A DNA stretch of 64,000 nt. It comes from Candidatus Bathyarchaeota archaeon (GTDB taxonomy: Archaea; Thermoproteota; Bathyarchaeia; Bathyarchaeales; Bathycorpusculaceae). The stretch is taken from contig JAGTQZ010000006.1 of the NCBI GenBank assembly GCA_018396705.1, forward strand, positions 62,001-126,000. The letters run 5' to 3'. Shown here in pieces: positions 1 to 64,000 of this stretch. How positions within the stretch are numbered: position 1 is the first letter of the stretch; each line of letters begins with the position of its first letter. The position numbers and the translations under genes were made by a program. Below the pieces are notes generated by a model. The model saw only the letters and a program-made list of their open reading frames with translations. It was not told where the DNA came from and ran no database searches.

Positions 1-2
1 TC

Positions 3-1493
3 ACGGATTCTGGAAGCGGCGTCGCCAACGCAACTTTATACTGGACAATCAACGGACAACAAACAACTGAAATAAAAATGAATGGAAAAGACGGCTTATT
101 CTATGCAGAGATCCCGGCCTTGCCCTACAATTTAACAATAGCCTACGTTGTGTATGCTTACGACAAAGCTGGAAACAAGGCGTGCTCTCAGAGGTATACT
201 TATGTAGTAGACGACTTTCACCCTCCGGCTATAACGTTTATTCAGCAAATTCCATCCAAGCCAAACTATAATGAAACCGTTACAATAATCGCTAACGCTA
301 CAGAACCGGCAAACGCCAGCGGTGTCAAAGAGTTTCGCCTATCCTACTGGAACGGCCTTAACTGGACAACGGTAATTATGGAGCTAGATGGAGCATTGTA
401 TACCGCGGCAATCCCAGAATTCCCGTATGGAACAACAGTCCAGTACAGGGTTTCCGTTGTTGACAGGGCTGGAAACATAGCAGAGTTGGACGTGTACGCT
501 TATGAAGTTGAAGACCGATACATGCCAGTCGCAGTTTTACTCACTCCTAAAAACGGAAGTTTTGTATCAAAAGTTTTGAATATCACATTCTATGCATACG
601 ATGACAACTTTTACGAGGCAAATCTTACGCTTGACAGCATACTTCAAGCCTCATGGAATCAAACCGGCACTTACACTTATGCGCTGGACACTGCAACACT
701 TAGTAGCGGCTTACATGCGCTGACACTGGAAGCCTTAGACAAGGCCAGAAACAGGGTAGAGAACACTGTATATATAACCGTCGACAACACAGCACCTACG
801 ATTGAAATCCGACGGCCTTTGGACAAAAGCTTTGTTAACGGGCTAGTACTAGTTGAAATCAGCGTCTATGACGATAACTTTGAACATGCAGAACTGAAAA
901 TAGACGGTGTGAGTTATATATTTGAAACGAATCATTACATTTACGCATGGAACACCTTGAAGGTCGGTGATGGCGAACACAAAATCACGTTGACAGCGGT
1001 TGATAAGGCTGGGAACAAAGCTGAAAAACAAATAGCAGTCACAGTAGACAACACGGCTCCAATAATAGATAGTGTTGCATGGACGCCGAGAACGCCTTCA
1101 ACTAACGAAACAGTTACTGTTTCTGCAAAAATAAGAGAAAATGGCAGTGGATTAAGGGATGTCTCATTATGGTTTAGGTGTATAGGCGAAGAATGGCAAA
1201 AAAGGCCAATGACTTTGAAAAATGGCAATTGGACCGCCATAATCCCTGAATTTAAAGAAGATGTAACTGTGACTTTCTATGTGGAATGCGTCGACAAGGC
1301 AGGCAACATTGCACGGTCGGCGGAAAATTATTACGTGGTTAAAGCAGTTATAACCGAGGGGTTCATGGGCATTCCATTGCATTGGCTTGCTGTGGCAGTG
1401 CTAGCCATTTTTGCAGTTTTAGCTTCAACAGCCTATTATCTGATGAAGAAAAAACGTGGTGCAGCCTCTACTTTTTTGTCCTTGAGTCCATAA
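3..1493 (+). CDS. Surface protein with Ig-like repeats and C-terminal membrane anchor (5' partial)
   Basis: The reading frame is open to the left edge, so the start lies outside the window. The visible part holds extracellular beta-sandwich modules of about 90 residues in an A-A-B-B-A order. The A modules end in Y-x-V-x-D-x-A-G-N-x-A. The two adjacent B modules are near-copies joined by D-N-T-A-P. A hydrophobic segment near the C-terminus followed by K-K-K-R looks like a membrane anchor with a short cytoplasmic tail. At least eight N-x-S/T sequons occur, so it is a plausible substrate for the oligosaccharyltransferase encoded near 8.7-11 kb. No enzymatic domain is visible. It could be an S-layer-associated or adhesion protein; the exact role is unknown. 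Confidence 0.8.
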   Translation, partial: TDSGSGVANATLYWTINGQQTTEIKMNGKDGLFYAEIPALPYNLTIAYVVYAYDKAGNKACSQRYTYVVDDFHPPAITFIQQIPSKPNYNETVTIIANATEPANASGVKEFRLSYWNGLNWTTVIMELDGALYTAAIPEFPYGTTVQYRVSVVDRAGNIAELDVYAYEVEDRYMPVAVLLTPKNGSFVSKVLNITFYAYDDNFYEANLTLDSILQASWNQTGTYTYALDTATLSSGLHALTLEALDKARNRVENTVYITVDNTAPTIEIRRPLDKSFVNGLVLVEISVYDDNFEHAELKIDGVSYIFETNHYIYAWNTLKVGDGEHKITLTAVDKAGNKAEKQIAVTVDNTAPIIDSVAWTPRTPSTNETVTVSAKIRENGSGLRDVSLWFRCIGEEWQKRPMTLKNGNWTAIIPEFKEDVTVTFYVECVDKAGNIARSAENYYVVKAVITEGFMGIPLHWLAVAVLAIFAVLASTAYYLMKKKRGAASTFLSLSP

Positions 1494-1577
1494 AATTTCT
1501 ATTTGCATAACCTTCTGAATCGAAAGAGTTTAGAACTTAATGCTGAAATGTTTACAAGCAAATGGAAGGATGTTCAA

Positions 1578-2474
1578 ATGGGTTACCGAGAGCTTTTTGT
1601 TTCCCAGCCAAACGTTTTCAGCGGTTTTCAAAGGTCTTTTGAAGAGGCTGATTACGTAGTTTTGGGTGTGCCCTTCGATGTTACAAGCACCTACAGAACT
1701 GGGGCGCGGTTTGGACCAAACGCCATTAGAGCAGCTTCCATAAACATTGAAACCTATAGCTTTCGCAGCGGTGTAGATGTGGAGGATCTGCGGATCCATG
1801 ATTTAGGCGACTTGCACGTTTCCACAAATACTGAGCAAACATTGGAAAGACTTGCAGTTGTTGTCAAAGAGATTAAAGAAGCAGGAAAAATGCCAGTTGT
1901 GGTTGGAGGCGAACACACTATAACCTTTGGTGTTTTGAAGGGTTTGAGCAGTGACCTTTCACAAACAGCGATCGTAAGTTTTGATGCGCATCTCGACCTC
2001 CGCGACGAGTTTATGGGATTGAGGCTTTCGCACACCACTTTCATGCGAAGGGTAAACGAGCAGCTAAAACCAGCCAGAATTGTAGAGGCTGGAACCAGAG
2101 CGGTCTGTAAAGAAGAACTGGAATATGCTAAAAATGCTGGAGTAGAGTTCCTTACAGCGCAACAAATAAGAAGAATTAGTGATGAAAAAATAAATCAACT
2201 GTTTAGAAAGATTGAAAAGTGCAAAAATGTTTATCTGACCATAGACATGGATGTTCTTGATCCAGCTTATGCTCCCGCGGTGCAGAACCCCGAACCAGAC
2301 GGTTTAGATGTATCCATGCTTTTAGACATTTTAGGTAATATCTGCGACAGACGCATCGTAGGTTTTGACGTTGTAGAAGTGACACCAACCTTCGATCAAG
2401 GGATTACCGCCATACAAGCTGCAAAAGTAATTTTTGAGGTCTTATGCAGTATTGAGAAAAATAAACCGCGCTGA
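1578..2474 (+). CDS. speB: Agmatinase/arginase-family ureohydrolase
   Basis: Ureohydrolase of the arginase/agmatinase fold, probably hydrolysing agmatine to putrescine and urea for polyamine synthesis. The binuclear Mn ligands are all present: GGEH near residue 113, DAHLD near 136-140 and DMDVLDPAYAP near 222-230. The frame is open upstream to a TTG at 1503. I prefer ATG 1578: it is preceded by a GGAAGGATG element and gives the 298-residue length usual for archaeal agmatinases. Substrate choice (agmatine rather than guanidinobutyrate or formiminoglutamate) rests on archaeal family precedent, not on a diagnostic residue. It lies just after the surface-protein gene and is probably functionally unrelated to it. 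Confidence 0.88.
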   Translation: MGYRELFVSQPNVFSGFQRSFEEADYVVLGVPFDVTSTYRTGARFGPNAIRAASINIETYSFRSGVDVEDLRIHDLGDLHVSTNTEQTLERLAVVVKEIKEAGKMPVVVGGEHTITFGVLKGLSSDLSQTAIVSFDAHLDLRDEFMGLRLSHTTFMRRVNEQLKPARIVEAGTRAVCKEELEYAKNAGVEFLTAQQIRRISDEKINQLFRKIEKCKNVYLTIDMDVLDPAYAPAVQNPEPDGLDVSMLLDILGNICDRRIVGFDVVEVTPTFDQGITAIQAAKVIFEVLCSIEKNKPR

Positions 2475-2483
2475 AGGGAGCTT

Positions 2484-3836
2484 CTAGCTTTCACATTTCA
2501 CCAGTTTCGCTATGAAGAAGCCGTTGCATTCATGGATATGCGGGTAAAGCCTCTGACATTTTGTTAAGCCCCTTAGTCCCGGCAGCCCGATCTTCTGGTT
2601 TATTTCGGCTAGCTGGAATTCTGGATGCCGTTTCAGGAAGCGCTCAATCAACATTTCGTTTTCTTCAACGGTTATGCTGCACGTAGAGTATATCAATGTG
2701 CCTCCGGGCCTTAGTTTTTCAGAGCTGTTCTCCAGCATTTGCCACTGGATTTCAGCCATTTTCTCTGCTGAACGAGCTGTAAGCCTCCATTTGGCGGACG
2801 GGATTTTTGCAAATGCCCCGGTGCTTGTGCACGGTGGATCTAAAACTACCATGTCAGCTTCCGCAGCGACGGGCAAGGAGTTACAAGCATCCGCAATTAT
2901 TGGTTCAGCAATTTTAACATCCATTCTGGTGATTTCGCTTCTCCAGACGTCCATTCTACGTCTCGAATAATCTATGGAATAAATTATACCATTATTCTGC
3001 ATGAGTTGAGCCAAGTAAGTAGTTTTGGCACCGGGTGCCGCGCAAACATCTAAAAGCACAATACCAGGCTTGGGGTTTGCTACCTCTGCAGCGTAACAAC
3101 TTGCCTTGTCCTGTATATAAAACAAGCCTTCACGGAAGCTTTTTGTTCTTGTTAATGGCTGTTTTGCACCTAAAACTTTGTAGGTGTGGCGTAGCCCCTC
3201 AACCTTTTCTACTTTAACCTTTTCTTCCTCAAGCCTTTTAAGGGTCTCTTCTTCGCTTCCTTTGAGAGTATTCAACCGTATGTATGTGGGCGGTGTTTTG
3301 GAATTCGCCTCCAAAAAAGCCAGGGCTTCTCTTCTTCCCAACAAGCGGAAACAGTACCGCACAAACCATGTGGGGTGGTGAGTTAAAAGGCCCACACGCT
3401 CCTCGTCACCGATACCTTTCAGCACAATCGCCGGGCTCTCTGTTAACAAAAGTCCGAGATAGGGTTCGACGACTTGAAGAGTTCTCCATCCTAATATTGA
3501 ACGGGCCAGCCTTGCCACGTTTTTTGCTTCTTCCAAGTCGAGTTTATTCCAGTTTTTGGCTACTCTAGTCTGGTAAACATAAAGCCTCAAGAATGACTGG
3601 ACGCCAAAAGTGAAGTCGCTTAGAAATTTAGGCTTCAAAACCTCGTTTATGAAGCGATCTATCAAGTTGCGGTGCCGAACTGTTTCGCATACAAGACCGT
3701 AAGCCAACCGTAAAGCATCTACATCGTTTATCTCCAACTGTTTGGCGGTTCGAGTTAAGGCCAGCCGCTCGCTTATCTTCATCTTTTCCATCCAGCTTAA
3801 GGCTTCAATTGCTAATGTCCAGGCTTCTCTAAGCAA
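2484..3836 (-). CDS. RsmB/NOL1-NOP2-Sun family RNA cytosine-C5 methyltransferase
   Basis: SAM-dependent m5C methyltransferase acting on rRNA or tRNA. An N-terminal helical NusB-like region (roughly 1-150) precedes the Rossmann methyltransferase. SAM motif I LLDVCAAPGAKTTYL is at 261-275. The two catalytic cysteines lie in DPPC (C336) and in STCS (C386), the family hallmark. The 450-residue length and NusB-like region match bacterial RsmB, but archaeal members with this layout have varied targets, so the exact modified position cannot be read from sequence. It is convergent with the agmatinase gene, 9 nt apart. Confidence 0.9.
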   Translation of the reverse strand: MLREAWTLAIEALSWMEKMKISERLALTRTAKQLEINDVDALRLAYGLVCETVRHRNLIDRFINEVLKPKFLSDFTFGVQSFLRLYVYQTRVAKNWNKLDLEEAKNVARLARSILGWRTLQVVEPYLGLLLTESPAIVLKGIGDEERVGLLTHHPTWFVRYCFRLLGRREALAFLEANSKTPPTYIRLNTLKGSEEETLKRLEEEKVKVEKVEGLRHTYKVLGAKQPLTRTKSFREGLFYIQDKASCYAAEVANPKPGIVLLDVCAAPGAKTTYLAQLMQNNGIIYSIDYSRRRMDVWRSEITRMDVKIAEPIIADACNSLPVAAEADMVVLDPPCTSTGAFAKIPSAKWRLTARSAEKMAEIQWQMLENSSEKLRPGGTLIYSTCSITVEENEMLIERFLKRHPEFQLAEINQKIGLPGLRGLTKCQRLYPHIHECNGFFIAKLVKCES

Positions 3837-3912
3837 GTTCCACCAGCCTAGTTTTGGCTTAGTAAGATTTTAGTCCACCTTATACGTATTAAGAGTTAGG
3901 TTAAGAAGAAGC

Positions 3913-6585
3913 ATGGAGCAGAAACGGCTAGACGAATTTTCGATACCTCTTCCGAAACCGCAAGAAAACAAAGTAGAGTCTTTACCCTTTAAGGAAGTTT
4001 TAGAAAAAGAGCGAAGACAAAAAAGTTTTGAAGCGCCCGAAAATTTGCCCCCTTCATATTTTGTTTCAGCCACCTACGACGGAAAAGTTGGTAAGGCTGT
4101 TATAAAACTGTACGAACCGATTTCCGGGCGGATCTACTTTTGGTATGATAACACCGGACATAAGCCCTACTGCTACACCAACCTTTCGCCTCTTGAACTG
4201 GAAAAGATTGACCGTCTAGTAAAGCATCCAGGCTTTGACCACCTCGAAATTGAGGAAAAATATAATCCCCTTTTGGACAGGATGGTCACAGTTACAAAGG
4301 TTGTAGCTAAAGATCCATTGGCGATTGGCGGACGCCCAAAAGGATGCATTAGGGACATTATTCCAGAAGATTTCCAAAAAGTTTCAGACACACCAGTTTC
4401 TACGGAATCTATCAAGGTTTGGGAAGCAAAAATAAAGTATTACCAGTCCTACATCTATGACCGCAAACTTTTGCCCGGCATGGTTTATGAAGTTAAAAAC
4501 GGCAACCTCGTCCAAACCTCCTTGAATGAAGCGGAAAAAATGGTTAAGCAGATAGTCGGTGCTTTTAAGGATGCAACCACCGAAGAGCTTGAGTATATCG
4601 AGCAATGGGCTAGGTTATTGGAGTACCCGGCTCCAAAATTTCGCTACGCCGCTATAGACATTGAAGTGCAGTCGCCTATTCCAACACGCATGCCAGATCC
4701 CCGCGTTGCAGAATATCCAATAGTTTGCGTTTCAGTTTATGGCTCAGATGGCCAAAAGCGAGTGCTTCTGTTAAAGCGCGTGGGCGTACAGGAAGGTGCA
4801 GAGCATTTGCCAGTTGATGTAAAAGTGGAGTTTTTTGACTCTGAAGAGAATCTTATAAAGTCTGTTTTTGACGTTTTGTTGGATTACCCACTCATTGTCA
4901 CCTTCAACGGCGACGACTTTGACCTGCGGTATTTAGCACATAGAGCGGAAAAATTTGGCTTCAAGAGGGAAGAAATCCCCATAGAGCCGGGTAAGCGTAT
5001 ATGCCTTTTGAAGTATGGAGTGCATATAGACCTCTACAAGTTTTTCTTCAACCGCTCCATTCAAATATACGCCTTCAGCAACCGCTATCGAGACGTTACA
5101 TTGGGCGACGTCGGAAAAGCCCTAATAGGGTTAGACAAAATACCCTTGGAAAAAAGTATAGGCGAATTAACCTATTCGGAACTTGCCAAATACTGTTTCA
5201 GAGACGCAGAGATCACTTACAAACTTGCAAGCTTTGATGACGAGCTTGTTTTGAAGCTAATACTCGTGTTAGCTAGGATAAGCAGTATGCCAATGGAGGA
5301 TGTGAGTCGCCAAGGCGTTTCACGCTGGATAAGAAATTTCATGCACCGCGAGCACCGCAGAAGGGGCATGCTGATTCCAAACGCAGAGGATATTCTAGCC
5401 TTAAAGGGCAAAACTGCCACAAAAGCAATAATCAAAGGCAAAAAGTACAAAGGCGCCATAGTAGTCGAGCCTGTGCCAGGGGTCCACTTTAACGTTGCTG
5501 TAATGGATTTCCCAAGCCTATATCCATCCATAATAAAGGTTTGGAATTTGGGCTATCAGTCAATTTTATGTGGACATCCAGAATGCCAGTTAAACCTCGT
5601 GCCAGACACGCCTCACTGGGTCTGCCGCAAAAAACGCGCCCTAGAAAGTCTCCTTATCGGCTCACTGCGAGATCTGCGAGTTTACTGGTATAAGCCCAAA
5701 TCAAAGGACAAGACTTTGCCACCGGAGCTTAGAAGCTGGTATAACATTATTCAAGGAGCATTAAAAGTTATTTTAAATGCCAGCTACGGAGTTTTTGGCG
5801 CTGAAACATTCGACCTCTACTGTCCACCCGTAGCTGAAGCTACTGCCGCCATTGGAAGACACGCAATAACCCAAATAATTAAGAAAGCGGAAGAACTGCA
5901 CATTCAGGTACTTTACGGCGATACAGACAGCGTTTTCCTGAAAAACCCGACAAAAGAGCAAATACAAGCCCTCGAAGATTGGACTGAAAAAACACTCAAA
6001 ATGGGCTTAGACGTGGACAAAGTTTATCGCTACGCAGTTTTCAGCTCCCGCAAAAAGAATTATCTAGGCGTTTTAGAAGACGGAAGCGTGGACGTGAAAG
6101 GTTTAACTGGCAAGAAGCGCCACATCCCCATATTCATAAAGAAGGCTTTTGATAAAATGAAAGAGCATCTAGCCATGGTGAAAACTCCAGCAGACTTCGA
6201 GAAAGCGAAAAAGGACATTATCCAAACCATTAGAGACTGCTACACCCGCCTAAAAAGACGTGAATGGGAAAGCCTAAATGAACTTGCCTTTAACGTTGTT
6301 TTAGGCGAGGAGTTGGAACGCTACACAAAAACGACACCTCAACACGTTAAGGCTGCAAGAATCTTAAAAGAAAGTGGAATAGAGCTGAAAGCGGGTGACT
6401 TGATAAGTTTTGTTAAAGTTGTGAATGAACCGCATGTAAAGCCGGTAGAATTGGCGACAAAAAACGAGATAGACGTTGACAAGTATATAGCCTACCTCCA
6501 CTCCACCTTTGATCAGGTCTTGGACGCGTTAGGCTTAGACTTTGAAGAAATAATTGGGTTAACTAAGCTGGAACGCTTCATGTGA
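3913..6585 (+). CDS. polB: Family B DNA polymerase with 3'-5' exonuclease
   Basis: Replicative or repair family B polymerase of 890 residues. The N-terminal exonuclease looks active: Exo I D-I-E (D249, E251), Exo II FNGDDFDLRY near 330 and Exo III Y-C-F-R-D near 430. Polymerase motif A DFPSLYPSI starts near 532, motif B has K-V-I-L-N-A-S-Y-G near 618 and motif C YGDTDS is near 668, followed by K-K-N-Y-L-G. All catalytic aspartates are intact and there is no intein. The N-terminus begins with a short charged Q-K-R-L-D-E-F segment that could resemble a PCNA-binding region, but this is weak. It starts 76 nt after the divergent methyltransferase start, so the two probably share a promoter region. 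Confidence 0.97.
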   Translation: MEQKRLDEFSIPLPKPQENKVESLPFKEVLEKERRQKSFEAPENLPPSYFVSATYDGKVGKAVIKLYEPISGRIYFWYDNTGHKPYCYTNLSPLELEKIDRLVKHPGFDHLEIEEKYNPLLDRMVTVTKVVAKDPLAIGGRPKGCIRDIIPEDFQKVSDTPVSTESIKVWEAKIKYYQSYIYDRKLLPGMVYEVKNGNLVQTSLNEAEKMVKQIVGAFKDATTEELEYIEQWARLLEYPAPKFRYAAIDIEVQSPIPTRMPDPRVAEYPIVCVSVYGSDGQKRVLLLKRVGVQEGAEHLPVDVKVEFFDSEENLIKSVFDVLLDYPLIVTFNGDDFDLRYLAHRAEKFGFKREEIPIEPGKRICLLKYGVHIDLYKFFFNRSIQIYAFSNRYRDVTLGDVGKALIGLDKIPLEKSIGELTYSELAKYCFRDAEITYKLASFDDELVLKLILVLARISSMPMEDVSRQGVSRWIRNFMHREHRRRGMLIPNAEDILALKGKTATKAIIKGKKYKGAIVVEPVPGVHFNVAVMDFPSLYPSIIKVWNLGYQSILCGHPECQLNLVPDTPHWVCRKKRALESLLIGSLRDLRVYWYKPKSKDKTLPPELRSWYNIIQGALKVILNASYGVFGAETFDLYCPPVAEATAAIGRHAITQIIKKAEELHIQVLYGDTDSVFLKNPTKEQIQALEDWTEKTLKMGLDVDKVYRYAVFSSRKKNYLGVLEDGSVDVKGLTGKKRHIPIFIKKAFDKMKEHLAMVKTPADFEKAKKDIIQTIRDCYTRLKRREWESLNELAFNVVLGEELERYTKTTPQHVKAARILKESGIELKAGDLISFVKVVNEPHVKPVELATKNEIDVDKYIAYLHSTFDQVLDALGLDFEEIIGLTKLERFM

Positions 6586-6599
6586 AAGGGCGAAGACCC

Positions 6600-7094
6600 T
6601 TAACGTTTCACAATTTTTTGGGCTACACCGCTTCTATACAAAGCTTCAAGCAAGCTGAAACCCAGAATATCGATTGCTATAACAGAGCCGATGAAAACGC
6701 CAAGTAATCCAACCTCTATTGGCATGCTGAGAAGCACAGCTAAGTAACTTCCAACAATCAGCGTGACAATGACTGTCTCTGCCAGACAAGACGAAAATCT
6801 ACGGAAAACGCTTTTTCCACCGATGTGCCATGCCAAGATGCATGCAATAAAGTTTGCGATGGCTCCGCCTGCAACATCAACGATGCCCAAACTACTATAA
6901 AAATTTGCAATAAAACAGCCGAGACTTGTCCCAAAGGCCACTGGCAAGCCTAAAACGGCAGCAAAGGGTAAAAGTGCATCGGCTACTCTCACCTGAAAAA
7001 CTTCAAAGCTTATGGGTGCTAAGAAAACCACTGCAGCTGCGTAAAGTGCCGCAAAAACTGCTGTTAAAACCACATCTTTACTTTCAAACTTCAA
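6600..7094 (-). CDS. queT: QueT-type (COG4708/DUF988) membrane transporter component
   Basis: Integral membrane protein of 164 residues with five or six hydrophobic segments. It resembles QueT, the substrate-binding (S) component of an ECF transporter for queuosine or archaeosine precursors. Family-like stretches are the Q-V-R-V-A-D-A-L-L-P segment near residue 35 and the G-x-V-D-V-A-G-G-A-I-A-N region near 72-85. The start is TTG at 7094, supported by a strong AGGGAGGTG ribosome-binding site six bases upstream. In archaea the likely cargo would be a preQ0/preQ1-type base for archaeosine in tRNA; this is inferred from the family. No ECF A or T component is in the window. The leader folds into a riboswitch-like structure (separate entry). 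Confidence 0.75.
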   Translation of the reverse strand: MKFESKDVVLTAVFAALYAAAVVFLAPISFEVFQVRVADALLPFAAVLGLPVAFGTSLGCFIANFYSSLGIVDVAGGAIANFIACILAWHIGGKSVFRRFSSCLAETVIVTLIVGSYLAVLLSMPIEVGLLGVFIGSVIAIDILGFSLLEALYRSGVAQKIVKR

Positions 7095-7099
7095 TTTTT

Positions 7100-7181
7100 C
7101 ACCTCCCTACACCGGGGTTTTTATGGCGGAACGGGTGGGAGGGCCCACTCACCCGCCAATAAACAGCAAAAACTGTAGGGA
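7100..7181 (-). promoter_or_regulatory. Structured leader RNA of the QueT gene, candidate riboswitch
   Basis: Read on the minus strand, an 8-bp closing stem pairs 7174-7181 with 7104-7111. It encloses a GC-rich hairpin region: 7153-7157 with 7125-7129, plus an inner 4-bp stem of 7144-7147 with 7136-7139. An A-rich single strand (about 7119-7124) and a C-rich strand (about 7115-7118) follow. The 3' half of the closing stem includes part of the AGGGAGGTG ribosome-binding site, so closing the stem would mask initiation. QueT/COG4708 genes in bacteria are known to carry preQ1 riboswitches. I cannot match this RNA to a known preQ1 class by eye. Confidence 0.55.
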
Positions 7182-7216
7182 TCATAAAAACTATTCTAAG
7201 ATCGCGCTCCATTAAG

Positions 7217-7648
7217 CTAGGTTACAGATTTAGATTTTGCTACAGCTTCGGTTTTTTCAGGTATCAACGCCGCATTTTCTGTTGGCACGGTTTCTCGTCC
7301 GAAAAGCAGGAGGTCTACCGGTGGTGGTGGCGCATTCAAAATCGATGATAATAGGTACATAGTCATGAAGGTATGTTGGTAGACTTTTTGGAAAACATAG
7401 GGCAGCTTTGTTTCCGGGTCTATTTCTAGCATTCTGTTTATTTCGGAATCATTGCCAGTTAAAGTGGCTGTGCCTTCGACCTCAAACTTAACTATGCCAG
7501 GTTTAGTGCTCAGTTGAAGACTAAAACTCACGACAACCATTTGACTTTTGCGCTCTTTCTCCTCAAGCTTCGCCTTAACATCAAAGTTAACGGTTCCGGC
7601 CACGCCTTTAGCGTCAAGCTTAGCCCCTACAATACTGGTGATCTCCAC
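7217..7648 (-). CDS. SecB-like fold small protein, paralogue of the 40665-41093 gene
   Basis: Protein of 143 residues with no clear named family. It aligns along its length with the product of 40665-41093: alternating beta segments, then a helix with M-Y-L-L-S-S-I-L-N-A-P-P-P-P-V near residue 105. This strand-rich core followed by a helix and a P-P-x-x-L-P element resembles the preprotein chaperone SecB at the fold level (inference). The start is a GTG without an obvious ribosome-binding site. The same frame stays open about 20 codons upstream without ATG, GTG or TTG, so the true N-terminus is uncertain. A chaperone-like or ligand-binding role is possible; function is unknown. Confidence 0.6.
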   Translation of the reverse strand: MEITSIVGAKLDAKGVAGTVNFDVKAKLEEKERKSQMVVVSFSLQLSTKPGIVKFEVEGTATLTGNDSEINRMLEIDPETKLPYVFQKVYQHTFMTMYLLSSILNAPPPPVDLLLFGRETVPTENAALIPEKTEAVAKSKSVT

Positions 7649-7768
7649 TTTAACTGAAACGTTTGGAACGTAGAGTGTTGGGCAAATAGCTGATTCCTCG
7701 CATATTCATTAAACGGCGGTCTAACAGCCTCGTGAATAAAGCCTCGCCCGCCACAAATTTTTGACTTT

Positions 7769-7793
7769 TGTGTGTAACATGCTGCTACACACA
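7769..7793. other. Perfect 8-bp hairpin between the SecB-like and GPT genes
   Basis: An 8-bp inverted repeat (TGTGTGTA with TACACACA) with a 9-base loop lies 12 bases beyond the end of the minus-strand GPT gene. It could mark the 3' end of the glycosylation transcript. No run of T follows on either strand, so it is not a typical archaeal terminator. Confidence 0.3.
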
Positions 7794-7804
7794 ATTGCTT
7801 GAAG

Positions 7805-8677
7805 CTAAAACAAGAACAACTGGATGATGACGGCAATGAATGTTGAAGCTGCGACCAGAGATGATATTGCTGTGACTACTTGCCGCTCGGTCATGGGACG
7901 ATTGTACGTGATAAGCGTTATCAAACTTCGCCTATGATTAGAAACAAGCTTCACACCATCAAAAGAAACACTAGCCTTCGTCCGGAAAAAGAAGTAATTC
8001 ACCATAATCAGCGAAGAGTTGAAAATATATGGCAGAATCGAAATAAGTAAACACCATTTTAGGTCGGAGATTATTGCAAAGGCTGCCAGTGTCATTCCAA
8101 TGGTGAAGGAGCCGGTATTGCCAACAAAAATTTTGCCTCGAAAATTGAAAAACGCAAGTGACAGCCAAACAGCTAAGGGAACTGTTAATAGGATAGCGTT
8201 CTGACCCGACAGAACCATAAGCCCTATCAAAACGATGGCGGGACAAATGGTTTCTAACCCGTTTAAACCACCTAGCTGGTTAACGGTGTTAGTCGTTACA
8301 GTCACAATTAACGGAATCAGTATAATGTAGTAGTAAATCCCGAAGTTTACGGTTCCAACTATTGGGAGAGTTATAGCGGTGCGCACATAGGGCAAACGAT
8401 AGGCCAAAGCCACAAGGGGGATTGCTGCTATCAAAGGGAAAAAAGCTTTATAGCGCCAACGTAGATCCATCCAATCGTCAAGCAAACCCATGAAGCCGCC
8501 GAACAAAATGCAAACGGCTAACGTTAAAGCCTTATTAATGTTGCCGGACACATTACCTTCGATGAATAAGTGTAGCAGAAAGAGGTAGAGGGAGCTTGCT
8601 ATCACATAAAAGACGCCTAAACCAGTCGGAACAAGCGGCCTATTCGGCTTATGATAATCCGGAACCTTTGGAAACAA
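7805..8677 (-). CDS. GPT/MraY-like polyprenyl-phosphate sugar-1-phosphate transferase, N-terminally short
   Basis: Membrane enzyme of glycosyltransferase family 4 that would load a sugar-1-phosphate (probably HexNAc) onto dolichyl phosphate, the first step of N-glycan lipid assembly. Family motifs present are the H-K-P region (residues 9-11), LLDDWMDLRWRYK near 65-77, N-x-V-N-Q-L-G-G-L-N-G near 130-140, GKIFVGNTGS near 180-189 and N-H-R-R-S near 247. About eight or nine membrane helices remain. The usual first helix before the H-K-P motif is missing: TTG 8677 with a GAGGG site is the only good start and an in-frame stop lies 12 codons upstream. It sits directly downstream of AglB on the same strand. 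Donor sugar is not determinable. Confidence 0.85.
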   Translation of the reverse strand: MFPKVPDYHKPNRPLVPTGLGVFYVIASSLYLFLLHLFIEGNVSGNINKALTLAVCILFGGFMGLLDDWMDLRWRYKAFFPLIAAIPLVALAYRLPYVRTAITLPIVGTVNFGIYYYIILIPLIVTVTTNTVNQLGGLNGLETICPAIVLIGLMVLSGQNAILLTVPLAVWLSLAFFNFRGKIFVGNTGSFTIGMTLAAFAIISDLKWCLLISILPYIFNSSLIMVNYFFFRTKASVSFDGVKLVSNHRRSLITLITYNRPMTERQVVTAISSLVAASTFIAVIIQLFLF

Positions 8678-8691
8678 GTTTCTAGCCCTCT

Positions 8692-10974
8692 CTACTGTTC
8701 TGAAGGATAGTTAATCTTATAGAGGCAGACGAGAGGAACCACGCCACCGTATTTTGTTCCATCGTTATCAAGTCCAGCAATGTATGCCTCGCTAAAGTAT
8801 TGAAGTTGAATCGTCGGGGAGGAACCGCCTTTCTGCACTTGCATCCAACGCTCCATGGCATAACGCATCAATTTATAGATTGTGGCATTTTGTCCCATAG
8901 ACGCTGGACTCGTAGAGTCCCCACTGTCGTAGTATCCATTATTATTTGAGTCATGCCAATGAGCCCCCAAGGTGTAGTTTCCAAACATCTGCCGGATTTC
9001 TTCGAGATCGCCGGTCCACATTTCATTTTCAGAGATCAAACCTTGATTTATGAAGCGGTCACGAGCTTTTCCAGATATGGCGGCCATCCAAACCCATTTT
9101 CCTTCATCGCCGCCTGCATTGGCGAACACGACGTTTCTTGTCTGAGTATCGTAATAGATGGTCACATAAACCAAGATGTACTCAGCTTTGTACCATTTTA
9201 ATACCTTAACTGCTTGCGTTTCATTACTCATGAATATGAAGCCGATATTTTGTATTTGAGTTCCGTTTACTGTTGCATTGTCTGCAAGTGTTGTAACATT
9301 TCCCAGTATTGTCAGCCAATACCCATAGTCCCACCAGCTACACACAACAGTCGCAGAATTTAACCGCGTTCTAGTCCAATAGAGCAGGTTTATCCACTCC
9401 TGCACCGGTTCACTTGGAATCAATGAAAGGCTTCCAGATGATATTGTTGTTGGAGTGTCAACTTGCCTGTAAATCCTCCGCATCGACAAAGGAAAGGCAA
9501 CATTAGACATTAGGATTATGAATATCATGAATATAGCTGCGCCGCTGAACTCTTTTCCAACACGTTCGAGCCCATACTTTTTCTTTATACTTATTTTGGG
9601 AGGCTCTTTCCACAACGCCACAAAAGGCTTCAATAGTCCATTAACCCCAACACTTGCCAAAAGGCTGAACGCCGGAGCCATGAGCACAAGCAACCGCACC
9701 ATAGAACAAGCAAAATAAAGTGACGTTAAGCCGAAAAGCAAGAGAAACAAGTTTTTATTGTTCAAGTTTCCGAAAACAAAGAACAAACTTACCACAAAGA
9801 AAAATATTCCAACCCCAAGATCGTAATAAATGGAGCCCCAAGCGGAGATACGATGTTCAGCCACAGACTCGTAAAGCGGAGATTCTGTCCGAGTAAAAGG
9901 ATTAACCACTGAAAGAAACTTACCAGTTATAGCTTGTACGTGGCCAAGCCGCCATAGGATAACGAAACCCACAACAATCAAAGCTAGAAAAACTATTAAG
10001 GCTAAAATTTTCCATTTTTGCGTTGGCAACGCGTTTACAATTTCAGCAAGAAAAAGTAAACTGAAAACTCCAGCAACCGCAACTATAACCGTGGACAAGA
10101 GATAATTTGGTGAAAGATATGGAACGTTTATGGCAATAAACAATCCTAGGCCAAAGGTTATGCTGTAAGCTAAGAGAAGCCGCTGTGTATATCTCTTCAT
10201 GACCAACAATACAAAGGCAAAAAGTGCAGTAAGGCCTATGGGGTAGTAGGCAGCACCCCAGCTAGCACAGAAATACCCTAAAATCGCTCCGGATGCAACA
10301 GCATATTTTAAAGTTGAATTTATTGGACGATCTTCTTCAATCGCCCTTAAAAATAGAAAAACAAAAACTATGAGGGCCGGTATCCCGACGGTTTCATCAT
10401 CAAAAAAACCTAGGGAAGTGCGTTGAATATAGGATGGATGCAAAGCCAAGAAAAGCGCTGCTAAAAGGCCTACAGGCTTGCCGCCTATATCCTTACCCAA
10501 GAAGTATATGGCGAGGCAGGCCAGCATTCCCATTATGGCTGGGAAAAGTGAACAGAAGCTCATGAGATCTATACCTACGCCGAGCATTGAGACTATCTTA
10601 TACAGAAAGGCAGCTGTAAGAGGAAGACCAGGATAGGCGCCTCTTGCAACGTTATATCCCTGGGGATACCAACGTTGATAGTCTATCCACGGGTTTGGCC
10701 ACGCCCATGCAATAAAACCGTTTTTGAATATATATTCCGTAAAGCGATACTGAAAATATGGGTCGAATTCCGACAGCAAAAGAGTTGATTTTCCAGTAGC
10801 TGGATCTATTTCCCATCGCATGGGGAACAACCTTGCAACGAAAGCTATCAAAAGAATTAGCACCAACGCCGCAAATGTCAAAACTGATGTGTGGCGCACT
10901 TTTGGGCGAAGTTTTCCGATATTTCGGAGGACGTTAAGAAAGTTTTCCTTGGTAAAGGCGTTCTTGAGGTTCAT
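8692..10974 (-). CDS. aglB: Dolichyl-phosphooligosaccharide-protein glycotransferase (STT3/AglB)
   Basis: Catalytic oligosaccharyltransferase that moves lipid-linked glycan to Asn of N-x-S/T sequons outside the membrane. The first loop has the E-F-D-P-Y-F-Q-Y-R acidic motif (near residue 70), and a second acidic motif F-F-D-D-E-T occurs near 195. About thirteen helices precede a C-terminal globular domain with the WWDYG signature near 545. The length of 760 residues is usual for archaeal AglB. It is followed 14 bases later by the GPT-like gene. Together with the OST3/6-like protein at 13805-14224 and the sequon-rich surface protein at the left edge, it indicates active N-glycosylation. Confidence 0.96.
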   Translation of the reverse strand: MNLKNAFTKENFLNVLRNIGKLRPKVRHTSVLTFAALVLILLIAFVARLFPMRWEIDPATGKSTLLLSEFDPYFQYRFTEYIFKNGFIAWAWPNPWIDYQRWYPQGYNVARGAYPGLPLTAAFLYKIVSMLGVGIDLMSFCSLFPAIMGMLACLAIYFLGKDIGGKPVGLLAALFLALHPSYIQRTSLGFFDDETVGIPALIVFVFLFLRAIEEDRPINSTLKYAVASGAILGYFCASWGAAYYPIGLTALFAFVLLVMKRYTQRLLLAYSITFGLGLFIAINVPYLSPNYLLSTVIVAVAGVFSLLFLAEIVNALPTQKWKILALIVFLALIVVGFVILWRLGHVQAITGKFLSVVNPFTRTESPLYESVAEHRISAWGSIYYDLGVGIFFFVVSLFFVFGNLNNKNLFLLLFGLTSLYFACSMVRLLVLMAPAFSLLASVGVNGLLKPFVALWKEPPKISIKKKYGLERVGKEFSGAAIFMIFIILMSNVAFPLSMRRIYRQVDTPTTISSGSLSLIPSEPVQEWINLLYWTRTRLNSATVVCSWWDYGYWLTILGNVTTLADNATVNGTQIQNIGFIFMSNETQAVKVLKWYKAEYILVYVTIYYDTQTRNVVFANAGGDEGKWVWMAAISGKARDRFINQGLISENEMWTGDLEEIRQMFGNYTLGAHWHDSNNNGYYDSGDSTSPASMGQNATIYKLMRYAMERWMQVQKGGSSPTIQLQYFSEAYIAGLDNDGTKYGGVVPLVCLYKINYPSEQ

Positions 10975-11176
10975 TCGAACTTCAGCTCTTTGAATATGAT
11001 TGATTCGTGGTGTTTATTTCCCTTACGGTTTATTCCGAATTCAAGCAAGTATTTTTCGCTGTGCTTGTATCTTTTCCTAGTTGTAAGAGAAAGCAATTAT
11101 GGTCATGGACCTAATAAAGTTTTGTCGGCGCATTAAAGCCTCTTTATTCTTCATTCTTCAAAAGTTTTCTTCGAAA

Positions 11177-11341
11177 CTACTTTAATGGTTTAACTTCAAC
11201 GTTTAATGGAATGAAAGCTAGTTTTCTGCCGCAGTTCGGACATTTGCCGTCATATTTGTGTAAAATTTCATCCGGAGGTTTCAGTTCGGCACCTTCATAC
11301 AAAACGTAGCCGCATTGGTGGCAAACAACTTTTTGAGGCAT
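11177..11341 (-). CDS. Small zinc-ribbon protein
   Basis: A protein of 54 residues with two C-x-x-C knuckles, C-H-Q-C near residue 7 and C-P-N-C near 34, typical of a single zinc ribbon. An ATG at 11341 preceded by GAGAGGG is preferred over an upstream in-frame start that would add a hydrophobic stretch and run into the divergent promoter region. It is probably a nucleic-acid or protein adaptor; specific function is unknown. It is divergent from topoisomerase I. Confidence 0.65.
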   Translation of the reverse strand: MPQKVVCHQCGYVLYEGAELKPPDEILHKYDGKCPNCGRKLAFIPLNVEVKPLK

Positions 11342-11511
11342 ATATAACCCTCTCACTGTTGAAAGGAGAAAGCACAACACGTATTTATCGGTTGCTGGTC
11401 GCTCTTTGGCATTTTCACTTTAAACACAGACTGAGCCTCACACAGAAACTTTTAATTTTGGCTGTATGCTTATCCTTTGAGAAATTTCATTGGTTAATGG
11501 TCTGTGTCTGC

Positions 11512-13590
11512 ATGGAAAAGTACACGCTTATAATTACGGAGAAACCAGACGCTGCGCAGCGGATAGCCTCAGCTCTAGATTTGAAAGGAAAAGCTAAAAA
11601 AGTTGAAGATAACGGTGTGCCCTATTACGTGGCTGAAAGAGACAAGCCTATAATTGTGGTCCCAGCCGTCGGGCACTTATATACGGTGGCGGAGGAAAGA
11701 AGCGGAAGAAACTATTACCCAGTTTTTAATTTTAGATGGGTTCCCAGATATATAGCTGAAAGAGGTGTCAAGCAGATTCGAGTTTGGCTTGAAACTATTT
11801 CAAAGCTTGCAGAAGGGGCAGATACGTACATCGATGCATGCGACTATGACATTGAAGGGAGCATTATCGGATATTGTATACTAAAATATGCGTGCGGTGG
11901 CAAAGAAAACGTAGCAAAAAGAATGAAGTATTCTACTCTAACAAAGGAGGAGTTAGAAAAAGCATACGAAGAATTGCTGCCAAAACTGGATTTCGCTCTA
12001 ATAGAAGCTGGAAAAACAAGACATGAAGTTGACTGGTTATACGGTGTTAACCTAACAAGAGCGTTAACGCTGGCAGCAAAAGACTGGAGCGGAAAATATG
12101 CGACTCTAAGTACTGGAAGAGTACAAGGGCCCACGCTTAGATTTCTTGTTGCAAGAGAAAAAGCCATAAGAAGTTTTGTGCCAACGCCTTACTGGGAAAT
12201 CAAGGCTGAAATCGAGATAGAGGGACAGGTTTTCGAGGCTGAATATGAAAAGGACATCATTGAAACAAAACGAGAAGCGGAAGAAGTTCTAACTGCTTGC
12301 AAGGGTAAAGATGGTGTCGTTGAAAGCATAGAAGTTAAACAGTTCCAACAAATGCCGCCAACACCCTTTGATATTGGTGCCTTGCAAAGTGAGGCTTATA
12401 GCCTTTTCGGATACACGCCTAGAAGAACCCTTGATATAGCCCAACGCTTATACTTGGACGCCTTGATTTCTTACCCACGAACAAGCAGTCAAAAACTTCC
12501 GCCGGCGATAAATTATGAAGGAATCCTCAAAAGCCTAAGTGCGGTCCCAGAGTATAAGAATTTAGCCGCAGAACTTTTAGCCAAAAAGGAATTAAAACCA
12601 AACGAAGGCAAAAAGGAAGACCCCGCGCATCCAGCCATTTACCCAACTGGAAAGCTTCCGGAAAGAGTTTTAGAAGAACCTGAAAGGCGCATATGGGACT
12701 TGGTTGTGAGAAGGTTTATGGCGGTTTTCTGCGAGCCAGCCATAAGACAAAGTGTAAAGGTATGCATTAGCATCAACAAGCAAGAGTTCATTTTGAGAGG
12801 TAGACAAACACTCAAAGATGGATGGCTTCGGTTCTATGAACCCTATGTAAGAGCCGAAGAAGTACTCTTACCTCAAATAAATGAAGGGCAAAAACTTAAA
12901 GTTGTAAGAGTTATTTCAGAAGAAAAGTTCACGAAACCTCCACCGAGGTACAATCCAGGCAGTCTCCTTAAGAAAATGGAAGAGGCTGGTATAGGAACAA
13001 AGGCCACGCGGGCAGACATAATCCAAACCTTGTATGATAGGAAGTATGTCCGCGACGAACGAATTGTTGTAACAGACCTAGGTTTTGAGGTCCTCGAGGT
13101 TTTAAAGAGGCATTGCCCATCTATCGTCTCAATAGAACTTACAAGAAGCTTGGAAGAACGTATGGACAAAATTCAAGCTAATATGGAGAATAGGGAAAAT
13201 GTCCTTTTAGACACCATTGAAATCTTAAAGCCTGTCATGGAAGAATTGAAAAAAAAGGAAAAAGCCATAGGTGAACAGTTAAGCCATGCCATTAAAAAGG
13301 CAAGGCTTGAGGAGCGGATTGTTGGACAATGCCCTTTATGTGGAACTGGGAGTCTTATGATTCTTTATTCAAGAAAAACTGGAAAGCGGTTCATTGGATG
13401 CACAAATTACTTTAAAAAACAGTGTAACGCAGCTTTTCCACTTCCACAGAAAGGGAACGCTCGTCCCACTGGTAGAAATTGCCGCGGGTGTGGTTGGCCA
13501 ATAGTGCAGGTTAAGATTAAAGGAAGACGGCCTTGGAACCTATGTTTTAATCCGAAATGCCAATTAAGAGAGGAGAAGGGAAGACCTTGA
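11512..13590 (+). CDS. topA: DNA topoisomerase I, type IA
   Basis: Type IA topoisomerase relaxing negative supercoils through a 5'-phosphotyrosine. The N-terminal Toprim domain starts at Y-T-L-I-I-T-E-K-P-D-A-A, with D-A-C-D-Y-D-I-E-G near residue 107. The active-site Tyr is in LISYPRTSSQ near 318. The C-terminus has two Cys clusters, CPLCGTG with a distant C-x7-C pair and CRGCGW with C-x4-C, that look like zinc fingers. An in-frame start at 11359 would add about 51 residues of non-family sequence, so I chose ATG 11512, which gives 692 residues. No helicase domain is fused, so it is not a reverse gyrase. Confidence 0.94.
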   Translation: MEKYTLIITEKPDAAQRIASALDLKGKAKKVEDNGVPYYVAERDKPIIVVPAVGHLYTVAEERSGRNYYPVFNFRWVPRYIAERGVKQIRVWLETISKLAEGADTYIDACDYDIEGSIIGYCILKYACGGKENVAKRMKYSTLTKEELEKAYEELLPKLDFALIEAGKTRHEVDWLYGVNLTRALTLAAKDWSGKYATLSTGRVQGPTLRFLVAREKAIRSFVPTPYWEIKAEIEIEGQVFEAEYEKDIIETKREAEEVLTACKGKDGVVESIEVKQFQQMPPTPFDIGALQSEAYSLFGYTPRRTLDIAQRLYLDALISYPRTSSQKLPPAINYEGILKSLSAVPEYKNLAAELLAKKELKPNEGKKEDPAHPAIYPTGKLPERVLEEPERRIWDLVVRRFMAVFCEPAIRQSVKVCISINKQEFILRGRQTLKDGWLRFYEPYVRAEEVLLPQINEGQKLKVVRVISEEKFTKPPPRYNPGSLLKKMEEAGIGTKATRADIIQTLYDRKYVRDERIVVTDLGFEVLEVLKRHCPSIVSIELTRSLEERMDKIQANMENRENVLLDTIEILKPVMEELKKKEKAIGEQLSHAIKKARLEERIVGQCPLCGTGSLMILYSRKTGKRFIGCTNYFKKQCNAAFPLPQKGNARPTGRNCRGCGWPIVQVKIKGRRPWNLCFNPKCQLREEKGRP

Positions 13591-13820
13591 AATGCGCAAT
13601 ATGCAGCAGAGAAGCCTATAAAAATGGGTTTTGTGAGTTGCATGCAAGGGCCTACATAAGCATTTTAAAGAAATACGAAGTTTGGAAGAAAGCTTTAGAC
13701 ATTTCCTGGAAAGAATATTTAAGTGAGATCATTAAAAATCCGTTTACTGGTGAATGGGCTAAAGAAGTGGCAGAGCATCTACTCAAAACTGGAGAGGAGC
13801 CAAAGTGGCACGTAAAATGA
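13587..13820 (+). CDS. Small Cys-containing protein downstream of topoisomerase I
   Basis: The protein is 77 residues from TTG 13587, which overlaps the topA stop as TTGA and follows a GGAGAAGGG ribosome-binding site; an ATG at 13557 is also possible. It opens with C-A-I-C and a later C-x-L-H, a probable single zinc site, followed by an amphipathic, Trp-containing helical region. I do not recognise the family. The overlaps on both sides (topA before, the OST3/6-like gene after) indicate one transcript. Confidence 0.6.
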   Translation: MKCAICSREAYKNGFCELHARAYISILKKYEVWKKALDISWKEYLSEIIKNPFTGEWAKEVAEHLLKTGEEPKWHVK

Positions 13821-14224
13821 AAAGGACACTTTCATCAATGTCATATTCGTTCCAGAAACTCTTTAGACGAATATCAACAATTAAGCCTTCAAGTATCGCT
13901 CTAGCCACTATAGCGGCGGTTGTTGCGGTCTTTCTCTTTGGAGGGGGATTATACCTTATTATTGTTAAGCCTTATCCTGCCGTTTATTACGGTGGACGTT
14001 TCCTCTTTGTTTACCCGCAACTATCCGAGCAATGGGTTTCAGACAGCCTAATGGCAATGATAATATTCTCTTTCGGTGTAATTGGTGCGCTTTTAATGTA
14101 CCAAAGCACAAAATATGCCTACAAACCGAGACAAGCCTATCTCATGTTTATAGTGGGCATGGCACTTTTCATAATCGCTTACATATCTGTGGAAGCTATA
14201 CTGTATTATTTGAAAGGCGTATAA
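13805..14224 (+). CDS. Membrane protein resembling the membrane part of OST3/OST6
   Basis: The protein has 139 residues with a positively charged N-terminus and three hydrophobic helices near 30-52, 78-98 and 111-135. The loop between helices 1 and 2 contains P-Y-P-A-V-Y-Y-G-G-R-F-L-F-V-Y-P. Loop length, the Q-W-V-S-D-S start of helix 2 and the S-T-K-Y connector to helix 3 resemble the last membrane helices of eukaryotic OST3/OST6 (TUSC3/MAGT1). There is no thioredoxin domain. This comparison is from memory of the family. If right, it would be an accessory subunit beside AglB. It overlaps the previous gene by 16 bases. Confidence 0.6.
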   Translation: MARKMKRTLSSMSYSFQKLFRRISTIKPSSIALATIAAVVAVFLFGGGLYLIIVKPYPAVYYGGRFLFVYPQLSEQWVSDSLMAMIIFSFGVIGALLMYQSTKYAYKPRQAYLMFIVGMALFIIAYISVEAILYYLKGV

Positions 14225-14236
14225 CAAATTTGCTTT

Positions 14237-14734
14237 TCACCATGGAGTTTCTTTCAAACCCATCTTATAGGCTGCGAAATTAGTGAGTACATGCAGCGGT
14301 GGGGTGAGCGCCAACACGGTTACGGCAAGTTCTAGAAAAAGCATGTTCAAAGGAAGAGAAAAAACAAAGGCTCCAATTATGAAGTCGATTTGATCAATCA
14401 CTGGCAAAATTTCTCCAGGAGATAGTCCCATGCGCCTTTTTAAGAAAGCCCCTGCTAAATCACCTATCAAGGCACCAATAGATAAAAGAAAACCAAAATA
14501 GAGAGGATACTTAAACAATATAGACTCGACGATCCCAACAATTGTTCCAACAACTAGTCCTGATAGAAAACCTCTAAAGGTTTTGTTTTTTCCAAAAATT
14601 GGTCGCCCGTCATAGAATTTTTTCCCAAAATCCAACGGGAAGCCTCCGCCGAAAAGCACGGGTGCAGCGTTTGCACAGTATGCCGGAAGGATGAATTTTA
14701 GCGCGTTTAAGACTAAATCTGCAAGTGTACCCAT
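14237..14734 (-). CDS. carS: CDP-archaeol synthase
   Basis: Integral membrane cytidylyltransferase that activates digeranylgeranylglyceryl phosphate with CTP to give CDP-archaeol for archaeal polar lipids. Family features include the N-terminal A-N-A-A-P-V-L-F-G-G-G region, K-T-F-R-G near residue 52, and the signature G-D-L-A-G-A-F-L-K-R-R-G-like segment near 92-104 followed by D-Q-I-D-F. Four or five helices are visible. I chose ATG 14734, which follows an AAGGTG site; a GTG two codons upstream is also in frame. It is 10 nt downstream of radB on the same strand. Confidence 0.92.
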   Translation of the reverse strand: MGTLADLVLNALKFILPAYCANAAPVLFGGGFPLDFGKKFYDGRPIFGKNKTFRGFLSGLVVGTIVGIVESILFKYPLYFGFLLSIGALIGDLAGAFLKRRMGLSPGEILPVIDQIDFIIGAFVFSLPLNMLFLELAVTVLALTPPLHVLTNFAAYKMGLKETPW

Positions 14735-14744
14735 TTTCACACCT

Positions 14745-15446
14745 TTACGCTGAGGTAAAGTGTTCGGTTAATCCTTTTTCGCATATTTTGAAATGGAAAG
14801 CGGGTTGCTGAGTTGTTCCCTGTTTCTTTTCTACAATTGCCTTTATAACTTTCGCATTTTCTGTTGACTTCATTGCAATTATTACATCTGCCCAAAACTT
14901 CAGCACCCTTGTGGCTACAGGTTCAATGCTCACATGCGCGTCTTCAAAAACCCCTCGAACTTGACTGAGTACAAGGACAGCTATTCTATGGGTTTTGGCA
15001 ACCTGCGCTAGCCACGCCATCTGCCTGTTCAGTTCACGGTTTAACTCGAATGTTTTTTCCGGTTTTTCTGCAATTTCCAAACGGTATAAATGTGTAATGG
15101 TGTCAAAAATAACTAGGCCAAAGCCTCTCGTCAAATAGTTAGTTAACCGGTCTATTATGACCGTTTGTTCCTTGAAGTCTTTAGGCCTAGCAAGAATTAT
15201 GTGTTCAGCTATTTTTTCAGCGTCTTTTGAAGCTATTTGAAACAGTCGTCTAGGAGAGAACGTACCGTCGCAGTCCACGAACAAAACTTTCCATTCTCTC
15301 CTCGCACAGTTTACGGCGCATTGCATAGCCAACGTTGTTTTAGCAGTTTCAGCCTCCCCATAAATCAGGCTAATACTGCCAACATCTAGGCCGCCATCTA
15401 AGAGGGCGTCAAATCCATTGCAGCCTGTTGGAATTTTCTGCAGCAA
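14745..15446 (-). CDS. radB: RadB, RadA/RecA paralogue
   Basis: Single-domain RecA-fold ATPase, an archaeal RadA paralogue thought to assist recombinational repair. Walker A is GEAETAKTT near residue 22-30 and Walker B is L-V-I-F-D-T near 105. It begins directly with I-P-T-G-C-N-G-F-D-A-L-L, as RadB does, with no helix-hairpin-helix domain. The longest frame starts at an ATG inside the divergent gene and adds an implausible hydrophobic leader. A TATA box (TTTATAT) lies 25 bases upstream of TTG 15446, which points to a leaderless transcript starting there and a 233-residue protein. Confidence 0.88.
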   Translation of the reverse strand: MLQKIPTGCNGFDALLDGGLDVGSISLIYGEAETAKTTLAMQCAVNCARREWKVLFVDCDGTFSPRRLFQIASKDAEKIAEHIILARPKDFKEQTVIIDRLTNYLTRGFGLVIFDTITHLYRLEIAEKPEKTFELNRELNRQMAWLAQVAKTHRIAVLVLSQVRGVFEDAHVSIEPVATRVLKFWADVIIAMKSTENAKVIKAIVEKKQGTTQQPAFHFKICEKGLTEHFTSA

Positions 15447-15525
15447 CTTAACGCACGTTAATAGATATAAACAGCAAAAATAATAATTGTTTGTTGTAAA
15501 GAAGACTAAAATGATCGGTTGACAC

Positions 15526-16179
15526 ATGAAGGCAAAGATGGCGGTGGCAACGGTTTCGGGAAAGGCCTATTATTTAATAGTCAATGAACTTAAAAAGCAA
15601 AATGTACCTTTCATAAGCTTAACACCTTACGACCCGGTGCCAGTGGAGATAAAAATCGTTATAACTACCGAGAAAGAACGTGCGCTGATAAATCACGAAA
15701 ATGTTTTAACATTCAAAGAGGGGGAGGACCCACAAGTCTTAATTAATCAAGCACTCCAACAGTTAGAAGGAAAAAGTTCGTACGAAAAAATAGTGATAGG
15801 AGTAGACCCCGGCGAAGTTTTGGGATTAGCTGTTTTGGCGGATGGAAAAGTTATAAAAACTGGAAACTGTTTTAGCATAAAAGAGACTGTTAATGAAATA
15901 GGAACAATCATAGAAAGTTTAAAAGATGTTAAGGCATCGGTGATCTCCGTCAAAGTCGGAGATGGTGTGCCTGAGTATAAAGAAAAGCTTTTAAGGGCGT
16001 TGGATAAGCGACTGCCTCCAAACGTGGAATTAGAAAGCGTAAGCGAAGCGGGAACAGACCGTTATATAAGCGAGGCCAAACATAGGAGAGGTGTAAGAGA
16101 CATAGTTTCAGCAATAAGAATTGCAAAAAGGAATGGACAAAAGTATGCCAGAGGAAAAGCGAATGAGGATAACCGTTGA
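15526..16179 (+). CDS. RNase H/RuvC-like fold protein of unknown function
   Basis: The protein has 217 residues. After a variable N-terminal domain of about 85 residues it shows K-I-V-I-G-V-D-P-G-E-V-L-G-L-A-V, matching the first strand and acidic residue of RuvC-type RNase H folds. It ends with R-D-I-V-S-A-I-R-I-A, which resembles the last helix carrying the final acidic residue. The second conserved acid of RuvC (a Glu on strand 4) is not evident, so activity is doubtful. It is divergent from radB and overlaps the next gene, a Clp1/Grc3-type kinase, by 35 bases. A role in recombination or RNA processing is possible from context only. Confidence 0.6.
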   Translation: MKAKMAVATVSGKAYYLIVNELKKQNVPFISLTPYDPVPVEIKIVITTEKERALINHENVLTFKEGEDPQVLINQALQQLEGKSSYEKIVIGVDPGEVLGLAVLADGKVIKTGNCFSIKETVNEIGTIIESLKDVKASVISVKVGDGVPEYKEKLLRALDKRLPPNVELESVSEAGTDRYISEAKHRRGVRDIVSAIRIAKRNGQKYARGKANEDNR

Positions 16180-17455
16180 TGCTGGAAAAACTCTACTAGT
16201 GGACGGCCCAGCCTCGGTTACGCTTGTCTCCGGTGAAACAGAGGTTTTCGGCCACTCTTTGAGGCAAACTGGCAAGGTTGTAATAAGAGATGGCAAACGC
16301 ATGCCCTTCATTGTTAAGGAAAAGGCGACTTTTGACATCTTGCTTGGAGAAAACGCAAGCATAGAGGAAGTGGATGGAGACACTGTGCCAATGTCCTGGG
16401 AAGAAGCTTATAAGGAAGTCGTTGCCATACAAAAAAGGCCTTTAACGTTGCTGGTTCTTGGAAACGTAGACTCTGGAAAAACAAGTTTTTGCACGTACCT
16501 CGCAAACAAGCTAGTAAAAGACGGATGTAAAGTCGCCATCTTAGATGGAGACATAGGCCAGTCGGATATTGGGCCGCCTTGCACAGTTGCCTACGCTCTG
16601 GTTTCAAAACCGGTAACAGACCTGTTCAACCTTGAAGCTACAAACGCCTATTTTGTAGGAGTGACCTCACCAAGCAGAGCCCTTGAAAGAGTTATCCGCG
16701 GAATAATCTCGCTGAGGGAAGAACTTTTGAAGCATAACCCAGACTATATAATTGTGAACACAGACGGTTGGGTAGAAGGAGAAGAGGCCGTAAGCTATAA
16801 ACTTCAAATAGTTGAAAAAATAGCGCCTGACATGGTTTTTGGTATTCAACAAAGTGAAAGGTTGACGCCTATTTTAACGGCGCTCAAAAACTTCAAGACA
16901 TTAGCTGTGGATTCTCCACAAACGATAAAGCAGAGAAGCCGCGATAAACGCAGAAGCCTAAGAGAGTTAGGCTACATTAAATACTTGAAAGGCGCAAAAA
17001 TACAGTCCATACCCATGAGTTGGGTCAAGGTCGAAAACGATGAGATTATAGGTTCAAATAGAACCTTTGGGATGGCGAAAAGAGAGAAAGAAATATACAG
17101 CCTCTTGGGAATGAAACCGCTTCACATCGCAGAGTTAAAGGACAAAATCCACGTGATTATCGGAAAAGGCCGATGGATTAGTCCAGAAAAAATCAGAAGC
17201 CTAGAGGAAGTATTAGGCAAAAAAGTTACAGTCGCATGTAATGGGGATGAGGAAGGATCACTGACAGCCTTATACAACGCTGAAGGAAAATTCTTGGGTA
17301 TAGGTGTGTTACGAAAAATTGACTATATAAGAAAAGTCTTGAAAATTTTCACGCCTGTCTCAGGGAGCATTTCAACGGTCGTTATTGGAAAAGTTAGACT
17401 TGACAAGAATTTGAGAGAAATATCAAGCATACAAGATGAAGCTAAAGTTTTGTAG
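16145..17455 (+). CDS. Clp1/Grc3-type polynucleotide 5'-kinase
   Basis: P-loop kinase predicted to phosphorylate 5'-hydroxyl ends of RNA (or DNA), as archaeal Clp1 homologues do in tRNA splicing and RNA repair. An N-terminal beta-rich domain (about 1-95) precedes Walker A GNVDSGKTS near residue 107-115. ILDGDIGQSDIGPP near 133-146 is the Clp1/Grc3 signature. A C-terminal domain of about 130 residues follows. I chose ATG 16145, although a TTG at 16121 is also in frame. It overlaps the RNase H-fold gene upstream and converges on endonuclease III with a 14-base tail overlap. Confidence 0.87.
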   Translation: MPEEKRMRITVDAGKTLLVDGPASVTLVSGETEVFGHSLRQTGKVVIRDGKRMPFIVKEKATFDILLGENASIEEVDGDTVPMSWEEAYKEVVAIQKRPLTLLVLGNVDSGKTSFCTYLANKLVKDGCKVAILDGDIGQSDIGPPCTVAYALVSKPVTDLFNLEATNAYFVGVTSPSRALERVIRGIISLREELLKHNPDYIIVNTDGWVEGEEAVSYKLQIVEKIAPDMVFGIQQSERLTPILTALKNFKTLAVDSPQTIKQRSRDKRRSLRELGYIKYLKGAKIQSIPMSWVKVENDEIIGSNRTFGMAKREKEIYSLLGMKPLHIAELKDKIHVIIGKGRWISPEKIRSLEEVLGKKVTVACNGDEEGSLTALYNAEGKFLGIGVLRKIDYIRKVLKIFTPVSGSISTVVIGKVRLDKNLREISSIQDEAKVL

Positions 17456-18131
17456 GATAAATTGGCTTTTTCTCGAAGGGACAAAGCATGTTTACTGGGC
17501 ATTGACCACACATGGGTTTTAAAGCCTTGCAGTATTTTCTTCCTAGCAGAATTAATAATATGTGAACCGCTAGATAGTCGTCGGGCTTGTATAAACGCTG
17601 AAGAGAATTGCGAACTTCCTCATAATCACCGTCCGCAGGTGCAAGCCCGAGCCTTTTTGAGACACGATTAACATGGGTGTCCACTGGCACCGTCGGCTGG
17701 TTCGCTGAGAAGAGTAGAAGTACATCAGCGGTTTTGGGCCCAACACCCGGCAGCTGCAACAGCGTTTTCCTCGCATCCTCGAAGGGCATAGCCAAAATAG
17801 GCTGAAGACTGCCTCCGAATTTTTCAAATATTATCTTTGATACTTTTTTTATTGTTTTAGCCTTGTTTCGGTACAACCCAGCAACCTTCAAACATTTCTC
17901 TATTTCTACAGCTTCAGCTTCCGCCAATATTCTTGGAGCTATTTGAAACTTTTTGGAAAGATTCTGAAAGGCTTTTTCAGCGTTTCTGTCCGACGTGTTC
18001 TGCGAGATTATAGTTATAATTAGGGTTTCGAAAGGGTCCTGTTTTAGAGACACCCACTTTGGAAACGTGAAATTTTCTTTAAGCCGTTCCAGAATTTTTT
18101 GGGCTCTTTCTTTTTCGCCGTTTCCAGTCAT
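17442..18131 (-). CDS. nth: Endonuclease III
   Basis: Base-excision DNA glycosylase/AP lyase for oxidised pyrimidines. The helix-hairpin-helix LPGVGPKTAD near residue 124-133 carries the catalytic Lys, and the catalytic Asp is in V-D-T-H-V-N-R near 148. Four cysteines at the C-terminus in C-x6-C-x2-C-x5-C spacing bind a [4Fe-4S] cluster. Length (229) is normal. Confidence 0.95.
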   Translation of the reverse strand: MTGNGEKERAQKILERLKENFTFPKWVSLKQDPFETLIITIISQNTSDRNAEKAFQNLSKKFQIAPRILAEAEAVEIEKCLKVAGLYRNKAKTIKKVSKIIFEKFGGSLQPILAMPFEDARKTLLQLPGVGPKTADVLLLFSANQPTVPVDTHVNRVSKRLGLAPADGDYEEVRNSLQRLYKPDDYLAVHILLILLGRKYCKALKPMCGQCPVNMLCPFEKKPIYPTKL

Positions 18132-18198
18132 TTTGAGTTCGCCTTTTAAAGTGATAAATACTGAAGAGTGTATTAAGGCTATAATGAGATAAGAAGGA

Positions 18199-18591
18199 AT
18201 GGAGAGCTTGTCGATGGAGCGGGCTAGGGTTATTAAGGATGAGGAAATTGAACAAAATATTCGTTTTTTGGCCGTTTATCTTGAAACAAAAAACGCGTGT
18301 CTTGTGCTTTTAAGTGAAAACGAGGATAGGCTTGGAACACTAGCCGTAGCCATTCCAAAGCCTGCCGGTTCCCCTGGACTGCCGTCCTCAACGGTTTTAT
18401 TAGGTGACAGAAACGTGATTTCAGCTCGTATGTTCGCGGAGTATTTAGCCTCCAAAAAAAGGAAAATTGCCCTTGTCTCCATATACTTGGAGAACGTTAA
18501 CGAGTTACAAGCACAATCGATTTTCAAGAGACTGCTTGAAAGAGTGATGCCAACAGCAACGGAGCCAGAAACGGGAGGAAGCTTACTATGA
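18199..18591 (+). CDS. Protein resembling proteasome assembly chaperone PAC4
   Basis: The protein has 130 residues. The region from about 30 to 115 resembles human PSMG4/PAC4: a strand A-C-L-V-L-L-S, then L-G-T-L-A-V-A-I-P, S-S-T-V-L-L-G-D, a helix with A-E-Y-L-A-S-K, and I-A-L-V-S-I-Y-L-E-N. The alignment is from memory and would make it a proteasome-core assembly factor. The gene starts after an AAGGA site, and its stop overlaps the UbiD-family start as ATGA, so the two are translationally coupled. The functional link to that enzyme is unclear. A PAC2-family gene lies at 62821-63567. Confidence 0.6.
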   Translation: MESLSMERARVIKDEEIEQNIRFLAVYLETKNACLVLLSENEDRLGTLAVAIPKPAGSPGLPSSTVLLGDRNVISARMFAEYLASKKRKIALVSIYLENVNELQAQSIFKRLLERVMPTATEPETGGSLL

Positions 18592-19940
18592 GCCTCAGAG
18601 CCTTCTTGGAGCAGATGGAAGAGAAAAAGGAGATGATCCACATTAAGGATTCCGTGTCCACAAACTTTGAGATTGCCTATATCATGAAAAGCTTCGACGG
18701 AAATGGTCCAGTACTTTTATTTGAGAATGTGGAAGACGCTAAGGCGCGCATTGTGGCCAATGTTTGTGGAACAAGAAAGCGTATCTGTGAAGCGCTTAAT
18801 GTTGACCAGGACCGGCTTTACAAGAGGCTTTTAGAAGCTTGGCAGTCTCCTAGAAAACCCAGAATCGTGGACGACGGACCAGTTAAAGAGGTTATTGAAG
18901 AACCAGACTTGCTCCGAATTCCGGTTTTAACACATTTTGAACGAGATGCTGGCCCTTACATAACGGCAGCCGTTGTCCATGCTAAAAGCTTGGACGGAAA
19001 CATTGAGAACGTTTCCGTTCATAGACTGCAAGTTTTGGATGAAAGACATTTGGCGATACGGCTTGTTCCAAGACACCTTTATAAGCTCTGGAACATGGCA
19101 AAGGAAGCTGAGACAGATTTGGACATAGCTATTGCTATAGGTGTTCACCCAGCAGTAATGTTAGCTGCCGCTTCGCCTCTCCCATTTGGAGTTTGCGAGT
19201 TTGACGTGGCAAATGCCCTTTTGAACGACCAACTGCACCTAGTGGAATGTAAATATGTGAACGCCTGTGCTCCAGCAGACGCTGAACTCGTGTTGGAAGG
19301 CAGAATTTCCGCAAGTAAAGAAGTTATAGAAGGCCCATTCGTGGATATTACTGGAACATATGATATCCAAAGAAAACAGCCAGTTGTAGAGGTTGTGAAC
19401 GTCATGCATCGCAAGGACTATATTTACCAAGCACTTTTGCCATCTGGAAGCGAACATAAGCTTTTGATGGGGATGCCTTTTGAAGCTGCAATTTATGAGG
19501 CTGTTTCAAAGGTTGTGCCGAAAGTTAATGCTGTAAACTTGTCAATAGGCGGAAACGGGTGGCTTCATGCGATAATATCCATCGAAAAACAAATGGAAGG
19601 AGACGCAAAAAATGCTTTGTTGGCGGCTTTCGCAGCTCATCCAAGTCTTAAGCACGCTGTTGTAGTGGACTCAGACATCAACGTTTTCGACTTAACGGAA
19701 GTAGAGTGGGCTATAGCGACAAGATTCCAAGCTTGTGAAGACTTGCTGGTGATTCAGAATGCGCGGGGTTCAACTTTAGATGCCTCTGCCAACCAAGAAA
19801 CCGGGTTGACAAGCAAAATGGGCATAGACGCGACTAGACCCCTGTCAAAGCCTAAAGAGAAATTTGAAAAAGCGAGGATCCCGACAAGCAAACGTGTTGA
19901 GGAGCTTTTACAAAAACTTCGAAGAGATCTGAGCGTCTAA
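18588..19940 (+). CDS. UbiD-family decarboxylase, probably anhydromevalonate phosphate decarboxylase
   Basis: UbiD-fold enzyme of 450 residues that uses prenylated FMN. Family features include P-V-L-T-H-F-E-R-D-A-G-P-Y-I-T near residue 105-119, a R-L-Q-V-L region with conserved Arg near 146, and the E-G-P-F-V-D-I-T-G motif near 246-254. Archaea lacking the classical mevalonate pathway use a UbiD homologue to decarboxylate trans-anhydromevalonate 5-phosphate to isopentenyl phosphate, and short single-domain archaeal UbiDs like this are the best candidates. Substrate is inferred. Other aromatic-acid UbiD functions cannot be excluded. Confidence 0.8.
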   Translation: MSLRAFLEQMEEKKEMIHIKDSVSTNFEIAYIMKSFDGNGPVLLFENVEDAKARIVANVCGTRKRICEALNVDQDRLYKRLLEAWQSPRKPRIVDDGPVKEVIEEPDLLRIPVLTHFERDAGPYITAAVVHAKSLDGNIENVSVHRLQVLDERHLAIRLVPRHLYKLWNMAKEAETDLDIAIAIGVHPAVMLAAASPLPFGVCEFDVANALLNDQLHLVECKYVNACAPADAELVLEGRISASKEVIEGPFVDITGTYDIQRKQPVVEVVNVMHRKDYIYQALLPSGSEHKLLMGMPFEAAIYEAVSKVVPKVNAVNLSIGGNGWLHAIISIEKQMEGDAKNALLAAFAAHPSLKHAVVVDSDINVFDLTEVEWAIATRFQACEDLLVIQNARGSTLDASANQETGLTSKMGIDATRPLSKPKEKFEKARIPTSKRVEELLQKLRRDLSV

Positions 19941-19954
19941 AATTTCGCACATAG

Positions 19955-19962
19955 TTATATAT
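19955..19962 (+). promoter_or_regulatory. TATA box of the CBS-domain gene
   Basis: TTATATAT, centred about 24 bases before GTG 19982. The spacing fits a transcript starting at or next to the start codon (leaderless). Confidence 0.45.
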
Positions 19963-19981
19963 TGGCGATGTTGAAATACAA

Positions 19982-20497
19982 GTGGGGTCCTTGTTGTCAA
20001 CTGAAAACACTGAAGAAGAAGGTGAAAGCGAAAGCCGAATTTCTTTGAAAGTAGAAGATGTCATGGTGCGAGAGGTTATAACTATAGATGAGAATGCAAC
20101 AGTGAAAGAAGCTGCAGAAGTCATGAACAAGTTTGAAATTGGATGCTTGATTGCCGTTAGAAAAGGGAAAGCCGTTGGAATAATCACTGAAAGAGATATG
20201 CTAAAGAGAGTTGTGGCCGAGGCAAAAGATGTACACAGAACAAGGGTTAAAGATGTGATGTCAAGCCCGCTGGTGGTTGTAGAACCAAGCTTAGAGTTAG
20301 AGGAGGCTGTGAAACTTATGTTCCAAATGAAGATTAAGAAATTGCCGGTAGTAGAGGGGAAACGTCTAGTAGGTTTAGTAAGTTTAACAGACATAGCCCG
20401 TTTTCAACCTCAAATGATAAAAATATTGAAACAACTTGCCCTAAAGCAGACCGCACCGAAAAGTATGAAAAAAGTCATAGACTACTACATCGTTTGA
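19982..20497 (+). CDS. CBS-domain pair protein
   Basis: The protein has 171 residues with two CBS motifs in tandem. The first runs from about 25 (V-E-D-V-M-V-R-E-V-I-T) to 80 and the second from about 86 (V-K-D-V-M-S-S-P-L-V-V) to 138, ending in G-L-V-S-L-T-D-I-A. Each has the G-I-I-T-E-R-D or L-T-D-I-A nucleotide-binding turn, so it probably senses an adenine nucleotide or SAM. No catalytic domain is attached. GTG 19982 is favoured by the TATA spacing, and TTG codons four and five codons in are alternatives. Its partner is unknown. Confidence 0.85.
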   Translation: MGSLLSTENTEEEGESESRISLKVEDVMVREVITIDENATVKEAAEVMNKFEIGCLIAVRKGKAVGIITERDMLKRVVAEAKDVHRTRVKDVMSSPLVVVEPSLELEEAVKLMFQMKIKKLPVVEGKRLVGLVSLTDIARFQPQMIKILKQLALKQTAPKSMKKVIDYYIV

Positions 20498-20547
20498 GTT
20501 AGAATCTTTAAATCCACAAAACGTCTTAACAAACTAGGCTTGCTGAA

Positions 20548-21609
20548 ATGAAAACTACGGTAATAAAAGTTAACTCGGACACTCCAGAAATTGAAGCAAT
20601 ACGCATCGCAGCAAACATTATAAAAAAGGGTGGATTAGTGGCTTTTCCCACAGAAACTGTTTATGGACTTGGAGCTGACGCGCTTAACCCAAAGGCCGTT
20701 AAAAACCTTTTTAAAGCTAAAAAGAGACCACCTGACAATCCACCAATAATACATGTGGGAGACGTAAAGGATGTATACAGGCTGGTAAGGGAAGTTCCGG
20801 AAAAAGCTGAGAAACTTATGGAAAAGTTTTGGCCCGGTCCATTAACTCTAATTCTTAAACGATCAGAAATCGTTCCGGATGTTACTGTTTCAGGTTTGGA
20901 CACTATTGCAATTAGAATTCCAAAACATAACGTAGCATTAGCCCTTATAAGAGAAAGTGATTGCCCTATTGCTGCTCCGAGCGCAAACCTTGCAGGACGC
21001 CCAAGTCCAACGATGGCTGAACACGTACTGGAGGACCTTGACGGCCGAATAGATGCCGTGCTGGATGCCGGACCAACGAACATCGGTGTAGAATCCACGG
21101 TTTTAGACTTAACCGTTAACCCCCCGCAGATCCTCCGCCCGGGTGGAACGCCTTATGAGGTGCTAAAGGAATTTCTTGGAAACATAGAGCTTCACCCAGT
21201 AGCAACTGCGGATGGAAAGGTGCATATTGACGAAGCACGTTCTCCAGGAATGAAACATAAGCATTACGCACCCAAAGCAAAAGTGGTTGTTGTTGAAGGC
21301 GACTTGGAAGCTGTCATGAAAAAAATCGCAGAATTAGTAGACTATTATAGACAGAGAAAATTGAAAGTCGGCGTCTTAGCCACCAACGAAACTGCAGCCG
21401 CGTATAGGGCAGATGTTGTAAAGTTTCTTGGAAGTCGCGGTCGCCTTGAAGACGCTGCGAGAAACTTGTTTAGACTTCTTAGAGAGTTTGACGTTGAAGG
21501 AGTTGACATTATTATTGCTGAAGGTGTGCCCACCGAGGGGTTGGGGTTGGCGGTTATGAATAGGCTTAGGAAGGCTTCTGGTTATAGAATTGTTAAGGCA
21601 AAAATTTAG
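20548..21609 (+). CDS. sua5: Threonylcarbamoyl-AMP synthase
   Basis: Makes threonylcarbamoyl-AMP from Thr, bicarbonate and ATP for the universal tRNA modification t6A37. The YrdC-type domain spans about 1-205, with G-G-L-V-A-F-P-T-E-T-V-Y-G-L-G, K-x-R-P and a central P-S-A-N segment. A linker with R-S-P-G-M-K-H-K-H-Y-A-P leads to the C-terminal Sua5 domain (about 240-353). It therefore belongs to the long Sua5 type rather than short TsaC. KEOPS subunit Cgi121, acting in the second step of the same pathway, is encoded at 24116-24682. Confidence 0.95.
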   Translation: MKTTVIKVNSDTPEIEAIRIAANIIKKGGLVAFPTETVYGLGADALNPKAVKNLFKAKKRPPDNPPIIHVGDVKDVYRLVREVPEKAEKLMEKFWPGPLTLILKRSEIVPDVTVSGLDTIAIRIPKHNVALALIRESDCPIAAPSANLAGRPSPTMAEHVLEDLDGRIDAVLDAGPTNIGVESTVLDLTVNPPQILRPGGTPYEVLKEFLGNIELHPVATADGKVHIDEARSPGMKHKHYAPKAKVVVVEGDLEAVMKKIAELVDYYRQRKLKVGVLATNETAAAYRADVVKFLGSRGRLEDAARNLFRLLREFDVEGVDIIIAEGVPTEGLGLAVMNRLRKASGYRIVKAKI

Positions 21610-21614
21610 AAAAC

Positions 21615-21622
21615 TTTATATA
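21615..21622 (+). promoter_or_regulatory. TATA box of the thermosome gene
   Basis: TTTATATA lies six bases after the sua5 stop and about 70 bases before the thermosome start, implying a leader of roughly 45 bases. The leader ends in a purine-rich GGGGGTGATG ribosome-binding site. Confidence 0.5.
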
Positions 21623-21689
21623 GAAGTAATTTTTCCGTGTGATTTTGCTTTTAAACCAACTTTCAAACGAATGAAGGGGGTGATGGTGG

Positions 21690-23336
21690 GTGGCAGCCAT
21701 ACCCTCTGGAACGGTACCCGTTCTAGTGTTAAAGGAAGGAACTGGAAGGACAACAGGAAGAGAGGCTCAAAGGAACAACATCACGGCAGCAAAGATAATC
21801 TCTGAACTTGTAAAGACAACCCTCGGCCCGAAGGGTATGGATAAAATGCTGGTAAGCAGCTTCGGCGACGTAACGATAACTAATGACGGCGCGACGATTC
21901 TTAAGGAGATCGATGTGCAACACCCAGCTGCAAAAATGCTTGTAGAAGTTGCAAAAGCTCAGGACAATGAAGTTGGAGACGGAACAACAACTGCTGCGGT
22001 GCTGGCTGGAGAACTCTTGGCGAAGGCCGAGGAGCTTTTAGATCAGAATATTCATCCAACAATAATAATTGAAGGCTTTAAGAAAGCCGGTGAAAAAGCC
22101 CGAGAGATCTTGGAGAAAATGGCCATGCCAGTAAATATCAACGATGACAAGAAGCTTTTAGACGTCGCCATGACTTCTATGGGAAGTAAGGGCATTGCAG
22201 GTGCAAAAGAACACTTTGCAAAACTGGCTGTGGAAGCCGTAAAACAGGTGGCTGAAGAAAAGGACGGCAAAATTAGGGCAGACATCGACTTAATCAAGAT
22301 TTTGAAGAAACATGGCAGAAGCCTAGAAGAAACAGAACTTGTCAAAGGCATGGTTATCGACAAGGAAGTCGCCCATCCGCAAATGCCGAAAATAATTCAT
22401 AACGCTAAAATTGCACTAATAAATGCTAAGTTAGAGATTGAAAAGACGGAGTTTGACGCAAAAATCAACATTGAAAGCCCAGAACAAATGAAAATGTTTC
22501 TAGATGAGGAGGAGCGAATGCTCAAGGAAATGGTGGACAAAATCGCTGAAGCTGGTGCCAATGTAGTATTTTGCGAGAAGGGTATAGACGACGTGGCACT
22601 GCACTTCCTGGCCAAAAGAGGCATACTAGCAGTTAAAAACGTTAGCAGCGGTGACATGGAGAAGTTGGCAAGGGCAACCGGTGGCAAGATAGTAGCAAGC
22701 GTGAAGGACCTGACACACGACGTGCTTGGCGAAGCTAAACTTGTCGAGGAGGTCAAGATAGGTGATGATAAGCTTGTTTACGTCCGCGAGTGCAAGAACC
22801 CGAAGGCTGTCACAATAGTGGTCAGAGGTGGAACAGAACATGTAGTTGATGAAGCTGAACGTTCACTGCATGATGCGCTCTGCGTGGTAAGAAATGCTAT
22901 TGAAGATGGAAAGATCGTGCCAGGTGGCGGTGCACCAGAGGCTGAAGTAGCCAAACAACTTAGGGACTACGCTGTAAAAGTTGGCGGACGGGAACAATTA
23001 GCAATAGAGGCTTTTGCAGACGCTGTTGAAGCCATACCATTGACACTTGCTGAAAATGCCGGTCTAGACCCAGTGGATATAATGGTGGCCCTAAGAGCCG
23101 CTCACGAGAAAGCAGACGGCTACCGCATGGGGGTAGACGTTTTCACAGGCAAAATCAGAGACATGTTGGAGCTAAACATTATAGAGCCGCTTCGAGTCAA
23201 GCTTCAAGTAGTAAAGTCCGCTACCGAAGCAGCCAACATGATACTAAAAATTGATGATGTCATCGCGGCAAAGGGCATCGAAAAAGAAAAGGAAAAAGAG
23301 AAAGAGAAACCTAAAGAACCATCAGAATTTGAATAA
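21690..23336 (+). CDS. ths: Thermosome subunit (group II chaperonin)
   Basis: ATP-driven protein-folding chamber subunit of 548 residues. The nucleotide-binding [12 protein letters not shown] motif is near 97-108, the N-terminal [12 protein letters not shown] near 49-60 and the catalytic-Asp region near 390-400. The C-terminus is a charged (K-E)n-rich tail rather than Gly-Gly-Met. GTG 21690 is the start because an in-frame stop lies three codons upstream and a strong GGTGATG site precedes it. No second thermosome paralogue is in the window. Confidence 0.97.
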
Positions 23337-23339
23337 AAA

Positions 23340-23375
23340 CCCAAAAATTTTTCTCTTATATTTTTCGAGTTTTAC
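23340..23375 (+). terminator. T-rich terminator after the thermosome gene
   Basis: Two oligo-T runs (ATTTTTCT, then ATTTTTCG) occur within 35 bases of the thermosome stop, as is usual for archaeal RNA polymerase termination. No hairpin is needed or seen. Confidence 0.4.
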
Positions 23376-23519
23376 ATAACCCGCATTGGCATGATTATCA
23401 AAAGCTCTTTCTTATACTATCGTGAACTTGACTTGACTTTTAACGACAATCAAACTTAAAGTTATTTAATCACCAAAATTATTCTAGAGAAATAAACACG
23501 CCAAGAGTTGATGTAGAGT

Positions 23520-24119
23520 TTGCATAAAAACATCGAATTTGAAGTCCCAACATGGAGCCAAATATATCGGATGTTGATGCACATAGCCGACAAAATCCGT
23601 CAGGACTCTTTCAAGCCAGACATAATTGTCGGGGTTTCCCGCGGCGGATGGCCCCCAGCAAGGGTTCTTTCAGATCTCTTGGAAAACCCAAACCTTGCCA
23701 ATGTTAAAGTCGAATTCTATGTCAACATAGCTGAAACTAAAGAAGAGCCAACCCTAACACAGCCGGTTTCCGTGAAGGTAGCTGGCAAACGAGTGCTCGT
23801 GGTAGATGAAGTTGCAGATACTGGCAAGAGCCTCCAACTTATAAAAGAGTATCTGCAAAAGGAGGGGGCTGCTGAGGTGAGGATTGCTGCCGTTTACCTC
23901 AAACCATGGAGTGTGATAAAGCCAGACTATTATGCAAGAGAAACCAGCCGCTGGATAGTCTTCCCATGGGAAATAAAGGAAACTTTGAGGAGAATAATCC
24001 AGAAACATAAAGAAGAAAATAGAAAACCTGAAAAAGTAATAGAAGAGCTTGTAAAAGCCGGTTTATCCAGAAGGCTTGTTGAAAAGTTTTTGAAGGAAAT
24101 TGCAGAGGAAGAACCTTGA
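23520..24119 (+). CDS. Phosphoribosyltransferase of the PRPP-binding family
   Basis: Type I phosphoribosyltransferase with the PRPP loop VLVVDEVADTGKSL near residue 91-104 and a pyrophosphate loop region G-V-S-R-G-G-W-P near 38-45. This resembles archaeal hypoxanthine/xanthine/guanine salvage enzymes (COG2236). A C-terminal helical extension of about 45 residues is unusual for the plain enzyme. Base specificity is not readable. The start is TTG and the stop overlaps the TTG of the KEOPS subunit as TTGA, so the two are cotranslated. Confidence 0.85.
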   Translation: MHKNIEFEVPTWSQIYRMLMHIADKIRQDSFKPDIIVGVSRGGWPPARVLSDLLENPNLANVKVEFYVNIAETKEEPTLTQPVSVKVAGKRVLVVDEVADTGKSLQLIKEYLQKEGAAEVRIAAVYLKPWSVIKPDYYARETSRWIVFPWEIKETLRRIIQKHKEENRKPEKVIEELVKAGLSRRLVEKFLKEIAEEEP

Positions 24120-24682
24120 TAAAGCATCTTGAAGAATTCGGAAAATACATAGCTATCGCAGGCTTTAAAGACGTGCAAATAGTTGATGCCAACCTCTTTC
24201 TAAAGGAAGCTAGAGGACTGATAGGCGAAAATGTTGAAGTCCAATTTTTTAATGCGAAACATGTAGCTTCATGGCAGCACCTGTATTTTGCAGCTTTAAA
24301 CGCATTAAAAGCCTTCGAAAACAAAAAAAACATTTCGAAAAGTTTGGTCTTAGAAGTGCTACTTTATGCTTCGGCGCAACGGCAAATTCGAAAGGCAACA
24401 GAATTCCTTGGAATAAGGGAAAATACAAAAGAAATAGCCGTGCTGGCCATAGGGGAAAGCGCTGATCAAGTAGAAAAGGCGTTAGAGGCAATTTCAAAAA
24501 TTGTAAAAGGAAAACGCGACGACGTAGTCCTAGAACTTTCCCAAGATAAAATTGTAGGCATACGAAAAGTTTTCAGAATTTCAAACGCTGAAATTGAAGC
24601 AATGACAGATGGTAAAACTTTGGAGAGAGCCCTAATAGACCTCGTAATTGAACGAATAGCGCTTCTAGCTACCGAACGCTAA
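24116..24682 (+). CDS. cgi121: KEOPS complex subunit Cgi121
   Basis: Protein of 188 residues that binds the CCA tail of tRNA and activates Bud32 in the KEOPS complex for t6A synthesis. Recognised by V-Q-F-F-N-A-K-H-V-A near residue 42-51, H-L-Y-F-A-A-L-N-A, and E-V-L-L-Y-A-S-A-Q-R-Q-I near 80-91. It overlaps the phosphoribosyltransferase gene by 4 bases. The partner genes kae1, bud32 and pcc1 are not in the window. Confidence 0.88.
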   Translation: MIKHLEEFGKYIAIAGFKDVQIVDANLFLKEARGLIGENVEVQFFNAKHVASWQHLYFAALNALKAFENKKNISKSLVLEVLLYASAQRQIRKATEFLGIRENTKEIAVLAIGESADQVEKALEAISKIVKGKRDDVVLELSQDKIVGIRKVFRISNAEIEAMTDGKTLERALIDLVIERIALLATER

Positions 24683-24697
24683 GAAATCGACTCTCAT

Positions 24698-25222
24698 CTA
24701 GAGCGTCTTCTCTTTTACTACTGACAAAATATCGTTTGGTCTTATCACTGCAAGTCCTGTTAAACCACCTATTACTTCAATTAAGAGAATTTTGTCAGGA
24801 TTACTTAAGTCAACTTTCCTTTTAATGTTTGCAGCCGCAGCTTCAATAATGTCCCTTGTAGAAGTTTCAGTAAACCGTTTTTCAACAGTAATACGGAAAC
24901 TTTCGTTTGGCGCTATTTTCGCGCTTAGCTCAGCGGCAGCCCGCTGGATTTCCCCAATGTCTGTACGGACTACTTTTTCAATGGGAATTACCCGCAGTGT
25001 GTAACGGAACTCATAAGGTCTTTCTCGCAGGATTCGTCTAAACTTTTCAATAACCTCGAAAGGGTTAAAGATTGTTTTAGCAACAATTAAACCAGCAACT
25101 CCAGTTTTGTCCACAACAGGCGCAGAATCACCAATTTCGTTCAGTAAATACCAAAGCTCGGAACACGTCTCGTCTTCGTTGCCTCTAGAAGTCGTGGCTA
25201 AAATGTTAAAATCCCTAATCAT
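24698..25222 (-). CDS. THUMP-domain RNA-binding protein, TAN1-like
   Basis: A stand-alone THUMP protein of 174 residues, similar to yeast Tan1 and archaeal homologues that present tRNA to an acetyltransferase for ac4C formation. The N-terminal part has L-A-T-T-S-R-G-N-E, and the THUMP core covers about 85-170 with R-I-T-V-E-K-R and G-G-L-T-G-L-A-V-I. There is no methyltransferase or sulfurtransferase domain. The acetylation role is inferred from the family. Confidence 0.8.
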   Translation of the reverse strand: MIRDFNILATTSRGNEDETCSELWYLLNEIGDSAPVVDKTGVAGLIVAKTIFNPFEVIEKFRRILRERPYEFRYTLRVIPIEKVVRTDIGEIQRAAAELSAKIAPNESFRITVEKRFTETSTRDIIEAAAANIKRKVDLSNPDKILLIEVIGGLTGLAVIRPNDILSVVKEKTL

Positions 25223-25432
25223 TTTCGCAGTAGCCCTCCATCATGAGACAAACAGATGGTCAGTGCAGGTTAGTTGGCTTTTCACAGCTTAAATGGCTCC
25301 TAGCCGTCGCCTCACATCATCCCATAATAAACTGGCTACTTAAAACAATTTAAGAATTATCTTTAAAAAGGCATTATGCTTAAATTCATGCAACAGATTA
25401 CTTGCCTCCAAGTTTAAAAGAGGAGAAAGCAT

Positions 25433-26392
25433 GTGGAAATACTAAAGCCTGTCATCGTCGTTCATGGTGGTGCTGGGAACTGGAATATAGAGCGGATTAA
25501 CCCGGGAATAGAAGGTGTTAAAAAAGCAGCTAAAATGGGTTTTGAAATAATGCTAAAGGGCGGAAGCGCCCTTGATGCTGTTGTTGAAGCCGTTGCAGTT
25601 TTAGAAGATGTAGGCGTTTTTAACGCTGGTTATGGCTCGAGCTTAACAATAGAAAAAACTGTTGAGATGGAGGCTTCCGTTATGGAGGGGAAAACGTTGA
25701 AAGCTGGAGCTGCCGGGCTTTTGAGAGATGTTCGAAACCCCGTTCGCCTTGCGAGAATTGTTATGGAACACACGGACCACGTTTTTGTCGTTGGCGAAGG
25801 GGCTGAAAAACTAGCCAGACTGTTCAATCTTGAAAGGAGAAACCCCATCACTGAGCTCCGCCTTAAATATTATGAACAGCAGAAGCAAGCCTTGCTTGAA
25901 GGGAAACATGAACTGCCTAAACTCGCAAAACTTGTTAGGGAACACCCGGAGCTCTTTGACCTTGAAACCGTCGGCGCTGTAGCCCTTGATAAAGATGGAA
26001 ACGTGGCAGCCGCCACATCGACTGGAGGTTTCCCACTGAAGCTGCCTGGAAGAATCGGTGATTCACCGTTAATTGGCTGCGGCACATATGCTGACAACCG
26101 CAGTGGGGCATGCTCAGCTACTGGTGTCGGCGAAATTGCCATAAGGCTTTGTTTGGCGAAAACTGTGTGCAATTATATGGAAAGCGGAAAAACCCCACAA
26201 GAGGCTGTTGAAGACGCTATAAGACTTGTTAATGAGCGAATGGCTGGAACCTACAATTCTATGGGCTTAATAGCGGTAAACACAAAAGGCGAAATCGGAG
26301 CAGCTCACAACTCTAAACACTTGTGCTGGGCATATTTTACACCTAAAATGCAGGGGCCTGAAGCTGCCTTAACGGCAAAGATTTTAAGGTAA
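25433..26392 (+). CDS. Isoaspartyl peptidase/L-asparaginase (Ntn hydrolase)
   Basis: Plant-type asparaginase that self-cleaves to expose a catalytic Thr. The nucleophile is T179 in L-E-T-V-G-A-V-A-L-D, followed by A-T-S-T-G-G near 194-199 and G-D-S-P-L-I-G-C-G-T-Y-A near 209-220. The H-G-G-A-G-N-W motif is at 11-17. It hydrolyses isoaspartyl dipeptides and asparagine. The start is GTG with a GAGGAGAAAG site; the overlapping ATG two bases earlier stops after four codons. The divergent THUMP gene is 210 bases away. Confidence 0.95.
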   Translation: MEILKPVIVVHGGAGNWNIERINPGIEGVKKAAKMGFEIMLKGGSALDAVVEAVAVLEDVGVFNAGYGSSLTIEKTVEMEASVMEGKTLKAGAAGLLRDVRNPVRLARIVMEHTDHVFVVGEGAEKLARLFNLERRNPITELRLKYYEQQKQALLEGKHELPKLAKLVREHPELFDLETVGAVALDKDGNVAAATSTGGFPLKLPGRIGDSPLIGCGTYADNRSGACSATGVGEIAIRLCLAKTVCNYMESGKTPQEAVEDAIRLVNERMAGTYNSMGLIAVNTKGEIGAAHNSKHLCWAYFTPKMQGPEAALTAKILR

Positions 26393-26429
26393 AACTTTAA
26401 AAATGTCTGCCCTTTTTAAGGTTACATTC

Positions 26430-26462
26430 TCGACTATTGTCGAATAAAAATGTTTAAAACAT
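26430..26462. promoter_or_regulatory. Two dyads and TATA element upstream of the Glu/Trp microprotein
   Basis: TCGAC-TATT-GTCGA (26430-26443) is a perfect 5-bp inverted repeat. It is followed by ATGTTT-A-AAACAT (26450-26462), which embeds a TATA-like TTTAAAA. Their position about 50-80 bases before TTG 26511 suits a regulated promoter. The first could instead be the 3' end of the asparaginase transcript. Confidence 0.4.
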
Positions 26463-26510
26463 CTTGCGCGGCTCTCAATATGCTAACTCTATCTCCCGGA
26501 GGTGAAAAGC

Positions 26511-26585
26511 TTGTTCGAAGAGGAAGAAGAATGGGAAGAAGAAGATTGGGAAGAAGAGGAAGAGTGGGAAGAAGAGGAATGGTAA
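26511..26585 (+). CDS. 24-residue acidic Glu/Trp microprotein
   Basis: Twenty-four codons from TTG 26511 to TAA 26585. After Met-Phe every residue is Glu or Asp except Trp at 8, 13, 19 and 24, and the protein ends on Trp. Trp pairs are 11 residues apart, which would line them along one face of a helix. A textbook GGAGGTGA ribosome-binding site sits 6 bases upstream, and a promoter-like element lies about 50 bases upstream. GTG 26502 is an alternative start adding three residues. I know of no named family. The +1 frame encodes an Arg/Gly-rich shadow, which I reject. Function is unknown. Confidence 0.6.
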   Translation: MFEEEEEWEEEDWEEEEEWEEEEW

Positions 26586-26709
26586 AATCAAGCTTTTTAC
26601 CGCTTTCCCAGTTTCTTTATTATCCGAAAAGTTTTTAGTAGCATATTCATTTTGATTTTAGGGCCCAATAATTATCATCGGCAAAATTCGTTTAGTTGCT
26701 GGTTGAACC

Positions 26710-28512
26710 ATGACGCGGATAGCTGTGCTAGATTCGGACAAATGTAAGCCAAAACGCTGTGGTAAACAGTGTCATCGTTTCTGTCCTATGGTTAGGAGTC
26801 GCGTGGAAGCAATCCGCTTTGAAAATACAAAACTAGTAATTGTAGAAGCTTTATGCTCGGGATGTGGGATCTGCGTTAAAAAATGTCCATTCAACGCTAT
26901 ATCTATAGTAAATTTACCTGACGAGCTGGAAAAGGACTGTAGCCACCGCTTCGGCCCAAACACATTTAAGCTTTATAGACTTCCAACACCGTCACCAGGC
27001 ACAGTGTTAGGCTTGCTTGGCAAAAACGGTATTGGAAAGACAACGGCCTTGAAAATTCTCTCTGGCGAAATTAAGCTCAACCTTGGAAAATTTGAAAACC
27101 CGCCCAGCTGGGACGAGATAATACGATATTTCAGAGGCTCAACATTACAAGAGTATTTTCAAAGAATGAGTGAAGGCAAACTCAAAGTTGTGCATAAACC
27201 TCAATACGTAGATAAAATCCCAAGAGTTGTGTCCGGCAAAGTTGGCGAACTTATAGAAAAAGCAAATGAACGAGGCGCCATGCTAAACGCCATTGCGGAG
27301 CGGTTAGAGTTAAAGAAAATTTGGAATAGACCGTTAGAGGCTCTAAGTGGTGGCGAGCTTCAACGGGTTGCTATAGCGGTTGCCATATGCCGCGAAGCCG
27401 ATGTGTATCTTTTCGATGAGCCCTCAAGTTATTTGGACGTAAAACAGCGGCTTGAGGTTGCAAAAGCCATAAGAACATTGAAAAAAGAGAATAAAACCGT
27501 AATTGTGGCAGAACATGACCTTGCCATAATAGATTACCTTTCAGATCAAATATGCATATTCTACGGCGAGGCAGGTGTTTATGGCATAGTTTCCCATGTA
27601 CACGGCGTTCGAACAGGCATAAACATTTACCTTCAAGGTTATATCCCTGACGAAAATGTCCGCTTTAGAAAAGAAGCCATAATCTTCCATGAAAAACCAC
27701 CAACAATCAGTTTCGGTGGCGGAGAAACACTGCTAAGATGGAACAGCATAGAGAAAACCTATGAAGGATTCAAGCTTGTAGCTTACCCTGGTGAGATTAA
27801 GAAAGGTGAAATCATAGGAATTCTTGGACCTAATGGTATTGGAAAAACAACTTTCATAAAAATATTGGCGGGATTAGAGAAAACTGATGATGGAAAAGAG
27901 TTTAAAGAGTTGGAGGTAAGCTACAAACCTCAGTATATCTCAGCGGAATATCAGGGCACGGTGCAAGAGCTATTAATGAGCATAGCTAAAGAGGAATTTG
28001 GCTCAAGTTGGTACAAGGTTGAAATCCTTCAACCGCTTGGGCTAGAAAAGTTTCTAGATAGAAATGTTACTGAGCTAAGTGGTGGTGAACTGCAGAAAAC
28101 CGCCATAGCTGCATGTCTCTCAAGAAAAGCGGACCTCTACCTTTTAGACGAGCCCAGCGCCTACCTAGACGTGGAGGAGAGGCTCAATATGGCGCGCACT
28201 GTACGGAGAGTTGTGGAAGCCCGCGGTGCCACGGCCTTTGTGGTTGAACATGATGTGGTTGCCCAAGACTTCATCGCAGACCGTCTCATGGTTTTCATAG
28301 GAGAACCAGGTGTGAAAGGTTTTGCAAATCCGCCTACAAGCCTCAGAGAAGGGATGAACACATTCCTAAAAGAGATGAACGTGACCTTTAGAAGGGACCC
28401 TATAACGAAAAGGCCTCGCGTAAACAAGGAAGGCTCAAAGCTAGACAAGTACCAGAAGGAGATAGGAGAATACTATTATGTGCGAACCACAACTATAACA
28501 GAAGAAGAATAG
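26710..28512 (+). CDS. abce1: ABCE1/Rli1 ribosome-recycling ATPase
   Basis: Soluble twin-ATPase that splits ribosomes after termination together with aPelota or aRF1. The N-terminus has two Fe-S clusters: C-x4-C-x3-C-x3-C-P near 12-26 and C-x2-C-x2-C-x3-C-P near 49-60. NBD1 has Walker A GLLGKNGIGKTT at 101-112 and signature L-S-G-G-E-L. NBD2 has Walker A GILGPNGIGKTT near 371-382 and L-S-G-G-E-L near 457. The hinge and the 600-residue length are normal. Confidence 0.97.
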   Translation: MTRIAVLDSDKCKPKRCGKQCHRFCPMVRSRVEAIRFENTKLVIVEALCSGCGICVKKCPFNAISIVNLPDELEKDCSHRFGPNTFKLYRLPTPSPGTVLGLLGKNGIGKTTALKILSGEIKLNLGKFENPPSWDEIIRYFRGSTLQEYFQRMSEGKLKVVHKPQYVDKIPRVVSGKVGELIEKANERGAMLNAIAERLELKKIWNRPLEALSGGELQRVAIAVAICREADVYLFDEPSSYLDVKQRLEVAKAIRTLKKENKTVIVAEHDLAIIDYLSDQICIFYGEAGVYGIVSHVHGVRTGINIYLQGYIPDENVRFRKEAIIFHEKPPTISFGGGETLLRWNSIEKTYEGFKLVAYPGEIKKGEIIGILGPNGIGKTTFIKILAGLEKTDDGKEFKELEVSYKPQYISAEYQGTVQELLMSIAKEEFGSSWYKVEILQPLGLEKFLDRNVTELSGGELQKTAIAACLSRKADLYLLDEPSAYLDVEERLNMARTVRRVVEARGATAFVVEHDVVAQDFIADRLMVFIGEPGVKGFANPPTSLREGMNTFLKEMNVTFRRDPITKRPRVNKEGSKLDKYQKEIGEYYYVRTTTITEEE

Positions 28513-28777
28513 CGAGAAGAAAGAAATTGGAAAACTTGTGGAACGCATGTCCTAAACTATTTGGCTTTTCCGAAAGCGTCCAAAGTTAAAATACTCACGG
28601 CAAAAGTTAAAGACTTCAAAATAATCTTTGAAATTGTTAGGGTAAATTAGCCAAGGAAAACTCTGCCAGAGCTTTTTAAGAAATGAAGAATTCCAACCGG
28701 AACTGTATAGTTAAATTAATGTGTGTGCCGTGTATACGTAAAGGTGAAACTCACGAGAGGTGCTGGTGGAGGCTTAG

Positions 28778-30307
28778 GTGGCACAAGTAACGTTTGAAGA
28801 GATAAGCGCTTCAGATTTTTTCTACCGGAACCGAGACATAGCCGGGTTCACAAACCCAACAAGAGCGATTTTCGCCGCCATAAGGGAGCTTGTTGAAAAC
28901 TCTTTGGATGCTGCTGAAAGTCTCAAGATACCGCCAGACATATATGTAAGGCTCTCTTTTGAAGGGGAAGCCAGCCAAGAAACCCAGATCTACAAGTTGA
29001 GGGTTGAAGACAACGGTTGCGGCATCCCACCGCGACATATTCCCTCAGCTTTTGGACAAGTGCTTTACGGTTCAAAATATAAGTTAAAACAGCAGAGAGG
29101 CACCTTCGGCCTAGGTGGCAAAATGGCCATCTTATACGGGCAGATAACAACCCACCAACCTGCCACCATAATTTCAAGCACTAGCCCGTCTTCCAAAATT
29201 TACATGTATAAACTCATGATTGATATTCAGCGGAACCGTCCGATAATTCTTGACCGCAAGGTTTTCTTGAACAAGGAAGGGTGGCGAGGAACCGTCGTCG
29301 AATTCAGCCTCGAAGGCGACTACTTAAGGGCCATGCCGAAAATTTTGGAGTATTTCAAGCAAACAGCCATGGTGAACCCCTATGCTAACATAACCTTTGT
29401 GGATCCTAAAGGTAGATTATACAAGTTTATAAGGGCAACCACTCTTATGCCAGATCCGCCTAAAGAGACGCTACCTCACCCCTACGGTGTTGATGTGGAG
29501 CTTCTTCAGCGTCTTATACAGGTTACGCCATACAACAACATGCTGGAGTTTTTGAAGAACCATTTCCACCGTGTTGGCGAAGTGACAGCTAAAAAGTTTC
29601 TTGAATTCAGTGGAATAAGCCCAACCAAAAACCCGAAGAAGCTTTCCCATGAAGAAGTTGTCAGATTAATGCAAATGTTAAAAAAGTTTAAGGAGTTTCT
29701 GCCACCAGATGCAAGTTGTCTTTCACCACTTGGAGAGGAACTACTTAAAACTGGTGTTCTTAAAGAGTTGAAGCCAGAGTTTGTGGCGGTTCACCAAAGG
29801 AAACCAGCCACCTATGCTGGACATCCATTTATCGTCGAAGTGGCAATAGCCTATGGTGGAGAAATTCCTCAACGGAACGGGTTCGTGATATACCGTTTTG
29901 CCAACCGGATACCACTGCTTTATGATGAGGCAAGCGACGTATCTGTGAAAGTTATAAACGCCATGAACTGGCGTCGCTATAAGGTTTCGCCAGACATGCC
30001 AATAGCCATAGTAGTGCACATTTGCAGCACAAAAGTGCCTTACAAAACCGTTGGAAAAGAGTTCATTGCCGACAGACCGGAAGTCAGACGGGAAATAGCT
30101 AATGGATTGCGAGAAGTTGCGCGGCAACTTCAACGCTTTTTAACACGGAGGGAACATGTTGACAGAGAACGCAAACGTCTCGGGATCTTCAGTAAATACT
30201 TGCCCAGAATCGCCGAGTTTTCAACGCGACTAGCTGGAAAGGAGAAACCTCCAGATATTGAGAGGCTTTTAAGGAGTGTGAGAAGATTTGGAGCCGAAGG
30301 AGTTTAA
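28778..30307 (+). CDS. top6B: DNA topoisomerase VI subunit B
   Basis: GHKL ATPase subunit of the type IIB topoisomerase. The Bergerat fold shows E-L-V-E-N-S-L-D-A-A near residue 37-46, D-N-G-C-G-I near 80 and G-x-F-G-L-G-G-K near 108-115. An H2TH domain follows near 230-300, then the transducer domain. GTG 28778 has a GGTGGAGG site eight bases upstream. It overlaps top6A by 20 bases. Confidence 0.96.
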   Translation: MAQVTFEEISASDFFYRNRDIAGFTNPTRAIFAAIRELVENSLDAAESLKIPPDIYVRLSFEGEASQETQIYKLRVEDNGCGIPPRHIPSAFGQVLYGSKYKLKQQRGTFGLGGKMAILYGQITTHQPATIISSTSPSSKIYMYKLMIDIQRNRPIILDRKVFLNKEGWRGTVVEFSLEGDYLRAMPKILEYFKQTAMVNPYANITFVDPKGRLYKFIRATTLMPDPPKETLPHPYGVDVELLQRLIQVTPYNNMLEFLKNHFHRVGEVTAKKFLEFSGISPTKNPKKLSHEEVVRLMQMLKKFKEFLPPDASCLSPLGEELLKTGVLKELKPEFVAVHQRKPATYAGHPFIVEVAIAYGGEIPQRNGFVIYRFANRIPLLYDEASDVSVKVINAMNWRRYKVSPDMPIAIVVHICSTKVPYKTVGKEFIADRPEVRREIANGLREVARQLQRFLTRREHVDRERKRLGIFSKYLPRIAEFSTRLAGKEKPPDIERLLRSVRRFGAEGV

Positions 30308-31379
30308 AAGTATAACCGAGAGGCGGAAAGAGGTTTTAGCCAGTCTTGAAAACCTTGGACTCCGAATATACAATCAAATGGAAAGTGGATTTTTCCCATC
30401 CATAGAAATGCCAAGCCGCTCAACTGAAAACATTTACTACGATCCAAAGTTCCGACAGTTCATTTTAGGTGACAAGAAGGTTAGGCGAAGCACACGCAAT
30501 ATCCGCCATTTGAAGCCTTTTGCCCAGCTTGTTTGGACAGCCCTTTTCTCTTATGAGCTCACGTCACAACGGAAAACTTCCACACTTAGAGATGTTTACT
30601 ATTCGGCGCAAGCCTACGAAATGACATTCAAAGACCAGCAGGAATCAAACAACATTATAACTGATCTAGAAACAGTCCTCGGCTTTTCACGGGAAGACTT
30701 CAACATTTTTCCGGAGGAACGCTCAGCAGTTTTCGGCGATCTAACAATACGCTATACAGTGCCGGGTTACGAAGGTAAGACGTTGAACCTAACGTCGCAC
30801 CCAGACGGTGTCATGATTGGACCAGCGTTAACTTCAGCAGAGTTTGTGGAAACGTCAGCTGATAAGGTTATAGCCATCGAGAAAGGCGGCTTGTTCACGC
30901 GGTTTATAGAGGAGAACGTGCATAAAAAGTTCAATGCTATTCTTGTGCTTACGGCGGGGCAAGCGCCTAGGGCAACACGCCACTTTATCAGGAGGCTGAA
31001 CCGTGAACTTGGTTTGCCAGTCTACATTTTCACTGACGGTGATCCTTGGGGAATGCACATAGCTATGGTGATAATCTCCGGTTCGGCCAACGCTGCCCAC
31101 CTAAGGGACTTAACAACGCCTGATGCCAAATGGAGCGGTGTGTGGGCAACGGACATTGTCAAATACAAGCTGCCCACAGACCCGCTGGACGAGATTGACA
31201 TGAAGAGGCTTTATGAACTGCAAAAAGATCCCCGCTACAAGGAGGACCCCCTATGGCAAAGGGAAATAAAAACCTTCATGAAGATTAAGCGTAAAGCCGA
31301 ACAGGAAGCTTTTAGCCGCTATGGACTAACCTACATTGTAGACGAGTATCTGCCAGCAAAACTTGAAGAAACAAAATAG
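30288..31379 (+). CDS. top6A: DNA topoisomerase VI subunit A (Spo11-like)
   Basis: DNA-cleaving subunit, homologous to Spo11. The catalytic Tyr is one of Y104-Y105 in T-L-R-D-V-Y-Y-S. The Toprim domain has I-A-I-E-K-G-G near 199-205 and the metal-binding F-T-D-G-D-P-W-G near 251-258. The start is TTG inside the 3' end of top6B. Confidence 0.96.
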   Translation: MEPKEFKSITERRKEVLASLENLGLRIYNQMESGFFPSIEMPSRSTENIYYDPKFRQFILGDKKVRRSTRNIRHLKPFAQLVWTALFSYELTSQRKTSTLRDVYYSAQAYEMTFKDQQESNNIITDLETVLGFSREDFNIFPEERSAVFGDLTIRYTVPGYEGKTLNLTSHPDGVMIGPALTSAEFVETSADKVIAIEKGGLFTRFIEENVHKKFNAILVLTAGQAPRATRHFIRRLNRELGLPVYIFTDGDPWGMHIAMVIISGSANAAHLRDLTTPDAKWSGVWATDIVKYKLPTDPLDEIDMKRLYELQKDPRYKEDPLWQREIKTFMKIKRKAEQEAFSRYGLTYIVDEYLPAKLEETK

Positions 31380-31449
31380 ATAGGGAAATTTAAAATAATT
31401 CCATTTTCATGTTATTATAGCAACGCCAGCGTGTTAAGGCGGAAAACGC

Positions 31450-31647
31450 ATGAGCGAAGAGGGCGTATTTGGAATAACAGCGGCTGAAAAATTCTTTGGA
31501 CTAATCCTTATAATAGTAGGTGCATTGACCCTTTACTTCACACTGACAAGTGCCCAAGCTCTGAGCATTTACGCTGGATTATTTGGCTTCCTAAGCTTCA
31601 TAATACTTGCAGTAGGGTTCTTCCTTCTAATCACAAAGGCTGATTAG
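31450..31647 (+). CDS. Small two-helix membrane protein
   Basis: The protein has 65 residues and two hydrophobic helices (about 14-34 and 38-60). The family is not recognised. ATG follows a GGCGGAAAA stretch. It is a stand-alone gene between top6A and aIF5B. Confidence 0.6.
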   Translation: MSEEGVFGITAAEKFFGLILIIVGALTLYFTLTSAQALSIYAGLFGFLSFIILAVGFFLLITKAD

Positions 31648-31738
31648 CACCTTCTATTCTTCCACAAAACAGTATTTTTAAGAGTAGGTTTATTAATTTG
31701 AAAGATGGCTTGTTGCTGTTTGTTTAGAGGAGGCAACC

Positions 31739-33520
31739 ATGTCCATTAGGCAGCCGATTGTGTGCGTCCTTGGGCATGTGGATACTGGTAAGACTTTACT
31801 TTTGGATAAGATTCGCAAAACAAGCGTTCAAGCCCGTGAGGCTGGCGGCATGACGCAGCACATCGGTGCCAGCTTTTTTCCTGTTGAGACTTTAAAGCAG
31901 ATGATTGGCCCGCTTTTATCGACAATTAAGGGTGAAATTGAAATTCCAGGTTTGCTTGTGATTGACACACCGGGACATGAAGCTTTCACTAACCTGCGGA
32001 AACGAGGCGGCAGCGTAGCAGATATTGCCATCCTCGTAATCGACGTGCTCCGCGGCTTTGAAGCGCAAACCTACGAGTGCATCGAAATTTTAAAGGCGCG
32101 TAAAACGCCTTTTCTTGTAGCAGCCAATAAGATCGACCGAATACCCGGCTGGAATTCTTATCCGGACACACCGTTCCTTAAAAGTTATCAGCTGCAAGAC
32201 AAGTACGTACAAGAGGATTTGGACAACCGCCTATACGAAATAATTGGAACATTCTCACGTTTAGGTTTTAGGGCTGACCGTTTCGACCGCATAAAAGACT
32301 TTACAAGAACCGTGGCAATTGTGCCGACAAGCGCCAAAACAGGTGAGGGAATCGTTGAGCTTCTGGCAGTTCTGGTGGGTTTAACACAACAATATCTTAA
32401 GAAACGTTTACAGACCACAGCAGGTCCAGCTAAAGGCACCGTTTTAGAGGTTAAAGAAGAACCTGGACTTGGATTAACCCTTAACACAATCATTTATGAT
32501 GGAACATTAAAAAAAGACGATCTAATTGTTGTGGGTGGAAAGGAAAAACCTATAACAACACGGGTTAGAGCCATTTTGGTTCCTAAACCGCTTGATGAGA
32601 TTAGAGACCCCAGAGACAAGTTTTCATCAGTTGAGTCTGTTTCAGCAGCAGCTGGAGTTAAAATCGTCGCATCGGACTTGGAAGGCGCTGTGGCTGGTGC
32701 ACCATTATACGCCGTTCCTGAGGGAGAAAAACCCGAGAAATACGTGAAGCTAATTTTCGAAGAAATCGAAAAAATTAGGATTACAACCGACGTAAACGGC
32801 ATTATTCTTAAAGCTGACACACTGGGCTCTTTGGAGGCCATAGCCGAAAACTTGAGACGCAACGGCGTGCCGATTCGCTTGGCAGACATTGGCGACGTCT
32901 CTAAGAGGGATGTCACAGAAGCCGCCATTGTAAAAGAGCAAGAGCCATTATACGGTGCAATTTTAGCTTTTAACGTTAAAATTTTGCCGGATGCTGAAGA
33001 AGAAGCAAGAAATACTGGTGTACAAATTTTTAAGGAGAAAATAATTTATCACTTGATAGATAATTATATTTCTTGGCTTAAAGCCCAACAAGAAGCCAAA
33101 CTTACTGCTGAATTTGAAAAACTAGTTAAACCTGGGAAAATCCGTATTTTGGAAGGGTATGTTTTCAGAAAAGCAAAACCAGCTATTGTAGGTGTTGAGA
33201 TTTTGGCTGGGAGAATTAGGCCCAAATACAGCCTAATAAGGGCTGAAAACGGAGAGGACGTGGGTGAAATACAACAAATTCAAGAAAAAGGCAAAGCGCT
33301 ATCAGAAGCCAAACAAGGTATGCAAGTAGCAATAAGCCTAGACAAACCGATAGTTGGAAGACACATCTTCGAAAAAGACCTACTGTATGTTAAAATACCG
33401 GAATCTCACGCCAAAGTTCTGTTAAAAGAGTTCATGGAAAGATTAACACCAGATGAACAGGAAGCATTAAACGAGTATGTCAACATTATGCGAAGGAGAA
33501 CACCATTTTGGGCAGCGTAG
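31739..33520 (+). CDS. infB: Translation initiation factor aIF5B
   Basis: GTPase promoting subunit joining, orthologous to eIF5B/IF2. G1 is GHVDTGKT near residue 12-19, G3 D-T-P-G-H near 77-81 and G4 N-K-I-D near 131-134. Domains II, III and IV follow, and the 593-residue length matches archaeal aIF5B without the long eukaryotic N-terminus. No intein is present. An AGGAGG-like site precedes the start. Confidence 0.97.
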   Translation: MSIRQPIVCVLGHVDTGKTLLLDKIRKTSVQAREAGGMTQHIGASFFPVETLKQMIGPLLSTIKGEIEIPGLLVIDTPGHEAFTNLRKRGGSVADIAILVIDVLRGFEAQTYECIEILKARKTPFLVAANKIDRIPGWNSYPDTPFLKSYQLQDKYVQEDLDNRLYEIIGTFSRLGFRADRFDRIKDFTRTVAIVPTSAKTGEGIVELLAVLVGLTQQYLKKRLQTTAGPAKGTVLEVKEEPGLGLTLNTIIYDGTLKKDDLIVVGGKEKPITTRVRAILVPKPLDEIRDPRDKFSSVESVSAAAGVKIVASDLEGAVAGAPLYAVPEGEKPEKYVKLIFEEIEKIRITTDVNGIILKADTLGSLEAIAENLRRNGVPIRLADIGDVSKRDVTEAAIVKEQEPLYGAILAFNVKILPDAEEEARNTGVQIFKEKIIYHLIDNYISWLKAQQEAKLTAEFEKLVKPGKIRILEGYVFRKAKPAIVGVEILAGRIRPKYSLIRAENGEDVGEIQQIQEKGKALSEAKQGMQVAISLDKPIVGRHIFEKDLLYVKIPESHAKVLLKEFMERLTPDEQEALNEYVNIMRRRTPFWAA

Positions 33521-33622
33521 GCCTCTAACTCCATCATACTAAAAAGAGTTTCTGGTTGTTAATTATTTTGAGTAAACAAAATTTATTAAGTGTCACGATT
33601 AAAGACACCTAAGGTGACAAAA

Positions 33623-33928
33623 ATGGGGGGACCCTCAGAACGAGAATATCGAGAAAAATTGGATAGGATAAAACAGAAACTAGAAAAAAAAGTAAAGGAT
33701 GTAAAGAGTCAAGTTGAGAAAATAGAAAAGGCGAAGGTTGACCTGCTAAAAAAGGTCAAGGAAATGAAGCATGACGCAGAGCGTGAAATATCGAAAATAG
33801 AGGAGGAAATATCAAAGTCAAAGGATTTGGCTCCAGAATCTAAGAGTAGGCTCCGCATAGAAATTGACGCGGTTAAGAACGAGGCGCGAAGGCGATATTC
33901 CGAATTAGAAGCTATCATAACGCCTTAA
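33623..33928 (+). CDS. Coiled-coil protein
   Basis: About 101 highly charged residues, almost entirely one or two long coiled-coil helices (Lys/Glu/Ile/Val heptads from about 8 to 95). ATG 33623 follows an AAGGTGA site. The in-frame GTG at 33590 would lie within the promoter just after an A/T-rich TATTA element. Family and partner are not recognised. Confidence 0.6.
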   Translation: MGGPSEREYREKLDRIKQKLEKKVKDVKSQVEKIEKAKVDLLKKVKEMKHDAEREISKIEEEISKSKDLAPESKSRLRIEIDAVKNEARRRYSELEAIITP

Positions 33929-33946
33929 TAAAGGCTCGGCTATGAA

Positions 33947-34357
33947 ATGAAGAGAATTCTTCGAAAGCAGAAGTCGACATATATTGTCGGCATATTTCTC
34001 TGCCTGCTCGGTATAACTGCACTCATAGTAGCGTTGTGGAAAATATGCCCCAAATTCTCTACAAGCCAAAATCTCCTATCAACATTTTTATCGCTTCTCT
34101 GGACAGAAAACATAAACGTTGGCAACTTAATTGAGTTAAAACTTGTATACCTCGTCATTTTCGGAGATATCGCACTTGTTTTTGGTTTTATTCTATGGTT
34201 GCTAAGTCGCCAATGGCTAATTGTGCCTGGAAAAACTGTGTGGTATCAGTGCCCATTCTGCAAAAAGAGGTGGAAAGCTGTCGGAGACAAGGCGCTGATA
34301 CACTGTCCACACTGTCGACAACTAGTGCATCCAAGAATCGCTGAAGGAGAATATTAA
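33947..34357 (+). CDS. Membrane protein with C-terminal zinc ribbon
   Basis: The protein has 136 residues with two hydrophobic helices (about 12-32 and 67-86). A C-terminal zinc ribbon carries C-P-F-C near 103-106 and C-P-H-C near 120-123. It is probably anchored with the ribbon in the cytoplasm. It starts 18 bases after the coiled-coil gene, suggesting one transcript. Function is unknown. Confidence 0.7.
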   Translation: MKRILRKQKSTYIVGIFLCLLGITALIVALWKICPKFSTSQNLLSTFLSLLWTENINVGNLIELKLVYLVIFGDIALVFGFILWLLSRQWLIVPGKTVWYQCPFCKKRWKAVGDKALIHCPHCRQLVHPRIAEGEY

Positions 34358-34439
34358 ACGCGCTTTAAGGAATGATTTCTCGACGTCAACGATAAACTTC
34401 ATAAATTCAAATCGGCGCCATCATTTTCACCAAAAGATC

Positions 34440-34503
34440 ATCCGACAAATTTAAATAATTCCTCGGATAGAGGATACTTCTGCGTGCGATTGAAATGTCG
34501 GAT
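34440..34503. promoter_or_regulatory. Dyad around the TATA box of the HTH-Fae-Hps gene
   Basis: ATCCGA (34440-34445) and TCGGAT (34463-34468) form a perfect inverted repeat spanning the TATA element AATTTAAATAATT (34447-34459). A second TCGGATA copy begins at 34498, directly after the start codon, 35 bases from the first. A repressor bound here would block TBP/TFB. The encoded HTH domain is an obvious candidate ligand. Confidence 0.5.
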
Positions 34504-35952
34504 AAAGATATTAAAAAACCCGAGTCTAAAGAAGAATTCCTCAAAATATTGACGGAGGCCGCAAAAAAAGAAGTAGAAACCCGCAGTTTTTTGTCGGGAA
34601 AACCTGCTAAGCCAACCATTTCAGGCACAGCCAAAATGCTTGGAATTCACAGAGATACCCTTTATTCTTGGCTCAAAGAGTTTAATGTCGATTTCGAGAA
34701 GGTAACGGAGAACATTTCCGTGATTATCGCACCGGAAACCCGACAACCCTCTAAGGGATATACATATCTCATCGGCGAGGCTTTTGTCGGAGAGGGCAAT
34801 GAGGTGGCACACATAGACTTGCTAATAGGCGATAAAGATGGGCCTGTGGGAGAGGCCTTTGCGAATGGTTTAGCCCACCTTTCCATGGGGCACACGCCTC
34901 TTTTGGCGGTCATTAGGCCAAACCTTCCGCCTAAACCTCACACTTTGCTAGTGCCAAAGGTTACTGTGAGCAATTTAGAGGACGCAAATAAAATCTTTGG
35001 TCCAGCGCAAGCTGCTGTGGCTAAGGCCATCGCAGATGCGGTAGAGGAGGGGATAATTCCAAAAGACAAGGTAGATGACTGGGTTGTGGTTTGCAGCGTT
35101 TTTGTCCACCCTAAAGCAAGCGACTATAGGAAAATATATCACTACAATTACAGCGCGACAAAATTGGCCTTGAAAAGAGCCATTGCAAAGTATCCTTCGC
35201 TTGAAAAATTATTTTACGATAAGGATCGAGCTAAACATCCAATGTTAGGTTACAGAGTGCCACGTCTTTGGAGACCACCATACTTGCAGATTTCCCTTGA
35301 CATACCTGACTTAGAAAGGACAAAGAAGATTATATCGCAGATCCCAAGAAGCGACAGAATAATATTGGAAGCAGGCACACCGCTTATAAAGCGTTATGGG
35401 GCAAAAGTTATAAGCGATCTACGTGAAGTAGCCAAGGACATATTCATTATCGCAGACCTTAAAACTCTCGACGTTGGAAAAGTCGAGGTAGACATCGCCT
35501 ATGAGGAAACAGCTGACGGGGTAATAGCAGCTGGCTTAGCTCCAATAGAAACCCTCGACGCTTTTATATACGAGGCTAAAAGACTTGGAATTTACGCTGC
35601 CATAGACATGCTAAATGTGGAGGATCCCGTAAAAAAGCTTAAAGCGCTTAAAGATTTCCCAGACATTGTTATAATCCACCGCGGAATAGATCAGGAAACT
35701 GGAAGAACTATAGGTCTAGAGCTAATCCAAGAGCTGAAGGAAGCCTTTAAGGACAAAAAGTTTCTAGTGGCTGTAGCAGGAGGCATAATTCCGGAAACGG
35801 CAAAAGAGGCGCTGGAAAAAGGCGCAGATATAATAGTGGTAGGACGCTACGTTACACAGTCCAAGGATATTGAGAGATCCGTGAGAGAATTCCTAGAATT
35901 AACACCGGAGATGCGGGAGGACATAGACGTTTACAGGGTACATGTAGAATAA
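34495..35952 (+). CDS. fae-hps: HTH-Fae-Hps: formaldehyde-activating enzyme/3-hexulose-6-phosphate synthase with N-terminal HTH
   Basis: Three-part protein of 485 residues. Residues about 40-66 form a Fis-like helix-turn-helix: [15 protein letters not shown]. Residues about 88-255 are Fae, condensing formaldehyde with tetrahydromethanopterin, with the conserved His in A-H-I-D-L-L-I-G-D near 107. Residues about 262-485 are 3-hexulose-6-phosphate synthase (D-L-K-T-L-D, V-A-G-G-I). Fae-Hps fusions are known in archaea and feed pentose synthesis by the reverse RuMP route while capturing formaldehyde. The added HTH is unusual and, with the promoter dyad, suggests self-regulation. Confidence 0.92.
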
Positions 35953-36049
35953 ACTCTTTCTTCTCTTTTCACTATCTATAGAAAGGGCCTCATAACCCTT
36001 AATAGTTAGTTATTAAACTTTCATATTCACCCTAGGAGAGTACCAGTAC

Positions 36050-36430
36050 ATGGCAAAATTCAAAGTGATAGTTTCAGACCCCGAAGATGGAACTTCAAAG
36101 ACTGTAGAGTTGGAGGATGCCCGTGCAGCACCGCTCATCGGAAAAAAGATAGGCGACATAGTTGATGGAGCCATTTTAGGTTTAGCAGGTTATAAGGTGC
36201 AGATAACCGGTGGTTCTGATAAAGATGGTTTTCCAATGAGACCCAATGTTCATGGCGGAGTTCGAAGAAACGTTGTTTTAAGTGGTGGCGTAGGGTTTAA
36301 TCCAGAGAAAGAGGGGGAGCGACGCCGCAAGAAGGTCCGAGGAAATGTAATAACGGATGAAATCGCCCAAATTAACATGAAAATTGTTGAAAAACCAAAA
36401 GCCAAAAAAACTGAGGTTTCTGAAAGTTAA
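36050..36430 (+). CDS. rps6e: Ribosomal protein S6e
   Basis: Small-subunit protein of 126 residues. It begins with the family F-K-V-I-V-S-D-P-E-D-G strand and carries I-T-G-G-S-D-K-D-G-F-P-M near residue 54-65. The C-terminal tail is Lys-rich. Its stop codon shares TTAA with the convergent cobalamin adenosyltransferase gene. Confidence 0.95.
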   Translation: MAKFKVIVSDPEDGTSKTVELEDARAAPLIGKKIGDIVDGAILGLAGYKVQITGGSDKDGFPMRPNVHGGVRRNVVLSGGVGFNPEKEGERRRKKVRGNVITDEIAQINMKIVEKPKAKKTEVSES

Positions 36431-36945
36431 TATTGTATGCCTTTTGTCGTAACAGTTTTCTCCGGATGTTTAACATCAACTATTTCATTTACAAAATCTG
36501 CCCTGTCAATCAGTTCTTTTGGAGCAAATCTGCCAGTTAAGACCACGTCTGTTTTTTCGGGGACTTTGCCTAAAAAGTCTAGGACTTCCTGTATATCTAA
36601 AAGTTTGCAATGCAGTGCCAGATTGATCTCGTCTAGTATCAGTAAGTGGGGCTTTTTCTCTTTAACTATCTTTTCTGCGAATTTCAGGGCTTTTTTTGCC
36701 AATTTTTTGTCTTCCTCGCTTAGATTGCTGAGGCCATGCCATCCTTTCCTGCCAAACTGGTAGATTTCATAATAGGGTGCTAATAGTTTGCGGATTTTGT
36801 ATTCGCCAGTATTCTTCCACCATTTCAGAAATTGTATTATCACAACTCTGCGTTTGTGCCCCACAGAGCGCAAGGCTAAACCTAAGGCGTTAGTTGTTTT
36901 TCCGCCACCAGTTCCAGTGTAGAGATAAATATACCCCATTAACAT
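36427..36945 (-). CDS. cobA: Cob(I)yrinic acid a,c-diamide adenosyltransferase
   Basis: CobA/BtuR-type P-loop enzyme that adenosylates corrinoids. Walker A is Y-T-G-T-G-G-G-K-T-T near residue 9-18, and L-I-L-D-E-I-N is near 103. The 172-residue length is normal. ATG 36939 two codons in is an alternative start. An adenosylcobamide need suggests corrinoid enzymes elsewhere in the genome. Confidence 0.9.
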   Translation of the reverse strand: MLMGYIYLYTGTGGGKTTNALGLALRSVGHKRRVVIIQFLKWWKNTGEYKIRKLLAPYYEIYQFGRKGWHGLSNLSEEDKKLAKKALKFAEKIVKEKKPHLLILDEINLALHCKLLDIQEVLDFLGKVPEKTDVVLTGRFAPKELIDRADFVNEIVDVKHPEKTVTTKGIQY

Positions 36946-37061
36946 TCATCGTTTAAGATTTTGCTGAAAGCCCATTTAAGACTTTGGAACAAGTACGCTC
37001 AAGGTTTATTAACTTGCTCAGAGACAACCTTCAATAACAACTTTATAGAGGAATCAGAAGG

Positions 37062-38312
37062 ATGAATGGCGAGAAAACGGTAGCTCTGCCAAAGCAGCCG
37101 GAAATAAATATCGGAACAATTGGTCATGTAGATCACGGCAAGACAACTTTAGTGCAAGCGCTTACTGGAGTTTGGGCGGCAAGACACAGCGAAGAACTAA
37201 AGCGAGGCATAACAATAAAGCTTGGCTACGCTGATATGCCAGTCTACAAATGCCCAAAATGTGAACCGCCAAAAAATTATTCAAAAGAGCCAGTTTGCCC
37301 TCATTGTGGCACGCAAACAACTTTCGTTAGGGCTGTAAGCTTTGTAGACGCACCTGGACATGAAGCCTTGATGGCAACCATGCTATCCGGCGCCGCAATA
37401 ATGGACGGAGCAGTACTTGTGATAGCCGCAGACGAGCCATGTCCTCAACCGCAGACAAGAGAACACCTCGCCGCAGCAGAAATAATTGGAATAAGAAACA
37501 TCATAATCGCCCAGAACAAGATCGATATTGTTGACGAAGAAAGGGCGCGAAAAAGTTATGAGGAAATTAAAAATTTTGTTAAGGGCACAGTAGCCGAAAA
37601 TGCGCCGATAATTCCAGTCTCAGCACAACACTCTGTAAACATTGACGCCCTTATACAGGCAATGGAAGAATTTATTCCAACCCCGAAACGAGATGAAACA
37701 AAACCGCCACTAATGTACGTTGTCCGATCCTTTGACGTTAATAAACCCGGTACTCCCATTGAACAACTGGAGGGCGGTGTTCTCGGCGGCACCATATTAC
37801 AGGGAAAATTTTCAGTTGGCGACGAGATTGAGTTGCGACCGGGGATAAGCGTCGAAGAAGGAGGAAAAACCATCTATAAACCGCTTAACACTCAGATTGT
37901 TAGTTTACATGCAGGGGGAAAAGATGTAAAAGAGGCCCGTTGCGGCGGATTAGTTGGAGTGGGTACACTTTTGGATCCTTCACTTTCAAAGGCAGACGGG
38001 TTAACTGGGAATATTGTTGGAAAACTTGGGCAATTACCCCCTGTTTTAGAGGAATTGAACCTAGAAACATATATTCTTGAAAGAGTTGTGGGAACGAAAG
38101 AGTTAACAAAAGTTGAAAATATAAGCAAAGATGAGACGTTGCTACTTCATGTGGGTGCCGCGGTAACCGTCGGCAAAGTTATTTCAGTAAAAAACGAGGT
38201 GACCACGCTTAAGCTTACAAGACCTGTTTGTGCTTTGACTGGTTCAAGGGTCGCTATTAGCAGAAAAATTGCTGGAAGATGGAGATTAATAGGATACGGA
38301 ATGATAAAATAG
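37062..38312 (+). CDS. aif2g: Translation initiation factor aIF2 gamma
   Basis: GTPase that carries initiator tRNA. G1 is GHVDHGKTT near residue 20-28 and G3 is D-A-P-G-H near 98. Between them is a zinc-binding knuckle, C-P-K-C and C-P-H-C, typical of a/eIF2 gamma. G4 N-K-I-D and two beta-barrel domains follow. It heads a run of information genes with 0-50 base gaps to 40631. Confidence 0.96.
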   Translation: MNGEKTVALPKQPEINIGTIGHVDHGKTTLVQALTGVWAARHSEELKRGITIKLGYADMPVYKCPKCEPPKNYSKEPVCPHCGTQTTFVRAVSFVDAPGHEALMATMLSGAAIMDGAVLVIAADEPCPQPQTREHLAAAEIIGIRNIIIAQNKIDIVDEERARKSYEEIKNFVKGTVAENAPIIPVSAQHSVNIDALIQAMEEFIPTPKRDETKPPLMYVVRSFDVNKPGTPIEQLEGGVLGGTILQGKFSVGDEIELRPGISVEEGGKTIYKPLNTQIVSLHAGGKDVKEARCGGLVGVGTLLDPSLSKADGLTGNIVGKLGQLPPVLEELNLETYILERVVGTKELTKVENISKDETLLLHVGAAVTVGKVISVKNEVTTLKLTRPVCALTGSRVAISRKIAGRWRLIGYGMIK

Positions 38313-38738
38313 ATGCCTACAAAAATAAACTCCAGCAGGGAGAAGTTGAAAATTATACTTGATTCAAATGCTTTATTTGTACCTTTACAGTTTAAAATTG
38401 ACATCTTCGAAGAGTTGAAAACTTTATTAAACCGCAGTTTCGAACCAGTGTTGCTGCAGCCTATTAAGGCAGAGATAGAGAAAATTGCCGTTGAAGGAAC
38501 GCCTAAAATGCGAAAAGCGGCGGCTTACGCCCTAAAACTGGCTGAAAAATGTACACTAGTCAAGTTTAGCGACGAATTGAAAAGCTCTCCCGACGATGTA
38601 ATCGTAAAAGTTGCTGGTGAATGGAAATGTCCAGTGTTCACCAACGACAGGAGGCTCCGGAGAAGGTTAAGAGATATAAATGTGCCAGTCATTTATGTGA
38701 GACAAAAATCGCGGCTTGAAATCGATGGGAGAGTGTAA
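38313..38738 (+). CDS. PIN-domain protein, Fcf1/VapC-like
   Basis: The protein has 141 residues with the PIN acidic residues in L-D-S-N-A-L near 16-21, the S-P-D-D-V near 89-93 and F-T-N-D-R-R-L-R near 106-113. This layout is found in the stand-alone archaeal PIN protein next to aIF2 gamma, related to the rRNA-processing nuclease Fcf1/Utp24. It starts at the base after the aIF2 gamma stop and has no antitoxin partner, so it is unlikely to be a toxin. Confidence 0.85.
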   Translation: MPTKINSSREKLKIILDSNALFVPLQFKIDIFEELKTLLNRSFEPVLLQPIKAEIEKIAVEGTPKMRKAAAYALKLAEKCTLVKFSDELKSSPDDVIVKVAGEWKCPVFTNDRRLRRRLRDINVPVIYVRQKSRLEIDGRV

Positions 38739-38740
38739 AC

Positions 38741-39346
38741 TTGTTTAAACTAATAAATATGGAGGATACAATTCGCATACCCCCGGAAACATTTGGAAAA
38801 CCGCTAGATACCGTGGGACATCAACAAGTTAAAGCAAAATATGAGGGAATCGTTGATGAAACATTAGGCTATGTTATAGCCGCAATAAATGTAAAAGTAA
38901 GCCCTATTGGGAAAATAATCCCTGGGGACGGGGCTACGTATCACAAGGTGACTTTTTCGCTTCTGACTTTTTATCCAGTTCTTCAAGAGGTAATTGAAGG
39001 AGAAGTTGTCGAGATTGCCGATTTTGGCGCTTTCGTGCGCATAGGCCCTGTCGACGCCTTGCTTCATGTTTCACAGTTGATGGATGATTTCATTTCCTAT
39101 GATGAGAAACAAGGTGTTCTTTTAGGTAAGGAAACAAATAGGAAACTTACAACTGGTGACAGAGTCCGTGTTAGGGTAACTGCAGTTTCTTTAGCGAGGA
39201 CTGGTGGTTCAGCGAAAATAGGTGTAACAGCTAGACAACCATTCCTAGGCAAGCTTGAATGGATAGAAGAAGATGTTAAGAAGTTGAAGGAGCAGCCGGG
39301 TAAAAAAGAGAAAAAAGAAGAAAGGGGAAAAGAGGATAATAAATGA
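38741..39346 (+). CDS. rpo7: RNA polymerase subunit Rpo7 (RpoE')
   Basis: Stalk subunit pairing with Rpo4 (encoded at 56448-56801). The N-terminal tip domain (I-R-I-P-P-E-T-F-G-K) is followed by an S1/OB domain from about 83 with G-E-V-V-E-I-A-D-F-G-A-F-V-R-I-G. A charged Lys/Glu tail ends the 201 residues. It overlaps spt4 as ATGA. Confidence 0.95.
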   Translation: MFKLINMEDTIRIPPETFGKPLDTVGHQQVKAKYEGIVDETLGYVIAAINVKVSPIGKIIPGDGATYHKVTFSLLTFYPVLQEVIEGEVVEIADFGAFVRIGPVDALLHVSQLMDDFISYDEKQGVLLGKETNRKLTTGDRVRVRVTAVSLARTGGSAKIGVTARQPFLGKLEWIEEDVKKLKEQPGKKEKKEERGKEDNK

Positions 39347-39528
39347 GCGAAAAGGCTTGCACTTCATGCCACCTGATAACGAGTGGCAACATCTGCCCAA
39401 AATGCAAGTCCCCCAGCCTCAGTGATGATTATAGCGGACTCGTGATAATATTTGACCCAGAAGGGTCAACTATTGCGCAAGCGATGAAAATCAAAGAGAA
39501 AGGACGTTATGCGTTAAAGGTAAGGTAA
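39343..39528 (+). CDS. spt4: Transcription elongation factor Spt4 (RpoE'')
   Basis: The protein has 61 residues with four cysteines in two knuckles, C-T-S-C near 6-9 and C-P-K-C near 18-21, followed by D-Y-S-G-L-V-I-I-F-D-P. It pairs with Spt5 to keep RNA polymerase processive. Its stop abuts the next start. Confidence 0.93.
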   Translation: MSEKACTSCHLITSGNICPKCKSPSLSDDYSGLVIIFDPEGSTIAQAMKIKEKGRYALKVR

Positions 39529-40059
39529 ATGAGTATAGTATATCGTTTACCTATGGAACTGCGGGGGAAACTTAAAAAACCGCTGGGTGAATTGTTCTCT
39601 GGCTCATATGAGGAAACGATCAATGAGCTAAGGGAGTTAATTGAAAAAGAAAAACCACCTTGCGTGGTTTCTGTAGGCGATGTAGTTTCAAAAAACCTTA
39701 TAGAAAAGCAAATTCAACCAAAACTGTTTGTCATAGATAACAAGGTTATGCGGTTTGCCATAGAACCTGCTAAACTTGAGGCAGAGGAGGAAAAACATGT
39801 CAAAAACCCACCTGGAACCATAACGTCCGAGGCGATAAATGCTATACGGGATGCTTTTAAAACAACCAACACTGTGAAAATAGTTGTAGATGGGGAAGAG
39901 GATCTTTTGGCTTTGATAGCCATTCAGTATGCGCCCGAAAACTCCATAATTGTTTACGGACAGCCACATGAAGGCCTGGTAGCCGTTAAAGCTACACAGC
40001 AGAAAAAAGCTGAAGTTAGCGAAATATTGAAAGCAATGCAACTTGCTGCGAAAGACTAA
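39529..40059 (+). CDS. GTP-dependent dephospho-CoA kinase
   Basis: The protein has 176 residues of the DUF359 family, identified as the archaeal GTP-dependent dephospho-CoA kinase, the last step of CoA synthesis. Motifs include V-S-V-G-D-V-V-S near 48-55, V-D-G-E-E-D-L-L near 122-129 and V-Y-G-Q-P-H-E-G near 144-151. It sits in the same operon position as in many archaea. Confidence 0.92.
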   Translation: MSIVYRLPMELRGKLKKPLGELFSGSYEETINELRELIEKEKPPCVVSVGDVVSKNLIEKQIQPKLFVIDNKVMRFAIEPAKLEAEEEKHVKNPPGTITSEAINAIRDAFKTTNTVKIVVDGEEDLLALIAIQYAPENSIIVYGQPHEGLVAVKATQQKKAEVSEILKAMQLAAKD

Positions 40060-40105
40060 ATAAAGGGAAAATTGTATCAGAACAGACATCAACAGGGAAA
40101 ACCAA

Positions 40106-40417
40106 ATGGAAATCAAAATATTGAAAGAGAACAATAACCTTCTGCTAAAACGTAAGGAAGTGGTCTTCCGAGTTGAACACAACCAAACCGGAAGCACACC
40201 GTCTAGACTCGAAGTAAAAAACGCGCTTGCTAGAATTCTTAAAAAAGACGCCAACCTAATCTTTATTCAAAAATTGGAAACGAAAACCGGAACACACACA
40301 GCCATCGGTGTGGCCAACGTTTATGACTCCATTGAACAAGCAAAACTAGTTGAACCGGAACACATCATAAATAGGAATATCCCGCCGGAAAAACCAAAGG
40401 AGGAAGGGAAAGGGTAA
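40106..40417 (+). CDS. rps24e: Ribosomal protein S24e
   Basis: The protein has 103 residues with the family core N-P-L-L-x-R-K-E-like N-L-L-L-K-R-K-E near 11-18, then G-S-T-P-S-R-L-E-V and G-T-H-T-A-I-G-V-A-N-V-Y-D. It is followed one base later by S27ae. Confidence 0.95.
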   Translation: MEIKILKENNNLLLKRKEVVFRVEHNQTGSTPSRLEVKNALARILKKDANLIFIQKLETKTGTHTAIGVANVYDSIEQAKLVEPEHIINRNIPPEKPKEEGKG

Positions 40418-40418
40418 C

Positions 40419-40631
40419 ATGACAGAAAACGTAGAGACCGCACAAAAAAAGGGGAAAACCGAGAAAAAGAAGAAAGAGAAAGGGGTTTACACACTTTACA
40501 AAGTTGAAAAGGATAAGATTGTTAGGCAGCGTCCCACATGCGAGCGTTGCGGTCCAGGATACTTCATGGCGGACCATGGAGACAGATATACATGCGGACA
40601 CTGCGGGTTTACACGATATAAACACGCTTAA
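40419..40631 (+). CDS. rps27ae: Ribosomal protein S27ae
   Basis: The protein has 70 residues: a Lys-rich N-terminus and a zinc ribbon with C-E-R-C near 43-46 and C-G-H-C near 61-64. Eukaryotes fuse this protein to ubiquitin; here no ubiquitin-like domain is attached. It is the last member of the operon that starts with aIF2 gamma. Confidence 0.95.
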   Translation: MTENVETAQKKGKTEKKKKEKGVYTLYKVEKDKIVRQRPTCERCGPGYFMADHGDRYTCGHCGFTRYKHA

Positions 40632-40664
40632 ATTGCAGCTTACACTTAGATTGTGATGGTGTAA

Positions 40665-41093
40665 ATGATCAGAGTTAATGTTTTAATAACCCATGTTTCT
40701 GGAGAACGCTTCTGGGACATTCATAAACCTGTTCCACCGATTCAAATCAACACCAACCTTAACCTTTTAGATGTTGAAAAAAAGTCGGATGAAATGCTGG
40801 AAGTGCCTTTCGTCTTAACCGTTAATTATAATCCTTCAGTGGCCCAAATAAGCTTGAAAGGAAGAGCATACGTAGCAGGCGCAAAAGATGAAATAGGGAA
40901 AATTTACAAGGATTATAAGGATAAAAGGCCTCCACCACCCATGCTAATCCAGTCTATTTCGAATGTTGTTTTTGTGGAAAGCATTATAATTTCAAGGACC
41001 TTGAATATTCCGCCTCCGATTCCATTACCGCAGATTCCGCCAGTCAAAGAGACCCCGGAGAAGAAGCCTTCGGGGGCAGATTACACCGCCTAA
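40665..41093 (+). CDS. SecB-like fold small protein
   Basis: The protein has 142 residues and is a paralogue of the 7217-7648 product. The N-terminal and central parts are beta-rich, with L-E-V-P-F-V-L-T-V-N-Y near 46-56. A helix follows, ending S-R-T-L-N-I-P-P-P-I-P-L-P-Q near 109-122. The strand pattern plus a helix ending in P-P-x-x-L-P resembles SecB (inference). The C-terminus is Pro/Lys-rich and probably disordered. It follows S27ae by 33 bases and may be the tail of that operon. Confidence 0.65.
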   Translation: MIRVNVLITHVSGERFWDIHKPVPPIQINTNLNLLDVEKKSDEMLEVPFVLTVNYNPSVAQISLKGRAYVAGAKDEIGKIYKDYKDKRPPPPMLIQSISNVVFVESIIISRTLNIPPPIPLPQIPPVKETPEKKPSGADYTA

Positions 41094-41097
41094 ACAT

Positions 41098-41556
41098 TTA
41101 GCCGCAATCCACTGTCTTTACGGAGGTTTGAAAGATAATTTGCTTGCTTTTTGCATGTTTTAATAATAGGTAAGGGTTTATCAAAGCTTGTCCGACTACG
41201 CAATTTTTGCCCGTGTATACTTTCCCACTTTAACAACTACGGTTAACCCAGTATCGATTATCTCTTCGATTTTATGTTGTAGCCTGTTGTGCGGCACTCT
41301 CCCATGAAAACTGCAATAACTGTTTTGTCTGAGGAATAAAAATTTGTTTATGTTCTCTCCAAATGCAGGGCCAATCCACAATATTTTGAATTACATAGTA
41401 TGCATGAGTTACATGTCTAGACCATACACCTTGATCTACAGTTTGGAACCCCAAACGTATTCCAATATTTGTAAATCCAAATGAATGCAATACCATCGTA
41501 GCTACAATAACTGATAACGTAATAGATAAAAGTGAAAGTCGTGACCAATACACCAT
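41098..41556 (-). pseudogene. Frameshifted PrcB-like (protease-complex subunit type) secreted domain gene
   Basis: The ATG at 41556 opens a hydrophobic signal-like N-terminus, then Y-Y-V-I-Q-N-I-V-D-W and E-H-K-Q-I-F-I-P-Q. The expected next segment, V-I-A-V-F-M-G-E-C-R-T-T-G-Y, is in another frame near 41285-41325. K-I-E-E-I-I-D-T-G-L-T-V-V-V-K-V is in a third frame near 41215-41265. N-C-V-V-G-Q-A-L-I-N-P-Y lies in a fourth segment near 41170-41205, after a further shift. Joined, these match the archaeal PrcB-like family by eye. At least three frameshifts mean no functional product, unless they are assembly errors. It is A/T-richer than its neighbours. Confidence 0.7.
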
Positions 41557-41621
41557 TAGCCCTAAAATGTGTTACGAAAAGTTTGATTTAGTCTAGGTTT
41601 TAGAACAGGACGAAAGGGAAC

Positions 41622-42026
41622 CTATTTTAGAGGAACATACATTGATGAGCGGGATGCGCCTATTCCAGGTGTCCCATGTTTGACGGGTTTATTGGTTACG
41701 GCGAACTCACCTAGATAATGCCCAATCATGTCTGGTTTTATCTCCACCGGAACAAATTCTTTGCCGTTATGGACATGAATTGTTAAACCCACCATCTCCG
41801 GCAGTATCACCATGTCACGGGCATGAGTCTTTATTGTTATGCTTCCCCCCTTGCACATCGCTTCTCTAGCCTTTCTAACTTTTTCAAGAAGAATTCTCTG
41901 TTCTGTGGATAGTCCCCTTTGCAGGCTTCTCCTTTGCCTAGCAGGCAATAACAATATGAATTCGTCCATAGACATGCCTTGTAATTGTTCAAGCGTGAAA
42001 CCGCGGTATGTGAATTCCCTTGGCAT
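41622..42026 (-). CDS. rps19: Ribosomal protein S19
   Basis: The protein has 134 residues, including [15 protein letters not shown] near 65-79, [10 protein letters not shown] near 83-92 and the C-terminal [10 protein letters not shown]. It is the last gene of the L3-L4-L23-L2-S19 run. The usual next gene, L22, does not follow. Confidence 0.97.
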
Positions 42027-42077
42027 GTTTTATCCCATCGTTAAATTCTATAGAGATCCTATAAACTTTCCGGGAGA

Positions 42078-42833
42078 TTACTCGCCTTCCTTCACGCGTT
42101 TCTTCCGTCGCCCAGTGCCTCTAGCTGCAATTAGACCGACCTTTTGTCCTGGTGGAGCGTTCCTTGAAACTGTTGTAACCTTCCTCGCGCTTCTTTTACT
42201 GCTTCCATAGGGGTGAACCGCGGCAACCATCGCCCTTCCCCTGGTTCGCGGATATTTGCGACCTCTAGCTCTCATTAAATGGAATTTCGCCCCGGCCTTT
42301 AGGAAAGGCTTTTCTGTTCTACCTCCTCCTGAAACAACACCTATTGTAGCGCGGCAATGGTCACTGATGTATTTAGTTTTTCCAGAGGGCAACTTTATCA
42401 TGGTGCCTTGAGGGGTGTGCGCCACAACTGTGGCATATGCACCAGAAGACTTCGCAATTTTACCGCCATCTCCTGGTTTAAGCTCTATGTTGCATACCAG
42501 AGTGCCCTCTGGAATTTTGCCGACCGGCAGAATATTTCCAATGTCAATATGAGCTTCTCCACCCATTTCCATCTGTTGACCAACGTACATGCCTTCCGGC
42601 GCAACAATGTAACATTCTTCCCCATTTTCAAACCGTATAAGAGCCAGCGGAGCGCCTCGACCTGGATCGTGTAGAATTTCCTCTACAATACCTTTCATTA
42701 CACTCCCGTACATGTCCTTTAGAGGGGGTGGATAACATGCTGGAGCCACCCGTTTATGAGTCGCGGCTCGGAAAGTCGGGCCGCCACGCCCTCTTCTTTG
42801 AACACGTATCCTCTTTCCCATATCAATCACCAA
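42078..42833 (-). CDS. rpl2: Ribosomal protein L2
   Basis: Peptidyl-transferase-proximal protein of 251 residues. It begins M-G-K-R-I-R-V-Q-R-R-G-R-G after a short in-frame M-V-I-D extension, so ATG 42821 is also a possible start. The conserved A-V-H-P-Y-G region with the key His is near 205-210. Confidence 0.96.
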   Translation of the reverse strand: MVIDMGKRIRVQRRGRGGPTFRAATHKRVAPACYPPPLKDMYGSVMKGIVEEILHDPGRGAPLALIRFENGEECYIVAPEGMYVGQQMEMGGEAHIDIGNILPVGKIPEGTLVCNIELKPGDGGKIAKSSGAYATVVAHTPQGTMIKLPSGKTKYISDHCRATIGVVSGGGRTEKPFLKAGAKFHLMRARGRKYPRTRGRAMVAAVHPYGSSKRSARKVTTVSRNAPPGQKVGLIAARGTGRRKKRVKEGE

Positions 42834-42844
42834 TTATTCAATGG

Positions 42845-43105
42845 TTATAGTATGCCCAGTTTGATAGCTACGTCCGAAGCCTTATATTCTGGATATAGTC
42901 TTACAAAGGCTTTCTTACGACCGTCAGGGGTTATTACGATGTTTACTTTTTCAACTTTAACATCGTAAAGTTCTTCAACAGCCTTTTTCACATCGGTTTT
43001 TGTGGCTTTAAGGTTTACAATGAAAACTAATTTGTTTTCTTTCTCAACCATAAGACTTGCAGATTCCGTCATTAAAGGATACAAAATAACCTCGTAAGGA
43101 TCCAT
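42845..43105 (-). CDS. rpl23: Ribosomal protein L23
   Basis: The protein has 86 residues: I-L-Y-P-L-M-T-E-S-A near the start, F-I-V-N-L-K-A-T-K-T-D-V-K-K-A near 28-42, and V-N-I-V-I-T-P-D-G-R-K-K-A. It docks near the tunnel exit and binds SRP, whose SRP54 is encoded at 58472-59803. The start overlaps the L4 stop as TAATG. Confidence 0.96.
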   Translation of the reverse strand: MDPYEVILYPLMTESASLMVEKENKLVFIVNLKATKTDVKKAVEELYDVKVEKVNIVITPDGRKKAFVRLYPEYKASDVAIKLGIL

Positions 43106-43893
43106 TAGGCTACTTCACTCCTGCAGTAAATTTTATCCAAAGTTTCAATGGCGCCCTTCGTCCATATGGTAAGTCTACCCGGATGCGTGCCAGGCGCCAG
43201 AATTTCAGCGTTCAGTTCTTTAACGGGAACCACTTCTACTCCCGGTATGTTTCTGGCAGCCTCACCTATCCCTTTATCCTCAGATACAACAATCAATGGC
43301 CCAACGGCCTGTTTTATTCTTCTGCCGCGAAGTTTTCCTTTTCCAGCTCTAACTTTTGTGCTTTCTTTAACTCGATAAAGGTCGGCTAAAAGGCCGAGTT
43401 TTATAAGAGTTTCTTCTACATCTTTGGTTTTTTTCAAACTTTCAAGTTCATCCACAACCACTAATGGTATTTGGGGGACACCTTCGACAGCGTGCCCACG
43501 GGAAACAATTATCTCTTTGGAAGCAGTTGCAGCTATGGCTGAGAAAAGAGCTAAACGCTTTTCTTTCTTTGGAATTTTCTTCACAATCTTTTTTTCGGGT
43601 GTCGGTGGATGCGCCAGTCTACCGCCAACAGTTCCAGGGGCGAACGCTCCCCTTCCCGTTGGTCCCTTAATGCGTGGAATTCTGGCTATACCAAGGCCCA
43701 CTCCTCTTGATTCGGCTGTTGTTCGTTTCCCGGCCATGGGATCTCTGCCTTGAGGTTGGAACATTGTGGATTGTATAGCTAAGACGCCCCGTTTAATCAC
43801 GTCTGGTCTTATGGGTGTTTCAAAAATTGGAGGAAGTTTAATTTTTTCAACGGGTTTTCCTTCGAGGTCAAAGACTTTCACTGTTTTAGCCAT
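43105..43893 (-). CDS. rpl4: Ribosomal protein L4
   Basis: The protein has 262 residues, archaeal/eukaryal L4e type. The tunnel loop has the Gly/Arg-rich K-G-P-T-G-R-G-A-F-A-P-G-T-V-G-G-R region near 76-92. G-K-L-R-G-R-R is near 186-192. Confidence 0.96.
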   Translation of the reverse strand: MAKTVKVFDLEGKPVEKIKLPPIFETPIRPDVIKRGVLAIQSTMFQPQGRDPMAGKRTTAESRGVGLGIARIPRIKGPTGRGAFAPGTVGGRLAHPPTPEKKIVKKIPKKEKRLALFSAIAATASKEIIVSRGHAVEGVPQIPLVVVDELESLKKTKDVEETLIKLGLLADLYRVKESTKVRAGKGKLRGRRIKQAVGPLIVVSEDKGIGEAARNIPGVEVVPVKELNAEILAPGTHPGRLTIWTKGAIETLDKIYCRSEVA

Positions 43894-43913
43894 GGATTTT
43901 CACCGTTTCCTCC

Positions 43914-44927
43914 CTATTTGCCTTGTGGAGATTCAAGGGATATATACATAATTTGCGGTGGTCCCTCAGGAATTTCTTTCGGCGGTCTTGCTGGATAACG
44001 CAGTTTTATTGGACGTTTTTCAGGTCCGGGTATGCTTCCCTCTATGAGAATATATGGGCCGCGAACTATTCCGTATCTGATGAAACCCCCTTTTGGTGTG
44101 ATTTCTTTGCCGTCTTTGCCTATCTTTAATATACGCTTGTTGTATTCGGTTCTTTGATGGAAGCCCATTTGCCCTGCACGCGGAACCGTATACAGCACGT
44201 GGTGAGGATTCCATGGTCCAAGGGTGGCTACTCCGCGTTTTGTTTTTCTGCCCTTGTGTTGAAGAATTTTTACACCCCAGCGTTTTACCGGCCCTTGAAA
44301 ACCTTTTCCTGTTGTTACTGCTATGACATCCACGTGTTGCCCTTCACGAAACACTTCGGCTGGGCTGACAGTTTTTCCCAGAATGCTTTTAGCATATTCA
44401 AATCTTTGCTGGATTGAACCTCCGCCAATTTCTATTTCAGATATGTCTGGCTTTTTCTTCGGTAGTCCAGTCTGTCTCGGCTGAGTTATTGCTATGACGC
44501 GTATTTTTGAGATTTTGTCGAGGTTCTCTTCTATCTTTTTGAGGTTCTCCGCGGTGTTGAATTTTTCAGGGATGGTTAAAACTCTCTCAAGATCGTCTGG
44601 TGGATCTTCCATCCAAGCTTCTGCGAAGGTTCGCAGTCCGTAAGGTGTTTTGGTGTAGGCTCTCACCCCGCAAATTAGAAGCGGGGGAGTTTCAACAACC
44701 GTAACGGGGCGGACAACTTCCTTTCCAAAATTTGGGGAGCGTTTTCGGTCTTCCACTACAACAGCGTAGGTCATACCAGCCTTATAACCGATAAAGCCTA
44801 AAAGTTTAGGAGTGTCAGCCTGTATTTCAGGCCAGTATCGTATTCTGGCCAATATACTTTTAGCGCGTTTCCTAGGCAAATAAGCAAGTGAACCATGTTT
44901 TGGAGCATGATGCTTCCGATGGCCCAT
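43914..44927 (-). CDS. rpl3: Ribosomal protein L3
   Basis: The protein has 337 residues with the archaeal N-terminal M-G-H-R-K-H-H-A-P-K-H-G-S-L. The V-T-T-G-K-G-F-Q-G-P-V-K-R-W-G segment is near 207-221 and Q-M-G-F-H-Q-R-T-E-Y near 257-266. It is the first gene of the cluster. A TATA-like GTTTATAA about 50 bases upstream is its likely promoter. Confidence 0.97.
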   Translation of the reverse strand: MGHRKHHAPKHGSLAYLPRKRAKSILARIRYWPEIQADTPKLLGFIGYKAGMTYAVVVEDRKRSPNFGKEVVRPVTVVETPPLLICGVRAYTKTPYGLRTFAEAWMEDPPDDLERVLTIPEKFNTAENLKKIEENLDKISKIRVIAITQPRQTGLPKKKPDISEIEIGGGSIQQRFEYAKSILGKTVSPAEVFREGQHVDVIAVTTGKGFQGPVKRWGVKILQHKGRKTKRGVATLGPWNPHHVLYTVPRAGQMGFHQRTEYNKRILKIGKDGKEITPKGGFIRYGIVRGPYILIEGSIPGPEKRPIKLRYPARPPKEIPEGPPQIMYISLESPQGK

Positions 44928-45037
44928 TGCTCTCAGCTTCGCGTCTTCTAGGAATAAACATTAAGGTTATAAACATTACCGTTATCCACTACGTCAAATT
45001 TACGCTGAGAAGTCATCCACAAAAGCGATAGCCCTCT

Positions 45038-45595
45038 CTAGATTTTTGTGCACCATCTATCCAGTACTACTTGGAGGATTTTTTGCACTGCTTGTTCTGG
45101 CGTGTGTTGAGCAGTGTTTACTGTTATTTCGGGGCTTACGGGTGGCTCGTATGGTTGTCCTATACCTGGGACTGTTGGCGCTTTACCTTCCAGAGCCCTT
45201 AAATAAATTTGCCTCGGCGCGTAACGGGTTTCAACCCTTTTTGATTCACGTTCAATGCAAATTTCAAGTGGACATTCCAGGTAAACTTCCATAAATTTAC
45301 GGATTTGCTTTCTAGCATTATCCCTATAACGCCGTAAATTGCCAGTAGCGTCTATCACTACGTTTACGCCATTTTGAGTTAGGAGCCAAGCAATATAAAC
45401 AAGTGTCGAATAAACAATGTCCCGCTCTTCCAATGAATAAGTAGGTTTAGGTGTTAAATATTTACGTAAGACATCTGAAGATAGAAGTTGCGCGCGTATA
45501 CCTTTTTGAAGCAGGAACTTGACCAGTAGGTTCGCCACTGTTGATTTGCCGCTTCCCGGAAGTCCGGTAATCCAGATACACCAACCGCTACGCAA
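45038..45595 (-). CDS. cysC: Adenylylsulfate (APS) kinase
   Basis: P-loop kinase making PAPS from APS. It has Walker A GLPGSGKST near residue 11-19, L-L-S-S-D-V-L-R near 38-45 and a V-V-I-D-A-T segment near 79-84. C-terminal conserved G-I-G-Q-P-Y-E-P-P is near 145. The protein has 185 residues and no sulfurylase partner in the window. It could serve sulfate activation or act on a related nucleotide. Confidence 0.88.
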   Translation of the reverse strand: MRSGWCIWITGLPGSGKSTVANLLVKFLLQKGIRAQLLSSDVLRKYLTPKPTYSLEERDIVYSTLVYIAWLLTQNGVNVVIDATGNLRRYRDNARKQIRKFMEVYLECPLEICIERESKRVETRYAPRQIYLRALEGKAPTVPGIGQPYEPPVSPEITVNTAQHTPEQAVQKILQVVLDRWCTKI

Positions 45596-45657
45596 CTCTA
45601 GCCGCTTCCAGCATTTTTCAACCGCTGTTTAGAACATAAAGCATAACTTTTAATAAT

Positions 45658-45669
45658 CGTTGCGCAACG
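45658..45669. promoter_or_regulatory. 12-bp perfect palindrome upstream of the phosphoesterase gene
   Basis: CGTTGCGCAACG lies directly after a TATA-like TTTTAATAA and 33 bases before ATG 45703, close to the expected transcription start. It is a possible operator. The divergent cysC promoter is nearby, so either gene could be the target. Confidence 0.35.
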
Positions 45670-45702
45670 CTTATTGTCCAGATTTCAGATCGGTGATTTG
45701 AC

Positions 45703-46479
45703 ATGCTTATTGTTCAAATTTCAGACCTTCATTGCGGGCCCATGTTTAATTATGGAAGTTTTCGCACAGCCTTAGATGAAATAAACGCTTTGTCGCCAGA
45801 CGCCGTGGTGGTGACTGGCGACATAACAGAGAATGGAATACTTTCAGAGTTTAAAATGGCTGCGGACGAGTTTAAAAGATTGAAGGCTAAAAACGTCATC
45901 TATATTAGTGGAAATCATGATTACCGGTCCACTGGATATTTGCTTTTCAAACAGTTTTTCCCATTCAACCAAGTCACTGAGATCGATGACGCTATAATAA
46001 TTGTTTTGAGCAGCGCCCGCCCGGATAGAGACGATGGGGAAGTCGGGCACAGACAAAACCTTTGGCTGGAAAATATCTTAGAAAAATACAAAGATCGCGT
46101 GAAAATTGTGGCAATACACCATCACATAATCCCAGTTCCGGACACCGGTGCGGATCAAATTACCATTGTAGATGCAGGTGACGTCCTCAGAAGTCTTGTA
46201 AAAGCCAAAGCAGATTTGGTTTTATGCGGACACCGCCACAGACCGTGGAGATGGCGAGTAGAAGACATACAAGTAATACACGCAGGAAGCGTTTCATGTG
46301 AAAAACTGCGAGGTTTCTTTCTCAACTCATACAACGTGATAGAAGTGAAAAACAAGAAAGTTGAGGCTAAGTTGAAAATTGTAGGCGGAGACTACATAAG
46401 CTTTGAAGAAGTGGTCAAAAGACGTGAAATCCTCCAGTCTTCAGATGTTTCCAACTACAGCGACTCACTGGCAAGATAA
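45703..46479 (+). CDS. Calcineurin-like metallophosphoesterase
   Basis: The protein has 258 residues with all metal-binding motifs: S-D-L-H near 7-10, V-T-G-D-I near 38-42, S-G-N-H-D near 68-72, H-H-H near 130 and C-G-H-R-H near 168-172. It resembles the Icc/cAMP phosphodiesterase and YfcE group of small cytosolic phosphodiesterases. Substrate is unknown. It converges with the DUF123 gene with a 15-base overlap. Confidence 0.9.
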   Translation: MLIVQISDLHCGPMFNYGSFRTALDEINALSPDAVVVTGDITENGILSEFKMAADEFKRLKAKNVIYISGNHDYRSTGYLLFKQFFPFNQVTEIDDAIIIVLSSARPDRDDGEVGHRQNLWLENILEKYKDRVKIVAIHHHIIPVPDTGADQITIVDAGDVLRSLVKAKADLVLCGHRHRPWRWRVEDIQVIHAGSVSCEKLRGFFLNSYNVIEVKNKKVEAKLKIVGGDYISFEEVVKRREILQSSDVSNYSDSLAR

Positions 46480-46899
46480 ATATACGGGCGCAAAACCAAG
46501 CTTTAGACAAGTTGTTTCCAGTAAGTCGATGCTGCTGAAATGAAAGAGATGACTTTTACAGTTACAGTCTGAACATCCAAAACCCATAACAGGAAGGCCA
46601 AACTGGGCCAAAACATGCGCAGTTGCACATTCTTCTGGTTTTTCTGCCTCCTTAAAGAAGACTTTAACAACATTCACGGAGTTGACAGCCAAAAAGTAGT
46701 CGATGTGCCAAAACTTTCTTTTCAGCGCTTTTCTCAAATGCCTCCTTAAACGTTTTTCCAATCCATTTTGGGCAGAGCCTACATAGGCGTATAAACCTTT
46801 TGCAAAAGTTACAGTTCCCAGCGAACCTACTTTAACGGTTTCGTCTCGGCTTACTAATACGGCTAGGATGTAAATCCCTTTTAAAGTCGCCATTGACAT
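46465..46899 (-). CDS. GIY-YIG-related DUF123 protein
   Basis: The protein has 144 residues. It has G-I-Y-I-L near 8-12 and Y-A-Y-V-G-S-A near 36-42, the GIY-YIG-like pair, then R-L-R-R-H and F-W-H-I-D-Y near 63-68. G-x-G-C-S-D-C-x-C near 105-113 is typical of DUF123. It is related to endonuclease folds, but activity is unproven in this family. The start overlaps a possible small upstream gene. Confidence 0.85.
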   Translation of the reverse strand: MSMATLKGIYILAVLVSRDETVKVGSLGTVTFAKGLYAYVGSAQNGLEKRLRRHLRKALKRKFWHIDYFLAVNSVNVVKVFFKEAEKPEECATAHVLAQFGLPVMGFGCSDCNCKSHLFHFSSIDLLETTCLKLGFAPVYLSCQ

Positions 46900-46987
46900 A
46901 CCATTTCAAAATTTCCTTGACAGCTTTTTCAGAATAACCCAAGGAGATAAGAATTTTCTGCAGATTTCCATTAGGTTTTCTGCCCAT
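46832..46987 (-). CDS. Possible 51-residue small helical protein
   Basis: ATG 46987 opens 51 codons with N-L-Q-K-I-L-I-S-L-G-Y-S and E-K-A-V-K-E-I-L-K-W-Y, a convincing amphipathic helical hairpin. The last third is basic and overlaps the DUF123 gene by 68 bases in another frame. An AAGGTG site is placed six bases upstream. It is plausible but not certain. Confidence 0.4.
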   Translation of the reverse strand: MGRKPNGNLQKILISLGYSEKAVKEILKWYVNGDFKRDLHPSRISKPRRNR

Positions 46988-47016
46988 TCAAACACCTTGC
47001 ATTAAGATGTTTTAGC

Positions 47017-48141
47017 CTATCCGGATTGTATATAGGTGTTTACAGCGTCCAAGTCGAATTTTTCGTGGCGTAACACATTATGCACAAAATTCAACAATTT
47101 CACTCGAACATCAAAGCTCAGGTTTGGATACCAGACTGGTGATGCCACCACTAGACCACGCCAAGCATAGAATGGTTGCACAACTTCCAAGATTTCCCAA
47201 TCGTTAGTTTTTATCAGGTAGTTTTCCCAGAAAAGCCTAAACAATCTTTCAAAAACCCCGGCTAGCTCGCCATACTTCTGTAACGAATAGAAAATGTAAT
47301 TTATTGTCATGGCTGTCACGTCATCGGCAGGTTCACCCCATTCGCCTCTACTTCTATCCAAGACCGTGAAGTCTATGTCTTCTCGGAACATGACGTTCCA
47401 CGGGTGAAAGTCACCGTGAACTTGGCTAAGCCTATGGGTTTTGCGTTTAAGCCGCCACCGCCAAGCAACACATTCCTTCTCAATATCGATTAGGTCGCAT
47501 TCGCGAATGAAATCTAAATTTGGCGGATAGCTGTCCAATAAGCCCATTATGCATTCGCCGTGCCCTACTAGTTCTCTAGCTCTTCGCATGTAAAGCCACT
47601 GTGCTTCCTTTTTCACGCTGTGGATTTTAACGAGATAATCCGAGAGCGCCAGGCAACGTTTCTCGTCTAAACTAGTCATCTCGCCAGTCGCCTTAATTCG
47701 GTCTAAGTCAACGTGATAAAGCGTTCCTTCCACATACTCGGTTAAAATGAAAAATTCTCCACAATCCCCAAGAGATTTAAGGTTTTTGCCATCGCTTGTG
47801 AAGGCTCCTATATCAATGGAGCGCACATGCTTGGGAAGCTTGTTGAAAGCGGAATGTTGCCAAAGTAAAACTTGTGCGCGGTCGGAAACAAAATCATGAC
47901 CGAAACCTCCAGGTCGCATGGACTCTAAAACAACCTTTTTAACTTCGCCCATAAACCTAAACTCAATAACATAGGGAACACCATAACCGAAGCCCTTTAA
48001 GTCCTTAGTGCCCTCAGCCTTCTCACATCCGAGCCTCCACACACCGCAAATCTCTACTTCGCCACCATATAGGCTGGAAAGGTATCGCCTTAAAGCTTCC
48101 TCGGAAAAACTCAAACCCTCAAGTCCTTTTGAATTGTCCAT
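47017..48141 (-). CDS. Aminoglycoside-phosphotransferase-like kinase-fold protein
   Basis: About 374 residues from ATG 48141; an earlier in-frame start at 48183 adds 14 residues and is less likely. The catalytic loop is V-H-G-D-F-H-P-W-N-V-M near 246-256 and the metal-binding segment is V-L-D-R-S-R-G-E-W-G-E-P-A-D-D near 263-277, where the usual D-F-G/D-W-E motif is varied. The APH fold covers small-molecule kinases such as homoserine, choline and fructosamine kinases, so the substrate is open. Confidence 0.8.
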   Translation of the reverse strand: MDNSKGLEGLSFSEEALRRYLSSLYGGEVEICGVWRLGCEKAEGTKDLKGFGYGVPYVIEFRFMGEVKKVVLESMRPGGFGHDFVSDRAQVLLWQHSAFNKLPKHVRSIDIGAFTSDGKNLKSLGDCGEFFILTEYVEGTLYHVDLDRIKATGEMTSLDEKRCLALSDYLVKIHSVKKEAQWLYMRRARELVGHGECIMGLLDSYPPNLDFIRECDLIDIEKECVAWRWRLKRKTHRLSQVHGDFHPWNVMFREDIDFTVLDRSRGEWGEPADDVTAMTINYIFYSLQKYGELAGVFERLFRLFWENYLIKTNDWEILEVVQPFYAWRGLVVASPVWYPNLSFDVRVKLLNFVHNVLRHEKFDLDAVNTYIQSG

Positions 48142-48231
48142 CACTTTCAAACACACACCCAACACGCGTAAGAAAGCTAACAACCAAAATATAAATTAAA
48201 GCGTTAACAGCCATAAAACCGGGAACAACAC

Positions 48232-48627
48232 ATGTTGGAGGACTGGACAACCATATTCCCCTTCTTGAAGACTTATGGCAAGCTTAAAGAAGTCTTGACG
48301 GATCAAGGGCTAGCTGCGCTAGGCGACGCCTTCATAAACTTAACTTATTCATTGGCACTCTCAGCCAAAAAGGGCCAGCCTTCCGGAGTAAAAGTTAAAG
48401 GCTCAATACTTGCAAAGGCCATTCGAAAGGCTGGTTTGAGAGAACACATGCCATCTAGAATTTCAAGCCACATGATGGCTGACGCAGCAGAGGCTCTAAT
48501 AGTCTACGCTTGGCTTCAAAAATACATAACGTTGGAAGAATGCATCTTAACTCTCTGCAAGGCTGAAAATTCTGTGGAAGGTTTTGCCGAATTACTTTCA
48601 ATGATAAAAAGTAGACTCACGTTTTAA
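48232..48627 (+). CDS. RNase III-like domain protein
   Basis: The protein has 131 residues and no dsRNA-binding domain, similar in size to bacterial Mini-III. L-G-D-A-F-I-N-L-T-Y-S near 31-41 and A-D-A-A-E-A-L-I near 83-90 correspond to the two acidic motifs of RNase III. Archaeal members of this short family are poorly characterised. It converges on rpo11 with an 11-base overlap. Confidence 0.8.
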   Translation: MLEDWTTIFPFLKTYGKLKEVLTDQGLAALGDAFINLTYSLALSAKKGQPSGVKVKGSILAKAIRKAGLREHMPSRISSHMMADAAEALIVYAWLQKYITLEECILTLCKAENSVEGFAELLSMIKSRLTF

Positions 48628-48898
48628 GGGCTTTCTCTAACTCTTTGCCAAACTTCTCATTTATCTCGAGAAGATTATCCACAGCTTTTAGTAAGGCTTC
48701 TTCAGGGGTTTTTCCACCTTTAGTCCGCACGTATATGATGGGGCTTGAAGCCAGCGGGTGGGGTATGTCATAGCCAGCCAAGTCAACATCTTCGTCTTCT
48801 AAAAGCTTTTTTTGTAAGAGGTTGCAGAGCGTGTGCCCCGCGCCTTCGACTTCAAGTTTAAGTTCGGTTTCAGTTTTTTTCAATACTTTAATATTCAA
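48617..48898 (-). CDS. rpo11: RNA polymerase subunit Rpo11 (RpoL)
   Basis: The protein has 93 residues with the alpha-motif E-G-A-G-H-T-L-C-N-L-L near 18-28 and G-Y-D-I-P-H-P-L near 42-49. It heterodimerises with Rpo3 to nucleate polymerase assembly. It follows csl4 on the same strand by 20 bases. Confidence 0.95.
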   Translation of the reverse strand: MNIKVLKKTETELKLEVEGAGHTLCNLLQKKLLEDEDVDLAGYDIPHPLASSPIIYVRTKGGKTPEEALLKAVDNLLEINEKFGKELEKALKT

Positions 48899-48918
48899 TT
48901 TTTACATCGCCCACCTTT

Positions 48919-49500
48919 TCAAATTATTCCCTTGCCATAATCTATTGCAGTTTTACGCTTTTCAACATTTCCACATCGTGGACACTGCAAGCCACCACGC
49001 CCTTTTTGCTGTAGTACGTCTCCGCATTTTGAACAGAAAGCGTAAACCACACCTAAACTCTTATCTTTAGTGGTAAGATGGTACATTCTATTTTTTTCGC
49101 TTATAACCTTAGCCCTAACCATGTCCCCGGGCTTACAGACGTCAAACATGGAATCCACAAACCGTAGATGCACATCCGCAACATGAAGTAATCCTGTGAA
49201 GAATCCGGAGAGAAAATGCTTGCCAATCTTGAAAATTCGAACAGCGGCCATCTGCATTTGAACGTTTGATACTTGCCCAATCACGATACTTCCAACTTTT
49301 GGCACTGCACTATGAACGAGGGGGAAAACAGAAACTCGCTTGTTAAGATAGTCTATGAGTGCTCTCCCAACAACCTTCGAATAAATGACACCGTCTTTGA
49401 CATAGGTGCCAGCGTCTGGAATAAACTCTTCAATTACGCCTAATGGCTCACCTGGCAACACTATTTGGCCGCTGTCGCGCTTCTGGAATTGTGAAGTCAT
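48919..49500 (-). CDS. csl4: Exosome subunit Csl4
   Basis: RNA-binding cap protein of the archaeal exosome. It has 193 residues: an N-terminal strand-rich domain starting V-L-P-G-E-P-L-G-V-I-E-E, a central S1 domain from about 68, and a C-terminal zinc ribbon with C-S-K-C near 160-163 and C-P-R-C near 175-178. Confidence 0.94.
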   Translation of the reverse strand: MTSQFQKRDSGQIVLPGEPLGVIEEFIPDAGTYVKDGVIYSKVVGRALIDYLNKRVSVFPLVHSAVPKVGSIVIGQVSNVQMQMAAVRIFKIGKHFLSGFFTGLLHVADVHLRFVDSMFDVCKPGDMVRAKVISEKNRMYHLTTKDKSLGVVYAFCSKCGDVLQQKGRGGLQCPRCGNVEKRKTAIDYGKGII

Positions 49501-49580
49501 TCTATGTCATCCCGCTGCAAGGGGTATGCATTAGCCAAACAAGTCAATAAACCTTTCCAAGTGTTGTTGTATAAAAGGTT

Positions 49581-50576
49581 TCAAAGGAAGCCTTTGTGGC
49601 ATAAGTCCTTCCATGAAAGTTCTCCTACGGCCACGAGAGCCTCATTCACTGTGAGCATTGGCTTTTTGAATTTGGAAGGTGCATCAAGCGAAATTCGGGG
49701 GCAAGCAGTGTTCACGTAGGCATCCACGGTGGGAAAATTCATGACCGTTTCCGGCGTTACGTCTTTAACTGCAAATAGATAAGCGTCTTTTCCGCTTTTT
49801 TCAAGCTTTTCCTTGATAGCCAAGGCCTCTTCAAGCCTTTTTTGTCCAGGTTTAAGTCCAACCAGCACAGCGAAAGTTTTTGCCTTTTGAGCTTCTTGAA
49901 TACAAGCCCATCTCTGCTTCTGAAGCTGTTCAGCCTCTCCACTAATGGAGTACGCTCTTTTTTCAAAGGGGTCAGCGATCACTGTTGGCTTGGATGTGGA
50001 AAGCGTCAAGCCCAAAGCATGGAAGCGGCCACCACCTATAAACAGAAAGCCCTCCACGTCCTCCATGATGGACTTAGCGTTACTATAGTCGCATCCGATA
50101 ACTTGTCCTGGATAGTTTAAGCGTCCAGCATCACCGACCATGACGATTTTTCCGACACGCACAAGGATCTCTTTAACCTCTTCTAGTGTTTGCACATGCT
50201 GAACCGTTGTGGCTAACCCGACTTTGCGCCAAGTTTCAATGAAGGGCAACGCTTTCTCAACAGCTTCAGTTACACTTAGAGTTGCTCGTGCCTCAAAATA
50301 AACAGTAGGAACCTTCTCATATCTCAAAAGCTTCGCATGCCCATAATGAACTATTAAGTCTACGCCCAAACTTTCAGCTTCCGCAGTTGCCAAATCACAT
50401 GCCCCATAACAAGGATCTGCAGAAACAATGGGTAAAGCTCCAGCTTTTTCCACGATTTTTGCCAGTCTCGGGCCTTCACTTTTTAAGCCATCTGGAAGCT
50501 GTATTAATACACGTTTTGCCTCGTATCTTGCAATTTCTTGTTTCAGCCTTTCCTCTTCAAAATCAAAAAATTTCAA
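49581..50576 (-). CDS. dph2: Diphthamide synthase Dph2
   Basis: Radical-SAM-like enzyme transferring the 3-amino-3-carboxypropyl group to the His of elongation factor 2. It has 331 residues from TTG 50576, chosen because a GGAGG site precedes it and an upstream start would overlap ppsA. V-L-I-Q-L-P-D-G-L-K-S is near 18-28. The three cluster cysteines are in D-P-C-Y-G-A-C near 52-58, V-I-G-C-D-Y near 158 and N-T-A-C-P-R near 281-286. Diphthine synthase partners are not in the window. Confidence 0.93.
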   Translation of the reverse strand: MKFFDFEEERLKQEIARYEAKRVLIQLPDGLKSEGPRLAKIVEKAGALPIVSADPCYGACDLATAEAESLGVDLIVHYGHAKLLRYEKVPTVYFEARATLSVTEAVEKALPFIETWRKVGLATTVQHVQTLEEVKEILVRVGKIVMVGDAGRLNYPGQVIGCDYSNAKSIMEDVEGFLFIGGGRFHALGLTLSTSKPTVIADPFEKRAYSISGEAEQLQKQRWACIQEAQKAKTFAVLVGLKPGQKRLEEALAIKEKLEKSGKDAYLFAVKDVTPETVMNFPTVDAYVNTACPRISLDAPSKFKKPMLTVNEALVAVGELSWKDLCHKGFL

Positions 50577-50634
50577 AACAAAAACCTCCAACAAGCCTAA
50601 CAAAAGATAAGTGGAACTTAACATACAACTTGAT

Positions 50635-53106
50635 TTAAGTTTCACTCCATTTCGGCGCCCATTCCCAGTCACTTTTAGGTCGTTTAGATAAATCGCCAGA
50701 AACCTTCTCATGTCTTTCAGAGAGTTTTTCAAGGATTAATTTCTGTTCTATGCTTGCCACGAGCTGTTTCGTCGCTACAATGACTTCGGGATTCACCGAA
50801 ATGCTGTCTATGCCAACTCTAACGAGAAACTCTGTAAAGTCTGGAAGGTTTGAGGGGCCTTCACCACATATGGAGACCGTGCAGCCATTTTCATGCGCCA
50901 CGCGTATAAGGTGAGCAATAATGCGTTTAACAGCAGGGTCCCGTTCATCAAAGTATCCCATCTGTCCAAGACGCTCAGAGTCTCTGTCAACCATTAATAC
51001 GCTTTGGGTCATGTCGTTTGAGCCTATAGAGAAACCATCGCAAAGCTTTGAAAACTCGTCAGCCAACAGGGCAATAGAAGGTGTTTCAGCCATGAACCAA
51101 ACTTTGAAGTCTTTTGACCGTTCTAAACCTTCTTCACGCATAATTTCTAAGACCTTTTTTGCTTCCCACACCGTGCGCACCATTGGAAGCATAACCCAGA
51201 CATTCTTTAATCCCCATTCTTCTCGACATTTCCTTATTGCCTGACATTCTAGACGGAAAGCTTTCTCATACCATGGGCTTATGTAGCGACTGCAACCTCG
51301 CCAACCCAACATGGGATTGGCCTCGATGATTTCATATTTCTCCCCACCCTTCAATTTACGATATTCGTTTGTTTTGAAGTCGCTGAACCGCACAACAACT
51401 GGACGAGGCTGTATGGCTCTTGCAACGGTGGCAATACCCTCAGCAAGTTTATCAACAAACTTTTGGCTCTGCCCAATTTCTATAAGATAAAGCGGATGCT
51501 CCCCGATGTGACTGGAAATTATGAACTCCACACGCATAAGGCCTATGCCTTCAAAAGGCAGATGCTTATATTCCTCAATCTTCTCCGGAACTCCTAAGTT
51601 CATGTAAATTTTTGTAGCTGTCACCGGCATATACTGAAAGAGAACACTCCCAGTTCCTGCAGCAACTCCGCCAGCGGCTGTTGGAGAGGCTGGCTCCGTT
51701 GACGCCGGCAATACACCTTCATAAACGACGCCGGTTCTGGCATCGACGGTGTATTCTTTGCCGTTAACCATGATTTTTGTTGCATTTTCAGTTCCGACTA
51801 CACATGGTATGCCAAGTTCACGACTTACAATAGCAGCATGACAAGTTATACCGCCTTTGTCTGTTACTATTGCACCCGCAAGCCTCATAAACGGCACGTA
51901 ATCAGGATTTGTCATGTCAGTCACTAGGATGTCGCCTTTTCGCATAACTTTCTCAGCGTCTTCCGGATTTAAGACCACTCTCGCCACACCCACACTTACT
52001 GCTCTTTTGCCGGCGGGAATCCCCTTAACAACAACCTTAAACCCTTCAGCGAGTTTAGCCATACCAGTTTCAACCTTCTTCTCCGAAAGCTCGGTTGCTT
52101 TAGTGCTCCAGACGGTTTCGGGTCTGGATTGCAGAATGAATATGTTTTCTGGAAAAGTCAGGTGGTTGTCAACAGCCCATTCTATATCTTGAGGCTTACC
52201 ATAGTACTGTTCAATTTTTATGGCTAATTCTGCAAGCTTTAAAACCTCTTCGTCGGTCAAGCACGGTTGGTTCTGTTTTTCGATTGGAACCTCAATGTGA
52301 ATGGTCTTGCCCGTGGCTGAATCTCGGGTATACATAACCTTTTTGGCGGCAACCCGTTTCTCAATAATCTTCATTGTTTGTTTATCAACAATGAATTCGT
52401 CTGGGATAACAGCTCCTGAAACTACAGATTCACCCAAGCCGAAGTTGCCCTCAATGACTATCTGGTTTGGATCTCCGGTTACGGGATTTATGGAAAACAT
52501 TACACCAGCGGCTTTAGCGTCAACCATTTTTTGGATTCCAACACTTATGAGAACCTTTTCGTGGGCGAAACCCTTTTGCGTCCGGTAAAATATGGCGCGG
52601 GGCGTGAAAAGGCTTGACCAACATTTAACAGTTTTTTTAACAACCTCATCCTCGCCTATAACGTTCAAGTACGTTTCTTGCTGTCCAGCAAAAGATGCAT
52701 CCGGTAGATCCTCAGCAGTGGCGCTTGACCTAACTGCTACTGGAACTTTGTCTACATTAAGTCTTTTGCAAAGTTCACGATACGCCCTTCTTATAGCATT
52801 CTCAATGTCCTTTGGCATTGATGCAGACTCAATTAGGGCGCGAATTTCTTTTGAGGCCTTTTCATACTGTTTAACGTCGTTAGGATCTTTAACAATCTCC
52901 TCAATTATTTTGTAAACTTTTTCGGATATGCTTGTTTCCTCAATAAATTTTCTGTAGGCATTGGCTGTAACTGCAAATCCTGGGGGTATTGGTATTCCAG
53001 CGTTTAGCATTTCGCCGAGATTTGCGTTTTTCCCGCCAACAAGGGGTATATCGGTTTTTCTGAGGGCTTCAAACCATACAACTAAGTCTGATTTCAAATT
53101 TCTCAT
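50635..53106 (-). CDS. ppsA: Phosphoenolpyruvate synthase
   Basis: Makes PEP from pyruvate and ATP for gluconeogenesis. The N-terminal ATP-grasp domain has G-G-K-N-A-N-L-G-E-M near 21-30. The swivelling phospho-His domain has G-G-I-T-C-H-A-A-I-V near 420, and the C-terminal TIM barrel carries the conserved C-G-E-G-P-S near 775. The 823-residue length is normal. It starts inside the L10e stop as ATGA, an unexpected partner. Confidence 0.95.
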   Translation of the reverse strand: MRNLKSDLVVWFEALRKTDIPLVGGKNANLGEMLNAGIPIPPGFAVTANAYRKFIEETSISEKVYKIIEEIVKDPNDVKQYEKASKEIRALIESASMPKDIENAIRRAYRELCKRLNVDKVPVAVRSSATAEDLPDASFAGQQETYLNVIGEDEVVKKTVKCWSSLFTPRAIFYRTQKGFAHEKVLISVGIQKMVDAKAAGVMFSINPVTGDPNQIVIEGNFGLGESVVSGAVIPDEFIVDKQTMKIIEKRVAAKKVMYTRDSATGKTIHIEVPIEKQNQPCLTDEEVLKLAELAIKIEQYYGKPQDIEWAVDNHLTFPENIFILQSRPETVWSTKATELSEKKVETGMAKLAEGFKVVVKGIPAGKRAVSVGVARVVLNPEDAEKVMRKGDILVTDMTNPDYVPFMRLAGAIVTDKGGITCHAAIVSRELGIPCVVGTENATKIMVNGKEYTVDARTGVVYEGVLPASTEPASPTAAGGVAAGTGSVLFQYMPVTATKIYMNLGVPEKIEEYKHLPFEGIGLMRVEFIISSHIGEHPLYLIEIGQSQKFVDKLAEGIATVARAIQPRPVVVRFSDFKTNEYRKLKGGEKYEIIEANPMLGWRGCSRYISPWYEKAFRLECQAIRKCREEWGLKNVWVMLPMVRTVWEAKKVLEIMREEGLERSKDFKVWFMAETPSIALLADEFSKLCDGFSIGSNDMTQSVLMVDRDSERLGQMGYFDERDPAVKRIIAHLIRVAHENGCTVSICGEGPSNLPDFTEFLVRVGIDSISVNPEVIVATKQLVASIEQKLILEKLSERHEKVSGDLSKRPKSDWEWAPKWSET

Positions 53107-53621
53107 GAGGCTTTCGCTTCCTTAACCTCTGCTTTTTCAACAACTACTCTACAGGGTATCGGAAGCTTTGCGGCGCCTCTTTTTAAGGCTTCTTTTGCAA
53201 CTTCAACGCCGTTGGCGTTGACTCTAACGGTAATAATTGTCTGGTTGGGCTCTACTCGTGCAGCTGTTCCGATTGGTTTTCCGAAGGCTCTTCGCATACC
53301 ATCTTGCAGTCGGTCTGCATGAGCCCCAAAGATCATCTTGTTTTCTCTAAGAATGACATGTGGATATGGGTGGACCTGCAAGAAGTAATTGTTGGAAAGC
53401 TTATCCATTAAGAGACGGTTTGTCGCCACCCGGGCAGCCTCTAGGGCATTATGTCTAATTTGGGCTCTTTCCAGGGCTATGAGTCTAGCCTCGTATTCGA
53501 ATTTAGCGTTTGGGTCTCCCATAGTGAACTTTGTTATTTTCGGTTGCGGGAAACCCTTAACAAACTCTTTCCTAGTGTAAGGTTGCCCCCTAACCTCTCT
53601 GTAGTTGCGCGCGCGCATCAA
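53103..53621 (-). CDS. rpl10e: Ribosomal protein L10e
   Basis: The protein has 172 residues of the L10e/L16 group: R-A-R-N-Y-R-E, R-H-N-A-L-E-A-A-R near 57-65, and D-R-L-Q-D-G-M-R-R-A-F-G-K-P near 100-113. A TATA-like TTTTTAAATAAG lies about 40 bases upstream. It is cotranslated with ppsA. Confidence 0.96.
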   Translation of the reverse strand: MMRARNYREVRGQPYTRKEFVKGFPQPKITKFTMGDPNAKFEYEARLIALERAQIRHNALEAARVATNRLLMDKLSNNYFLQVHPYPHVILRENKMIFGAHADRLQDGMRRAFGKPIGTAARVEPNQTIITVRVNANGVEVAKEALKRGAAKLPIPCRVVVEKAEVKEAKAS

Positions 53622-53745
53622 ATATTCCTCTCAAATACCACATAGGAACAGCTTATTTAAAAACACTTTGTGAAGTCAATCACAGTTTATCGATTAAAAT
53701 TTCGAAACTTAAATCCTTCTCTGTAGCGTAGATAGTCTATAAGTT

Positions 53746-54279
53746 CTATAACCGTGGGAGCTTGTTTCTAAACCATATTTTGGCAAGCTCATCATAGTTG
53801 GGGAAAACCCTCTTTAAGATTGGAATATACATTTTCACTTCTTCGTCTGTTAGGTACTGAAACTGGTACTCACCTACGTAGGGAGATGGGTCGCCTTCTC
53901 TTTTTATAAATTCAATGTGCATGAATGGGTCTCCCCGCTTAATGGTTATTGGACAACGATCATTGCTTAGGTTTACGATTTCAAGGGCAAGTCTGCCAAC
54001 AAAACCGCTGTGAACTTTCGCCGCATTTAGAAAGGATAAGCCCATTCGGCCATACTTGCTTTTAGCTGTTAGATGTGCAACATAGTTTGGAGGCGTAAAC
54101 ACTATTTCATAAGATATCAAGTTCTTGTGCTCTAGATAGTGAAGCGTTGTTTCGTCTTTGACTGTTAAAATGTAGCCGTCTCCGTCTAACAGGTTGTAGT
54201 CATAAGGGTATATACACTTATAATTCTCTATAAGTTCCTTCAACTTATCCTTCCCAATTATGCACATTCTACATGCCAC
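53746..54279 (-). CDS. dcd: dCTP deaminase-family protein
   Basis: The protein has 177 residues of the dUTPase/dCTP deaminase fold. A-K-S-K-Y-G-R-M-G-L near 92-101 replaces the common R-S-S-x-x-R-x-G. H-S-G-F-V-G-R-L-A-L-E-I near 111-122 keeps the Glu used by deaminases. P-I-T-I-K-R-G-D near 131-138 also fits. A dUTPase or bifunctional enzyme is possible because the first motif is atypical. Confidence 0.75.
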   Translation of the reverse strand: MACRMCIIGKDKLKELIENYKCIYPYDYNLLDGDGYILTVKDETTLHYLEHKNLISYEIVFTPPNYVAHLTAKSKYGRMGLSFLNAAKVHSGFVGRLALEIVNLSNDRCPITIKRGDPFMHIEFIKREGDPSPYVGEYQFQYLTDEEVKMYIPILKRVFPNYDELAKIWFRNKLPRL

Positions 54280-54376
54280 TCCATAGCCGCTTTTCTAGCA
54301 ATAGTAAACCATACTAGTTATATACTTTTTCAACTAAATTCCGTCAAGTTTAAAAGATAAATGTTTAAGCACTTCG

Positions 54377-54997
54377 CTAGTTTCGCCGACTTGCCTCAAT
54401 AAGCACCACCGTCTCGAAAAACGGAAGCTCACGTTTCGCAATCACTTCCGCCTTAAAGCCTTCAGCCTTTAATGTTCTAAAGGTTTTTTCTAAATCGGTA
54501 AGGGTTGACTGCATTAGCAAGACACGGCCTTCGGTATTTAAATGTCTTGGAAAGTCATTTAGGAATCTGTTTATGATGGCTCTTCCGTTAGCTCCACCAG
54601 CCCATGCACGCTCAGCCCACGTGCTGCCTTCCCAATACTCAGATGGCAAATACGGCGCATTAAAAAGTATAAGGTCAAATTTTTCTTTGACCCTCAAGGG
54701 AGCAAACAAGTCTCCTTGGACAAAGAACATTTTGCCACTCACTCCATTTAGCTTTGCGTTTTCCTTTGCACAACGTACCGCGTTTGGGTTTATATCCACA
54801 GCAACTACATATGAAGCTTTTTCCGCAGCGATAATGCCAAGAATGCCGCATCCAGCACCCATATCTAAAACGTATTCGCCGGGTTCTACAGTTAGATTTT
54901 CTGCAAAAAGAAAGGAGTCTTCTGCAGGCTCATACACATCTGGCCAGACTTGGAAAGTATAGTTGCCGAAAAACACTGTTTTAGCCTGCAAGAACAT
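54377..54997 (-). CDS. HemK2/Mtq2-like protein glutamine methyltransferase
   Basis: SAM methyltransferase of about 206 residues, similar to HemK2/Mtq2, which methylates the GGQ glutamine of release factor aRF1. V-Y-E-P-A-E-D-S-F near 21-29 is the HemK2 signature. Motif I is L-D-M-G-A-G-C-G-I-L-G near 44-54, and motif IV reads N-A-P-Y-L-P, a variant of N-P-P-Y, near 109-114. It overlaps rsmA by 17 bases from ATG 54997. Confidence 0.85.
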   Translation of the reverse strand: MFLQAKTVFFGNYTFQVWPDVYEPAEDSFLFAENLTVEPGEYVLDMGAGCGILGIIAAEKASYVVAVDINPNAVRCAKENAKLNGVSGKMFFVQGDLFAPLRVKEKFDLILFNAPYLPSEYWEGSTWAERAWAGGANGRAIINRFLNDFPRHLNTEGRVLLMQSTLTDLEKTFRTLKAEGFKAEVIAKRELPFFETVVLIEASRRN

Positions 54998-55793
54998 TCG
55001 CCAACACACCGAAATCTTCCGGGGCTAGTTCTCTAACACGTTTTTCTTTAAAGGGAATTGAACTACTTATCGGTGAACTTCCTTTAGCGAGTTCTTTCTC
55101 AGCGAATGCTCGTATGGCGTTTTTCACTTTCCTGTTTCGTTGCGTAAACATTACCCGTACAAAACGTTCAAACCACTCTTCATTTTTCAAGGAGAAAGGT
55201 CGTGGATGCTTAGGCTTTAACAACAGAATTGTAGAATCTACCTCCGGTGGAGGATAGAATGCGTACCTAGGTACTTCGTCAAGAAGCTCAACGTCAAGGT
55301 AGTAATATGTTAAAATGGTGAGCCATCCATAGTCCTCAGTTCCCATTGGTGCTACGAGTCGACGGGCAAACTCTTTCTGTAAAACAAGAATTGCACAATG
55401 GAAGGATTTATTAAAAAGCCATCGGATAAGCTGTGAGGAAATACTGTAAGGCGGTATCGCGACAACCTTGTTAAAGGGAGGAAGTGGAACCTTAAACACA
55501 TCGCCTTCAATCACGATCACATTTGGCAAGTCTTTGAGACGCAACCGTAGTATTGCCGCCACTTTTGAATCTAATTCGACAGCTAGAACCCTCTGGCATT
55601 TTGCAGCCAAATAGCGAGTTAAAAAGCCGAAGCCTGCTCCAACATCTAAGACTACATCGTCGCTTGAGAGAGCTGCATATTCAACCATTCGATGAAAAAT
55701 TGAAGGGTCAACCGTGAAATGCTGGCCTAAACGTTTTTTCGGGAATATTCGATATCTTCGAAGAAGAAGCTTCGTTTCTTCTAAAAGGTTCAT
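54981..55793 (-). CDS. rsmA: 16S rRNA dimethyladenosine transferase RsmA/KsgA/Dim1
   Basis: Dimethylates the two adjacent adenosines near the 3' end of 16S rRNA. The protein has 270 residues: K-K-R-L-G-Q-H-F near 19-26, SAM motif D-V-G-A-G-F-G-F-L-T near 50-59, and the catalytic I-P-P-Y-S-I-S-S, a variant of N-L-P-Y, near 113-120. Confidence 0.94.
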   Translation of the reverse strand: MNLLEETKLLLRRYRIFPKKRLGQHFTVDPSIFHRMVEYAALSSDDVVLDVGAGFGFLTRYLAAKCQRVLAVELDSKVAAILRLRLKDLPNVIVIEGDVFKVPLPPFNKVVAIPPYSISSQLIRWLFNKSFHCAILVLQKEFARRLVAPMGTEDYGWLTILTYYYLDVELLDEVPRYAFYPPPEVDSTILLLKPKHPRPFSLKNEEWFERFVRVMFTQRNRKVKNAIRAFAEKELAKGSSPISSSIPFKEKRVRELAPEDFGVLANVLAG

Positions 55794-55822
55794 AAATGTT
55801 TCAGCCGAGGAAAACTTGCTTT

Positions 55823-56389
55823 TTAACGTGCCCTTGTGAAAAGTCTATATTTGCTTTCGCCGGCAAGCTCCTCCAAAATTCTTTTGGTTAAAAGTTTAAC
55901 AGGATTAGGTATTTGAGCGCGCTTTTGAAGATCCTCAAAACTTTCGAAGGGCTTTCTTTCACGTTCTCTAATAACTTGCCACATGTATTTTTTGCCAATG
56001 CCAGGAATAAGCTCCAAGGCATGCATCCGCGGGGTAATGGCTTGAGCCGTATTGAAGAAGTTTACAAACCATTTCTCACGGTTCAGTACTATGCGGCTAA
56101 CCACAGATGGGAGTTCTGCCTTCGCGGCTGCTGTTAGTTCATCATAGCCTATGCGACCAATGATGTAAGTGATCTCTTCTCGGGCTTCTTTACCTACATA
56201 AACACGATCGTGAGGCTTAAGGGTTACTCCTTCCTTTGCCAAGGCTTCTAAGAGCGTAAAGAAATCCTCACCAACAAGCTGAACAAGAGCCCCTGTTCGG
56301 TAACCAGCCTTTCCAGTAATCCTAACTCCCGGACGGCCGTGAGGAAGAAAGTCTAGAACGTAAGCGTACTCTTCGTATCTCTTCTCCAT
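55823..56389 (-). CDS. DUF655 nucleic-acid-binding protein
   Basis: The protein has 188 residues of an archaeal family found beside rsmA and rpo4 in many genomes. It has a strand-rich N-terminal domain and a C-terminal helix-hairpin-helix-like part with L-E-L-I-P-G-I-G-K-K-Y-M near 125-136. The context suggests a role in rRNA or ribosome maturation, but none is established. Confidence 0.85.
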   Translation of the reverse strand: MEKRYEEYAYVLDFLPHGRPGVRITGKAGYRTGALVQLVGEDFFTLLEALAKEGVTLKPHDRVYVGKEAREEITYIIGRIGYDELTAAAKAELPSVVSRIVLNREKWFVNFFNTAQAITPRMHALELIPGIGKKYMWQVIRERERKPFESFEDLQKRAQIPNPVKLLTKRILEELAGESKYRLFTRAR

Positions 56390-56447
56390 TTCATCTACCC
56401 TTTCATAAATTTCACTCTTTATTAAAACTGGAAAGGGACTGAAGAAA

Positions 56448-56801
56448 CTATTTCAATCTATGTTCGTTTAAAAGTTTAACTATGGCTTCTAATTTTGAAG
56501 CTTCAATTATTTTGCGCCCGCCGCCTAAGAAAATTCTAAGCTCCTCAACACTGGCAGGCATACAATTAACTATTTGAACGGCTTCAACTTCTTCTAAACC
56601 AAACTCCACAACAAGTTTCTCAACAAGCATTTTGGCAGTTTCAACATCCACTTTAGAAAATTTGGAGGCATAATCGAGAACACGCCTTTGGAATTGGTCG
56701 AGGTTTTCTTCTCCAAGATCCTCCAAAATTTTCTTGACTTGAGGAATCGTTATACTTTTCTCTTTAACAGTTTCGCCTTCAGCCTTTTCCAACGCCTTCA
56801 A
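56448..56801 (-). CDS. rpo4: RNA polymerase subunit Rpo4 (RpoF)
   Basis: The protein has 117 residues with Q-R-R-V-L-D-Y-A-S-K-F-S near 38-49 and a C-terminal A-V-Q-I-V-N-C-M-P motif near 75-83. It forms the polymerase stalk with Rpo7. Its ATGA start overlaps the L21e stop. Confidence 0.92.
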   Translation of the reverse strand: MKALEKAEGETVKEKSITIPQVKKILEDLGEENLDQFQRRVLDYASKFSKVDVETAKMLVEKLVVEFGLEEVEAVQIVNCMPASVEELRIFLGGGRKIIEASKLEAIVKLLNEHRLK

Positions 56802-57109
56802 CTTCCTCCATAAGGTTCCAAATGTTCAGGTCTTACAATGATTTCTTTGACAGCGTCGCCTTGCGTAACGCTTACGATATAGCTTCGTCCCCGTTTTCCA
56901 AGGATTGTGCCAACTCTTCCATGATAGCGTCTATGAGGCATACCCTTCTGAATGCTTGGGTCGATCTTTATGACTACATTGTTGCCTGGCTGGTAGTCTT
57001 GGAGCAGTCTACCAAGCTTTATTTTTCCACGTTCTCTAGGTTTCTTTTTGAGGAGTTTGCGGGTTTTCGACCGATACCCTTTTGACTTTCTCAATCCATT
57101 TTCCTCCAA
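56798..57109 (-). CDS. rpl21e: Ribosomal protein L21e
   Basis: The protein has 103 residues with the basic start K-S-K-G-Y-R-S-K-T-R-K near 8-18, then V-I-K-I-D-P-S-I-Q-K-G-M-P-H-R-R-Y-H-G-R near 46-65. It lies 2 bases after pus10. Confidence 0.96.
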   Translation of the reverse strand: MEENGLRKSKGYRSKTRKLLKKKPRERGKIKLGRLLQDYQPGNNVVIKIDPSIQKGMPHRRYHGRVGTILGKRGRSYIVSVTQGDAVKEIIVRPEHLEPYGGS

Positions 57110-57111
57110 CC

Positions 57112-58440
57112 TTACATAATTACGTTTAAAACATCAAGTTTTATAGGCTTCGCTTTCTGGCCGAGAATCTCCGAAACGCTTGGAGATGTGCGGCCTTCAT
57201 CACCAGACACCAACTCTTTTACATATAGTCCTCCTTGGCAGCGAATCCTCATTTCAGCTCTTTTAGACGACAATCTTTTTACTTTCACCTCATATATGTA
57301 CTTTTCCCGAGTTAAATCCGCTCTTCTATGCAAAACACGAAGTGGGGTTCTCTGTTTAACAGAAGTGTTTGTTAGTTTTTCCTCCAACAATTCCAATTCT
57401 TGATCGGAAACTTCTTTCTCAAACTCTATGATGACACGATACTCTTTTTGAGCAGCCTCACCTTTCTTCACTTTTCTAATAAAATCCTTACTCACAAATC
57501 GTAAATCAGAAATTTGCACCTTGCCCTTGGCATAATCATTCACAACGGACTCAAGTTTTTGGAGATCGATGAAACGTTTTTTGGGCTGCGATATTTCTAT
57601 GACAAACGGCCGCCCTTTACCGAGCATACGAGCATCCACATCTTCCCTTCCAGAAGCGTGAAAAGATACTTTGATACCACCGGTGGCCTCCAGGAAAGGT
57701 GGGCTTATCAGTTCTTCCACGGATTCGGGATACATTTTCCCAGTCCAATTGCATTTCTCACAGCCTCTTCCTTGGCACTTCGTGCAAATCCATTTTGACT
57801 GGGGTATACCTCTTACAAGTTTTTTATATCGCCCCGCTATGAAAAGTGGGTTAACTTGAAAGCGTATTTCCTCTGTTATCGGGTTTAAAATCACAACAAT
57901 ATCGGGCTTGTGGTAGTCCAGCTTTTTGCCGCTGTAGAAAGCTACCTTTATACCTAAAAGTCTTCCAAATTCCAGTCGTATATTTTCGCCATGTTCAACA
58001 TTGAACATCGCTTTAAATTCGTCTTCACATTCTTCAACTTCAACCGGCAGCTCCACACCGATCATGAAGGTGTTAAATTCGTATTCGCTTAGCTTTTCAA
58101 CAGCCTTTTTAGCTAGTTCATCAACTGTACTGAAACGGTTTCTGCACAGAAAGCACGTGCTAGCAGACGCTTTTTTCGGTAATCGTTTCCGCATTTTATG
58201 CAGAACCTCTTCGGCTGACTTTAAGAAGCCATTGGTCGCTAGAATCTTAAGGATACGCGGGCCTTCGGCTTTTTTCGCATATGCTAGCGCTTGAGCCTCC
58301 ATTAACAACAAAGTTTTCAACATTTTTCCTTTTTCCTCGTTTTCCATTCCATGCGCTAGGAAAGCAAATTGCCTACCCAAACAGTGGTCGCAAAGGGGAT
58401 ACCTTTCAAGCATCTGCAAGGCTTTTTCCAGAATGTTCAA
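57112..58440 (-). CDS. pus10: tRNA pseudouridine synthase Pus10
   Basis: Makes pseudouridine 54 and 55 in the T-loop of archaeal tRNA. The protein has 442 residues. Its N-terminus has a C-x2-C-L-G-R pair near 17-23 with a second C-x2-C pair near 97-100, and a THUMP-like region. The catalytic Asp is in G-R-E-D-V-D-A-R-M-L-G-K-G-R-P near 266-280. Confidence 0.94.
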   Translation of the reverse strand: MNILEKALQMLERYPLCDHCLGRQFAFLAHGMENEEKGKMLKTLLLMEAQALAYAKKAEGPRILKILATNGFLKSAEEVLHKMRKRLPKKASASTCFLCRNRFSTVDELAKKAVEKLSEYEFNTFMIGVELPVEVEECEDEFKAMFNVEHGENIRLEFGRLLGIKVAFYSGKKLDYHKPDIVVILNPITEEIRFQVNPLFIAGRYKKLVRGIPQSKWICTKCQGRGCEKCNWTGKMYPESVEELISPPFLEATGGIKVSFHASGREDVDARMLGKGRPFVIEISQPKKRFIDLQKLESVVNDYAKGKVQISDLRFVSKDFIRKVKKGEAAQKEYRVIIEFEKEVSDQELELLEEKLTNTSVKQRTPLRVLHRRADLTREKYIYEVKVKRLSSKRAEMRIRCQGGLYVKELVSGDEGRTSPSVSEILGQKAKPIKLDVLNVIM

Positions 58441-58471
58441 GAAACTCGCCCTTATGCTGCAGCTTTTTAAG

Positions 58472-59803
58472 TTACCCTACATCAAAGGGTAAGCCTTTTC
58501 CAAGGAAAGGCAGACGTTTCTTTCTCCGCAAAGTTTTCAGCATTTTACGCATCATAGCATATTGCTTTAAAAGTTCTTTAACATCTTTTTCGCTGGTTCC
58601 GGAGCCCCGTGCTACCCGTTTGATGCGTGAAGCATCGAATATCTTGGGGTTTTCCCTTTCTTCAGGAGTCATGGACTGTATTATAACGCGCCATTTTTCC
58701 AGCTTATCTTCCGCTTGTTCAAGCATCTCTTCTGGAACATTGTAGGACATACCCGGTAGCATTTTCAAAATTTTCTGAAAAGGCCCCATTTTCCGCATGG
58801 CTTCAAACTGTTCGTACATGTCGGTCAAGGTGAACTTGCCGCTCAAAAAGGCTTTGGCCTTTTTTTCCGGGACTTTAACTTCAGCTTCTCGCACCTTCTC
58901 GATAAGGGCTTCAATGTCACCCATGCCGAGAAGTCGGCCCACGAAACGAGATGGAACGAAGGGCTCGATGTCCTCAATTTTTTCACCGGTACTTATGAAC
59001 TTTATCGGTGCGCCAGTGGCCACGACAGCTGAGAGGGCTCCGCCGCCCCTTGCTGAGCCGTCCAGCTTTGTCAGAAGTATGGAACCTATGGATGTTGCCT
59101 CGCTAAAGGCTTTGGCTTGCGCGAGGGCTTGCTGTCCAATGGTTCCATCAATAACTAGCATAACTTCATCAGGTCTTATTTTTTCTTCAAGAATTTTCAT
59201 TTCTTTGATAAGTTCGTGTTCCTCTTTATGACGCCCAGCGGTGTCTACAATGACTATCTCTTTGTCGCTGAATTGTTTTAAGCCTTCAAGAGCAATTTTA
59301 ACTGGATCTTTGCCCTTTGGATCTCCGTAAACTGGCACGTTTATTCTATTGGCCAGTTGCTGAAGCTGGTCGAAAGCGCCCGGGCGATACGTGTCAGCGC
59401 AAATCAATGCTGGTTTAAGGCCTCTTTTCTGGAAGTATCGGGCAAGCTTAGCTGCAGCAGTGGTTTTGCCGGAGCCCTGTATGCCTACAAGCATTAAAAC
59501 CTTTCTCTTGCCAGGCTCTACCTTCAACGGGACTGGTCTCTCACCTAGAAAACGCGTCAACTCCTCATAAACAACTTTTATCACATGCTCGCGACGCGAA
59601 ATTCCCGGTGGAACTTTTTCTTTTAGGGCTCTTTCTTCTATACGTTTAGAAATATCTAAAACAAGTTGTACATTTACGTCTGCTTGGAGTAGAGCGCGTT
59701 GAACATCGCGGACCAATTCCTTAACAGCAGCTTCGTCAACAACTGCGGCTCTGAAAAGCTTTCGCAGAGCTTCATGAAGCGACGACCCAAGCCTCTCTAA
59801 AGC
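58472..59803 (-). CDS. srp54: Signal recognition particle protein SRP54
   Basis: GTPase that targets nascent membrane proteins with 7S RNA. The protein has 443 residues from ATG 59803, chosen because a GGAG site sits eight bases upstream and the first 12 codons of the longer frame are atypical. The N domain covers 1-95. The G domain has G-I-Q-G-S-G-K-T near 108-115 and D-T-A-G-R near 190-194. The Met-rich M domain runs from about 320 to the end. Confidence 0.96.
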   Translation of the reverse strand, partial: ALERLGSSLHEALRKLFRAAVVDEAAVKELVRDVQRALLQADVNVQLVLDISKRIEERALKEKVPPGISRREHVIKVVYEELTRFLGERPVPLKVEPGKRKVLMLVGIQGSGKTTAAAKLARYFQKRGLKPALICADTYRPGAFDQLQQLANRINVPVYGDPKGKDPVKIALEGLKQFSDKEIVIVDTAGRHKEEHELIKEMKILEEKIRPDEVMLVIDGTIGQQALAQAKAFSEATSIGSILLTKLDGSARGGGALSAVVATGAPIKFISTGEKIEDIEPFVPSRFVGRLLGMGDIEALIEKVREAEVKVPEKKAKAFLSGKFTLTDMYEQFEAMRKMGPFQKILKMLPGMSYNVPEEMLEQAEDKLEKWRVIIQSMTPEERENPKIFDASRIKRVARGSGTSEKDVKELLKQYAMMRKMLKTLRRKKRLPFLGKGLPFDVG

Positions 59804-59874
59804 CATCAGGATTCTCCAAACTGTAAGATGCTTCCCCATTTAAATAGGTTTTAAACTGATAAAAACGGAAACAT

Positions 59875-60540
59875 TCATTGTTGCTCAAGTCCAGGATATT
59901 TTGTGTCCAAAAACTCAACGATAGTTTGAGCAGTCTTCTCGCCAAGACCTTTAACGGACAATAACTCCCTCTTTGAAGCTTGAAATACTCGTCTAACGCT
60001 TCCAAAGCGTTTGAGAAGGGCTTCCGCTCTTTCCGGACCTATTTTTGGTAGACTTTGCACAGCTAAAAGTTGCCTTTGCCGAAGCGTGTATGCTTTTGGC
60101 TTATGTTTAACCGCTATTTTTCGTCTCTCCTCTTCTTGCAGTTTTTTGGCTAACATGCATAGAAACATTGCCGTGTGCTCTTCATTTGGTGTGAAAACCA
60201 CCGCGATGTTATGGTCAGCCATGACTTTGGCAAGGGCGCCCCAAAAAACCTGAGGTGTCTGGATGAGTTTCACAGCGTTTAAGTCGCCCTCAACCACGAG
60301 GCAAGCGTTTTCATATGTTTCTGTCAGCCTCTCAGCTTGTTCAAAAAGTCTACCGTCAAATATCGAGCGGAAAAAATCGTGAATCTCTTTTCTTTCAATG
60401 GCGTAGTTTTCAGCTACCACGTAGTCTGCTGGTGCAAGAGCTTTCTCTACAACTTTACAGCCAAATTCTCTTAGATAGTCCTTTACGTCCATACATTCGC
60501 GGACATCCACAAAGATGGTTGGCTTAAACTCTCTAGACAA
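59875..60540 (-). CDS. Xpf/Mus81-type nuclease (ERCC4 domain plus HhH)
   Basis: Structure-specific endonuclease of 221 residues without the helicase part, as in TACK archaeal Xpf. The metal-binding residues are V-D-V-R-E near 11-15 and I-E-R-K near 49-52. The C-terminal tandem helix-hairpin-helix spans about 160-215 with L-P-K-I-G-P-E-R-A near 164-172. It probably works with PCNA; no PIP-box is obvious at the C-terminus. It is divergent from the XPD-like helicase. Confidence 0.9.
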   Translation of the reverse strand: MSREFKPTIFVDVRECMDVKDYLREFGCKVVEKALAPADYVVAENYAIERKEIHDFFRSIFDGRLFEQAERLTETYENACLVVEGDLNAVKLIQTPQVFWGALAKVMADHNIAVVFTPNEEHTAMFLCMLAKKLQEEERRKIAVKHKPKAYTLRQRQLLAVQSLPKIGPERAEALLKRFGSVRRVFQASKRELLSVKGLGEKTAQTIVEFLDTKYPGLEQQ

Positions 60541-60650
60541 TGATTAAAGCACCTCTTTTCAAAAGTAGTAGGGGCTTTCACTTAAACATAAATGCGGTAA
60601 CCTTCTTTAGGAACATTAAGGCCATTACTAAGTTGAGTGAAAACATCAAA

Positions 60651-62744
60651 ATGGAAAAACACTATATCTGCCGTCGATGCGGCAAAACCCATACAATTAA
60701 AGAATATTTGAAAAACCGCTACTGCATGAACTGCGGAGCATCACTAACTAAAGAGGCAAGTCAAGAGGCGTTGGTTAACGGGAAAATTGAAAGTCTAGTT
60801 AAAGAGTTCTTTCCGTACTCTGCCTTTCGCCCATTCCAACTTAATGCCATAAAATTTGTCTATGAAGTTATGCGAGATGGAAAAATAGGTTTGCTTTGTT
60901 CACCATGCGGTACTGGGAAGTCCATCTCAGTTTTAACAGCTTATTTTGTGGCTGAAGAGTTAAACCCCACGTTGGGAAGACTTATAGTCTTAACAAGAAC
61001 AAAAAATCAGCTAGAAATATACTCCAGAGAGTTAAAAAACATAAGGGAACGTTGCGGCGCGAATTTTGTAGCCTCGATTTTTAAAAGCAAAAAAGAAATG
61101 TGCCCACATGCTTTTGAAGACCCGAAACTAAGGGATATACGGTACAGGGACTTCCTATATTACTGTAAAGGCTTAAAAGAGGGAACCTTCGGCAGAACAT
61201 GTGAATACTTTGAAAAAACATATGATGGATGGAGGCCCAGCTGGCAAGCCCACAACATTATTAGAAAAATAAAGAAAACCGGTCCAGCCCTGCCAGATGA
61301 GGTTTACGAGGTCTGTCGTGACGAAGGATTGTGTCCCTACGAGGTTACAAGGATTTTGACACGCTATGCAGACATCGTCGTAGGCAACTATAACTATATA
61401 CTGGTTGAGGCTATTCGTGGGTCCATTCTCGGAAGAGCGGGTATCCGTGTGAAGGAAGCCAACTGCATTTTTGATGAAGCTCACAGCTTACCCTATTATG
61501 CAGCGGGCATATTTTCAGACGAGCTTTCTTCGAGATCTGTGCGAATTGCCAAAAAAGAAGCAAAAACCTTCGAAATAGATGATTACGGGTTCCTAGACGT
61601 ATTATACGCTACTATGGTTGAGTTTGGAAAGAAAGTCTTTAGAAACTATGGATTGGACGTAGAACACATTATTGAAGGGAGAACTCTCATAGAAGCCTTA
61701 GCAAAGAAGCTTGACATAGACCATGACAGGTTTCTTGAGATTATTCAAGAGCTTGCCGACAAGGGTGAAGTTGTCCGCTTAAAAAGAAGTGAAATGGGGA
61801 AAAGCCCAGTTTCTTACATTTCCCGCTGTGCAGAATTTCTCGCTGATTGGACAAGCCTAACGGGTTCAAGTTACGCAAAATACATTAAAGTTGAGATTGA
61901 CAAAGACGGAAAAAAACGGGTGCGACTTGGAATTAAGTGTCTCGATCCTTCTTTAGCTGCGAGCGTGATAAACGATTTGCGCTCCGCTGTTCTCATGTCT
62001 GGAACCTTATGGAACATGAATTATTATATGGACGTGTTGGGCTTAGATAGAAATCGTTGCCGAAGCCTTGAGCTTCCAAGCCCTTTTCCACTAGAGAATA
62101 GGCTTATCCTTGTCGATAAGGCAGTTACAACAAAGTTTGAAAAAAGAAACGAAATCCAGTGGAAACGCATCGCCGCACACTTGGATCAGATAATTCAAAA
62201 AGTTGGAGGCCGAATTGCCGTCTATTTTCCGTCATATGAAGTTATGCGAGACGTTGTCAAGTTATTAAGGCTAGACGTACCTATGCTTATGGAAGAAAAG
62301 AGAACAAAAATTTTAGATGTATTGAACTTTTTGCAGAAAAACGTGAAATGCATAGTCTTCGGGGTGGCTCGTGGAAAAATAAGTGAAGGGGTAGACATGA
62401 CCATGGAGGGGGAAAGCATGCTTTCAGCCGTCATCATCGTTGGACTACCCTTTCCAAAGAAAACCGAACTTCAAAAAGCCTTGTATAAATACTTCAAAGA
62501 GAAGTTTGGAGATAAAGCCATGGAATATGCGAACACTATACCATGCTTAAATGCGCTAGCTCAATCAGCTGGACGGCTCCAACGCAGTCCTGAAGACAAA
62601 GGCATAATAGTTATCATGGATAGGCGAGCAGCTGGGAGATTTAAGCGAAAACTTCCAAAGGACTGGCAAAAAGAAATGAAAGCACACTTTCAAATAGAAA
62701 AGATCCTAGCCAGAGTGGAAGAGTTTAAGGCTAAGGTAACATAA
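60651..62744 (+). CDS. xpd: XPD/Rad3-family DNA helicase with N-terminal zinc ribbon
   Basis: Superfamily 2 5'-3' helicase of 697 residues from ATG 60651. A short zinc ribbon, C-R-R-C near 6-9 and C-M-N-C near 26-29, precedes the helicase core. Walker A is S-P-C-G-T-G-K-S near 83-90, and the DEAH box is I-F-D-E-A-H near 272. Cysteines in the intervening segment (including M-C-P-H and L-Y-Y-C) fit the XPD Fe-S domain. An in-frame ATG at 60540 is less likely. The zinc ribbon is not part of standard XPD. Confidence 0.9.
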   Translation: MEKHYICRRCGKTHTIKEYLKNRYCMNCGASLTKEASQEALVNGKIESLVKEFFPYSAFRPFQLNAIKFVYEVMRDGKIGLLCSPCGTGKSISVLTAYFVAEELNPTLGRLIVLTRTKNQLEIYSRELKNIRERCGANFVASIFKSKKEMCPHAFEDPKLRDIRYRDFLYYCKGLKEGTFGRTCEYFEKTYDGWRPSWQAHNIIRKIKKTGPALPDEVYEVCRDEGLCPYEVTRILTRYADIVVGNYNYILVEAIRGSILGRAGIRVKEANCIFDEAHSLPYYAAGIFSDELSSRSVRIAKKEAKTFEIDDYGFLDVLYATMVEFGKKVFRNYGLDVEHIIEGRTLIEALAKKLDIDHDRFLEIIQELADKGEVVRLKRSEMGKSPVSYISRCAEFLADWTSLTGSSYAKYIKVEIDKDGKKRVRLGIKCLDPSLAASVINDLRSAVLMSGTLWNMNYYMDVLGLDRNRCRSLELPSPFPLENRLILVDKAVTTKFEKRNEIQWKRIAAHLDQIIQKVGGRIAVYFPSYEVMRDVVKLLRLDVPMLMEEKRTKILDVLNFLQKNVKCIVFGVARGKISEGVDMTMEGESMLSAVIIVGLPFPKKTELQKALYKYFKEKFGDKAMEYANTIPCLNALAQSAGRLQRSPEDKGIIVIMDRRAAGRFKRKLPKDWQKEMKAHFQIEKILARVEEFKAKVT

Positions 62745-62820
62745 AACGCGCGTATGATAGGGTATTTCCCGTAAGATTTTTACATTTACTTTAACAAAGA
62801 CTTCTGGAGAGGAAGAAAGC

Positions 62821-63567
62821 TTGAATGAAGAAATTAAGATTATTGAGAAGAAGGAAATTCCTAAAGAGACAGTTATGCTTTTCGGCTTTCCAGACGTCGG
62901 CCTAGTTGGTGTTATAGCCGCATCTCATCTAATTTCAGAGCTTGGTTTAGAGGAAGTTGCTTACGTGGACTCACGGCTTTTGCCGCCGATAATTGTTTTA
63001 CATGAAGGCTTGCCCCATTCACCAATCAGGATTTTCGGAAACAATAGTATCCTTTTGGCAGTTTCTGAAACAGCTCTCCAAGGAGAGTTAATATACCCAA
63101 TAATGCGTGCCCTAATTGACTGGGGCAAAAGTAAAGGGGTTAAACTGATGATTTCCATAAGCGGCATACCAGTTCAGGATAGGCAAGATCTTGAGGAGTT
63201 AAAAGTTTTCGCTGCAGCCTCAAGTCCAGACATGTTGAAAATGGCGCAAGACAAAGGTGTGGAAATTTTGCGGGAAGGTTATATGGTGGGGCCTCAAGCA
63301 GTGATGCTGCAATATTGTGCAACCTTAGGGCTGCCAGCTTTAACATTGTTGGCTCAATGTTTCTTCCAATACCCTGATCCAGAAGCTGCAGCTAAAGCCC
63401 TTGAACGGTTGGCCAACTTTACTGGTGTGAAAGTTGATGTTTCAAAACTTCTGGAAAAAGGTGAAGAAATACGTTTGAAGGCAAGAGACATGATGAAGAG
63501 AACACAACAAGAACTAGCGAAGATACGTAAGACACAGGAGTACGACATTCCACTCTATATTTCATAG
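62821..63567 (+). CDS. PAC2-family proteasome assembly chaperone
   Basis: The protein has 248 residues with G-F-P-D-V-G-L-V-G near 22-30, and G-x-P-V-Q-D-R near 120. It belongs to the PAC2 family that includes archaeal PbaB, a proteasome-linked chaperone. The start is TTG after a GAGGAAG site. It is followed 11 bases later by an Hsp20 gene. The PAC4-like gene at 18199-18591 could belong to the same process. Confidence 0.87.
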   Translation: MNEEIKIIEKKEIPKETVMLFGFPDVGLVGVIAASHLISELGLEEVAYVDSRLLPPIIVLHEGLPHSPIRIFGNNSILLAVSETALQGELIYPIMRALIDWGKSKGVKLMISISGIPVQDRQDLEELKVFAAASSPDMLKMAQDKGVEILREGYMVGPQAVMLQYCATLGLPALTLLAQCFFQYPDPEAAAKALERLANFTGVKVDVSKLLEKGEEIRLKARDMMKRTQQELAKIRKTQEYDIPLYIS

Positions 63568-63578
63568 GAGGAGCACGC

Positions 63579-64000
63579 ATGTCTGAGGAAAGTTTTAGAA
63601 GAAGACGTTCAATTTTTGACTTAATAGACGAGTATTTTGAAAGTCTTGAAGATTGGGCGGAAAGGGTCAGAGAAACATTTCTAGAAAGGCCAAGCTGGAA
63701 TTGTAGAACATGCACAATGGAGCCTCTTCGCGATGTGATGATAACCAGTGACGAAGTTATAATAACCGTTGACTTGCCATATGCGGAGCAGAACACTATA
63801 CAAGTGAAACCAGTCAATAAAGACACCATCGAAGTTTCAGCAAAAATGAGGAGGAAAGTAAGTTTTTATGACTTCGGCATAACCCATTATAAGGGTGAAT
63901 TCCAAAGATTCCAATGTCGAACGAGAATCCCGGTGCCTGTTTACATGGACCGCATGGAAATACGGTTCAAGAGAGGCATTTTAGAAATACGTTTACCAAG
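63579..64000 (+). CDS. Hsp20/alpha-crystallin small heat-shock protein (3' partial)
   Basis: ATG 63579 follows a GGAGGAG site and runs off the right edge after about 140 codons. An acidic/aromatic N-terminal arm of about 50 residues precedes the crystallin domain, which begins D-V-M-I-T-S-D-E-V-I-I-T-V-D-L-P near 52-67 and ends with the G-I-L-E-I-R-L motif at the edge. It is a holdase preventing aggregation. Confidence 0.88.
   Translation, partial: MSEESFRRRRSIFDLIDEYFESLEDWAERVRETFLERPSWNCRTCTMEPLRDVMITSDEVIITVDLPYAEQNTIQVKPVNKDTIEVSAKMRRKVSFYDFGITHYKGEFQRFQCRTRIPVPVYMDRMEIRFKRGILEIRLP

Follow-up and report, generated by a model that had tools for sequence, protein, structure and literature searches.

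A conserved pseudoknot before archaeal queT genes as a candidate translational riboswitch for a 7-deazaguanine

Is the short leader in front of an archaeal queT gene a riboswitch and, if so, which ligand would it sense? Natural riboswitches are, to our knowledge, well charted in bacteria and sparse in archaea, and the question is raised here by one locus within a stretch of 64,000 nucleotides (the whole stretch of DNA that was analyzed, hereafter the window), for which the nearest contig bearing a name belongs to a Candidatus Bathyarchaeota genome (74% identity). The minus-strand ORF at 6600–7094, with a TTG start codon at 7094–7092, was found to encode QueT/COG4708 (PF06177, E 1.9e-25; 90.2 bits against a curated cut-off of 33.7), which bears out the sequence-only reading that the leader lies directly 5' of such a gene. 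QueT serves an ECF importer as its S component, the subunit that binds the substrate. The genome of the window carries one copy of the leader type described below. One TGT and an EcfT-like subunit were detected in this genome but no clear QueC (top PF06508 score of 27.7 bits vs. about 200 for the true QueC of relatives), which is indicative that import of a precursor is probably needed; a 7-deazaguanine is probably taken up from outside and then inserted into tRNA. Farther upstream on the same strand (7805–10974, minus), we noticed genes for a glycosyl transferase of family 4 (MraY-like) and an STT3/AglB oligosaccharyl transferase, which appear to be ordinary N-glycosylation genes.

Comparison of the leaders shows a conserved RNA of about 60 nt, at 7157–7102 on the minus strand of the window, which folds as an H-type pseudoknot and which we term the type 1 leader. 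Its consensus before 107 distinct genes reads GGCGG GUGAGUGG(n) CCUCC(C)AC CCG UU CCGCC (A-rich) AAACCC CGG ..GUA GG(G)AGG UG. The first helix, S1 (GGCGG/CCGCC), is formed by a 5' strand at 7153–7157 (98.9% of cells paired; three of five pairs changed in both partners) and the covarying 3' strand at 7125–7129, all features of the element being on the minus strand. The loop L1, GUGAGUGGG (7144–7152), has a near-invariant start, GU..G, in our alignment of 95 distinct type 1 sequences (A1), and its GUGGG can pair with CCCAC (7139–7135) to give an alternative hairpin, P2. In the second helix, S2, the second half of the loop pairs with the tail through the steps CCG/CGG, AC/GU, and CUCC(C)/(G)GGAG, usually with one bulged nucleotide before the GU and an A after it; in other words, the loop strand CCUCCCAC-CCG pairs with CGG-(U)GU(A)-GGGAGG, and the latter contains the Shine-Dalgarno (SD) sequence. 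The 5' strand of S2 in the window, CCUCCCACCCG (7132–7142), comprises an anti-SD and the nearly invariant CCG, and its pairing with 7114–7102 is supported by covariation, while the 3' strand, CGGUGUAGGGAGG (7102–7114), holds the SD GGGAGG (7107–7102) and is supported by the own-tail pairing test given below. L2 is a UU (7130–7131) that is invariant in A1, and L3, AUAAAAACCC (7115–7124), is A-rich and then C-rich, with little or no variation across A1 in its AAA and its Cs. Because the SD lies within S2, folding and ribosome binding must be in competition. A pseudoknot had been anticipated from the A-rich and C-rich tails; it exists according to this comparison, but it is the hairpin loop that pairs with the SD region, and not simply one of those tails with the other. 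Two other pairings were considered and rejected, namely CCG/CGG alone, which is too short and makes up only the beginning of the longer S2 helix, and CGGGU/ACCCG, which is broken in two leaders (L083 and L100), the compensating change there being in S1. A subtype (L103, L194, and L195) has the tail CCCCAAAA in place of CCCCGG and an S2 that lacks the CCG/CGG step (e.g., GCUCCGU/ACGGAGC).

Covariance modelling across queT leaders, from which the sequence-only reading had expected compensatory changes in an 8-bp closing stem, did reveal such changes, but in S1 and in the loop-to-SD helix S2. Within A1, 95.7% of cells pair and six pairs show changes on both sides; the covariation score was higher than in 500 of 500 shuffles, and control structures slid along the alignment paired in only 37–58%. 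When compensatory changes were counted by parsimony on a QueT protein tree (FastTree), double changes numbered 10 at the S2 core pair 26/68, 7 at pair 25/69, and 5 in S1. Pairs 26/68 and 25/69 are coupled because both record a joint lengthening of the strands (CCUCC/GGAGG to CCUCCC/GGGAGG), and this one kind of event makes up much of the S2 covariation, which we count against the riboswitch explanation. The loops scored 8.49 in pairing with their own tails vs. 7.73 (sd 0.09) with swapped tails, a value reached in 0 of 2,000 permutations (members of other classes included). The whole S2 helix is replaced in distant relatives, as UUUCCGAC/GUCGGAAA in L192, UGCUCCGU/ACGGAGCG in L195, UCAUCUCC/GGAGAUGA in L104, and UACCUCC/GGAGGUA in L067. 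S1 varies as GGCGC/GCGCC, CGCGG/CCGCG, AGCGG/CCGCU, UGCGG/CCGCA, and GACGG/CCGUC, the first of which occurs in six leaders of three families (L083 and L100 of f1 and, separately, L168, L175, L186, and L188 of f15 and f16). The P2 hairpin (GUGGG/CCCAC) is 91.4% paired with changes on both sides at just one pair. This weaker covariation and its near-absence in relatives with short loops (L093, L116) led us to reject P2 as the sole structure, and both also count against the riboswitch explanation, in which P2 would be the ON hairpin.

To estimate the distribution of the element, a covariance model of the type 1 leader (R1) was searched in 163 genomes of the same order (Bathyarchaeia) and in 398 genomes sampled across the phylum. 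The element was found in 126 of the 163 order genomes, of which 137 have QueT homologues, and in 81 of the 398 sampled genomes. Of these 81, 7 belong to other orders of the class and 20 lie outside the class; the match in G256, which is among the 20, is probably due to chance. Weak matches in G256, G133, and a second one in G126 (E 0.004–0.009) were not counted as support, and a pattern scan of viral contigs for the element gave no match. Of the 398 sampled genomes, 186 have QueT, so many queT genes (e.g., those of f18, f25, f29, and f38) do not carry a type 1 element. The proteins encoded directly 3' of the leader (n = 134) were predominantly QueT (130, E up to 0.001), with two QueC and two membrane proteins. 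Type 1 leaders precede queT-queC operons at five loci (L040, L044, L125, L129, and L130) and a queT-queC-queT operon at L045, whereas at L089 and L099 the order is leader, QueC, and then QueT; in most QueC-bearing genomes, QueC lies beside the element. The QueT paralogues of such operons (L040, L044, L045, L089, L125, L129, and L130) could have CDG or preQ0 as substrate. We also observed the type 1 leader before related polytopic membrane proteins of about 232 aa (L168:1563–2258 and L188:4066–4767), for which no Pfam, NCBIfam, or PDB match was found and, for the L168 protein, the structure prediction was of too low confidence to use (pLDDT 45). Their genomes (G441 and G489) gave no QueT match. 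Possibly these proteins are an unrecognised importer of the same ligand; the placement of the leader before a protein that matches no family is counted against the riboswitch explanation.

Could the element be an archaeal member of a known preQ1 riboswitch class? No Rfam family reached its gathering score in the window, preQ1-I, -II, and -III included; at E up to 10, the leader had only sub-threshold, chance-level matches to unrelated families, and further type 1 loci had no match (E up to 10, part of them at E up to 1). Searching with the preQ1-I, -II, and -III models themselves gave no match in the window, the leader, or related loci, as the suggestion of a new class would have it. In the review that describes them, the three preQ1 classes comprise five motifs, all of them bacterial, archaea are nowhere mentioned, and preQ1 riboswitches control queT genes of bacteria, as the sequence-only reading had stated for COG4708 (PMC11625349). 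The type 1 leader resembles preQ1-I (RF00522) in its H-type pseudoknot with an A-rich L3, read here from covariation and not from 3D data, and the translational versions of preQ1-I likewise have the SD in the second helix and occur before queT, and also before queCDEF (PMC11625349). However, preQ1-I has a short second helix, whereas S2 is about 10–11 bp with a bulge, and class I needs an AC or UC ahead of the 3' strand of P1, whose C is the base that sets ligand specificity (PMC11625349), whereas UU occupies this place in 95 of 95 A1 sequences; type 1 further differs in an L1 of typically at least 9 nt, in being archaeal, and in having no Rfam match. In common with preQ1-II (RF01054, formerly COG4708 RNA), the element lies before COG4708/queT and has the SD fully paired in the pseudoknot helix, but preQ1-II has a P4 hairpin in L3 and a four-helix HLout fold, whereas the type 1 L3 is mostly 8–14 nt with no hairpin; preQ1-II is known only from Bacillota (PMC11625349), and the RF01054 model does not match type 1. 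Similarly, preQ1-III (RF02680) occurs before queT and pairs the SD at a distance, but it is bacterial with a larger HLout fold, and RF02680 does not match type 1. The absence from Rfam together with these class features is indicative of an element that would work like a preQ1 translational riboswitch while being a member of none of the three classes. A literature search, with most subscription journals outside its scope, returned no published account of such an element.

We propose, with a probability of roughly 0.6, that the type 1 leader is a new class of translational OFF riboswitch that senses a 7-deazaguanine, preQ0 being the most likely one. The leader has the makings of a riboswitch-type element, i.e., a conserved structure, compensatory changes, and an expression platform, and the earlier suggestion of a candidate new riboswitch for preQ0 or preQ1 before an archaeal queT gene finds good support in the conservation, the covariation, and the neighbouring genes as far as sequence comparison reaches. 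When the ligand is scarce, the anti-SD strand would be free or paired locally with L1 (GUGGG/CCCAC), leaving the SD open so that QueT is made. When plentiful, the ligand would bind around the S1/S2 junction, where the conserved GU..G of L1, UU of L2, and AAACCC of L3 lie, and would lock the loop strand CCUCCCACCCG onto CGG..GGGAGG; with the SD buried, synthesis of QueT, or of QueT and QueC where they form an operon, would stop.

The identity of the ligand is judged from the neighbouring genes only, by which preQ0 is the probable ligand, preQ1 or another 7-deazapurine a doubtful one, and the lack of any small ligand more doubtful still. In archaea, TGT inserts preQ0 as a step toward archaeosine. 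We favor preQ0 because archaeosine is built on this base (PMC5372724), which QueC makes, and because the host has a TGT but no clear QueC. Conceivably, the same RNA and mechanism could serve preQ1 or another 7-deazapurine (CDG, archaeosine base, or queuine) as the natural ligand, a reading to which we assign a minor share of the probability. It draws on bacterial queT, which is under preQ1 riboswitches and whose product has been called a transporter of preQ1 (PMC11625349), a description that counts against preQ0, and on the queT-queC operons, which would also suit import of CDG, the substrate of QueC. Nevertheless, archaea use preQ0 for archaeosine and queuosine synthesis is not possible in them (PMC5372724), and the TGT of a host with no clear QueC argues in the same direction. 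The fuller claim, of a preQ0-selective class that evolved separately from the bacterial preQ1 riboswitches and is the first natural riboswitch of the archaeosine pathway in archaea, is tentative, and we put it at slightly under even odds. The candidate has over 100 members, stands in a clear gene context, and forms a pseudoknot that covaries; it offers a testable answer to how archaea may sense archaeosine precursors and would be an independent small-RNA solution to 7-deazaguanine recognition. Our analysis also suggests that many Bathyarchaeia rely on neighbours for salvage of the 7-deazaguanine base.

Leaders with SD pairing can also be bound by proteins, and an archaeal TGT or another RNA-binding factor might stabilise the pseudoknot and block the SD with no metabolite riboswitch being involved. 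We consider such a protein-binding leader improbable, as three features resemble known metabolite riboswitches: the unpaired loops of the 60-nt pseudoknot hardly vary, the gene association is limited to a transporter and its pathway, and in sister lineages the same gene is preceded by a pseudoknot of a quite different, preQ1-I-like kind. It is very unlikely that the pseudoknot simply holds translation at a constant low level or acts as a temperature sensor by melting; pairing of the SD alone would give such an effect, but the sequence conservation of L1, L2, and L3 exceeds what pairing needs and the association with one pathway would be hard to explain. As for the 8-bp closing stem UCCCUACA/UGUAGGGA around the GC-rich hairpin, which the sequence-only reading had taken as the regulator, it does appear when the window sequence is folded to minimum energy, but we give it hardly any credence, because pairing with the tail gave no signal over 135 leaders (upstream 45 nt with own tail 6.37 vs. 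6.25 with the tails of others; 159 of 2,000 permutations at or above), so that it is not a conserved structure, because it is missing by inspection from most same-genus relatives, and because its 5' arm sits between a TATA-like box and the expected transcription start. The folding energy of the gene strand is modest (z = −2.0; 9 of 200 shuffles fold as well), and that of the opposite strand gave z = −3.8.

The TATA-like box, TTTTTATG (7183–7190, minus), is a probable promoter 33 nt before S1, and across the 135 leaders such words show a sharp peak in position, at −32 to −35 from S1 (top at −34). Archaeal transcription normally starts about 22–27 nt after the TATA box. With this spacing, the start would fall a few nucleotides before S1, and the arm at 7181–7174 (minus), which is outside the conserved element and between the box and the predicted start, is probably promoter DNA that is not transcribed into RNA. 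The entire 5' UTR would be the pseudoknot and the SD spacer.

Three further leader types were observed before archaeal queT genes, none with an Rfam match. Type 2, GUAGUUUCCGUAnAUAACCUACCUUAAAAAACCCGG, precedes queT in sister Bathyarchaeia (L015, L016, L018, L020, L021, L022, and L024) and has a 5-bp P1 (GGUAG/CUACC), UU after the 5' strand and AC before the 3' strand of P1, an A6 tract, a CCG that pairs with CGG at the SD (P2), and a variable hairpin that is usually 5' of the leader. It shares with type 1 the gene, the pairing of a loop CCG with a tail CGG next to the SD, and an A-rich L3, but its layout is preQ1-I-like and the two show no sequence relation beyond CCG/CGG; type 2 is a possible first archaeal preQ1-I-like riboswitch. 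Weak R2 matches outside these seven queT leaders (E above 1e-4) had no queT downstream where inspected and were set aside as chance. If all these leaders are switches, those of archaeal queT hold at least four unrelated architectures (types 1–4) for one pathway, and the bacterial preQ1 classes likewise show one leader architecture replacing another before the same gene. Type 3 belongs to queT of family f5 (L014 and L023), reads ACCCCAGAUGUGGC(A/G)GGCC...GGUAGCCGAAGGGGAAAUCAACCAGCC, and ends in a hairpin in which the SD is paired (CCCCCGC/GCGGGGG). Type 4 occurs before queT in three families outside the order (L230, L231, and L242) and reads GGCGGACGAGGnAGGUAyCCCGCCGUUACUC...GAGGCGA..GUGA...GAGAAAUUCUCCCUCCC, and the SD that follows GAGAAAUUCUCCCUCCC could pair with CCCUCC.
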